34,113 nt of DNA from an uncultured Mycoplasmatota bacterium (GCA_946498975.1 CAMMQC010000016.1:1-34113); one strand, 5' to 3'. Positions 1 through 34,113 are shown, numbered from the stretch's first letter. Translations and numbers: made by a program. Notes: generated from the sequence alone by a model not told the origin.

Positions 1-13
1 TAACTGTACTTAA

Positions 14-29
14 TGTTTCACGTGAAACA
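14..29. promoter_or_regulatory. parS site 1
   Basis: The 16 bp TGTTTCACGTGAAACA is a perfect palindrome and an exact match to the bacterial parS consensus, where ParB/Spo0J loads as a CTP-dependent sliding clamp. The palindrome extends by one base on each side. Confidence 0.95.
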
Positions 30-71
30 TATAGAGAAAGTATTTGATTTTATATTGAGAAGTACTGAAAT

Positions 72-87
72 TATTTCCTGGGAAATA
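72..87. promoter_or_regulatory. Noc-binding-site-like palindrome 1
   Basis: TATTTCCTGGGAAATA differs from the B. subtilis Noc site TATTTCCCGGGAAATA only by one central base (T for C). Noc is the ParB paralogue that blocks division over the nucleoid. Confidence 0.75.
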
Positions 88-139
88 ATTTATAAAGAAG
101 TAGTATTGATTTAAACTTATATATTGTAACTGTACTTAA

Positions 140-155
140 TGTTTCACGTGAAACA
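140..155. promoter_or_regulatory. parS site 2
   Basis: Exact copy of the parS consensus, 126 bp after site 1. Confidence 0.95.
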
Positions 156-197
156 TATAGAGAAAGTATTTGATTTTATATTGAGAAGTACTGAAAT

Positions 198-213
198 TAT
201 TTCCTGGGAAATA
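198..213. promoter_or_regulatory. Noc-binding-site-like palindrome 2
   Basis: Same one-base variant (central T) as copy 1, 126 bp further on. Confidence 0.75.
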
Positions 214-265
214 ATTTATAAAGAAGTAGTATTGATTTAAACTTATATATTGTAACTGTACTTAA

Positions 266-281
266 TGTTTCACGTGAAACA
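266..281. promoter_or_regulatory. parS site 3
   Basis: Exact parS consensus, kept intact although the flanking repeat unit has diverged. Confidence 0.95.
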
Positions 282-323
282 TATAGAGAAAGTATTTGAT
301 TTTATATATAGAAGTACTAGAAT

Positions 324-339
324 TATTTCCCGGGAAATA
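324..339. promoter_or_regulatory. Noc-binding site 3 (perfect)
   Basis: TATTTCCCGGGAAATA is identical to the known B. subtilis Noc-binding sequence and fully palindromic. Confidence 0.82.
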
Positions 340-390
340 ATTTATAAAGAAGAGTGTTAATTTAAACCTATATATTGTAATAGTACTTAA

Positions 391-406
391 TGTTTCACGT
401 GAAACA
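391..406. promoter_or_regulatory. parS site 4
   Basis: Exact parS consensus, 125 bp after site 3. Confidence 0.95.
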
Positions 407-448
407 TATAAAGAAAATGTTTAATTTTATATAGAAAAGTACAGAAAT

Positions 449-464
449 TATTTCCCGGGAAATA
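449..464. promoter_or_regulatory. Noc-binding site 4 (perfect, within a 32-bp palindrome)
   Basis: TATTTCCCGGGAAATA matches the Noc consensus exactly. Here the dyad symmetry extends without a mismatch from 441 to 472. Confidence 0.82.
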
Positions 465-504
465 ATTTCTGTGGAAATAGTTTGTTAAGGGTAAATAAAA
501 ATTC

Positions 505-533
505 TTGAATTTATCTTCTTTTTTTTGTATACT
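505..533 (+). promoter_or_regulatory. sigma-A promoter of the SRP RNA
   Basis: TTGAAT (505-510), a 17-bp spacer and TATACT (528-533) form a near-consensus vegetative promoter. The predicted start near 540 is the first base of the SRP RNA helix. Confidence 0.85.
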
Positions 534-539
534 GTTACC

Positions 540-617
540 GTGCAATAAATTAGTTTGGAATCAGGTCAGGATGGAGACATAGCAGCCTTAACAAGTCTAA
601 TTTATGTGCACTTTTTT
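540..617 (+). ncRNA. ffs: Signal recognition particle RNA, small (4.5S-like) type
   Basis: The SRP domain IV core is clear: GTCAGG (564-569), a short helix closed by a GAGA (GNRA) tetraloop, then AGCAGCC (580-586). This is the asymmetric/symmetric loop pair that binds the M domain of Ffh. The closing helix pairs 541-553 with 597-610 (13 pairs and one bulged G) and is followed directly by a run of T at 612-618, so helix plus T-run also acts as the terminator. At ~78 nt it is the short form without an Alu domain, unlike the ~270-nt scRNA of B. subtilis, though it lies in the same tadA/dnaX neighbourhood (here upstream of tadA). It targets membrane and secreted proteins to SecYEG co-translationally. 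Confidence 0.9.
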
Positions 618-638
618 TATACAATAATGGAGGTTTTT

Positions 639-1097
639 ATGAATGATTATGAATATATGATATTGGCTTTAGAAGAAGCTAAAAAAGCTTATGATGAAGG
701 TGAAGTTCCAGTTGGTGCTGTAATAGTGAAAGATGATAATGTAATTGCTAAAACACACAATACTAAGGAAAAAAATAAATGTTCGTTAGAACACGCGGAA
801 CTCTCTGCCATTAAGTTAGCTTGTGGAAAATTAGATAATTGGAGATTAATTGGGACTACTATTTATATTACTCTCGAACCTTGTCCAATGTGTGCTAGTG
901 CTATTAAACAAAGTAGGATAAATAGAATTGTATATTTACTTGACAATAATGATATTAATACTTCAAAAATTGTTAATGAAGTTTTTAGTTTACATGACGC
1001 AAATGTACCTGTGGAAAAAGTGAAACTTGATATTTCTAAATTTGATGAAGAAGATATTGATATTATTAGTAAATTTTTTAGAAAAAGAAGATATTAA
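639..1097 (+). CDS. tadA: tRNA-specific adenosine deaminase TadA
   Basis: Deaminates A34 to inosine in the anticodon of tRNA-Arg(ACG), letting one tRNA read CGU, CGC and CGA. The 152-residue product is a complete cytidine-deaminase-fold enzyme: His52-Ala-Glu54 gives one zinc ligand and the proton-shuttle Glu, and Pro81-Cys-Pro-Met-Cys85 gives the two Cys ligands. The N-terminal GEVPVGAVIV strand is typical of the family. The frame stays open to 555, but that extension would lie inside the SRP RNA; the ATG at 639 has GGAGG at 629-633 five bases upstream and begins at the normal family start. It is probably transcribed by read-through of the SRP promoter or from a weak local promoter. Confidence 0.93.
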   Translation: MNDYEYMILALEEAKKAYDEGEVPVGAVIVKDDNVIAKTHNTKEKNKCSLEHAELSAIKLACGKLDNWRLIGTTIYITLEPCPMCASAIKQSRINRIVYLLDNNDINTSKIVNEVFSLHDANVPVEKVKLDISKFDEEDIDIISKFFRKRRY

Positions 1098-1124
1098 ACG
1101 TATGTTTTATATGTTCTTTTTTTC
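1082..1124 (+). terminator. Probable terminator after tadA
   Basis: AAAAAGAA (1082-1089) can pair with TTCTTTTT (1114-1121), with an inner ATAT/ATAT helix, and runs into T residues. The stem is A/T-rich and overlaps the end of tadA, so it is probably inefficient. Confidence 0.45.
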
Positions 1125-1131
1125 TTTTGTT

Positions 1132-1140
1132 TGTTATACT
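1132..1140 (+). promoter_or_regulatory. Extended -10 promoter before dnaX
   Basis: TGT followed by TATACT (1135-1140) is an extended -10 element 26 bp before the dnaX start. No good -35 is visible. Confidence 0.5.
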
Positions 1141-1165
1141 ATTTGTGTTTAGTGAGGTGAGGTAT

Positions 1166-2854
1166 ATGTATCAAGCTTTGTATCGTAAGTATAGACCTAC
1201 TGTTTTTGATGATGTAGTAGGACAGAATGTTGTAGTTAATACTTTGAAAAATGCTATTAATTATAATCATATTAATCATGCATATTTGTTTTCTGGTCCT
1301 AGAGGAACAGGTAAAACTACTATTGCTAAAATCTTTGCAAAATCAGTTAATTGTTTAGAACCTGTTGATGGTGTAGCCTGTGGAAAATGTAAAAACTGTT
1401 TATATTCATTTTCAAAAGAATGCATGGATATTATTGAAATAGATGCTGCTTCTAATAATGGTGTAGATGAAATAAGGGAACTTCGTAGTAAGGTTGGTAT
1501 TTTACCGAGTGAACTTAAATATAAAGTTTATATTATAGATGAAGTACATATGTTATCTATTGGTGCTTTTAATGCTTTGTTGAAAACTATTGAAGAACCA
1601 CCAGAACATGTAATCTTTATATTAGCAACAACGGATCCTCAAAAAATACCTGCTACCATTATTTCTAGGTGTCAGTGGTATTCTTTTAAGAAGATTAGTA
1701 ATGATGATATTGTTAAAAGACTTACGGAAATAGTTAATGATGAGAATATTAAAGTTGAAGAGAAAGTTCTTGGAAAAATAGCTCAAGCTTCTGATGGTGG
1801 ACTTCGTGATGCGATAGGACTTCTTGATAAATTAAGAGCTTACTGCACCGATGAGATTACTTTGGATGACTTTTATGAGATAAATGGAGAAGTTAATGAA
1901 GAAGAATTAAAGAAACTAGAAAAATTAATATTTTCTTTTGATGTAAGTGAAGTTCTTTCTCTTATAGAAAAGTATTATAGAGATGGGAAAAACTTGGTGC
2001 AAGTTGTTAAGCAGTTGATGCTACTCATTAAAAATGAGTTATTTAATCATTATATAAATAGTGACGAACTTATTTTTGAAGAGTCTGAACTTGTTAATTT
2101 CCTAAATCTTTTGAATGAACATTTAGTTGAATTAAAGAAAGCAGATGATGTTAAGTTATCTATAGAAATATTTCTATTACATTATATGAATGAACATAAA
2201 AATCCTGAAACTGTACGAAGTGAAGCTGTTCATTCTCAGCCTAAATCGACTGAAGAAGTATATACAAGACCTAAGAAGGAAGAAAAGACTATTTCCACAG
2301 AAGCAGTGGAAAAACAAAATGAGTTAAAAATTTTATCAACAGAAATTGTGCAAAAAACAAATGAACAAATAAAAAAATATGAAGAGTTAATGTTAATAAG
2401 AAGTAAAAATACAATGATAGAAGCAGTGAAAGATGAGTTAAATAAAGAAACAGTTAATCTTGATAAATTTAATGATTATACTTTTGATCCTAATAATGGA
2501 TATCTTGCTTGTGAACTTTTAGATGGTAAAGTAAGAGCATCTAGCCCTAAAAATATTATTATTAGTTATGATTATGAAGGAATGGTAGATAAGCTTAGTA
2601 ATCATTTTAATAAGTTAAATGACTTTTATAATGAAAAGACAGGCTCACTTAAAAAAATTGCTTTTATTACTACTACAAAATGGAATGAGTTAAAACAAGA
2701 ATACATTAATCTTCATAAGCAAGGAAAACAATTTGAATATCAAGAAGAACCTATATTGAATAGTTTGGAAGAAGATGTTAAAATAAATAATGAATCTGAT
2801 GATTTAATAAATCAAACTATTGAAATGTTTGGAGATTTAGTAGAAGTTGAATAG
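1166..2854 (+). CDS. dnaX: DNA polymerase III subunits gamma/tau
   Basis: ATPase of the clamp-loader complex, which opens the beta clamp and couples polymerase to helicase. The 562-residue product begins with the typical MYQALYRKYRP and has Walker A GPRGTGKTT (residues 44-52), a four-Cys zinc module (CGKCKNC plus the upstream Cys), Walker B DEVHML and the SRC sensor in ATIISRCQW. The region after residue ~370 is Lys/Glu-rich and weakly conserved, as expected for tau. The frame is open to 1127, but the ATG at 1166 has GAGGTGAGG just upstream and matches the family start. The usual partner ebfC is displaced downstream by an IS110 insertion. No convincing programmed-frameshift signal is seen. 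Confidence 0.95.
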   Translation: MYQALYRKYRPTVFDDVVGQNVVVNTLKNAINYNHINHAYLFSGPRGTGKTTIAKIFAKSVNCLEPVDGVACGKCKNCLYSFSKECMDIIEIDAASNNGVDEIRELRSKVGILPSELKYKVYIIDEVHMLSIGAFNALLKTIEEPPEHVIFILATTDPQKIPATIISRCQWYSFKKISNDDIVKRLTEIVNDENIKVEEKVLGKIAQASDGGLRDAIGLLDKLRAYCTDEITLDDFYEINGEVNEEELKKLEKLIFSFDVSEVLSLIEKYYRDGKNLVQVVKQLMLLIKNELFNHYINSDELIFEESELVNFLNLLNEHLVELKKADDVKLSIEIFLLHYMNEHKNPETVRSEAVHSQPKSTEEVYTRPKKEEKTISTEAVEKQNELKILSTEIVQKTNEQIKKYEELMLIRSKNTMIEAVKDELNKETVNLDKFNDYTFDPNNGYLACELLDGKVRASSPKNIIISYDYEGMVDKLSNHFNKLNDFYNEKTGSLKKIAFITTTKWNELKQEYINLHKQGKQFEYQEEPILNSLEEDVKINNESDDLINQTIEMFGDLVEVE

Positions 2855-2879
2855 AAAGAAGGAATAATCTGAAAAATAA

Positions 2880-2894
2880 AACTAAATTTATTTT
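2880..2894 (+). repeat. Inverted repeat, left copy, at the IS edge
   Basis: AACTAAATTTATTTT is the exact reverse complement of 4478-4492 and lies 25 bp after the dnaX stop codon. Confidence 0.6.
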
Positions 2895-2948
2895 AGGAAA
2901 AAACCTAAAAAAGGGCAGACTTCCCCTTACCCCAAGTTAAGTCAAAAT

Positions 2949-4235
2949 TTAACTATCAGAAATTGAGGCATTCTGATTAACTATTTCTAATAGTTCATCA
3001 GATGTAAGCCCTAAAGAAAGTAATTGTTTAAGAGATTGTTTAAAGTTGTTTTTAGTATATTTTATTCTATCTTTATCAGAGGTTTCATTGGATGCTAAAT
3101 CACGAGGATTCCAAGTCTCACCAGTAGATAGCATATGATAGATAGCAACTAAAATCTTTCTAGCAATAGCAATGATGGCACGCTTCTTGCCACGACGTTT
3201 AGAAATTTTGTTAAACTTATTACCATAGTAAGTATTAGTTTTATCTTGAACAGCACTATGTGCGACCTCAACTAAGCAAGGTTTAAGATAAACACCAGCA
3301 CGAGATATTTTAACAGATTTCTTTTTACCAGCAGACTCATTACAACCAGGAGCAAGTCCAGCCCAAGAAGTAAGTCTATGATGGTTAGAAAATTGTGACA
3401 TATCAGTTCCTATTTCAGAAATAATAGTAATTGCAGAATTTCTATCAATACCTGGAATAGTCATAAGAAGATTAATATAATCTTCATAAGGAGCAACTAA
3501 GGTATCAACAGTTTCTCTTAAATCATTAATTTCGTTAGTTAAATAATTAATGTGATCTTTGATAAGTTTAATTCTTAGTTTTTGTTCATTAGTAAAAGTA
3601 ATACCAGAAATAGCGGATAAAATGTCTTCTTTAGATGATTTGCAATTTTTACGAAGACAATTTATAATATCCTCATCTGTAAAAGAATCATTATCTAAAA
3701 TGGTATCAATGATATCTTGACTAGATTTACCAAAGATATCAGAGAAAACCATATCAAGTTTGCAATTACCAACGGTAAGAGCATTAATAAAACGATTCTT
3801 TTCAGATGTTTTAATACAGGTAAGTTTGTAAATATATCTAGTAAATTCCCTTAAGACTCTAATATCTTTTTCAGGAATAAAACTAGAACGAACAATACCT
3901 AATTTAAACAAGTCTGCAATCCATTTTGCATCCTTGTTGTCGTCTTTCTCACCTTTGATACATTTAACCCATTTAGGATTGGCCACGACGACATTAGGAA
4001 TAAAACCTTCTAATGCATTGTATACAGGAGTATAGTATTTACCAGTAGATTCCATGCATACATTTTGACAGTCGTTTTCTAAAAGCCATTCTCTAAAGCC
4101 GATTAAACTATTATTAAAGGTAGAGAAACGTTTTTTAAAATATTTGGGTATTTGGTTAGTTGAATCACAAATAACTGCGACAATAAAGTTTTTGTGGACA
4201 TCAACACCACATGCTTTTGGATAAATAACTTCCAT
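2949..4235 (-). CDS. IS110-family transposase (bridge-RNA-guided DEDD recombinase)
   Basis: 428 residues, complete. The N-terminal RuvC-like DEDD domain shows Asp12 (GVDVHKN), Glu62 (MESTGKYY) and Asp99/Asp102 (in KDDNKDA). The C-terminal Transposase_20 domain has the helix-hairpin-helix-like IPGID segment (~260-264), WAGLAPG and a candidate catalytic Ser301 in NESAGK. IS110 recombinases join donor and target DNA with a structured RNA made from their own non-coding end. The start ATG at 4235 has AAGGAAGGA about 8 bases upstream on the minus strand. The reading frame is intact and all catalytic residues are present, so the enzyme may be active. It runs against every neighbouring gene. Confidence 0.93.
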   Translation of the reverse strand: MEVIYPKACGVDVHKNFIVAVICDSTNQIPKYFKKRFSTFNNSLIGFREWLLENDCQNVCMESTGKYYTPVYNALEGFIPNVVVANPKWVKCIKGEKDDNKDAKWIADLFKLGIVRSSFIPEKDIRVLREFTRYIYKLTCIKTSEKNRFINALTVGNCKLDMVFSDIFGKSSQDIIDTILDNDSFTDEDIINCLRKNCKSSKEDILSAISGITFTNEQKLRIKLIKDHINYLTNEINDLRETVDTLVAPYEDYINLLMTIPGIDRNSAITIISEIGTDMSQFSNHHRLTSWAGLAPGCNESAGKKKSVKISRAGVYLKPCLVEVAHSAVQDKTNTYYGNKFNKISKRRGKKRAIIAIARKILVAIYHMLSTGETWNPRDLASNETSDKDRIKYTKNNFKQSLKQLLSLGLTSDELLEIVNQNASISDS

Positions 4236-4265
4236 AAATAAATCCTTCCTTTCAAAAATATTTTA

Positions 4266-4458
4266 GAAGGAGTGAGTTGTCTATGTAGGTAACACTAAGA
4301 ATTAACTAAAGTCAATGATTAATCTACAGTCTCAAAGGGACTACTTATGTGTGCTTGAAACACCTACATTTGCACTGCTTAATATGCTGGTTTAATCCAT
4401 AATGAGTTACAGGAAGTCTGCAACTCCTCCTACCGTGCTTTGTAGTACACACTCCTTC
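4266..4458 (-). ncRNA. Candidate IS110 bridge RNA
   Basis: The upstream non-coding end of the element is bounded by a 9-bp inverted repeat, GAAGGAGTG (4266-4274) and CACTCCTTC (4450-4458), enclosing ~193 bp. Nested inside, ATGTAGGT (4283-4290) pairs with ACCTACAT (4362-4369). Size, position directly upstream of the recombinase and nested stems fit known bridge RNAs (~177 nt in IS621). Which loops would bind target and donor DNA cannot be assigned from one copy, and the exact RNA ends are unknown. Confidence 0.5.
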
Positions 4459-4463
4459 ATGAC

Positions 4464-4472
4464 TGTTATTAT
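4464..4472 (+). promoter_or_regulatory. Possible outward promoter element at the IS edge, reading into ebfC
   Basis: TGT-TATTAT is an extended -10 motif 76 bp before ebfC, at the element's edge and pointing outward. No -35 is found at normal spacing, so this is tentative. Confidence 0.3.
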
Positions 4473-4477
4473 ATAGG

Positions 4478-4492
4478 AAAATAAATTTAGTT
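4478..4492 (-). repeat. Inverted repeat, right copy, at the IS edge
   Basis: AAAATAAATTTAGTT, the exact reverse complement of 2880-2894. It is followed by a TTCAAGG/CCTTGAA dyad (4491-4497, 4516-4522) that may be part of the target site. Confidence 0.6.
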
Positions 4493-4547
4493 CAAGGTTT
4501 TAATTCCTATGTGTGCCTTGAACGTAGTGAAAGGAATGAAACTTAAT

Positions 4548-4844
4548 ATGAATATACAAGCAATGATGAAACAAGCTCAAAAATTACAAAGTGATATGAT
4601 GAAAGTTAAAGATGAAATCGATAAGATGGAATTTTCTAGTACTAATGGATTAGTAACAGTTAAAATTAATGGTAAGAAAGAAGTTTTAGAAGTTAAGATA
4701 GAAAATGATTCTGATTTTTCTAGTGATGATTTAGAAATGCTTCAAGATATGATTGTTATTGCAACTAATGATGCAATGAAACAAGTAGATAAAGTAACAG
4801 AAGAGAAGATGGGACGTTTTAGTTCTATACCTGGGTTATTTTAA
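4548..4844 (+). CDS. ebfC: YbaB/EbfC family nucleoid-associated protein
   Basis: Small DNA-binding protein (98 residues; YaaK in B. subtilis) of the family that forms tweezer-like dimers and is almost always found between dnaX and recR. The N-terminal MNIQAMMKQAQKLQ helix, the central beta-sheet (VTVKINGKKEVLEVKI) and the C-terminal helix ending GLF fit the family. The frame is open to 4509, but the ATG at 4548, with AAGGAA at 4531-4536, matches the family N-terminus; the spacing (11 bases) is long, perhaps because the IS replaced the native leader. It overlaps recR by one base. Confidence 0.9.
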   Translation: MNIQAMMKQAQKLQSDMMKVKDEIDKMEFSSTNGLVTVKINGKKEVLEVKIENDSDFSSDDLEMLQDMIVIATNDAMKQVDKVTEEKMGRFSSIPGLF

Positions 4845-5440
4845 TGTATCCTGATAATTTAAAGAATTTAATAGAGAGTTTTGAAAACTTTCCAGGAATT
4901 GGGGAAAAGACAGCAGAGCGTATGGCTTTTTCTGTTCTTTCTTTTGATGAAGATAAGTTTAAATTATTACAAGAAAATTTAGAAGATGTTAAAAATAATA
5001 TTCATCCTTGTAAGATTTGCAATACTCTTACTGATAAAGAAAAATGTTTAATTTGTGAATCTGATTTAAGAGAGAAAGGGACTATTTTAGTAGTAGAAGA
5101 TTCTAAGATAGTATTTCTATTTGAAAAGTTAGGTACTTATAAAGGATTATATCATGTTATTAATGGACTTATTTCTCCACTTGATGATATTAATCCTGAA
5201 GATATTGGACTTGATATGTTATTAGATAGAGTAAAGAATGAAAATATTAAAGAAGTAATACTTGCTTTGAAGCCTAGTGTAGAAGGAGAGATAACCTCTT
5301 TATATATTAAAAAAATATTAGAAGGAATGAATATTGTTGTTACTAGACTTGCTAGTGGTGTTCCAATAGGTGCTGATATGGAATACATTGATACTCTTAC
5401 TTTGGAAAGAGCTTTAGAAGATAGAAAAGAACTTTCATAA
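4844..5440 (+). CDS. recR: Recombination mediator protein RecR
   Basis: Works with RecF and RecO to load RecA on SSB-coated gaps. The 198-residue protein has the N-terminal helix-hairpin-helix (PGIGEKTAERMAF), a zinc finger with Cys56, Cys59, Cys68 and Cys71, a Toprim domain (VVEDSKIV to ALKPSVEGE) and the C-terminal Walker-B-like GVPIGADMEYID. The start codon shares a base with the ebfC stop (TAATG), showing translational coupling. Length is normal for the family. Confidence 0.95.
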   Translation: MYPDNLKNLIESFENFPGIGEKTAERMAFSVLSFDEDKFKLLQENLEDVKNNIHPCKICNTLTDKEKCLICESDLREKGTILVVEDSKIVFLFEKLGTYKGLYHVINGLISPLDDINPEDIGLDMLLDRVKNENIKEVILALKPSVEGEITSLYIKKILEGMNIVVTRLASGVPIGADMEYIDTLTLERALEDRKELS

Positions 5441-5463
5441 TATTAAATACTTTTTCATATGCT
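5435..5463 (+). promoter_or_regulatory. Candidate sigma-E-type promoter before bofA
   Basis: TCATAAT (5435-5441), a 14-bp spacer and CATATGCT (5456-5463) resemble the B. subtilis sigma-E consensus KMATATT-N14-CATACAMT. bofA is expressed in the mother cell in B. subtilis. It overlaps the recR stop. Sequence match only. Confidence 0.4.
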
Positions 5464-5479
5464 TTATTAGGTGAAGACT

Positions 5480-5677
5480 ATGAAGCAAGTTATGAAGAAA
5501 GTATGGCGTATTTTACAGAAAATAATAATTAGTACATTTATACTATATGGTTATAATTTAATTGCAACTAGATTTAATTTAGTTATTCCTATTAATGTTT
5601 TTACAGTAGGATCTGTTAGTATACTTGGTTTTCCAATGCTTTTTGTTTTAGTTTTATTAAAAGTATTAATGTTCTAA
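5480..5677 (+). CDS. bofA: Pro-sigma-K processing inhibitor BofA family protein
   Basis: In B. subtilis BofA sits in the outer forespore membrane with SpoIVFA and holds the intramembrane protease SpoIVFB inactive until the forespore signal arrives. This 65-residue protein has two hydrophobic segments (about residues 13-33 and 42-63) and the family pattern Asn-Leu-Ile ... IPINVFTVGSVSILGFPM ... LLKVLM. Gene order recR-bofA matches Bacillus, apart from the missing yaaL. A GTG at 5471 is also in frame but lacks a ribosome site; the ATG at 5480 has AGGTGA five bases upstream. Family assignment rests on pattern and synteny. Confidence 0.8.
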   Translation: MKQVMKKVWRILQKIIISTFILYGYNLIATRFNLVIPINVFTVGSVSILGFPMLFVLVLLKVLMF

Positions 5678-5692
5678 GAGGTGGATGTAGTA

Positions 5693-6520
5693 ATGGATTT
5701 AGAAGTAGAGTCTTTACAACCTATGTTTTATAATCAGATAATGAAAGCTCTTGATAAGGGCTTTTTGTCGCATGCATATTTAATAGAAACTAATAATAAT
5801 AGTTTAGATATTGTAAAGAAATATATTCTTTTTTTAGTAGAGAAAATATATGAAGACTCTTATAAAAATCATGATGTTACTATTTCTAAAGATAAGTTAT
5901 TTCATTTAATAGAGAATAATGAATTTCCTGATTATATAGAAGTTAATCCTATTAATAATCAAATAAAGAAAGAGCAGTTACTTTTTATTAGAGATGAGTT
6001 TTCTAGTAAATCCTTATATAATACAAGAAAAGTATATGTAGTGTTTGAATGTGATAAGATGAATGTTAGTGCTTCTAATACAATACTTAAGTTTCTTGAA
6101 GAACCAAGTGATGATGTAGTGGCTATTTTTGTTACTAGTAATCAGTATAATGTTTTAGATACTATTAGGTCTAGATGTCAGATTATGAGGCTTCAATATG
6201 AAGAAAGTAATGAGAATAGCTTTTCTGAAGAAGTGCTTTCTTTTATAGATGATATAAATAAAAGAAAAAGTGATGATTTATTACTTAAATTTAACTATTA
6301 TAGTAGTAATTTCTTTAATGATAAGAGTTCATCTACTGATTTTATTAGAGAATTACTTAAATATTATAAGAGCTTATTAAATAAAGAAGATAATGCTATT
6401 AATTTAGAGGAAGTAATTAATATTGTTTCTATATTAGATGAAAAGTTGAAGAAGTTGAAGTATAATGTTAATATGAAGTTGTGGATTGATGATTTATTAC
6501 TTTCTTTGATGGAGGTGTAG
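5693..6520 (+). CDS. holB: DNA polymerase III subunit delta'
   Basis: Clamp-loader subunit, 275 residues. It shows HAYLIE near residue 27, the central segment DKMNVSASNTILKFLEEP and an SRCQIMRL sensor-like motif, but no Walker A, as expected for the ATPase-inactive delta' subunit. A GTG at 5681 is in frame, but the ATG at 5693 has AGAGGTGG about eight bases upstream. It lies 15 bp after bofA and 1 bp before ricT. In B. subtilis tmk, yaaQ and yaaR come just before; they are absent here. Confidence 0.88.
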   Translation: MDLEVESLQPMFYNQIMKALDKGFLSHAYLIETNNNSLDIVKKYILFLVEKIYEDSYKNHDVTISKDKLFHLIENNEFPDYIEVNPINNQIKKEQLLFIRDEFSSKSLYNTRKVYVVFECDKMNVSASNTILKFLEEPSDDVVAIFVTSNQYNVLDTIRSRCQIMRLQYEESNENSFSEEVLSFIDDINKRKSDDLLLKFNYYSSNFFNDKSSSTDFIRELLKYYKSLLNKEDNAINLEEVINIVSILDEKLKKLKYNVNMKLWIDDLLLSLMEV

Positions 6521-6521
6521 G

Positions 6522-7301
6522 ATGAAGTTATTAAAGATTTCTTATATAGATGAGTTATTTAATGATTATGATTATGTAAAATATCCAGAGAATACTTTTT
6601 TTAAAGTAGGATGGGAGATTATTGTTAAAAATGATGATTTGTTAAAGATTGCATCTATAGTAAGTATAGAAGATAAAGATGATTTTGATGTTACTACTAG
6701 TTTTGTTAGAGTTGCTACTAAAAGAGATAGGGAACAACATAATAAAAATAAGAAAGATAGTATAGAGGCTTTAACTCTTGCTCAAGAGAAATCTTTAGAG
6801 CTTGATTTAGATATGCATTTTATTTCTTCTTTCTATACTTTTGATAGAAAACAATTATTTATTTGTTATACGGCAGATGCTAGGGTTGATTTTAGGGAAC
6901 TTGCTAAAGTATTAGCACAAAGATATAAGACAAGAATAGAGCTTAGACAGATTGGTGTTAGAGATAGAGCTAAAAAGATTGGAGGTCTTGGTCCTTGTGG
7001 TTTATTCCTTTGTTGTAGTACTTTCTTAACAGATTTTGCTAGTGTTTCTATTAATATGGCAAAGAATCAGTTTCTAGCTTTAAATCCTACTAAGATAAAT
7101 GGAAGTTGTGGTAGACTTTTATGTTGTTTAAACTATGAAGATGAAGTTTATACTGAGTTAAAGAAAGGTTTACCTAGTATTGGAAGTTTAGTTGAGACAA
7201 ATGACGGGTTAGGTAAAGTGACAGAAGTAGATGTTTTTAAGAGAACATATAAGGCAGAATTTAAAGATAAAGGAGTACTTGAGTTTAGTGTTAATGAATA
7301 A
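6522..7301 (+). CDS. ricT: PSP1-domain protein RicT (YaaT)
   Basis: Subunit of the RicA-RicF-RicT iron-sulphur complex, which in B. subtilis promotes RNase Y-dependent mRNA maturation and affects sporulation and biofilm decisions. The 259-residue protein has the PSP1 core with the conserved Cys-rich stretches GPCGLFLCC (near residues 158-166) and NGSCGRLLCCLNYE (near 193-206). GGAGGTG precedes the ATG, which comes one base after the holB stop. Position after holB is conserved in Bacillota. The partners RicA and RicF are not in this window. Confidence 0.92.
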   Translation: MKLLKISYIDELFNDYDYVKYPENTFFKVGWEIIVKNDDLLKIASIVSIEDKDDFDVTTSFVRVATKRDREQHNKNKKDSIEALTLAQEKSLELDLDMHFISSFYTFDRKQLFICYTADARVDFRELAKVLAQRYKTRIELRQIGVRDRAKKIGGLGPCGLFLCCSTFLTDFASVSINMAKNQFLALNPTKINGSCGRLLCCLNYEDEVYTELKKGLPSIGSLVETNDGLGKVTEVDVFKRTYKAEFKDKGVLEFSVNE

Positions 7302-7992
7302 AAAAATGGAATTTTCCCATAATGGTAAGAACTTGATATTGTATTATGATGATAACTACTTTAAGATTACTACTGATAATCTTGCTCTTGCTAACTTTAT
7401 AAAAATTAAAAGTAAAGATAAGTTATTGGTAGAGTTTGGTAGTGGACTATTATCTATTCCTTTGCTTCTATCTACTAGAACTGATATAGAAATGATAGGT
7501 ATAGAAAAAGCTAGTATTGCTTGTAAACTTTCTAGTATGTCTATAAAAGATAATAATTTAGAAGATAAGATTAAAGTTATTAATGATGATATAAAGAATA
7601 TAAATAAATACTTTGCAATTAATTCTATTGATATTATAGTTTGTAATCCACCATATTTTCTTTTAGATAATGAATCTATTATTAGCGATAAAGAATATTT
7701 GAAGATGGCAAGACATGAAGGTGATATGACTATTAGTGATGTAGCACGTCTATCAAAGATTTATTTAAGAGATGGGGGAAGTTTATTTTTAGTAAGTCGT
7801 GTTGATAGATTATTTGAAATTAGAGATACTTTAATAGAAAATAAGTTGGCTATTAAGGAGATACAGTTTATTTATCATGATTTAGATAGTACTTCTAAAC
7901 TTGTTTTGATAGAGGCTAGGAAGAGTGGTAAAGAACATGGATTAAAGGTTTTAAAACCTATTATTTTAGAGGAGGATAACGATAATGAATAA
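7294..7992 (+). CDS. trmN6: tRNA1(Val) adenine-37 N6-methyltransferase family protein
   Basis: SAM-dependent N6-adenine methyltransferase (YabB/TrmN6 family), 232 residues. Motif I is VEFGSGLLSIPLL (near residues 44-56) and motif IV is NPPY (near 113-116), the signature of N6-adenine and glutamine methylases. The best start is the ATG at 7294, overlapping the ricT stop by 8 bases; upstream in-frame starts lie deep in ricT. There is no clear Shine-Dalgarno, so translation is probably coupled. Usually followed by a GIY-YIG gene and rsmI; here an alpha/beta hydrolase intervenes. The exact tRNA substrate is inferred from the family. Confidence 0.85.
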   Translation: MNKKMEFSHNGKNLILYYDDNYFKITTDNLALANFIKIKSKDKLLVEFGSGLLSIPLLLSTRTDIEMIGIEKASIACKLSSMSIKDNNLEDKIKVINDDIKNINKYFAINSIDIIVCNPPYFLLDNESIISDKEYLKMARHEGDMTISDVARLSKIYLRDGGSLFLVSRVDRLFEIRDTLIENKLAIKEIQFIYHDLDSTSKLVLIEARKSGKEHGLKVLKPIILEEDNDNE

Positions 7993-8539
7993 TTATATTT
8001 TAGTACACGGAAGCTTTGGAAATCCATTTGTTAACTTTATTCCATATTTACGTGGCGAGATAGAAAAGATAAATTTTGAAGTGTATACCCCAGATTTTCC
8101 TACTGGTGTAGGTTATCAAAATTATACAAATTGGTCTAGATTGCTTAAATGTTATTTAGATGCAGGAATATTAAATGAGAATACAACTATTTTTGCTCAT
8201 TCTATTGCTCCTGTCTTTGTTTGTAAGTTTTTAATAGAGAATAAAATTAAAGTAAAGAGATTAGTGTTTGTTTGTGGTTTTAATAATTATTTTGTTAAAG
8301 GTGAAGAAATCATGAATACTGTAAATAAAACTATGTATTTAGATAATTTAGAAGATATTAAAAATTATTGTAATGATATAATTTGTTTTTATACTAAAAA
8401 TGACCCATATGTTAAGTATGAAGTTGAAAAAGATTTTGCAGATTTAATTTCTACTAAACAAGTTGTTATAGAAGATGGAGGACATCTTAATTCAGAGTCT
8501 GGTTATACAGAATTTAAAGAGTTATTAGAATTTATATAG
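7985..8539 (+). CDS. RBBP9/YdeN-type alpha/beta-hydrolase
   Basis: 184-residue serine hydrolase of the small RBBP9/YdeN type. N-terminal YILVHGSFGNP supplies the oxyanion region, the nucleophile elbow is AHSIAP (Ser near residue 75), the acid is the Asp of KNDPYV (near 138) and the base is the His in DGGHLN (near 162). All three catalytic residues are present and in order. Its substrate is unknown. It overlaps trmN6 by 8 bases, so it is translated in the same operon. This gene is not part of the usual Bacillus order here and looks like a lineage-specific insertion. Confidence 0.85.
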   Translation: MNNYILVHGSFGNPFVNFIPYLRGEIEKINFEVYTPDFPTGVGYQNYTNWSRLLKCYLDAGILNENTTIFAHSIAPVFVCKFLIENKIKVKRLVFVCGFNNYFVKGEEIMNTVNKTMYLDNLEDIKNYCNDIICFYTKNDPYVKYEVEKDFADLISTKQVVIEDGGHLNSESGYTEFKELLEFI

Positions 8540-8563
8540 GAAACAATATTTGGAAAGGAAAAA

Positions 8564-9397
8564 GTGATACTAATGGATAAACCTAGTTTATATTTAATAC
8601 CTACACCTATTGGTAATTTAGGTGATATTACTATTAGAGGTTTAAAGACTTTAGAACTTGTTGATGTTATACTTTGTGAAGATACTAGGGAAACTTCTAA
8701 GTTACTTAGCAAATACAATATAAAAAACAAGTTAGTAAGTTGTCACGAGTTTAATGAAGATAAGATGAAAGATAAGGTATTAGGTTATTTAAATACTGGT
8801 TTAAATGTAGGATTAGTTACTGACCAAGGGACTCCTTTAATTAGTGATCCAGGTTATAGAATAGTCCTCTATATTTCATCACATAATTATAATATAGTGA
8901 GTTTACCTGGGGCGACTGCATTTGTTCCAGCTTTAACTATATCTGCATTAGCTCCGTCTCCTTTTACTTTTTATGGATTTCTTAATGCTAAGAAGAATAA
9001 ACAGATTAAAGAATTAGAGTCTTTAAGAAATCATCCATATACATTAATATTTTATGAAGCACCTCATAGACTAATAGATACATTAAATAATATTAAAGAA
9101 GTATTTGGTGATAGAAAGATTTGTGTAGTTAGAGAAATTTCTAAAAAGTATGAACAAGCGATTAGAGGTAAAATTAGTGAAGTATTAGAAACTGATTTTC
9201 CTATTAAAGGAGAATTTGTTATTGTGGTAGAAGGTGCTACTTTAGAATTTGATTTTAATAGTATGAGTATTGTAGAACACGTGGATTTTTATATAAATGA
9301 TGGTAATACTAAAAATGAAGCGATTAAGTTAGTGGCAAAAGAAAGAGGTATTCCTAAGTCTATTGTCTATAAAGAATATCTTGATAAGAATAAATAA
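8564..9397 (+). CDS. rsmI: 16S rRNA (cytidine-1402-2'-O)-methyltransferase
   Basis: RsmI methylates the ribose of C1402 in the decoding centre. The product (277 residues from GTG, or 274 from the ATG at 8573) has the tetrapyrrole-methylase fold: LYLIPTPIGNLGDIT near the N-terminus, VILCEDTRETSKLL, the SAM-loop region LVTDQGTPLISDPG and FYEAPHRL. The GTG at 8564 lies five bases after AAAGG; the ATG at 8573 is 14 bases away, so the GTG is slightly favoured. The C-terminal segment (NEAIKLVAKERGIPKSIVYKEY) is the helical tail common in Bacillota homologues. Confidence 0.93.
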   Translation: MILMDKPSLYLIPTPIGNLGDITIRGLKTLELVDVILCEDTRETSKLLSKYNIKNKLVSCHEFNEDKMKDKVLGYLNTGLNVGLVTDQGTPLISDPGYRIVLYISSHNYNIVSLPGATAFVPALTISALAPSPFTFYGFLNAKKNKQIKELESLRNHPYTLIFYEAPHRLIDTLNNIKEVFGDRKICVVREISKKYEQAIRGKISEVLETDFPIKGEFVIVVEGATLEFDFNSMSIVEHVDFYINDGNTKNEAIKLVAKERGIPKSIVYKEYLDKNK

Positions 9398-9437
9398 ATA
9401 ATTTGTTAGGGAAATAATTTGGAAAAGAGGTAAGGTT

Positions 9438-10001
9438 ATGAAATTAGTTGTTGGTCTTGGTAATAAAGGTAGAGAATATGAGAATACTAGACATAATATG
9501 GGATTTATGTTAGTAGATAGATATTTACAATATAAAAATATTACTGATAAATTTAAAGAAAAATTTAATGCTATGTATATAGAGACTACTATTAATAATG
9601 AGAAAGTTATTTTTATTAAACCAATGACTTATATGAATAATTCTGGTATTGCTGTTAGATCCTTTGTTGACTTTTATAAATTAAATAGTGAAGATGTTTT
9701 AGTTATTAGTGATGATCTTGATTTAGATTTAGGTAAGTTTAGATTAAGAAGAAATGGAAGTAGTGGAGGACATAATGGTTTAAAGAGTATTATATCTCAT
9801 CTTGGTACTGATAACTTTAAAAGACTTAGAATAGGTATTTCTAATGATAAAGATGATGTTATTAATTATGTTCTATCTAAGTTTAGTAAGAAAGAATTAA
9901 ATGAGATTGATATAATGTTTGATACCTTAGTTGATGTTTTAGACGATTATTTTGTAATGGACTTTACCTCTTTGATGAGTAAATATAATAGGAAGTGGTA
10001 A
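9438..10001 (+). CDS. pth: Peptidyl-tRNA hydrolase
   Basis: Releases tRNA from prematurely dropped peptidyl-tRNA. Full-length at 187 residues. Active-site residues are present: Asn9 in GLGNKG, the catalytic base His19 in NTRHNMGF, Asn68 in YMNNSG, Asp92/Asp93 in SDDLDL and Asn113 in GGHNGL. AAGAGGTAAGG precedes the ATG. It directly precedes mfd (2 bp gap), as in Bacillus. Confidence 0.96.
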   Translation: MKLVVGLGNKGREYENTRHNMGFMLVDRYLQYKNITDKFKEKFNAMYIETTINNEKVIFIKPMTYMNNSGIAVRSFVDFYKLNSEDVLVISDDLDLDLGKFRLRRNGSSGGHNGLKSIISHLGTDNFKRLRIGISNDKDDVINYVLSKFSKKELNEIDIMFDTLVDVLDDYFVMDFTSLMSKYNRKW

Positions 10002-10003
10002 TT

Positions 10004-13000
10004 ATGAAAGTATTTGATAACTTTTTTGAGAAAATTTATGATAAGAATATCGCTCTTACAGGGATGACTGAAGAGCTTTTTGCCGTTTATGTAAATAAAC
10101 TTTATGATAGTAAGAAAAATATTTTAATAGTTACTTCTAATCTAGTAGAGTCTAATAGTTTATATAGAAGTATTAGTAATTATGTAGATAATGTATATTT
10201 GTTTCCGATGGATGACTTTTTAACTAGTGAAGCGATGGCTATTAGTCCTGATTTAATGGTTACTAGACTTGAGACATTAAAAGAAGTAAGTAGTGATAAG
10301 CCTTCGATAGTTATTACTAACTTAATGGGATATTTAAGATATCTACCATTAAAAAAAGAATATTTAAAGAGTACTTTATCTTTAAAAGTAAATGATGAAA
10401 TTAGTCCTAAAGAATTAGTTGAAAAACTTACTAATATAGGGTATGAGAGAACTACTTTAGTTACTAAGACTGGTGAAATTGGTGTTAGAGGGTTTGTTAT
10501 AGATATTTTTCCATTAGGTGAATCTAATCCTATAAGATTAGAGTTTTTTGGCGATACAATAGACTCTATTAGATACTTTGATGGTAAGAGTCAAAAGTCT
10601 TTGAGTGAAATAAATAGTGTAGATATATATCCTTATACAGAAATATTTTCTAATGATACCTTTATAGATGAAGAAAAGAGAAGTACTAAATATTTAAGTG
10701 AATATGGTGATGTGACTAATATTGGTGGTTATTTAGATAATCATATTACTATTTATAAAGATAAGAGTTCAATGTTAATAAATTATAAACAAATATGTAC
10801 TGATATGTTAGAGTATAGGGAAGAGAAAGATATAGACTTTAAAGGTAGTTATATGTTTGACTTTGATGATATCTATGAAAATAATGCTCTACATTATTTA
10901 ACTGTAGATAATTTAGATAAGTCTTTAAAGGTTATTAATTTTAATAGTAAGGAACTACCTTTATTTAATGATGATATAGAAGGTATTACTAAGTATATTA
11001 GAGAAAAGTTATATGCTAATTATACTGTTATTGTTTGTTTAAAAGATTATCAGTTACATAGTTTTAGAAGTAAGATATCTTTGCCTGTAATGGATACAAC
11101 TATGGATGAAATTTATCCTAATAAGCTTAATTTAGTTTCATTTGGATTAGATAGTGGTTTTCAATATAAAAATTATATCTTTTTAACGGGTAGAGAGTTA
11201 TTTAAAAATAATGAAAAGGTTAAGAGGTATAAGACTAAGTTTAAGTATAATACAAAGATAACTGATTTAAATAAATTAGAGATAGGAGACTATGTTGTTC
11301 ATCAAGTTCATGGTATTGGTATTTATAATGGGTTAAAGACTTTAGAACAACAGGGTGTTTTGAAAGATTATATAGAAGTTTTATATCAGGGTAATGATAA
11401 GCTTTATATTCCTGTTGAAAAAATTGATATGCTTTATAAATATACTGGTAAAGAGGGTGTTCGTCCTACTATTTATAAACTTGGTGGTAAAGAGTGGGAG
11501 AAAGTAAAAACACGTGTTAAAAGTAAAGTCCAAGATATGGCTAATGACTTGTTAAGAGTACAAGCGGAAAGAGAAAGACAAAAGGGTTTTGCTTTTTCTC
11601 ATGATAATGAATTACAAAAAGAGTTTGAAGATGCATTTCCTTATGCTGCAACAAATGATCAGTTACTTGCTACTAAACAGATAAAAGAAGATATGGAGAA
11701 AGTTTCTCCTATGGATAGATTATTAGTAGGCGATGTTGGCTTTGGTAAGACAGAAGTTGCTTTTAGGGCAGCTTTTAAAGCGATTATGGATAATAAACAA
11801 GTATTACTTTTATGTCCTACAACTATTCTTTCTAGTCAACATTATAAGAATGCTCTTGAGAGATTTAAAGATTTTCCTATTAATATTGGTCTTTTAAATA
11901 GATTTACTAGTACAAGAGAACGTAATAGAATATTAGAAGAGTTAAGAGAAGGAACAATAGATTTTGTTATTGGTACTCATAGAATACTTAGTGATGATAT
12001 TAAACCTAAAGATTTGGGATTATTAATTATTGATGAAGAGCAGAGATTTGGGGTTAAACATAAAGAAAAATTAAAACAATATAAGAGTACTGTAGACGTT
12101 TTAACTTTAACTGCTACACCTATTCCAAGAACTTTACAAATGTCTATTGCAGGTATTAGAAGTTTATCTTTAATAGAGACTCCACCACGTGATAGATATC
12201 CTATACAGACTTATGTTATTGGTTATAATAAACAACTTGTTAAAGAAGCGATTATGAAAGAGATGTCTCGTGATGGACAGGTATTTCTATTATTTAATAA
12301 TGTAGAAAATATAGAACAAGAAGTAATGGAGATAGAGAATCTTGTTCCTAGTGCTAGGGTTATTTATGCTCATGGTAGGATGGATAAGACTAAGATTGAA
12401 GATGTAATGCAACAATTTATTGACCATGAAGCAGATGTTTTAGTATGTACGACTATAATAGAAACTGGTATAGATATTCCTAATGTTAATACGTTAATTA
12501 TTTTAGATGCTGATAGATTTGGTCTTGCTCAGTTATATCAGATAAGAGGTAGAGTTGGTCGTAGTAATAAGATAGCTTACTGTTACTTAATGTATCAAGA
12601 ACATAAAGTATTAACTGAGACTGCAGAAAAACGTTTAAAAGTTATTAAAGAATTTACAGAGTTAGGTAGCGGTTTTTCTATTGCAACTCGTGATTTATCT
12701 ATTAGAGGAGCAGGAGATATTTTAGGTAGTAAGCAAGCTGGTTTTATTGATAGTGTTGGTATTGACCTTTATTTAAAGATGCTTAATGAAGAAGTAGAAC
12801 GTCTTAAAGGTAATGTTGTAGAAGAAGAACAAGAGGAAGAGACTAATAAAACATTACTTAATGTATCTACTCATATTAGTGATGACTATGTAACTGATGA
12901 TGACTTGAAGATTATGATTCATAGAATGATTAATGAAATAGATAGTAAGGAAAAACTTGAAGAAGTTAGAAGTGATTTAGAGGATAGATTTGGTAAACTT

Positions 13001-13288
13001 AATGAAGATATTATTATTTATATGTATGAAGAGTGGTTTGAGAAACTTGTTAAACAAGTGGGTGTTACTAAAGTTAATGAGACTAAAAACACTATTGAAC
13101 TTTACTTTAATAGAGATGCTACTAGTAAGTTAAATACAGAAGATTTATTTATGAATGCTTATACTATTACACCTATGTTTAGATTTAAGAGTAGAGAGAG
13201 TGATTTAACTATTATTTTAGATATTGTTAAATTAGAGAAGCATCCTATCTATTATTTAGTTGCTTTGTTATCTAGTATGGTAGAGTAA
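10004..13288 (+). CDS. mfd: Transcription-repair coupling factor Mfd
   Basis: Removes RNA polymerase stalled at DNA lesions and recruits UvrA. At 1094 residues it is full-length: N-terminal UvrB-like domains, the RNAP-interacting CarD-like domain (IGDYVVHQVHGIGIY, near residue 426), the RecG-like helicase with Walker A GDVGFGKTE (576-584) and DEEQ box (677-680), the TRG region (GAGDILGSKQAG) and the C-terminal UvrA-inhibitory domain. The ATG at 10004 follows AGGAAG by eight bases; the in-frame GTG at 9995 lies inside that Shine-Dalgarno and is less likely. Confidence 0.96.
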   Translation: MKVFDNFFEKIYDKNIALTGMTEELFAVYVNKLYDSKKNILIVTSNLVESNSLYRSISNYVDNVYLFPMDDFLTSEAMAISPDLMVTRLETLKEVSSDKPSIVITNLMGYLRYLPLKKEYLKSTLSLKVNDEISPKELVEKLTNIGYERTTLVTKTGEIGVRGFVIDIFPLGESNPIRLEFFGDTIDSIRYFDGKSQKSLSEINSVDIYPYTEIFSNDTFIDEEKRSTKYLSEYGDVTNIGGYLDNHITIYKDKSSMLINYKQICTDMLEYREEKDIDFKGSYMFDFDDIYENNALHYLTVDNLDKSLKVINFNSKELPLFNDDIEGITKYIREKLYANYTVIVCLKDYQLHSFRSKISLPVMDTTMDEIYPNKLNLVSFGLDSGFQYKNYIFLTGRELFKNNEKVKRYKTKFKYNTKITDLNKLEIGDYVVHQVHGIGIYNGLKTLEQQGVLKDYIEVLYQGNDKLYIPVEKIDMLYKYTGKEGVRPTIYKLGGKEWEKVKTRVKSKVQDMANDLLRVQAERERQKGFAFSHDNELQKEFEDAFPYAATNDQLLATKQIKEDMEKVSPMDRLLVGDVGFGKTEVAFRAAFKAIMDNKQVLLLCPTTILSSQHYKNALERFKDFPINIGLLNRFTSTRERNRILEELREGTIDFVIGTHRILSDDIKPKDLGLLIIDEEQRFGVKHKEKLKQYKSTVDVLTLTATPIPRTLQMSIAGIRSLSLIETPPRDRYPIQTYVIGYNKQLVKEAIMKEMSRDGQVFLLFNNVENIEQEVMEIENLVPSARVIYAHGRMDKTKIEDVMQQFIDHEADVLVCTTIIETGIDIPNVNTLIILDADRFGLAQLYQIRGRVGRSNKIAYCYLMYQEHKVLTETAEKRLKVIKEFTELGSGFSIATRDLSIRGAGDILGSKQAGFIDSVGIDLYLKMLNEEVERLKGNVVEEEQEEETNKTLLNVSTHISDDYVTDDDLKIMIHRMINEIDSKEKLEEVRSDLEDRFGKLNEDIIIYMYEEWFEKLVKQVGVTKVNETKNTIELYFNRDATSKLNTEDLFMNAYTITPMFRFKSRESDLTIILDIVKLEKHPIYYLVALLSSMVE

Positions 13289-13295
13289 GTTTTCC

Positions 13296-13324
13296 TTTAC
13301 AAATGAAAGAAAAAAGTGTATAAT
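13296..13324 (+). promoter_or_regulatory. sigma-A promoter
   Basis: TTTACA (13296-13301), a 17-bp spacer and a perfect TATAAT (13319-13324) lie 28 bp before the next gene. Confidence 0.8.
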
Positions 13325-13352
13325 ATGTGGCAAATGAAGGGAGAGAGGTTTT

Positions 13353-13832
13353 GTGAAAGAAAATACTTTTGATGTTCCTGCTTATAAGTTTTTTGCTTTT
13401 AAAATAGATGATAGGTTAAGATATCATACAAAGGAGGAGTATAAACTTTTATTTCATAATAATGATAATAATATTATATTCATTCCCTTTGAAAATATAG
13501 ATGGATTAAAGGTTGAAGAGGTTCAATCTTTATTATCTACATCTGAGATTGTCCTTGGTGGTGGTTTATATTATCACTTCAATTATGATGCAGGTAGAAA
13601 TCCTTATCAGCTTAATATAGAATTTTGGATTTATTTTACTCCTGATTATCTTAATGAACATAGAGAAAAAACTATTGATAAATTATTAGAAGAAGCTATG
13701 GAAAGAAGTTATATGTCAGAGGATGAAAATAATAAAAGAATATTTAGATGTTTCTTTGAAAGATATCAAGATGGCAGTTATAGGAAAACTAAAAAAAGAA
13801 TTAGAAAATTAGAGAGAAAAAGAAATATTTAG
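13353..13832 (+). CDS. Unrecognised 159-residue protein
   Basis: I do not recognise a family. The protein appears soluble, with no signal peptide or membrane segment. It has a mixed alpha/beta first half (VPAYKFFAFKIDD, LGGGLYYHFNYDAG, LNIEFWIYFTPDYL) and a strongly basic C-terminus ending KTKKRIRKLERKRNI that could bind nucleic acid. The start is GTG, with GAGAGG five bases upstream and a good promoter. It has its own promoter and terminator, so it is a single-gene unit between mfd and the next unknown gene, a position that is empty in B. subtilis. Codon use resembles its neighbours. Confidence 0.75.
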   Translation: MKENTFDVPAYKFFAFKIDDRLRYHTKEEYKLLFHNNDNNIIFIPFENIDGLKVEEVQSLLSTSEIVLGGGLYYHFNYDAGRNPYQLNIEFWIYFTPDYLNEHREKTIDKLLEEAMERSYMSEDENNKRIFRCFFERYQDGSYRKTKKRIRKLERKRNI

Positions 13833-13868
13833 ACTGATTAATTAAATTTGTTTTATTACAAAGAATAT

Positions 13869-13892
13869 AGAGATGATGATGTCTCTTTTTCT
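13869..13892 (+). terminator. Rho-independent terminator
   Basis: AGAGAT (13869-13874) pairs with GTCTCT (13881-13886), including one G-T pair, and is followed by a T-rich tract. Confidence 0.6.
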
Positions 13893-13901
13893 TTTGTCCT
13901 C

Positions 13902-13930
13902 TTGACTAAAATCTTTTATCTTCTTATACT
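13902..13930 (+). promoter_or_regulatory. sigma-A promoter
   Basis: TTGACT (13902-13907), a 17-bp spacer and TATACT (13925-13930), just upstream of the next gene. Confidence 0.8.
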
Positions 13931-13959
13931 TATTAATAGAATTGGAGGCTATGATAGTA

Positions 13960-14589
13960 GTGGTTAAAGAGGATATTTTAAAACAGCATAAACAAATATT
14001 AATGACAGCAGGATTAGAACTTGCTACTAATAATACTAATTCTTTAATAGAAAATGATATTATTAATGGAGTTATAGAAGTACCACTTGAAGCGATGGAT
14101 ACAGTTAAACAAAGGGTTCTTAATATTGCTAAACATAATAATTTAATTTTAAATAGTGATAAGTTTAATGAAGTTTTAATTAGTTATAAAGAAGAATTAA
14201 AGAAGCAATTTAGAAATATTTTTAAGAAAAGAATAAAATTAATAGAAGATAATTATTCTAAGTTTGATGATGATAAGCCAATGGACTTAGTTAAAAATTT
14301 AAAGAAAGAATTGGTTAAGTTTAATAAAGAAGCGAAAAAAGAAGAGAAACAAGTTCTTACTAGTCTTGTTAAAGAAAAAATTATAAGTAATTTAGATTTA
14401 ATAGTTAAAGATGATAATACTACTTTTAAGAAAGATGCTACTAAGTTTTTACAAACTATTTATGTTAAACAAATATTAGAGACTGTTGATATGAAAATAT
14501 TAGTTAAAGATACGATACTTCTTAATAGCTTGAAAGAACAGATAGAAAGATTTGTTTTTACGATGGAAAATTCTCATTTATTTGATTAA
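13960..14589 (+). CDS. Unrecognised ~209-residue soluble protein
   Basis: No family recognised. The protein is highly charged and Lys/Glu-rich, predicted mostly helical, without membrane segments. Residues ~60-140 (from KEELKKQFRNIFKKRI to KKEEKQVL) could form a long coiled coil. Start choice is difficult: GGAGG at 13944-13948 is only 2 bases from the ATG at 13951 but 11 from the GTG at 13960; I prefer the GTG, at low certainty. It is monocistronic, with its own sigma-A promoter and a terminator overlapping its stop codon. In B. subtilis spoVT follows mfd directly, so this gene and its left neighbour are insertions of unknown role. Confidence 0.65.
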   Translation: MVKEDILKQHKQILMTAGLELATNNTNSLIENDIINGVIEVPLEAMDTVKQRVLNIAKHNNLILNSDKFNEVLISYKEELKKQFRNIFKKRIKLIEDNYSKFDDDKPMDLVKNLKKELVKFNKEAKKEEKQVLTSLVKEKIISNLDLIVKDDNTTFKKDATKFLQTIYVKQILETVDMKILVKDTILLNSLKEQIERFVFTMENSHLFD

Positions 14590-14603
14590 GTGAGAATTTT
14601 TTT
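14567..14603 (+). terminator. Rho-independent terminator overlapping the gene end
   Basis: AAAATTCTCA (14567-14576) pairs perfectly with TGAGAATTTT (14591-14600) around a 14-nt loop holding the stop codon, followed by T residues. Confidence 0.8.
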
Positions 14604-14740
14604 GTGTCTTTAGTTAACTGGAAATAATTACCAAGGAAAAAACTACTTCTTACGTATATAATATTATTAGATACATTATTTTTTATAGTATAAAATTGGG
14701 CAGATAATGGAATAATACTACTGTAAAGGAAGGAGCATAT

Positions 14741-15280
14741 ATGAAAACAACAGGTGTAGTAAGAAGAGTTGATGATTTGGGAAGAATAGTTATTCCTAAA
14801 GATATTAGAAAGTCTCTTAGAATTAGAGACGGTGAGACTTTAGAGTTTTTTGTAGATAAAGAGACTATTAGTTTGAAGAAATTTTCTACTAGTGAAGATT
14901 TGAGTGAAATGGCACAGTCTTTGCTTGATACTATTCATATGACTATAAGTAAAAGTATTTTTGTTACTGATAGAGATAAAGTAGTAGCAGGTACTGGTAA
15001 GTTAAAAAAAGAGTTTTATGGATTTAATATTTCTTCAAGATTAGAAGAATATTTATTTCAAACAGAGAGTTTAGTAAAAGGTACTAGTTTAGTAGAAGAG
15101 ATTGTAGATAGTAAAAATAAAGGGGTGGAGTATAAATATATTCTTAGTCCAATACTTTCTGATAGTGAGACTATTGGTTTAGTTTTTATGGTTATTGAAG
15201 ATAGTAAGAGTTTTACGGAAGAAGATGAACATATAATCCAGATAATTGCTAATTTCTTATCAAAATATCTTGAAGATTAA
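14741..15280 (+). CDS. spoVT: Stage V sporulation protein T
   Basis: Forespore transcription regulator, which in B. subtilis tunes sigma-G genes. The 179-residue product has an N-terminal AbrB/SpoVT swapped-hairpin DNA-binding domain (VRRVDDLGRIVIPKDIRKSLRI, broken here: VRRVDDLGRI then VIPKDIRKSLRI) and a C-terminal GAF-like sensing domain (about residues 55-178). The C-terminal domain distinguishes it from the ~95-residue AbrB and Abh. AAAGGAAGGAG precedes the ATG. An upstream forespore promoter was sought; TATA-rich stretches are present but none is convincing. Confidence 0.92.
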   Translation: MKTTGVVRRVDDLGRIVIPKDIRKSLRIRDGETLEFFVDKETISLKKFSTSEDLSEMAQSLLDTIHMTISKSIFVTDRDKVVAGTGKLKKEFYGFNISSRLEEYLFQTESLVKGTSLVEEIVDSKNKGVEYKYILSPILSDSETIGLVFMVIEDSKSFTEEDEHIIQIIANFLSKYLED

Positions 15281-15298
15281 TTTTTCTTGTGTTAGAAT
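15270..15298 (+). promoter_or_regulatory. Promoter of the metS T-box leader
   Basis: TTGAAG (15270-15275), a 17-bp spacer and TAGAAT (15293-15298) with an extended TGT. It overlaps the 3' end of spoVT. Confidence 0.7.
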
Positions 15299-15304
15299 AT
15301 CGTT

Positions 15305-15525
15305 ATTAAAAGTTGTGATGAAGAGTCTTATAAATTCTAGTTATAGAGAGTTCTTGGTTGGTGGAAAAGAAACAATGATTTTATAAGATATGGCTTCTGA
15401 ACTTTCATATTGATATGTAAGTATGAACGTGCTAAGCGTTAATTAGAATAAGTGTACAAGATTTATTGTAAAGAAAGGTGGTACCACGGGTTAGCTCGTC
15501 CTTCCGTTATAATAAATCTTTTTAA
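15305..15525 (+). promoter_or_regulatory. T-box riboswitch, methionine specifier
   Basis: Leader RNA that senses uncharged tRNA-Met and permits metS transcription. The T-box proper, AAAGGTGGTACCACG (15474-15488), includes the UGGU bulge that pairs with the tRNA acceptor end ACCA, fitting the A discriminator of tRNA-Met. In Stem I, TCTTATAA pairs with TTATAAGA (15381-15388) and GAAG with CTTC (15394-15397); the loop between carries ATG at 15390-15392, the Met specifier codon. The antiterminator pairs AAGG (15475-15478) with CCTT (15500-15503) and ACG with CGT. Specifier and downstream gene agree. Confidence 0.92.
15458..15525 (+). terminator. T-box regulated terminator
   Basis: AAGATTTATT (15458-15467) pairs perfectly with AATAAATCTT (15511-15520), followed by T residues. 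ACGG (15486-15489) can also pair with CCGT (15504-15507). The outer stem encloses the T-box rather than sharing bases with one antiterminator arm, which is not the commonest arrangement. Confidence 0.6.
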
Positions 15526-15543
15526 TTTGAGGAGGAGATATTA

Positions 15544-17082
15544 ATGGAAAAATATTATATTACAACTGCTATAAGTTATACATCAGGAAAACCACATATT
15601 GGTAATACTTATGAAGTAGTACTTGCAGATGCTATTGCAAGATATAAGAGAAGTAAAGGTTATGATGTTTATTTTCAAACTGGTACTGATGAACATGGGT
15701 TAAAAATAGAAACAAAAGCGAAAGAAGCAGGAGTTGAACCTCAAGAATTCGTTGATTCAGTTGCAAATGAAATAAAAAGAATTTGGGATTTGATGGATGC
15801 TAGTTATGATAATTTTGTTAGAACTACTGATAAACATCATAAAGAGATTGTTCAAAAAATATTTAATAAGTTATATGAACAAGGAGATATTTATAAAGGT
15901 GAATATGAAGGGTGGTATTGTACACCTTGTGAGTCTTTCTTTACTGATAGTCAATTAGTAGATGGTAAATGTCCTGATTGTGGAAGAGATGTGCAAAAAC
16001 AAAAAGAAGAAGCTTATTTCTTTAAAATGAGTAAATATCAAGATAGATTGTTAAAATATATTGAAGAGCATGATGATTTTATAGAACCAGAGTCTCGTAA
16101 GAATGAAATGATTAATAACTTCTTAAAACCTGGTTTACAAGATTTATGTGTTACTAGAACTACTTTTAAATGGAGTATTCCTGTTACATTTGATCCTAAG
16201 CATGTTATTTATGTATGGATTGATGCTTTAACAAATTATATTACTTTTATAGGGTATGATCCTGATGGTAGTAGTGATTTGTTTAAAAAACTTTGGCCTG
16301 CTGACTTACATTTAATTGGTAAAGATATACTTCGTTTTCATACTATTTACTGGCCTATTATATTAATGGCTTTAGATTTACCTTTACCTAAGAAAATATT
16401 TGGTCATCCTTGGTTACTTACTGATAATGATAAGATGAGTAAAAGTAAAGGTAATGTTATTTATGCAGATGACTTAGTAGAGTTATTTGGCATAGATGCT
16501 GTTAGATATTACTTACTTAAAGAAATTCCTTATGCTAATGATGGTAATTTAACTTATGAATTACTTATAGATGTAATAAATAGTGATCTTGCTAATACTT
16601 TAGGTAATTTAGTACAACGTACTATTAGTATGGCTAATAAGTATTTTGATGGAGTTGTTACTAATAAAGAATGTTATGAAGATATAGATAGTAAATTTAT
16701 TGATAAAATTAATAGTTTAAGTAGTAATATAGATAAAGCGATGGATAAGTTAGCAGTATCTGATGCTATTAATTCAATTTTAGAAGTATTGAGAGCTAGT
16801 AATAAGTATATTGATGAAACTACCCCTTGGATTCTTGCTAAAGATGAGGATAGTAAAGATAAATTAGAAACTGTTTTATATAATTTACTTGAATCTATTA
16901 GAGTATGTTCTATTAATTTATCTTTTGCAATACCTTCTACATCTAAAGAGATTTTTAGACAGATTAATAATACTAAAGAAGAAAATAGTTATCTAAAAGG
17001 TAATAAATATGAAGTAGGAACTCCTAGTGTATTATTTCAAAGAATAGATAAAGATAAGTTCTTCAAAGAACATGATTTGTAA
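15544..17082 (+). CDS. metS: Methionyl-tRNA synthetase
   Basis: Charges tRNA-Met. The 512-residue class I enzyme has HIGN (residues 18-21, the HIGH motif), a connective-peptide zinc knuckle with Cys126, Cys129, Cys143 and Cys146, and KMSKS (297-301). The anticodon-binding helical domain follows. It ends near residue 512 and so lacks the C-terminal EMAPII/Trbp111-like dimerisation domain of the ~660-residue B. subtilis enzyme; short forms of this kind are known elsewhere. GGAGGAG precedes the ATG. Expression is set by the methionine T-box just upstream. Confidence 0.96.
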   Translation: MEKYYITTAISYTSGKPHIGNTYEVVLADAIARYKRSKGYDVYFQTGTDEHGLKIETKAKEAGVEPQEFVDSVANEIKRIWDLMDASYDNFVRTTDKHHKEIVQKIFNKLYEQGDIYKGEYEGWYCTPCESFFTDSQLVDGKCPDCGRDVQKQKEEAYFFKMSKYQDRLLKYIEEHDDFIEPESRKNEMINNFLKPGLQDLCVTRTTFKWSIPVTFDPKHVIYVWIDALTNYITFIGYDPDGSSDLFKKLWPADLHLIGKDILRFHTIYWPIILMALDLPLPKKIFGHPWLLTDNDKMSKSKGNVIYADDLVELFGIDAVRYYLLKEIPYANDGNLTYELLIDVINSDLANTLGNLVQRTISMANKYFDGVVTNKECYEDIDSKFIDKINSLSSNIDKAMDKLAVSDAINSILEVLRASNKYIDETTPWILAKDEDSKDKLETVLYNLLESIRVCSINLSFAIPSTSKEIFRQINNTKEENSYLKGNKYEVGTPSVLFQRIDKDKFFKEHDL

Positions 17083-17105
17083 AATTTTGGTGTAAACTAA
17101 AAAAT

Positions 17106-17139
17106 AATTAGGGTGATTTTTAGAATTATCCTAATTTTT
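17106..17139 (+). terminator. Rho-independent terminator of metS
   Basis: A 13-bp stem (17106-17118 with 17124-17136, two G-T pairs) with a 5-nt loop and a T-run ending at 17139. Confidence 0.85.
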
Positions 17140-17140
17140 A

Positions 17141-17149
17141 TGTTATAGT
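17141..17149 (+). promoter_or_regulatory. Extended -10 promoter for the small membrane protein gene
   Basis: TGT-TATAGT matches an extended -10 element directly after the metS terminator; the -35 region lies within the terminator and is poor. Confidence 0.5.
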
Positions 17150-17209
17150 TTAAGGGTAGTGTTTACGTAGTAACAAGTAGTATTTGAAGTCGTAAGAAAG
17201 GATAGAATT

Positions 17210-17389
17210 ATGACTAAGAAACGAAAGTTAGAAATTGAGGTAGTGGCAGTTGCAGTTCTTTATGGAGTTTTAGTTGTAATGGTTATTATAGGGCATAATA
17301 TATTAGATATCGGTTATTTAATTGTATTAACAATTTATTTAATAAGATTGTTTTTATGTCGAAGAAAAAAGAATAAGTCTTGTAAATAG
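17210..17389 (+). CDS. Small membrane protein, 59 residues, function unknown
   Basis: A short frame that size cut-offs easily miss. The ATG at 17210 has AGAAAGG eight bases upstream and the frame ends at TAG 17387-17389. The product has a basic N-terminus (MTKKRKLEIE), two hydrophobic segments (about residues 11-28 and 31-49) separated by GHN, and a basic Cys-containing tail (CRRRKNKSCK-like). This suggests a helical hairpin with both ends in the cytoplasm. A terminator upstream and promoter elements on both sides make it an independent unit between metS and tatD. No family recognised; the frame could be fortuitous, but ribosome site, topology and intergenic position together favour a gene. 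Confidence 0.65.
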   Translation: MTKKRKLEIEVVAVAVLYGVLVVMVIIGHNILDIGYLIVLTIYLIRLFLCRRKKNKSCK

Positions 17390-17417
17390 TAAAATACTGT
17401 TTAGAAGATTCTTTTTT

Positions 17418-17426
17418 TGATATAAT
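17418..17426 (+). promoter_or_regulatory. Extended -10 promoter before tatD
   Basis: TGA-TATAAT, perfect hexamer with the extended TG, 20 bp before the tatD start. The -35 is weak. Confidence 0.6.
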
Positions 17427-17446
17427 GCTTTTAGGAAGTGATTTTT

Positions 17447-18202
17447 ATGTATATAGATACACATTGTCATTTAAGTAGGGAAGATTATGATGATATAGAT
17501 AAAGTTATAGAAGAGAACAAGAATGCTAATGTTGATAAAATTGTTATATCAGGTTGTAGTAGGGAAAGTATAGAAGAAGTAATGGATTTAAAAGATAGGT
17601 ATGATATGGTTTATGTTACGATAGGATATTATCCAGAATATGCTGATACTATTACTGAATCTGATTTAGACTATTTAAAGAGTTTATTAGGCGAGAAAAA
17701 GATAGTTGGTATTGGGGAGATAGGACTTGATTATCACTATACTAAAGATAATAAAGATAAACAGATATGGTTATTTGAAGAACAATTAAAAATTGCTGAA
17801 GAGTTTAATCTTCCTGTTGTAATACATTCTAGAGATGCAACTATGGATACTATTAATACTTTAAAGAAATATAAAGTAAAAGGAATAATACACTGTTTTA
17901 GTGGAAGTTTAGAGACTGCTAATATTTATATAAGTATGGGATTCTTATTAGGAATAGGTGGAGTTGTTACTTTTAAAAACTCTAAATTAAAAGATGTAGT
18001 TAAAGAATTGTCTTTAGAATCTATTGTACTTGAGACTGATAGTCCTTATCTTACTCCTGTTCCCTTTAGAGGAAAAATTAATTCTTCTAAGTATTTAGAG
18101 TTTATTGCTAACTTTATTGCTGATATAAAAAATATTAGTGTAGATGAATTAGCAGAAATTACCAGTAGAAATGCTTCAAGTTTATTTGACTTTAATAGAT
18201 AA
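17447..18202 (+). CDS. tatD: TatD-family metal-dependent DNase
   Basis: 251-residue TIM-barrel hydrolase of the TatD/YcfH family, involved in DNA and quality-control processing. Metal ligands are visible: DTHCHL at the N-terminus, the Glu in GIGEIGLDYH (near residue 93), His in VVIHSRDA (near 129), His in GIIHCFSG (near 153) and Asp in LETDSPYL (near 203). AGGAAG precedes the ATG at 17447; the in-frame GTG at 17438 overlaps that ribosome site. In Bacillus it follows metS and precedes rnmV and ksgA; here the tasA-like island lies between it and ksgA, and rnmV is absent. Confidence 0.94.
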   Translation: MYIDTHCHLSREDYDDIDKVIEENKNANVDKIVISGCSRESIEEVMDLKDRYDMVYVTIGYYPEYADTITESDLDYLKSLLGEKKIVGIGEIGLDYHYTKDNKDKQIWLFEEQLKIAEEFNLPVVIHSRDATMDTINTLKKYKVKGIIHCFSGSLETANIYISMGFLLGIGGVVTFKNSKLKDVVKELSLESIVLETDSPYLTPVPFRGKINSSKYLEFIANFIADIKNISVDELAEITSRNASSLFDFNR

Positions 18203-18242
18203 CAATGCTAGTATTATCTTAAGTAGAAAATGAGGTAAAAAG

Positions 18243-18830
18243 ATGGGTAAAAGTTTTTTAAGATATTTTAGTTTTGTAATTGTTGTCTTTGCTTTAGCTT
18301 TTGTTGTATTATCTGGTAATAATAAGACTGTAGTAATGACTTCTAATATAAATAGTGTAAAGAGTTTACAAGCAGTTCATATTGTTAATAAGTATAATTC
18401 TATTAAAGAGATGGAGAAAGCTAAAGAACCTGTTTTATATGATAATTTTTATGATGCAATTAGTGTTGCTAGTAGTAGTCCTGTAGCCTTTATGGGAACG
18501 CTTACTGCTTATGGACCTGATTGTCCTGGGTGTACTGGTAATAGTGCTTGTCCACCACGTCAAAACTTTAAGAATGGTAATATATATTTTGAAGATCAGG
18601 TTTATGGAAAGGTGAGAGTAGTTGCTGCAGATAGATCTATTCCATGTGGTAGTATTGTTAGGATAAGTGGTATTAATATTTATAGTGAGCCTATCCTTGC
18701 TATTGTTATGGATAGAGGTGGAGCGGTTACAGGTAATCATATGGATTTATTATTTACAAGTCAATCTAACTTGGAAGGTTTTGCTACTAGCCATAATATA
18801 AAATTTGAACTTATACGATATGGATGGTAA
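18243..18830 (+). CDS. Membrane-anchored 3D-domain protein (putative peptidoglycan lytic enzyme)
   Basis: 195 residues with one N-terminal membrane segment (about 7-24), a ~55-residue linker and a C-terminal 3D domain (about 82-193), the double-psi barrel related to MltA and to the ends of Bacillus YabE and YuiC. The three Asp that name the domain are present: Asp130 (AADRSIPCG), Asp157 (VMDRGG) and Asp168 (HMDLLF). It carries a Cys cluster, C94-x2-C97-x5-C103 and C135, unusual for an extracellular wall enzyme and possibly disulphide-forming. YabE lies beside tatD/rnmV in B. subtilis, so position fits. It probably cleaves glycan strands at the cell surface. Confidence 0.85.
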   Translation: MGKSFLRYFSFVIVVFALAFVVLSGNNKTVVMTSNINSVKSLQAVHIVNKYNSIKEMEKAKEPVLYDNFYDAISVASSSPVAFMGTLTAYGPDCPGCTGNSACPPRQNFKNGNIYFEDQVYGKVRVVAADRSIPCGSIVRISGINIYSEPILAIVMDRGGAVTGNHMDLLFTSQSNLEGFATSHNIKFELIRYGW

Positions 18831-18864
18831 TAAAGTGTCTAGTTGTAGATACTTTATTCTTTAT
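18829..18864 (+). terminator. Strong rho-independent terminator
   Basis: AATAAAGTGTCTA (18829-18841) pairs with 18846-18858 (13 bp, one G-T) with a GTTG loop, followed by a T-rich tract. It isolates the upstream gene from the tasA-like island. Confidence 0.85.
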
Positions 18865-18884
18865 TCTTTTTATTTTAATAAATA

Positions 18885-18914
18885 TTGCTTTTATGATTGG
18901 AATTGTGCTATAGT
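18885..18914 (+). promoter_or_regulatory. Promoter of TasA-like gene 1
   Basis: TTGCTT (18885-18890), 18-bp spacer, extended TGC-TATAGT (18909-18914). The same layout recurs before the other four paralogues. Confidence 0.75.
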
Positions 18915-18942
18915 TATATTGTAGAAGGAGGTTAGACAAAAG

Positions 18943-19554
18943 ATGGGAGATAATAATAACAATTCAAAACAAGTGTTATTATCAGTGCTTGGTGTAGCAA
19001 TTTTAGTTGTTGCTGTTGTAGGTGTATCATTTGCAGCGTTTAGTTATAGTAAGACGGGTGAAAAAGTAAATACAATTACAACTGGTACTATTACAATGAG
19101 TTATAGTGAAACTACAAATGGTATTAATTTAACAAATGCACTTCCTATGAGTGATAGTGTAGGAATGAAACTAAGTGAACAAAATCAATATTTTGATTTT
19201 ACTGTAAATGCTAGTATTACTGGTAATACTACAATTAATTATGCAATTACTGCTACAAAAGAATTAGATAGCAATATTCCAGATGATGGTATCAAAGTAT
19301 ATTTAACTGATATGGATGGAGATGCTGATACTCAAATTGTAGCACCAACTAAAGTTTCTGAATTAGATGTAACTTCAAGTGATGTTTCAGGTGCACCAAA
19401 TGATCAGTATTTATTAAAATCTGATACATTCGCAGCAAATGGTTCACATGATTATCGTCTAAGAATGTGGGTAGCAGATGATTATACAGTTACTGGTGAA
19501 TCGCAAACATATAAACTTAGAGTAAATGTATATGGTGCAGCTGATGCACAATAG
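18943..19554 (+). CDS. TasA/camelysin-like secreted fibre subunit, paralogue 1
   Basis: 203 residues. A hydrophilic N-terminus is followed by a hydrophobic segment (~9-30) ending GVSFAAFSYSK, which matches the B. subtilis TasA signal end (GGTWAAFND) and the SipW-type cleavage site; cleavage is expected at SFA|AF. The mature part is an Ig-like beta-sandwich with family landmarks: TITTGTITMSY, INLTNALPMSD, YFDFTVNA, HDYRLRMWV and the terminal strand TYKLRVNVYGA. By analogy with TasA, the freed N-terminal strand would insert into the next subunit. GGAGG lies 11 bases upstream of the ATG. A SipW-type peptidase is encoded downstream. Homology to TasA/CalY is family-level; the true role may be matrix fibre, pilus-like structure or other surface filament. 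Confidence 0.85.
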   Translation: MGDNNNNSKQVLLSVLGVAILVVAVVGVSFAAFSYSKTGEKVNTITTGTITMSYSETTNGINLTNALPMSDSVGMKLSEQNQYFDFTVNASITGNTTINYAITATKELDSNIPDDGIKVYLTDMDGDADTQIVAPTKVSELDVTSSDVSGAPNDQYLLKSDTFAANGSHDYRLRMWVADDYTVTGESQTYKLRVNVYGAADAQ

Positions 19555-19572
19555 GAATTTTGTTTTTTAGAG

Positions 19573-19600
19573 AAGTGTCTAATCTCTGACACTTTTTCTT
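19573..19600 (+). terminator. Terminator after TasA-like gene 1
   Basis: AAGTGTC (19573-19579) pairs with GACACTT (19588-19594), then a T-rich run. Confidence 0.8.
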
Positions 19601-19645
19601 TTCTAAAAAAATGTCATTATTTTTGTTTCTTTTTTTAGAAAATGA

Positions 19646-19675
19646 TTGTGTAAATATTTTGTTTTGTGGTATAGT
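19646..19675 (+). promoter_or_regulatory. Promoter of TasA-like gene 2
   Basis: TTGTGT (19646-19651), 18-bp spacer, extended TGG-TATAGT (19670-19675). The 12 bases from the -10 onward closely match promoter 1. Confidence 0.75.
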
Positions 19676-19697
19676 TATATTATAAGGAGGATATGAA

Positions 19698-20309
19698 ATG
19701 AAAAATAATAATAATTCTAGACAAGTTTTGTTGTCAGTACTTGGAGTAGCAATTTTAGTAGTTGCTGTAGTAGGAGTATCATTTGCGGCATTTAGTTATA
19801 GTAAAGAAGGTACTAAAGTTAATACAATTACAACTGGTACTATTTCAATGAGCTATGATGAAGGTGATAATGCTATTAGTTTAACTAATGCTCTTCCAAT
19901 GACTGATGAAGTTGGTAAAGCTTTAGCGGATACAAGTCAATATTTTGATTTTACTGTAGGTGCTAATATTACAGGTACTACTACAATTAATTATGCAATT
20001 ACTGCTGCAAAGGAAGAAGAAAGCACTTTGCCTGATACTGCTGTTAAAGTATATTTAACTGATATGGATGCTACTGCAGATTCCGAAATATTACCTCCAT
20101 CTAAAGTTAGTGAATTAACTGCAACTACTGGTAGTGAACCATCTGGTACACCAACTGGTCAATTTATTCTTCATACTGATACATTTAGTGCAACAAGTTC
20201 ACATGATTATCGTTTAAGAATGTGGGTAGCTAATGATTATACGGTTACTGGTGATTCACAATCTTACAAGCTTAGAGTAAATGTATATGGTGCAGCAGCA
20301 GCTCAATAG
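19698..20309 (+). CDS. TasA/camelysin-like secreted fibre subunit, paralogue 2
   Basis: 203 residues, the same length as paralogue 1 and near-identical to it over the signal region and the first mature strand (residues ~6-50) and the C-terminal LRVNVYGAAAAQ. The middle of the sandwich differs, for instance DEGDNAISL for the SETTNGINL region and a longer SEPSGTPTGQF loop. Variation is thus concentrated in loops while the polymerisation strand is kept, consistent with co-assembling or alternative subunits. A strong Shine-Dalgarno (AAGGAGG) precedes the ATG. It has its own promoter and terminator. The SipW-type cleavage motif SFA|AF is conserved. Confidence 0.85.
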   Translation: MKNNNNSRQVLLSVLGVAILVVAVVGVSFAAFSYSKEGTKVNTITTGTISMSYDEGDNAISLTNALPMTDEVGKALADTSQYFDFTVGANITGTTTINYAITAAKEEESTLPDTAVKVYLTDMDATADSEILPPSKVSELTATTGSEPSGTPTGQFILHTDTFSATSSHDYRLRMWVANDYTVTGDSQSYKLRVNVYGAAAAQ

Positions 20310-20322
20310 AAGTTTAATTTAG

Positions 20323-20350
20323 AAAGTGTCTAATTTTGGCGCTTTTTCTT
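20323..20350 (+). terminator. Terminator after TasA-like gene 2
   Basis: AAAGTGTC (20323-20330) pairs with GGCGCTTT (20338-20345) using two G-T pairs, followed by T residues. The left arm is shared with terminator 1, pointing to duplication of the whole cassette. Confidence 0.75.
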
Positions 20351-20362
20351 TAGCAAAAAATC

Positions 20363-20392
20363 TTGATATAATGATTATTTTTATGTTATATT
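20363..20392 (+). promoter_or_regulatory. Promoter of TasA-like gene 3
   Basis: TTGATA (20363-20368), 18-bp spacer, extended TGT-TATATT (20387-20392). Confidence 0.75.
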
Positions 20393-20417
20393 CTATATTA
20401 TAGAAGGAGGTTAAAAA

Positions 20418-21035
20418 GTGAAAGACAATAATAATTCTAAACAAGTATTATTATCAGTATTAGGTGTTGCAATTTTAGTTGTTGCTGTTGTAGGAGTATC
20501 ATTTGCAGCGTTTAGTTATAGTAAGACAGGTGAAAAAGTAAATACAATTACTACAGGTACTATTACTATGAGCTATAGTGAAGATACTAATGGTATTAAT
20601 CTTAGCGATGCTTTGCCTATGTCTGATGATCAAGGAAAGGCTTTATCTGGTTCAAATAATGTCTTTGATTTTACAGTAACTGCTACTATTAACGGCTCTG
20701 GTAATACTACAATTAATTATGATGTAACAGCGACTAAAGAGAGTGGTAGTACTCTTGATGATAGTGCTGTAAAAGTATATTTGACTAGTATAGATAATAG
20801 TGCAGATACGCAGGTTTTAGCTCCAACTAAAGTTAGTGCTTTAACAAAAACTGGTAGTTCTGAAGCAAGTGGTGCTCCTAATGGTCAATATAAACTTACA
20901 ACTGGTACTTTTACATCTACTACTACACGTAAATATCGTTTAAGGATGTGGGTTGCAGAAGATTATTCTAGTTTAAGTACTTCAGGTACATATAAATTAA
21001 GAGTAAATGTATATGGTGCAGCTGCCGCTCAATAA
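20418..21035 (+). CDS. TasA/camelysin-like secreted fibre subunit, paralogue 3
   Basis: 205 residues, starting at GTG with AGAAGGAGG seven bases upstream. The signal region and first mature strand are essentially the same as in paralogue 1, including SKTGEKVNTITTGTITMSYSE. Differences lie in the central region (FDFTVTATINGSGNTTINYDV) and near RKYRLRMWVAEDYSSLSTSGTYKLRVNVYGA. High similarity to 1 and 2 at both protein and DNA level indicates these three arose by the most recent duplications in the array. It has its own promoter and terminator. Confidence 0.85.
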   Translation: MKDNNNSKQVLLSVLGVAILVVAVVGVSFAAFSYSKTGEKVNTITTGTITMSYSEDTNGINLSDALPMSDDQGKALSGSNNVFDFTVTATINGSGNTTINYDVTATKESGSTLDDSAVKVYLTSIDNSADTQVLAPTKVSALTKTGSSEASGAPNGQYKLTTGTFTSTTTRKYRLRMWVAEDYSSLSTSGTYKLRVNVYGAAAAQ

Positions 21036-21056
21036 AAGTGTATAACACTTTTTTCT
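21034..21056 (+). terminator. Terminator after TasA-like gene 3
   Basis: AAAAGTGT (21034-21041) pairs with ACACTTTT (21045-21052) around a 3-nt loop, followed by T residues; overlaps the stop codon. Confidence 0.8.
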
Positions 21057-21060
21057 TTTC

Positions 21061-21089
21061 TTGCTAAACTTTTATATATGTGATATATT
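21061..21089 (+). promoter_or_regulatory. Promoter of TasA-like gene 4
   Basis: TTGCTA (21061-21066), 17-bp spacer, extended TGA-TATATT (21084-21089). Confidence 0.72.
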
Positions 21090-21110
21090 TTTATTGTAGG
21101 AGGCTTGTTT

Positions 21111-21731
21111 ATGGAAAATAAAAATATTAATAAAGATTCTAACTCTAAGTCAGTAGTTTTAATTATTATTTGCGTTATTGTTTTAATTCTAGCTGTTATT
21201 GGAGTAAGTTATGCTGCTGTTTTTTATTCTAAAACTGGGGAAAAAGTTAATATAGTTACAACAGGTACTATAACGATGAGTTATAGTGAAAATACTAATG
21301 GTATTAATTTAACTGATGCATATCCTATGACAGATGATATTGGTAGAAGTTTAAATGATGTAAATCAATACTTCGATTTTACTGTTAATGCAACTATTGG
21401 TGGAAATACTATAATTGATTATGTTGTTACTGCTACTAAGGAAGCAGATAGTACTTTACCAGATAATGCTGTAAAAGTATATTTAACTAGTTTAAATAGT
21501 GGGAATGAATCTCAAGTATTAGAACCTACTAAAATTTCAGAGTTGCAGATTACTTCTCAGAATGCAGCAGGAGCACCGGACGGTCAGTTTGTTTTACTTA
21601 ATAGTACTTTTAGTCAAACTGAAGCACGTAATTATCGTTTAAGAATGTGGGTTGCTAGTGATTATGTTCTTCCTGATTTTAGTCAAACTTATAAATTACG
21701 TGTAAATGTTTATGGTAGTGTAGTTGAATAG
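21111..21731 (+). CDS. TasA/camelysin-like secreted fibre subunit, paralogue 4 (divergent)
   Basis: 206 residues from the ATG at 21111, which has AGGAGG seven bases upstream (a TTG at 21105 is in frame but too close to it). The hydrophobic stretch differs from copies 1-3 (VVLIIICVIVLILAVIGVSYAAV) and there is an extra residue before YSKTGEKVN. The mature domain keeps TITMSYSE, INLTDAYPMTDD, YFDFTVNA, YRLRMWVASDY and KLRVNVYG, but ends SVVE rather than the Ala-rich tail of copies 1-3. It is probably an older duplicate with a distinct position or role in the filament. Own promoter and terminator. Confidence 0.82.
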   Translation: MENKNINKDSNSKSVVLIIICVIVLILAVIGVSYAAVFYSKTGEKVNIVTTGTITMSYSENTNGINLTDAYPMTDDIGRSLNDVNQYFDFTVNATIGGNTIIDYVVTATKEADSTLPDNAVKVYLTSLNSGNESQVLEPTKISELQITSQNAAGAPDGQFVLLNSTFSQTEARNYRLRMWVASDYVLPDFSQTYKLRVNVYGSVVE

Positions 21732-21739
21732 AATAATAT

Positions 21740-21765
21740 AGTACAGTTTGTCTGTACTTTTTTCT
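21740..21765 (+). terminator. Terminator after TasA-like gene 4
   Basis: AGTACAG (21740-21746) pairs with CTGTACT (21752-21758), followed by T residues. Confidence 0.82.
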
Positions 21766-21793
21766 TTACCTAAAAAAGTTAGTGTGATACAAT
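21765..21793 (+). promoter_or_regulatory. Promoter of TasA-like gene 5
   Basis: TTTACC (21765-21770), 17-bp spacer, extended TGA-TACAAT (21788-21793). Confidence 0.7.
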
Positions 21794-21820
21794 TATTTTA
21801 GAATACGAGGGAGTGTAATT

Positions 21821-22453
21821 ATGGATAATCAAAATTATAATGATGAAGTTATAAAAAAAGAATCAAACAATAAAATATTTATTATTATTATTTGTTTACT
21901 TATTTTTATTATTATGGTAATTGGTGTTTCAGTTGCAACTTTTACTTATACAAAGGAAAATAAAAGTATTAATACGATAAGTACAGGTAATATTTATTTG
22001 AATTATACAGAAGATACTAATGGAATTAATATTACAAATGCTTATCCAATAGCTGATGAAGTAGGAAAAACTTTAACTAATGAAGATCAATATTTTGATT
22101 TTACAGTTGAAGCTTCGCTAGAAGGTGATGTTGCTGCTAAATATGAAGTGTCAGCAGAGAAAGAAACTTCTTCTACATTAGATAATGATGAAGTTAAGTT
22201 ATACTTAGAAAAGAAAGTTAATAATTCATATCAAGAAGTAATGGCTCCTAAGCATTTTACTCCTCTTAAAGAGAGTACAGATTTAGGAACAATGGCAGGT
22301 ACAATGTTATTAGATAGTGGTACTATTTCTGAAAGTTCAACTGTTAATTATCGTTTAAGAATGTGGGTGGATGCTAATACTATTTTAGATAATTTAGAAA
22401 AAAGTTTTGGTGTTAGAGTTTCTATTAAAGCAAAAGTAGATTTATCAGAATAA
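21821..22453 (+). CDS. TasA/camelysin-like secreted subunit, paralogue 5 (most divergent)
   Basis: 210 residues, the most divergent of the five. A charged N-terminus (NDEVIKKESNNK) is followed by a long hydrophobic run and the signal end GVSVATFTYTK, where SipW-type cleavage would fall at SVA|TF. Retained landmarks are NTISTGNIYLNY, INITNAYPIADEVG, YFDFTVEA, YRLRMWVD and FGVRVSIKAKV; the middle is more charged (EKETSSTLDNDEVKLYLEKKVN). No clear terminator follows, so it may be partly cotranscribed with the signal-peptidase operon. Its divergence and place next to that operon suggest a minor subunit such as an initiator, tip or anchor adaptor. Confidence 0.8.
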   Translation: MDNQNYNDEVIKKESNNKIFIIIICLLIFIIMVIGVSVATFTYTKENKSINTISTGNIYLNYTEDTNGINITNAYPIADEVGKTLTNEDQYFDFTVEASLEGDVAAKYEVSAEKETSSTLDNDEVKLYLEKKVNNSYQEVMAPKHFTPLKESTDLGTMAGTMLLDSGTISESSTVNYRLRMWVDANTILDNLEKSFGVRVSIKAKVDLSE

Positions 22454-22487
22454 TTTTCTTTAATTACTTTTTCTTCTTTTAAAGTTG

Positions 22488-22496
22488 TGCTATTAT
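22488..22496 (+). promoter_or_regulatory. Extended -10 promoter of the signal-peptidase operon
   Basis: TGC-TATTAT (22488-22496) matches the extended -10 of the five subunit genes, but the -35 region (CTTTTT, 22467-22472) is poor, so a lower level is expected. Confidence 0.5.
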
Positions 22497-22528
22497 ATAC
22501 TTTAGAATAATAAGTGGGTGATAACTCG

Positions 22529-23206
22529 ATGAAAAAAAATAAAGATTGGTTAACTACGCTTAAGAAGATATTACATTTTATTACGACAGTTCTAATGTAT
22601 TCTATTTGCTTGATAATGATAATAGTTTTCTTAGTGTTTGTAGTTAATTTTATTGATAAGCAATATAATTTAAAATCTGGCAAGAACAAAAAAGATCTTT
22701 TTTCAGCATACACTATAGTTAGTCCTTCTATGGTTCCAGCTATTAATGTTTTAGATGTTGTTGTTACTATGAGGGTAAACAATCCTGAAGATTTGAAAAA
22801 AGGGGATATAATAACATTTAATTCTACTGATTATAGATATTCTGGGGTTCTTGTTACGCATAGAATTGTTAACATAGAAAAAACAAGTAGTGGAGAATAT
22901 TTATTTACTACAAAAGGAGATAATAATAATACTCAAGATTCTTCAAGAATTAGTTTTGATGAAATATATGGTAGAGTTTTATTTAGAATTCCTAAAATAG
23001 GTTATATTCAATATTATCTTAGTTCGGTTTTAGGATGGGTTGCTATTATTATAGTTCCTGCAGTTATGATTATAGGTTATGATATATATAAATTAATAAA
23101 GACTTTAAAATCTAAAGATGATAACGCTAAGAAGATTGATAATAAAAAAGAAAATACTAAAAATAAAAGGATTAAGAAGGAAAAAGAAGGAAGGTTTAAA
23201 AAATGA
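22529..23206 (+). CDS. sipW: SipW-type signal peptidase I
   Basis: 225-residue ER/archaeal-type signal peptidase. The catalytic Ser is in SPSMVP (Ser67) and the usual bacterial Lys is replaced by His111 in VTHRIV, the Ser/His dyad that defines SipW. Asp131 in TKGDNNNTQD completes the signature. Membrane segments lie at about residues 16-42 and 165-192, followed by a very basic ~35-residue cytoplasmic tail. The ATG at 22529 has GGGTGAT six bases upstream; the GTG at 22514 lacks a site. SipW enzymes process only TasA/CalY-type precursors, so the five upstream genes are its natural substrates. It overlaps the next gene by 4 bases. Confidence 0.92.
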   Translation: MKKNKDWLTTLKKILHFITTVLMYSICLIMIIVFLVFVVNFIDKQYNLKSGKNKKDLFSAYTIVSPSMVPAINVLDVVVTMRVNNPEDLKKGDIITFNSTDYRYSGVLVTHRIVNIEKTSSGEYLFTTKGDNNNTQDSSRISFDEIYGRVLFRIPKIGYIQYYLSSVLGWVAIIIVPAVMIIGYDIYKLIKTLKSKDDNAKKIDNKKENTKNKRIKKEKEGRFKK

Positions 23207-23748
23207 AAAAAATAGTTTTGTTACTTTTGGCAGGAGTTGCTTTATTTGCTTTTATTTTTACAATTTCAATATTATGGTATAGATTCTTTTATAATGATTC
23301 AGATGCTAGTAATAGTGTTAGTTCTGTTAATGTTCAGCTTGGTGATAACAATGTAATAGATGAAAGTGGTTTGATACCTTTGGATGATGAGACTGCTAAG
23401 ACTATTACTCCTTATGAATTTAGGGTTGAGAATAATAGTACTAATGATACTACTTATAATGTCTTATTAGAAGATACTGTTATAAGTGATGATGCAAATT
23501 ATACTAATAAAGAGTTGCTTTCAAGAAATCAGTTAAGATATCAATTATCTTTAAATGGTAATGTTATTAAAGTAGGTAATTTGAATGAAATTGAAAATAA
23601 TATTTTAGATACTAGGAATATAGCTTCTTCACAAGTTAATAATTATCAGTTGCGTATTTATGTGGGAGAGTCTTTCCAAAATACTGATTGGCAGAATAAA
23701 TATTATCATTTTAATATTAATGTGCAAATGGAGGATGAAAATGTATGA
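23203..23748 (+). CDS. Membrane-anchored divergent TasA-like protein (putative anchor subunit)
   Basis: 181 residues, one N-terminal membrane segment (about 4-28) and an exported beta-rich domain. It shows the same layout as the upstream fibre subunits at low identity: VNVQLGD, then GLIPLDDETAKTI, YEFRVENN, NYQLRIYVGES and a terminal HFNINVQ strand. Unlike them the hydrophobic segment ends in ILWYRFFY with no Ala-x-Ala-like cleavage site, so it probably stays in the membrane. I infer an anchor or nucleating subunit, a job TapA does for TasA, though no sequence kinship to TapA is visible. The ATGA overlap with sipW and GAAGG ahead of the start show translational coupling. Confidence 0.7.
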   Translation: MKKIVLLLLAGVALFAFIFTISILWYRFFYNDSDASNSVSSVNVQLGDNNVIDESGLIPLDDETAKTITPYEFRVENNSTNDTTYNVLLEDTVISDDANYTNKELLSRNQLRYQLSLNGNVIKVGNLNEIENNILDTRNIASSQVNNYQLRIYVGESFQNTDWQNKYYHFNINVQMEDENV

Positions 23749-24434
23749 AAAAAGTTCTTTTAGAATATGCTAATGTTTTTGCTTATACTATTACTGGTTT
23801 AATTTTTGGCCTTGCTTTCTTTTTGCTTTTTATTAACTTCTATCATATGCAGGAGCTGGCTGAAACTGTTGATGTTAGTTCTTATAATGATACTAATAAG
23901 GCAACTGTAGAAAGTAAAATTGAAACTATAAGAAATAATATAAGTGTTTATAATCAATCTACTTATACTGGTTCTCTTAATATATATGGGCTTAATACTG
24001 TTCAGCTAAAATTACAGGATTGTCTTGAAATATTAGAAAGTGAAGATATGATGAAATATTTTGAGTTAGATGAGATAGGTATTAAGGATAGTTATAATTT
24101 TACTTTGGATTTTAAAAATAAAATATTAAATGACTGTTTAGTTATGCAGGTTAAATCTATGTTTAATACTGATACTGTGTCAATGTTACCTAATTTTAAT
24201 GTTATAAAGCCTTATGTAGAACTTAATTTAGACACTTTGCTTGATTCTACTAATTATGTTCAAAGTAATATTGAAAATTCTGATCATTATTATTTCAGTA
24301 CAGAAACTAATAAAGCTAATTTCTTTAATTTAGTTGATGATAGTTATTCAGATGTTATGAATAGTTATCAGAATTCTCTTGATTTACTTGTAGAAGTTTC
24401 TAATTGGTATAGAAATGTAGTATTAGGAGGTTAG
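23745..24434 (+). CDS. Unrecognised single-pass membrane protein of the fibre operon
   Basis: 229 residues, family not recognised. One N-terminal membrane segment (about 10-32) precedes ~195 residues that should face outward. This part looks largely helical and acidic and carries two Cys (in LQDCLEIL and NDCLVMQV) about 38 residues apart, which could form a disulphide. It overlaps the preceding gene by 4 bases (ATGA) and is followed after 3 bp by the next, so all four genes are one translational unit. Tight coupling to a SipW peptidase and an anchor-like protein suggests a role in export, assembly or length control of the filament. Confidence 0.7.
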   Translation: MKKVLLEYANVFAYTITGLIFGLAFFLLFINFYHMQELAETVDVSSYNDTNKATVESKIETIRNNISVYNQSTYTGSLNIYGLNTVQLKLQDCLEILESEDMMKYFELDEIGIKDSYNFTLDFKNKILNDCLVMQVKSMFNTDTVSMLPNFNVIKPYVELNLDTLLDSTNYVQSNIENSDHYYFSTETNKANFFNLVDDSYSDVMNSYQNSLDLLVEVSNWYRNVVLGG

Positions 24435-24437
24435 ATA

Positions 24438-24893
24438 ATGAAGAAAATTTTTAATTGGTTATTTTATGGTCTTAAATTTCTTCTTTTAATTGCAGCTTTG
24501 GGTTTGACTTTGTTTGTTTTAATTAGAATGAATGTAAGACTTGAAAAAAATATGATGTCAGTTTTACCAGAATTAATTCCTTTTGCACTTTTATTAATTT
24601 TGTTTATAGTTAATATGATTTTTAAACAAAAAGGTGTTAATGAAAACATTTTTTATAATTTAACTTGTTGTTTGGTTTTAGCAACAATTGTATGTGTAAC
24701 ATTAAGGGCTGTTTTGGATACTAATATGGTTCTTAATGAAAAATATGGGTATGGTGTTGATTTTAACTTTTTTGATAATTTTGTTGCTTATATAAATATC
24801 ATGTTATATGGTTTATCAATTGCTAATATTTTGTTTATGTTTAGGGAAAAAGAAGATAAAGTTCAAAAGTCTAAGAAATTAAAGAAAGCTTAG
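24438..24893 (+). CDS. Unrecognised four-helix integral membrane protein of the fibre operon
   Basis: 151 residues with about four membrane segments (roughly 9-29, 43-62, 74-93 and 116-135) and a basic cytoplasmic tail (KVQKSKKLKKA). No enzyme motif seen and no family recognised. AGGAGG lies eight bases before the ATG. It is the last gene of the operon; a strong terminator overlaps its stop codon. It could partner with the preceding single-pass protein as an assembly platform; that is inference from context. Confidence 0.7.
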   Translation: MKKIFNWLFYGLKFLLLIAALGLTLFVLIRMNVRLEKNMMSVLPELIPFALLLILFIVNMIFKQKGVNENIFYNLTCCLVLATIVCVTLRAVLDTNMVLNEKYGYGVDFNFFDNFVAYINIMLYGLSIANILFMFREKEDKVQKSKKLKKA

Positions 24894-24903
24894 ACTTTTT
24901 TCT
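24865..24903 (+). terminator. Terminator of the fibre operon
   Basis: AAAAGTCTAAG (24865-24875) pairs perfectly with CTTAGACTTTT (24889-24899), 11 bp, 13-nt loop, then T residues. It closes the island before rsmA. Confidence 0.87.
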
Positions 24904-24931
24904 TTACAATTATTTTAACTCTTAATATAAT
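24903..24931 (+). promoter_or_regulatory. sigma-A promoter of rsmA
   Basis: TTTACA (24903-24908), a 17-bp spacer and TATAAT (24926-24931). Confidence 0.82.
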
Positions 24932-24966
24932 CTAAGTTGTAGATGAAATTAAAGGAAGTGTGTTTT

Positions 24967-25770
24967 GTGGAAGAGTTTAAATTTAAGAAAAAGTTCGGAC
25001 AAAATTTTTTACAGAATAAAGCTGTTATTGATAAGATTGCTAAAGTTGTTTTAGTTAAACCAGGGTCTTTAATTATAGAAGTAGGTCCTGGTAGTGGTAA
25101 TTTAACTGTTGCTTTAGCTGAACTACATAAAGATAGTAATATTTTGGCTTATGAAATAGATAATAATTTAGAAGATATTCTTTCTGTTAGACTTAATGAT
25201 TATAATAATGTAAAAGTCTTATTTTCTGATTTTCTTAAGGCAGATATTGCTTTAGATGTGAAGAAATATTCTTATAATAATATTTATTTTGTTAGTAATG
25301 TACCATACTATATAACTACTCCTATACTTTTTAAATTGATTGATAGTAATTTAGCTTTTGAAAAAATTGTAATGATGGTTCAAAAAGAGGTTGGGGATAG
25401 ATTTTGTAGTAAAGTATCTACAAAAGATTATGGGGGTCTTACTGTTATTCTTAACTATTTTTTTGATGTGAGAAAGGAATTTGTTGTTGATAGAAATCAG
25501 TTTTATCCTAGACCTAATGTTGATAGTGTTGTTGTTTCTTTTAGTAGAAAAGAGAAGCTTGAAGAGTTAGCAGATAAAGACTTTTTTATAAAGCTTGTTC
25601 ATGATAGTTTTCAGTTTAGGAGAAAGACTTTGAGAAATAATTTAAAGAAATATGATTTAGAACTTTTAGAGAGTGTTTTAAATAAATATGGATATGATTT
25701 GAGTGTGAGAGCTGAGGCTTTAGATTATAAAATATTTGTTGAGATGGCTAATACTTTATATAAATCATAA
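24967..25770 (+). CDS. rsmA: 16S rRNA dimethyladenosine transferase (KsgA)
   Basis: Dimethylates A1518 and A1519 of 16S rRNA late in small-subunit assembly. The 267-residue product has FGQNFLQN near the N-terminus, SAM motif I VGPGSGNLT (near residues 40-48) and the catalytic NVPYYITTP (near 105-113), plus the C-terminal helical domain (FRRKTLRNNL). An in-frame ATG at 24943 has no ribosome site; the GTG at 24967 follows AAAGGAAG by nine bases and gives the normal N-terminus. Followed by yabG and veg, as in Bacillus. Confidence 0.94.
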   Translation: MEEFKFKKKFGQNFLQNKAVIDKIAKVVLVKPGSLIIEVGPGSGNLTVALAELHKDSNILAYEIDNNLEDILSVRLNDYNNVKVLFSDFLKADIALDVKKYSYNNIYFVSNVPYYITTPILFKLIDSNLAFEKIVMMVQKEVGDRFCSKVSTKDYGGLTVILNYFFDVRKEFVVDRNQFYPRPNVDSVVVSFSRKEKLEELADKDFFIKLVHDSFQFRRKTLRNNLKKYDLELLESVLNKYGYDLSVRAEALDYKIFVEMANTLYKS

Positions 25771-25784
25771 TTATTTCTTTTAAA

Positions 25785-25792
25785 CATATAAT
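25785..25792 (+). promoter_or_regulatory. Possible sigma-K -10 element before yabG
   Basis: CATATAAT fits the late mother-cell sigma-K -10 pattern CATANNNT; yabG is a sigma-K gene in B. subtilis. The -35 is too short a motif to judge. Weak evidence. Confidence 0.25.
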
Positions 25793-25808
25793 TTAATGGG
25801 TGAATTTT

Positions 25809-26588
25809 ATGTTTAAAATAGGTGATGTTGTAACTAGGAATTCTTATAACAACGATATAATATTTACAATTATTGATATTAAAGATGATATAGCTTATTT
25901 AAAGGGAATAGATGTTAGACTTTATGCTGATAGTAGTTTAGATGATTTAGAAAAAGCTTTAGTAAATTATGATAATAATAAAGACCGTAATGATGCTTTA
26001 AAGATTAAAGATATGTTAAATTTAGATAGAAGTGAATACTTTTATTTACCAGGGAAGATTTTACATATTGATGGAGATAAAGATTACTTGAAAAGATGTA
26101 TAGATTTTTATAAAGATATGCATTTAGAAGCTTATGGTGTTAATTTAGATGAAGAAAGATTTGAAAGAGATATTACTTCTTGTTTAAATGAGTATAAACC
26201 AGATATTTTAGTTATTACAGGACATGATTCTTTTAAGAAAAATAAAGATAAGAATAATTTGTCTAGTTATCAGAATTCAAATAATTTTGTTAAGGCAACT
26301 GTTAAAGCTAGAGAATATGAAAGAAATCAAGATAAACTTATTATAATAGCAGGAGCGTGTCAGTCTTTTTATGAGGATTTAATTAAAGCGGGTGCTAACT
26401 TTGCTTCTAGTCCTAAGAGGATTAATATTCATGCACTGGACCCTGCTATAATTGCAAGTGCTGTAGCATTATCTCCTAAGAATAAAGAAATTGATTTAAT
26501 AAGTCTTTTAGATAAAACACATTATGGTAGTGATGGTATGGGTGGTATTATTACTAATGGTGTTATGTATGTGGGGTATCCTAGATGA
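25809..26588 (+). CDS. yabG: Sporulation-specific cysteine protease YabG
   Basis: Protease that trims spore coat proteins in B. subtilis (and pre-pro-SleC and CspBA in Clostridioides). The 259-residue protein has the N-terminal SH3-like segment (KIGDVVTRNSYNNDIIF), LPGKILHIDGD, the VITGHDSF stretch and the conserved AGACQSFYEDLIKAGANFASSP block with the likely catalytic Cys, followed by NIHALDP and a C-terminal GGIITNGVMYVGYP. The ATG at 25809 has GGGTGA six bases upstream; the GTG at 25800 overlaps it. It overlaps veg by 4 bases. Confidence 0.93.
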   Translation: MFKIGDVVTRNSYNNDIIFTIIDIKDDIAYLKGIDVRLYADSSLDDLEKALVNYDNNKDRNDALKIKDMLNLDRSEYFYLPGKILHIDGDKDYLKRCIDFYKDMHLEAYGVNLDEERFERDITSCLNEYKPDILVITGHDSFKKNKDKNNLSSYQNSNNFVKATVKAREYERNQDKLIIIAGACQSFYEDLIKAGANFASSPKRINIHALDPAIIASAVALSPKNKEIDLISLLDKTHYGSDGMGGIITNGVMYVGYPR

Positions 26589-26800
26589 ATGTTGATAAAG
26601 TAAGAGATGAGGTTAAGTCTCAAGAAGGTAAGATACTTCATTTTAAATTTAATGGTAGTAGAAATCAAATAGTAGAGTTTGATGGGGAAATAATAGAGAC
26701 ATATCACTCTATATTTGTAGTTAAATTAGTCGATGATAATAATATTAAATCTTTTTCATACAGTGATTTGATTACTTCTAGTTTGAAGATACTTAAGTAG
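26585..26800 (+). CDS. veg: Veg family protein (DUF1021)
   Basis: 71-residue small protein; in B. subtilis Veg is abundant and affects biofilm genes and spore outgrowth. Family features are GKILHFKFNGSRNQIVEFDG, the core ETYHSIFVVKL and the C-terminal FSYSDLITSSLKI. In Bacillus veg has its own very strong promoter; here it starts within the yabG stop codon (ATGA) and no separate promoter is seen, so it may depend on yabG or rsmA transcription, which is unusual for this gene. A GGGG stretch nine bases upstream may act as a weak ribosome site. Confidence 0.88.
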   Translation: MNVDKVRDEVKSQEGKILHFKFNGSRNQIVEFDGEIIETYHSIFVVKLVDDNNIKSFSYSDLITSSLKILK

Positions 26801-26843
26801 ATGCATATATTAGTAAAGTAATTGACAATGTTTTAAAAATATC

Positions 26844-26870
26844 TTGCAAAAGTTAGTTAACTGGTATAGA
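26844..26870 (+). promoter_or_regulatory. Promoter of spoVG
   Basis: TTGCAA (26844-26849) and an extended TGG-TATAGA (26865-26870), spacer 15 bp, which is short; the extended -10 may compensate. No good sigma-H match was found although spoVG is a sigma-H gene in B. subtilis. Confidence 0.5.
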
Positions 26871-26905
26871 ATTGACTTATAAGACTTAGTATTAGGAGGT
26901 TACAT

Positions 26906-27184
26906 ATGAAAATTACATCTGTAAATGTACGTAAAATTGAAAAAGAAGGAAGTCGTATGAAAGGTATTGCATCTGTATTGCTAGATGATTCTTTTGCAGT
27001 TCATGATATTAGAATCATTGAAGGTGATAATGGACTTTTTATTGCTATGCCTAGTAGAAAGACTCAAGCTGGAGGATATCGTGATATTGCACATCCAATT
27101 AATCCAGAAGTTAGAGCAATGTTTCAAGATAAAATTATTGAAGCATATAACAACATTAAAGATGAAGATACTAAAGAAGATTAA
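26906..27184 (+). CDS. spoVG: Septation regulator / RNA-binding protein SpoVG
   Basis: 92-residue site-specific nucleic-acid-binding regulator with pleiotropic effects on septation, sporulation and virulence genes. The sequence follows the family throughout: [12 protein letters not shown] at the start, [19 protein letters not shown], the basic [24 protein letters not shown] motif and a C-terminal acidic tail. TAGGAGG sits seven bases before the ATG. It is followed by a terminator. In Bacillus it lies near purR/glmU; here it sits between veg and yabP. Confidence 0.95.
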
Positions 27185-27197
27185 TTCTTCTTTTTTT
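27173..27197 (+). terminator. Terminator after spoVG
   Basis: AAAGAAGA (27173-27180) pairs with TCTTCTTT (27186-27193) and is followed by T residues; overlaps the gene end. Confidence 0.75.
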
Positions 27198-27224
27198 CAT
27201 ATTTAATTTTCTTTTGCATATCAT
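27197..27224 (+). promoter_or_regulatory. Candidate sigma-E-type promoter of yabP-yabQ
   Basis: TCATATT (27197-27203) matches the sigma-E -35 KMATATT exactly; a 13-bp spacer leads to CATATCAT (27217-27224), 6 of 8 to CATACAMT. yabP is sigma-E dependent in B. subtilis. Confidence 0.45.
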
Positions 27225-27239
27225 TTATTAGGTGATGAT

Positions 27240-27539
27240 ATGGAAAGTAAGGAAGCAATTATTAATAATTATAATCATAGTATTACTATTACAGAAAGAA
27301 AGAACTTACTTATTACTGGAGTTAAAAAGATAGAAAGCTTTGATAGTGAAGAGTTTTTGCTTGAAACAGTTATGGGATTTTTAGTTGTTAAAGGTGAAGA
27401 TTTGGAACTTGTCAAATTAGATACTTTAGCAGGTAATGTTTCTATTAAAGGCTTAATAAAAGGCTTTTCTTATATGGATGAAAATAATGGTAAAAAAGAA
27501 AAAGACGGTTCTAGTGTCTTTAATAGATTGTTTAGATGA
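27240..27539 (+). CDS. yabP: Sporulation protein YabP
   Basis: 99-residue YabP/YqfC-family protein, expressed in the mother cell in B. subtilis; its molecular role is not settled. Family pattern: SITITERKNLLITGVKKIESFDSEEFLLET, a central GFLVVKGEDLEL turn, then LAGNVSIKGLIKGFSY. AGGTGATGAT precedes the ATG. It overlaps yabQ by 4 bases. A sigma-E-like promoter lies directly upstream. Confidence 0.92.
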   Translation: MESKEAIINNYNHSITITERKNLLITGVKKIESFDSEEFLLETVMGFLVVKGEDLELVKLDTLAGNVSIKGLIKGFSYMDENNGKKEKDGSSVFNRLFR

Positions 27540-27871
27540 TGAATTTATCTGAACAAGTAGTGGCTTTAATATTCTCTTTTATATATGGTGGAGTTTTATC
27601 AGTCTTATATAATTTTAATTATAATATTCTTTTTTATAAAAATAGAGTTGTTAAGATTATATTTAATATTTTATTTATTTTAGATTTAGTACTTATTTAT
27701 TTTTTTGTTATGAGAAAAATAAATAATGCGATTATTCATCCATATTTTTATTTACTTATTATTTTAGGCTTTTTTTTATTTTTTGATGTTACTAAAAGAT
27801 TTAGAATGATGGTAAAGATGCCAGAAGTTAAGAAAAAAATTAAAAAAGATGCCCAAAAGTGTAAAAAGTAA
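27536..27871 (+). CDS. yabQ: Spore cortex biosynthesis protein YabQ-like
   Basis: 111 residues with three or so hydrophobic segments (about 8-27, 39-58 and 67-85) and a basic C-terminal tail. Position right after yabP with an ATGA overlap, size class and topology fit YabQ, an integral membrane protein needed for cortex formation in B. subtilis. It is shorter than the ~210-residue Bacillus protein, and sequence recognition is weak, so the call rests mainly on synteny. The next codon is also ATG (27539). Confidence 0.75.
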   Translation: MMNLSEQVVALIFSFIYGGVLSVLYNFNYNILFYKNRVVKIIFNILFILDLVLIYFFVMRKINNAIIHPYFYLLIILGFFLFFDVTKRFRMMVKMPEVKKKIKKDAQKCKK

Positions 27872-27897
27872 CTAGTTAATATTGAACTAGTTTTTTT
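27870..27897 (+). terminator. Rho-independent terminator after yabQ
   Basis: AACTAGTT (27870-27877) pairs with the identical self-complementary AACTAGTT (27885-27892) around AATATTG, then T residues. Confidence 0.85.
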
Positions 27898-27910
27898 ATG
27901 ATATTATAAT
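27883..27910 (+). promoter_or_regulatory. Promoter of divIC
   Basis: TTGAAC (27883-27888), a 16-bp spacer and TATAAT (27905-27910); the -35 lies in the yabQ terminator. Confidence 0.55.
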
Positions 27911-27938
27911 ATATTTTAGGAAAGTGGGTGAAAATTTA

Positions 27939-28250
27939 ATGGCTAAGAGAAGAAAAAAGAAAAAATTAGGTCCAGTACTATTACTTTGTGTTTCTTTTGC
28001 TGTTATTATTTTTACTACGTTTACAATTTTTAGATATTGGACTATGATATATAGTAAATATCAAGAAAAAGGAGAGTTAAAAAAAGAACTTGCTTCCCTT
28101 AAAGATAAAGAAGAAGAGTTAGAGTCTGATGTTAATAAGCTTCAAGATTCTGATTATGTTGCAAGATATGCTAGAGAAAAATATTATTATTCTAAAGATG
28201 GAGAATTAATATTAAAAATACCTGAAGATGATGAAGAGGAAAGTGATTAG
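27939..28250 (+). CDS. divIC: Cell division protein DivIC (FtsB-like)
   Basis: 103-residue bitopic divisome protein that pairs with FtsL and DivIB to activate septal wall synthesis. A basic N-terminus (MAKRRKKKKLG) is followed by one membrane segment (about 12-33), a coiled coil (about 42-72, KYQEKGELKKELASLKDK...) and the conserved DYVARYAREKYYYSKDGELIL end of the septum-initiator family. The GTG at 27924 is in frame, but GGGTGA lies eight bases before the ATG at 27939. Placed between yabQ and tilS, as in Bacillus apart from the missing yabR and spoIIE. Confidence 0.92.
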   Translation: MAKRRKKKKLGPVLLLCVSFAVIIFTTFTIFRYWTMIYSKYQEKGELKKELASLKDKEEELESDVNKLQDSDYVARYAREKYYYSKDGELILKIPEDDEEESD

Positions 28251-28256
28251 TAGGTA

Positions 28257-29573
28257 ATGAATATTGAGAGTTTATATAAAGATATTAAAGTTAAAGAAGG
28301 GGACTTTTTAGTCTTTGCTTGTAGTTATGGGCCTGATTCTATGGCTTTATTTAAGACACTTTTAGAGTATAGAAAGAGTCATGATGTGGTGTTAGTTTGT
28401 GCTCATGTTAATCATGATAAAAGACATGAGAGTGCTAAAGAGAAAGAAGATTTAGAAGAGTTTTGTAAAAAGAATAATGTAATCTTTGAATATATGAAGA
28501 TAAATGGTTATGGTGATGATAACTTTCATAATGAAGCGAGAAATATTAGATATCATTTTTTTGATGATGTAGTTAAGAAATATAATGCTAAATACCTTTT
28601 TACGGCACATCATGGTGATGACTTAATGGAAACAATACTTATGAGAATTGCTAGAGGTTCTACTTTAAGAGGATATAGTGGCTTTAAAAAATTAGTAAAA
28701 ATGGATGGGTATTACATTTATAGACCTTTTATTGGTTTAACTAAAGATGAACTTTTAGATTATTGTCATAAGAATAAAATACCTTATGCTATTGATAAAA
28801 GTAACTTTAGTAGTGTTTATACGAGAAATAGATATCGTAAAGAAGTATTACCTTTCTTAAAGAGTGAAGATAAAGATATTCATAAAAAATATTTAAAGTT
28901 TAGTAATGTGTTAAATGAAGCGGATTTATTTATTGAAGAGGAAGCTAGTAAAGCGATTAATAAAGTAGTTAAAGATAATAAACTTTATATAGATAAATAC
29001 TTAGAGATTAATAATTTTATAAAAAGAATTATATTAGAAAAGTTTATATCTAGCTTTTATCAAGATGATTTAATGTTAATAAATGATAAACATTTAGATT
29101 TAATAGAAAGTCTTATTAATAGTAAAAAAAGTAATGCTAAAGTTAATTTACCTAATGATGTTGAGATTATAAAGTGTTATAATACTTTATCTATTAGAAG
29201 AAATCCTACTTTACTTAGTAGTTATGAAATAGAAATTAGTAAGGATGTAATGCTTCCTAATGGTCATAAATTAGAACTATTAGATTCAGTTAAAGGAAAT
29301 AGTAACAATATAATTAAACTATCTAGTAAAGAAGTAACTTTACCTTTAATAGTTAGAACTAGAAAGCTTGGAGATGTTATGGCTATTAAGGGAGGGGGAC
29401 ATAAAAAAATAAAAGATATCTTTATAGATAGTAAGATTCCTGCTGCAGATAGAGATCTATGGCCTATAGTAGTTGATAGTCGTGGACATATAGTTTTTGT
29501 TCCTGGTTTAAAAAAATCTAAATTTGATAAGACTAATAGTGAATTTTATGATATAATACTGAGATATGAGTAG
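28257..29573 (+). CDS. tilS: tRNA(Ile)-lysidine synthetase TilS
   Basis: Converts C34 of the CAU-anticodon tRNA-Ile to lysidine so that it reads AUA, an essential step. 438 residues: an N-terminal PP-loop ATPase domain (about 15-210) with AHVNHDKRHES, HNEARNIRY, TAHHGDDLMET and the RPFIGLTKDELLDYC and RNRYRKEVLP blocks, then substrate-binding and C-terminal domains (VRTRKLGDVMAIKGGGHKKIKDIFIDSKIP). The P-loop itself reads S23-Y-G-P-D-S28 where the family nearly always has SGGxDS, replacing the second-position Gly with Tyr. All else looks functional. Only a weak ribosome site precedes the ATG, 6 bp after divIC, so coupling is likely. Confidence 0.93.
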   Translation: MNIESLYKDIKVKEGDFLVFACSYGPDSMALFKTLLEYRKSHDVVLVCAHVNHDKRHESAKEKEDLEEFCKKNNVIFEYMKINGYGDDNFHNEARNIRYHFFDDVVKKYNAKYLFTAHHGDDLMETILMRIARGSTLRGYSGFKKLVKMDGYYIYRPFIGLTKDELLDYCHKNKIPYAIDKSNFSSVYTRNRYRKEVLPFLKSEDKDIHKKYLKFSNVLNEADLFIEEEASKAINKVVKDNKLYIDKYLEINNFIKRIILEKFISSFYQDDLMLINDKHLDLIESLINSKKSNAKVNLPNDVEIIKCYNTLSIRRNPTLLSSYEIEISKDVMLPNGHKLELLDSVKGNSNNIIKLSSKEVTLPLIVRTRKLGDVMAIKGGGHKKIKDIFIDSKIPAADRDLWPIVVDSRGHIVFVPGLKKSKFDKTNSEFYDIILRYE

Positions 29574-29590
29574 AAAAAGGAGAGATTTTT

Positions 29591-31558
29591 GTGAATGTAA
29601 ATAAAAAAGTAGTTAAAAAAGGTTTACTTCCATATGTCTTTTTACTTCTAGTAATGCTTGGAGTTATTTACTTTGTTAGTGTTGCTAATCAAAAAGTTAA
29701 TGTTTTAACTTATAATGAGTTTATGAGTAGTTTGGAAGATAAGGAAGTAAGTGAGATTACAGTAACTCCTCGTGATAGAGCGAAGGTTTATGAGATTACT
29801 GGTAAATTAGCTGATTATCAAGAAAATGAAACTTTCTTTGTTAGAGTTCCTCTATCTGATCAAGTAATGAAAAAGTTAGTGGAAGCTAGTGAAGCTGATG
29901 ATTTTGAATTTAATAGTACTGCTGATCCTGAGTCAAGTACATTATTACTTGTTTTAGTTAATATTTTACCTATTGCAATACTTGCTTTTGTTTGTTTTTG
30001 GTTTTTAACTAAACAAATGGGTGGAGGTAAGAATTCTCTTGACTTTGGAAAGAGTAAAGCTAAGTTATCTAGTGAGAAAAATAAAGTTACATTTAAAGAT
30101 GTAGCAGGACTTAATGAAGAAAAAGAAGAGGTTAAGGAATTAATTGATTTCTTAAAGAATCCTAAGAAGTTCCAAAAGTTAGGTGCTAGAATCCCTAAGG
30201 GAGTACTTTTATATGGTCCTCCAGGAACAGGTAAAACATTACTTGCTCGTGCTGTTGCAGGTGAAGCGAATGTTCCATTCTATTATATTAGTGGATCTGA
30301 TTTTGTTGAGTTGTTCGTAGGTGTTGGTGCTAGTCGTGTTCGTGATATGTTCCAACAAGCTAAAAGAACTGCTCCTTGTCTTATCTTTATAGATGAGATA
30401 GATGCTGTAGGACGTCAAAGAGGTACTGGAATTGGTGGTGGACATGATGAGAGAGAACAAACATTAAACCAATTACTTACTGAAATGGATGGTTTTGGTG
30501 AAAATGAAGGTATCATTATTATCGCTGCAACAAATAGACCTGATGTACTTGACCCTGCATTACTTCGTCCAGGACGTTTTGATAGACAAGTTACTGTTAA
30601 TTTACCTGATGTTAAGGGACGTGAAGAAATACTTAAAGTTCATGCTCGTAATAAAGTATTAGCTCCTCCAGTTAATATTCCTGCTCTTGCTAAGAGAACT
30701 CCAGGATATTCTGGTGCTGACCTTGAAAACTTACTTAATGAAGCAGCACTTCTTGCCGTTAGACGTAATAAAGATGCTATTACTATGAGTGAAATTGATG
30801 AAGCAAGTGATAGAGTATTAATGGGACCTGCTAAGACTAGTGCTAAAAGAAGTGAAGCAGACCGTAAGTTAGTTGCATATCATGAATCTGGTCATGCTGT
30901 TGTTGGTATTAAGTTAAAAGGTGCTAATGATGTTCAAAAAGTTACTATTATTCCACGTGGTTCTGCTGGTGGATATAATATGATGATTCCTAGTGAAGAG
31001 AAGATATGTCGTACTAAGACTGATTTACTAGAAGAAATTACAGGTTTACTTGCAGGACGTGTTAGTGAAGAGATTGTATTTGGTGAAGTTACAACTGGTG
31101 CACAAAATGACTTTGAGAAAGCGACTAAGATAGCAAGAGCTATGGTTACTGAATATGGTATGAGTGATTTAGGACCAATGCAATTAGAAGAAAGAGAAGG
31201 TAGTGCTTTCTTAGGTAGAGATTATGCTAAGACTCGTAACTTCTCTAATGAAGTAGCTCATGAAATAGATCAAGAAATGAGAAAGATTATTGATAAGTGC
31301 TATGATGAAGCGACTAAAATAATTAAAGAAAATAGAGATTTACTTGATTTACTTGCTAAGACATTATTAGAGTATGAGACTTTAACTAAAGAACAAATTG
31401 ATTACTTAGTAGAACATGGTGAGATGCCTTCTGAAGAAGAGGAAACTAACTATGAGAAAATGAGTTTAACTAAGTTAAAAGAACTTGCTAAAGAAAAAGG
31501 TGTTAAAGGTTACTCTAAGATGAATAAAGCTGAACTTATAAAAGAACTTGAAAAATAG
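29591..31558 (+). CDS. ftsH: ATP-dependent zinc metalloprotease FtsH
   Basis: Membrane-bound AAA protease for quality control of membrane proteins and regulators. 655 residues: two membrane segments (about 11-30 and 117-138) flank an external domain; Walker A GPPGTGKT (near 208-216), Walker [11 protein letters not shown], the SRH with RPGRFDR and the zinc site H431-ESGH435 are intact. The last ~35 residues (from [14 protein letters not shown] to the end) form a SAP/Rho-N-like helix-extended-loop-helix, an addition not found in B. subtilis FtsH. The start is GTG, with AAGGAGAG upstream. It follows tilS as in Bacillus, although hpt is missing between them. Confidence 0.96.
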
Positions 31559-31567
31559 TTCTTTTTT
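31540..31567 (+). terminator. Terminator of the divIC-tilS-ftsH unit
   Basis: AAAAGAACT (31540-31548) pairs with AGTTCTTTT (31557-31565), then T residues; overlaps the ftsH stop. Confidence 0.85.
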
Positions 31568-31621
31568 CTGTATTATAAAATCAGTTATTTACAAAGCCAG
31601 TGGAAAAAGATGGAGGAAGTT

Positions 31622-32059
31622 ATGAAAGCTAGGAAAGCAGTGGAAAAAGAAATAGGAGAATTTAGAAAATTTATTAGTAGAGGTGCTGTTTTAGATATGG
31701 CTATTGGTGTTATTATTGGTAGTGTCTTTTCTAAAATAGTTAGTAGCTTAGTAGATGATATATTTATGCCTTTACTTGGTGTTATATTAGGTGGACTTGA
31801 CTTTAGTGGGTTATCTATTAAAATAGGTGATGCTTCTATTATGTATGGTTCTTTTATACAGAGTATTGTAGACTTTTTAATCATTGCTGTTTGTATCTTT
31901 GTAATAGTTAAGATAGTTACTAATATTAGAGATAGAGCAGATAAGAAGTTGGGAATAGAACATAAGAAGGAAGAAAAGAAAAAAGATGAACAAGTAGTGT
32001 TACTTGAAGAAATTAGAGATTTGTTAAAAGAAAATAAAAAAGTTGGAGGTAATAGATAA
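31622..32059 (+). CDS. mscL: Large-conductance mechanosensitive channel MscL
   Basis: Pentameric tension-gated pore that releases solutes on osmotic downshock. The 145-residue product has the N-terminal helix, TM1 with the pore constriction segment FISRGAVLDMAIGVIIGSVFSKIV, a short external loop, TM2 (about 71-96) and a C-terminal coiled-coil bundle (VVLLEEIRDLLKEN). An ATG at 31610 is in frame, but GGAGG at 31612-31616 lies between it and the ATG at 31622 with ideal spacing, so the second is preferred. Its stop overlaps the next start by one base. Confidence 0.95.
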   Translation: MKARKAVEKEIGEFRKFISRGAVLDMAIGVIIGSVFSKIVSSLVDDIFMPLLGVILGGLDFSGLSIKIGDASIMYGSFIQSIVDFLIIAVCIFVIVKIVTNIRDRADKKLGIEHKKEEKKKDEQVVLLEEIRDLLKENKKVGGNR

Positions 32060-32739
32060 TGGAATTATATGAATTTAATGATGTGAAAACTAAATTGTTG
32101 GTTTATGAATTAAAAGCTATGAAAGAAGAGATAAGAAAATATAAAAAAGAACATTTAATAAGAAGGTTTTATGATTTAGAAACTGTTAATAAAGATTTAA
32201 TTGACTGTTTGTTAAATGGTAAGGCAATAGATGAGTGGAGATTAAAATGTAAAAATAAAGAATTGCGTGCTAATTTAATAACTAGTAGTAGTGAAACTGA
32301 ATATCAAAAAGTAGTTAGAGATAGTCTATTAAATAAGTATTATAATAGTGAATGCTTAGATTTTAATGTGACACAGGTAAATACGACTAATGCTAAATTA
32401 GATTTATTTAGTCCATATGCATTGTTACCACTTGATAATTATAAAAGTGTTTATTCTCATACTGATGATATTGATTGGTATAGATTTCCTAACTTATTAG
32501 TTTTGCATAATAAAGATTTGGTAGGATTGCATTTTTTAGAGCAAGGTAATTATAAAGGTATTGCTTTAGATAATATAGTTAGTAGGGAGACACCTTTTTA
32601 TCTTTTTGATTTAGAATTAAAAAATGAATATAACTGTTCTATGGAAGTTTTGGATTTACCTGTTATGAAGGAAGCAAAGGAAAATATAGAGTATAGTTCA
32701 AAAGTATTAACTTTATATCGTAATAGTCTTAAAAAATAA
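32059..32739 (+). CDS. Unrecognised 226-residue soluble protein coupled to mscL
   Basis: I do not recognise the family. There is no signal peptide or membrane segment. The first ~60 residues look helical and charged (VYELKAMKEEIRKYKKEHLIRR); a mixed alpha/beta part follows, with aromatic-rich DDIDWYRFPNLLVLHNKDLVGLHFLE near residues 136-160. The start codon shares a base with the mscL stop (TAATG), so translation is coupled. It may be a regulator or simply a passenger of mscL; nothing in the sequence decides this. No clear terminator before the toxin-antitoxin locus. Confidence 0.75.
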   Translation: MELYEFNDVKTKLLVYELKAMKEEIRKYKKEHLIRRFYDLETVNKDLIDCLLNGKAIDEWRLKCKNKELRANLITSSSETEYQKVVRDSLLNKYYNSECLDFNVTQVNTTNAKLDLFSPYALLPLDNYKSVYSHTDDIDWYRFPNLLVLHNKDLVGLHFLEQGNYKGIALDNIVSRETPFYLFDLELKNEYNCSMEVLDLPVMKEAKENIEYSSKVLTLYRNSLKK

Positions 32740-32763
32740 TAGTATCTAATTTGTGATAAGTGC

Positions 32764-32792
32764 TTGTATCAAAATTGTCTTTAGTATATAAT
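32764..32792 (+). promoter_or_regulatory. Promoter of the type I toxin mRNA
   Basis: TTGTAT (32764-32769), a 17-bp spacer and a perfect TATAAT (32787-32792). Start expected near 32799, at the AAGGGA that pairs with the mRNA's far end. Confidence 0.75.
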
Positions 32793-32824
32793 ATGTTTAA
32801 GGGAACTTCAACAGTTGAGTGTCT

Positions 32825-32842
32825 ACCTCCTTGAAAGGAGGT
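32825..32842 (+). promoter_or_regulatory. Hairpin hiding the toxin Shine-Dalgarno
   Basis: ACCTCCT (32825-32831) pairs perfectly with AGGAGGT (32836-32842) around a TGAA loop. The right arm is the complete Shine-Dalgarno, nine bases before the toxin ATG, so ribosome access is blocked unless the stem opens. Confidence 0.8.
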
Positions 32843-32851
32843 TTGATAGAT

Positions 32852-32944
32852 ATGAATAAACGTATCTTTGTATTAAAAGTACTTAAACATATTTCTATCA
32901 TTTTATCTCTAGTTATCATATTGATAATAGTAATAAAAAAATGA
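32852..32944 (+). CDS. Small hydrophobic peptide, putative type I toxin (30 residues)
   Basis: A short frame, MNKRIFVLKVLKHI followed by a hydrophobic stretch (~residues 14-28) rich in Ile, Leu and Val and ending in Lys-Lys, the typical shape of membrane-acting type I toxins such as Fst, TxpA and BsrG. It has a consensus ribosome site locked in a hairpin, a good promoter, and 5'-3' pairing in its own mRNA: AAGGGA (32799-32804) within TTAAGGGA with TCCCTTAA (33025-33032), and TTCAACA (32807-32813) with TGTTGAA (33015-33021). An antisense RNA converges from the right and ends at the toxin stop codon. I recognise the class from these features, not from sequence identity. Confidence 0.75.
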   Translation: MNKRIFVLKVLKHISIILSLVIILIIVIKK

Positions 32945-32973
32945 CACTTAATTCATCTAATGAATTAAATGTC
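32935..32973 (-). terminator. Terminator of the antisense RNA
   Basis: On the minus strand a 14-bp stem (32960-32973 with 32943-32956) with loop TAG contains one G-T pair and is followed, after one base, by seven T. On the plus strand the same position is a C-A mismatch and no T-run follows, so the terminator works in the antisense direction. Confidence 0.85.
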
Positions 32974-33055
32974 TTCCTACAATAATATTTTGGGGTAGGC
33001 ATTCAACAAGGCAATGTTGAACGGTCCCTTAATAGTTTATGTAAATTTCTTTTAC
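32935..33055 (-). ncRNA. Putative antisense antitoxin RNA
   Basis: A ~120-nt minus-strand RNA predicted from a promoter (33062-33090) and a terminator (32935-32973). It is fully complementary to the 3' part of the toxin mRNA, including the 3' partner of the long-range pairing (33015-33032), as in the convergent type I systems TxpA/RatA and BsrG/SR4. No reading frame of note lies in it. Confidence 0.7.
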
Positions 33056-33058
33056 ATA
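33038..33058 (+). terminator. Possible 3' end hairpin of the toxin mRNA
   Basis: TATGTAAA (33038-33045) pairs with TTTACATA (33051-33058). Lacks a strong T-run, so the toxin mRNA end is uncertain. Confidence 0.35.
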
Positions 33059-33061
33059 TTC

Positions 33062-33090
33062 ATAGTAACATAAAAGTTTATATTTTGCAA
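33062..33090 (-). promoter_or_regulatory. Promoter of the antisense antitoxin RNA
   Basis: Read on the minus strand: TTGCAA (33090-33085), a 17-bp spacer and extended TGT-TACTAT (33067-33062). It is at least as good as the toxin promoter, as expected for an abundant antitoxin RNA. Confidence 0.75.
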
Positions 33091-33105
33091 GTGTAAGGTG
33101 ATTTT

Positions 33106-34092
33106 ATGTGGAAAATAAGTAATGTTGAAATAGATAATAGAGTTGTTCTTGCTCCTATGGCAGGTATTTGTAATAGTGCATATCGTAAAATAGTTAAAGA
33201 AATGGGCTGTGGTCTTATTTATGCAGAAATGGTTAGTGATAAGGCAATATGTTATGATAATAAGAAAACTATTGATATGCTTTATATGGAAGATGTTGAA
33301 CGTCCTATTGCTCAACAAATATTTGGTAGTGATGTAGATAGTTTTGTAGAGGCTGCTAAATATATAGAAGAAAATATGAAGCCTGATATTATTGATATTA
33401 ATATGGGGTGTCCTGTTCCTAAAGTTGCTTTAAGAGCACAAGCAGGAAGTGCTTTACTTAAAGATCCTAGCAAGGTAAAAGAAATAGTTAGTGCCGTGGT
33501 AAAGTCAGTTAATTGTCCTGTTACTGTTAAAATACGTAGTGGATGGGATGTTAATCATATAAACGCAGTTGAGATAGCTAAAACTTGTGAGGAAGCAGGT
33601 GCTAGTGCTATCTGTATACATGGTAGAACTAGAAGTCAAGGTTATTCTGGTAAAGCTGATTGGAATATAATTCGTGATGTCAAAAATAGTGTTAAAATTC
33701 CAGTAATTGGTAATGGTGATGTTACTAGTCCAGAGAAGGCTAAGGAGATGTTAGATTATACCGGATGTGATGCTGTAATGATAGGTAGAGCGGCTTTAGG
33801 TAATCCTTGGGTTATTAGAAATACAGTTCTTTACTTAGAAGGTAAGCCTTATACACAACCTACAACTATTGATAAAATAGATATGTGTATAAAGCATTTA
33901 AAGATGTTAGTAGATTTAAAAAGTGAAAGACAAGCAGTTTTAGAAATAAGAAGTCATGTTGGATGGTATCTAAAGGGGGTTAAAGGAAGTAATGAAATTA
34001 AAAATAAAATTTATAAAATGACTAAAATATATGATATACTACAAGTATTAGAAGAGTTTAAGGAGACTCTTATAATAAAATCAGATAGTTAA
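33106..34092 (+). CDS. dusB: tRNA-dihydrouridine synthase (DusB type)
   Basis: FMN enzyme that reduces specific uridines of tRNA to dihydrouridine. The 328-residue product shows the Dus TIM barrel: VVLAPMAGICNSAYRKI at the N-terminus, INMGCPVPKV with the catalytic Cys (near residue 103), VKIRSGWD, IHGRTRSQGYSG, the FMN-phosphate site IGNGDV and MIGRAALGNPW. AAGGTGA precedes the ATG. The length includes the C-terminal helical tRNA-binding domain. Dus after ftsH region matches the Bacillus yacF position. Standard family member. Confidence 0.95.
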   Translation: MWKISNVEIDNRVVLAPMAGICNSAYRKIVKEMGCGLIYAEMVSDKAICYDNKKTIDMLYMEDVERPIAQQIFGSDVDSFVEAAKYIEENMKPDIIDINMGCPVPKVALRAQAGSALLKDPSKVKEIVSAVVKSVNCPVTVKIRSGWDVNHINAVEIAKTCEEAGASAICIHGRTRSQGYSGKADWNIIRDVKNSVKIPVIGNGDVTSPEKAKEMLDYTGCDAVMIGRAALGNPWVIRNTVLYLEGKPYTQPTTIDKIDMCIKHLKMLVDLKSERQAVLEIRSHVGWYLKGVKGSNEIKNKIYKMTKIYDILQVLEEFKETLIIKSDS

Positions 34093-34113
34093 ATTCTACA
34101 AAAAATGCTAGAA

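Follow-up and report, generated by a model that had tools for sequence, protein, structure and literature searches.

Among the closest described systems is the tapA-sipW-tasA locus of B. subtilis, in which a SipW-type peptidase is encoded beside one small beta-sandwich subunit and an accessory protein, and for which the TasA donor strand comprises residues 28-38 (PMC9674648). In B. cereus, TasA, CapP and CalY are encoded at one sipW locus, and the paralogous subunits TasA and CalY are demonstrated to form heterofilaments (PMC13082335). A donor-strand beta-sandwich subunit is also known from the archaeal bundling pilus AbpA (7ueg), which has a single subunit. Tip pilins diversified by retroelements are reported for the type V pili of Bacteroides (reviewed in PMC12632263), and retroelements also target phage proteins through DUF6273, a variable domain known to have a C-type lectin fold (PMC11792537, PMC10743442).

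Here, we compare these systems with a locus from an uncultured Mycoplasmatota bacterium, located in a stretch of 34,113 nucleotides (GCA_946498975.1, CAMMQC010000016.1:1-34113; hereafter the window). As in B. subtilis, a SipW-type peptidase gene and an accessory protein accompany small predicted beta-sandwich subunits whose N-terminal strand is similar, and the B. subtilis system provides the best structural match. The window differs in encoding five subunits instead of one, in the order of five subunit genes, sipW and a presumably uncleaved TasA-like protein, as well as in separate promoters, two unassigned membrane proteins and the lack of a Pfam M73 match. With B. cereus it shares paralogous subunits at one sipW locus, for which co-polymerisation is shown in B. 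cereus, but two such subunits there compare with 3-7 here, and lectin-like fusions go unmentioned in the available part of the B. cereus account (PMC13082335). We consider it probable that the locus encodes a secreted TasA-type donor-strand filament with several shaft subunits, which is able to carry hypermutable heads.

The array consists of five tandem ORFs on the plus strand (18943-22453) that encode proteins of 203-210 aa; the start of 18885 given in the initial annotation lies 58 bases 5' of the first ORF. Copy 1 (18943-19554, 203 aa) has its predicted mature start at F33 (19039) and was used for modelling. Copies 2 (19698-20309, 203 aa) and 3 (20418-21035, 205 aa) are delimited by ORF, alignment and tree, copy 4 (21105-21731) counts 208 aa from a TTG with the ATG at 21111 as its likely start, and copy 5 (21821-22453) comprises 210 aa. 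Whole-length alignment yields identities to copy 1 of 72 % (copy 2), 71 % (copy 3), 57 % (copy 4) and 35 % (copy 5), such that the five paralogues as well as the stepwise divergence of copies 4 and 5 from the close copies 1-3, both claimed by the initial annotation, are borne out. This also holds for the shared ends and variable loops it described. That is, the signal segment of all five copies ends in VGVSFAA, directly followed by FSYSKTG, or in a near variant thereof, the first mature strand and the C-terminal strand are common to all of them, and the mean entropy over 67 sequences is higher in loops (1.74) than in strands (1.11). Residues 13-24 are among the most conserved in these 67 sequences (entropy 0.79), and the first strands belong to the most conserved parts across all copies. 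All copies are predicted to be cut as SipW substrates, which would yield mature proteins of about 170 residues. Since the same array is found at the same locus in relatives, with 3-7 copies, it is not a product of chance.

AlphaFold2 modelling of mature copy 1 results in a pLDDT of 81 and a pTM of 0.80, with pLDDT below 50 for residues 1-12 and mostly below 50 over residues 1-14. Both structure aligners rank the TasA fibre 8aur first, i.e., Foldseek with an E-value of 6e-4 and probability 1.00, and VIA with Z 7.3 over 136 residues at 3.8 A, the next match having Z 6.1. VIA places model residues 15-171 on TasA 41-235, which leaves the first 14 model residues at the position of the donor strand of TasA. 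AbpA (7ueg), a weak match with Z 5.2, and the donor-strand pilins FimG and PapG are also among the matches of the fold search. A Z of 7.3 (below 8) is modest, i.e., within the range reached by unrelated sandwiches and not decisive alone; we take the copies as TasA-type subunits by fold because this match comes together with the sipW locus and the signal architecture. Both a SipW-type signal end and a nearby dedicated SipW peptidase gene are present, and cleavage is predicted.

On the sequence level, Pfam Peptidase_M73 (PF12389) matches neither the five copies nor the rest of the genome, with a positive B. subtilis control, and a search of the copies against the sequences of solved structures returned no match. 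By sequence, the copies are not camelysins. Weak Pfam and NCBIfam matches of the copies (FliL, tetraspanin and others) were taken as chance hits to the hydrophobic signal segment. The initial reading of TasA/camelysin-like subunits is thus upheld by the fold, with 8aur on top in two aligners, and by the adjacent SipW peptidase, but not by a camelysin family match or sequence similarity to a solved structure.

Downstream of the array, and likewise on the plus strand, follows the gene of the SipW-type (ER-type) signal peptidase (22514-23206), which matches TIGR02228 over cut-off (2.8e-27) and NF046067 under cut-off (4.9e-28) and contains the conserved SPSM, THRI and GDN motifs (serine, histidine, GDN). 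After it lies a sixth, more distant TasA-like protein of 181 aa (23203-23748, plus strand), with array profile matches of 8.5e-5 in the window and 2e-5 to 4e-8 in relatives. An A-x-A cleavage end is absent from its N-terminal segment in 24/24 sequences, and the apparently uncleaved protein is a candidate for a membrane-tethered initiator or base. Next come a protein of 229 aa with a single membrane span at its N-terminus (23745-24434, plus strand) and a 151 aa membrane protein (24438-24893, plus strand); both are present in 23/23 loci and have no family match in Pfam or NCBIfam. The order of sipW, TasA-like protein, 229 aa and 151 aa protein is kept in 23/23 related loci, and the cassette lies, where flanks are visible, between tatD / 3D-domain gene and ksgA / yabG / veg. 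The relatives with the locus are uncultured Bacilli, largely labelled as gut metagenomes, one of which is Candidatus Onthousia faecipullorum. Comparing the copy number between relatives (the initial annotation proposed such a comparison between strains), we find that the 17 complete arrays hold three (3 arrays), four (9), five (3, including the window), six (1) or seven copies (1).

Taken as a filament system, the array would provide several shaft subunits, each of which would be exported and trimmed by the adjacent SipW-type peptidase. The N-terminal strand freed in this way would be given to the next subunit, resulting in polymerisation. The TasA-like protein 23203-23748 may serve as membrane-bound starter, with the 229 aa and 151 aa membrane proteins as candidate helpers.

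We also inspected the spacers between the copies for signals of transcription. An extended -10 element (motif TGnTAyAnT, plus strand) precedes each copy in the window, i.e., TGCTATAGT at 18906-18914 (copy 1), TGGTATAGT at 19667-19675 (copy 2), TGTTATATT at 20384-20392 (copy 3), TGATATATT at 21081-21089 (copy 4) and TGATACAAT at 21785-21793 (copy 5). Terminator-like hairpins on the same strand are found 3' of copy 1 (19570-19597, -11.2 kcal/mol), copy 2 (20322-20346, -8.7 kcal/mol) and copy 4 (21740-21758). For copy 3, where the automatic filter was silent, a hairpin AAAAGTGT-ATA-ACACTTTT followed by a T-rich stretch is recognised by eye (21034-21052, plus strand). Over all paralogues analysed, the -10 motif occurs 5' of 85/91 copies compared to 3.6 % of shuffles, and a hairpin with T run is present in 54/73 spacers versus 6/40 shuffled ones, an approximate excess given that the background consists of mononucleotide shuffles. 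Nearly every subunit gene therefore looks like a transcription unit of its own.

Separate -10 elements and terminators for each copy would also suit a set of alternative fibres, in which every subunit polymerises with itself only and the separate promoters switch between fibres as conditions change, with no mixed filament. The copies' long persistence as distinct orthologues, described below, points the same way. Nevertheless, we consider this reading unlikely, since the strong conservation of the first strands noted above would permit mixing, and since B. cereus paralogues of 61 % identity co-assemble. In the favoured filament of several shaft subunits, separate transcription units would instead render the subunit mix tunable. 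The heteropolymeric filament put forward by the initial annotation is thus plausible in view of long-lived orthologous subunits, separate promoters and the TasA/CalY precedent of B. cereus, but gained no donor-strand contact from structure prediction. That is, copies 3-4 predicted as one read-through chain reach a pTM of 0.40 with a disordered copy 4 N-terminus that does not lie inside copy 3, in a model that has the signal helix and an artificial linker between the domains and is based on an alignment of 22 rows.

The history of the copies was assessed with a tree of 95 copies. The copies kept beside sipW (copy 5 in the window), an ancient and separate lineage, are united in a single clade across all species (support 100/100, branch 1.28), and most other copies pair with the same-position copy of close relatives, with gains and losses. 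Because the tree groups the copies by position across species, they are, judged from their sequences, old and ordered orthologous subunits. A recent amplification of the copies is rejected by the same tree. Positive selection was sought by dN/dS over orthologous copy pairs and not seen, i.e., all values are below 1 (0.08-0.70 in every pair tested).

Single copies share identical tracts with other species, with dS of 0.03-0.07 beside 0.3-0.67 elsewhere. Compared to the relative L003, copy 3, which contains a tract of 100 % identity with other species, has a dS of 0.05 versus 0.38-0.67 for the other copies; compared to L013, it is copy 5 with 0.07 versus 0.43-0.49. Copy-wise dS was used for L001 and L003, as their arrays contain an extra copy that puts part of the BLAST identity profile out of register in copies 1-2. 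The comparison with L013, which has the same copy number as the window, is in register and reveals flanks that are mostly 98-100 % identical (23.7-27 kb), whereas copies 1-4 are mostly at 81-92 %. The array is, by this sequence comparison, an island of divergence and recombination inside near-identical flanks, and exchange between species is evident from the identical tracts in otherwise diverged copies.

Such a mosaic, together with the copy number of 3-7, invites the reading of the array as an antigenic-variation reservoir, whose copies or alleles are exchanged by recombination and evade host immunity or phages. We find this doubtful, given the dN/dS range in every orthologous copy and the fact that the copies are still recognisable orthologues; an invertible promoter or silent cassette was not noticed in passing either. 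It is, however, compatible with the preferred filament and goes together with it. Of the selection for surface diversity suggested initially, the mosaic, divergent island within near-identical flanks is in agreement, while the copies are not recent variants and dN/dS stays below 1 everywhere.

The strongest source of diversity is observed outside the window, in retroelement-diversified lectin-like proteins with the same kind of subunit domain. The five-copy profile finds eleven further places in the same genome, which mostly lie in ORFs of 470-660 aa, and about ten dispersed proteins have a TasA-like domain at the N-terminus, to which lectin-like domains are fused. The remainder of these fusions is either DUF6273 (matched in four proteins), often as two repeats, or of a second type without family; the head domain of the type-1 retroelement targets has no family match. 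One fusion carries a signal end and first strand nearly identical to the array (AAFSYSKTGGKVNSITTGSITM), and its domain falls inside the array tree. The TasA domains of type-1 targets are likewise placed inside the array clade, branching between the lineages of copy 5 and of copies 1-4, and retain the signal end and first strand of the array with little change. Many fusion domains, including those of the second retroelement, lie outside the clade. Furthermore, near-identical subunit domains carry different heads, as seen for L150 and L151.

Two of the fusions adjoin an Avd-like gene and a reverse transcriptase of diversity-generating retroelements (L077 and L069). Their reverse transcriptases match PF00078 over cut-off and contain IGNVTSQ and IGNYTSQ, in line with (I/V/L)GxxxSQ, the motif of this enzyme class. 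The Avd of L077 is matched by NF033474 (3.5e-6) and bAvd (3.3e-7), both below the curated cut-offs, and the Avd-like protein of L069 is recognised only by its similarity to that of L077. At L077 (contig C9), all 23 mismatches between the template (6600-6697) and its variable repeat (6319-6416) fall on template adenines. Remote fusions on contigs C19 and C15 match the same template with 17/18 and 17/19 mismatches at A. Pooling the three targets of this template (TR1), 57/108 A sites differ versus 3/186 non-A sites (p 1e-26, own genome). The signature of the second element (TR2, C33) is weaker, with 13/19 and 13/16 mismatches at A. Known DUF6273 / C-type lectin targets of retroelements show the same variable domain family and adenine-specific variation (PMC11792537, PMC10743442), but those are phage proteins, whereas in the present bacterial contigs this domain is joined to a TasA-like subunit domain.

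Within the genus, a related reverse transcriptase is present in 32/35 genomes, and a TasA-domain target is encoded in 21 cassettes, which are spread over 18 genomes and several reverse transcriptase lineages. Some reverse transcriptase genes among these cassettes are broken. No retroelement template match was found inside the window. A single template for all TasA fusions of a genome is rejected, as most fusions in G009, G015 and G028 are unmatched by the tested template. In the open-access papers searched, we found none that mentions a diversity-generating retroelement together with TasA or SipW.

It might be argued that heads and shaft are unrelated, i.e., that the fusions are singly anchored or secreted and have no more in common with the filament than an old export-and-fold domain. 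Many fusion domains do lie outside the array clade, and two further SipW-type peptidases in this genome imply that the fusions need not use the peptidase of the array. Also, across the wider family, retroelement reverse transcriptases are no more frequent in genomes that have a TasA-like match (odds ratio 0.94, p 0.81), although this test has little power because it misses divergent TasA domains. We nonetheless deem this explanation improbable: the type-1 targets sit inside the array clade with signal end and first strand almost unchanged, and the fusions of this genome have, read from their sequences, no obvious C-terminal membrane span or LPxTG motif, such that they would be lost after cleavage without a partner.

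Domain kinship, the shared signal end and co-occurrence in one genus are what leads us to infer a link between heads and shaft. In the favoured filament, the same kind of subunit domain, fused to C-type-lectin-like domains, would act as a plug that joins hypervariable heads to the shaft, where they may bind ligands, and the two retroelements would rewrite some of these heads. This resembles the Bacteroides type V tip pilins in linking a pilin to a retroelement-diversified ligand-binding head, but the Bacteroides pilins have another fold and lipoprotein/outer-membrane assembly, while the present subunits are TasA-type and from a Bacilli lineage.

Somewhat short of an even chance, we tentatively go further and propose a Gram-positive donor-strand filament of interchangeable parts, in which several constant TasA-type shaft subunits from one array are combined with genome-wide plug-in subunits that share their domain and bear lectin-like heads, part of which diversity-generating retroelements would continuously rewrite. 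If true, this would join TasA-type matrix filaments and retroelement-driven diversification, which are separately known, in a widespread uncultured gut lineage, and the pili of Bacteroides that are diversified by retroelements would have a Gram-positive counterpart. It would also offer a testable idea for the multiplication of TasA-like genes in gut Bacilli, and a natural scaffold for the display of evolvable binding domains.

At two loci, L113 (G012:C17) and L114 (G009:C20), the reverse transcriptase (RT) gene of the diversity-generating retroelement is found in two pieces. An ORF of 439-440 aa encoding a group II intron-like RT separates the first piece, of 260 aa, from the later one. Both loci look like the outcome of an intron insertion into the retroelement RT gene. 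The window's own genome also carries, at the start of a contig (G000:C11:176-505), a piece 96 % identical to the final third of the retroelement RT; this is a second copy, perhaps a split one. At locus L115 (G005:C51), we observe several near-repeats with adenine-biased differences, which perhaps belong to a retroelement having more than one template or target.

Two further SipW-type peptidases, one contained in a 676 aa protein, are encoded in the window's own genome at locus L143 (G000:C39:1-9000). Their neighbours are an ATPase-like gene and the gene of a 409 aa protein bearing a SipW-type signal end. The locus may encode another secretion system of the same type. The single ORF L073:4393-5346 combines a TasA-like N-terminus with a band-7/HflK-like C-terminus; it may represent a chimera, a fusion that has decayed, or an error of the assembly.

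Finally, the window holds a SpoVT-like (14741-15280) and a YabG-like gene (25800-26588), both named by sequence reading. Their presence in a genome of 1.5 Mb suggests that sporulation functions are retained.
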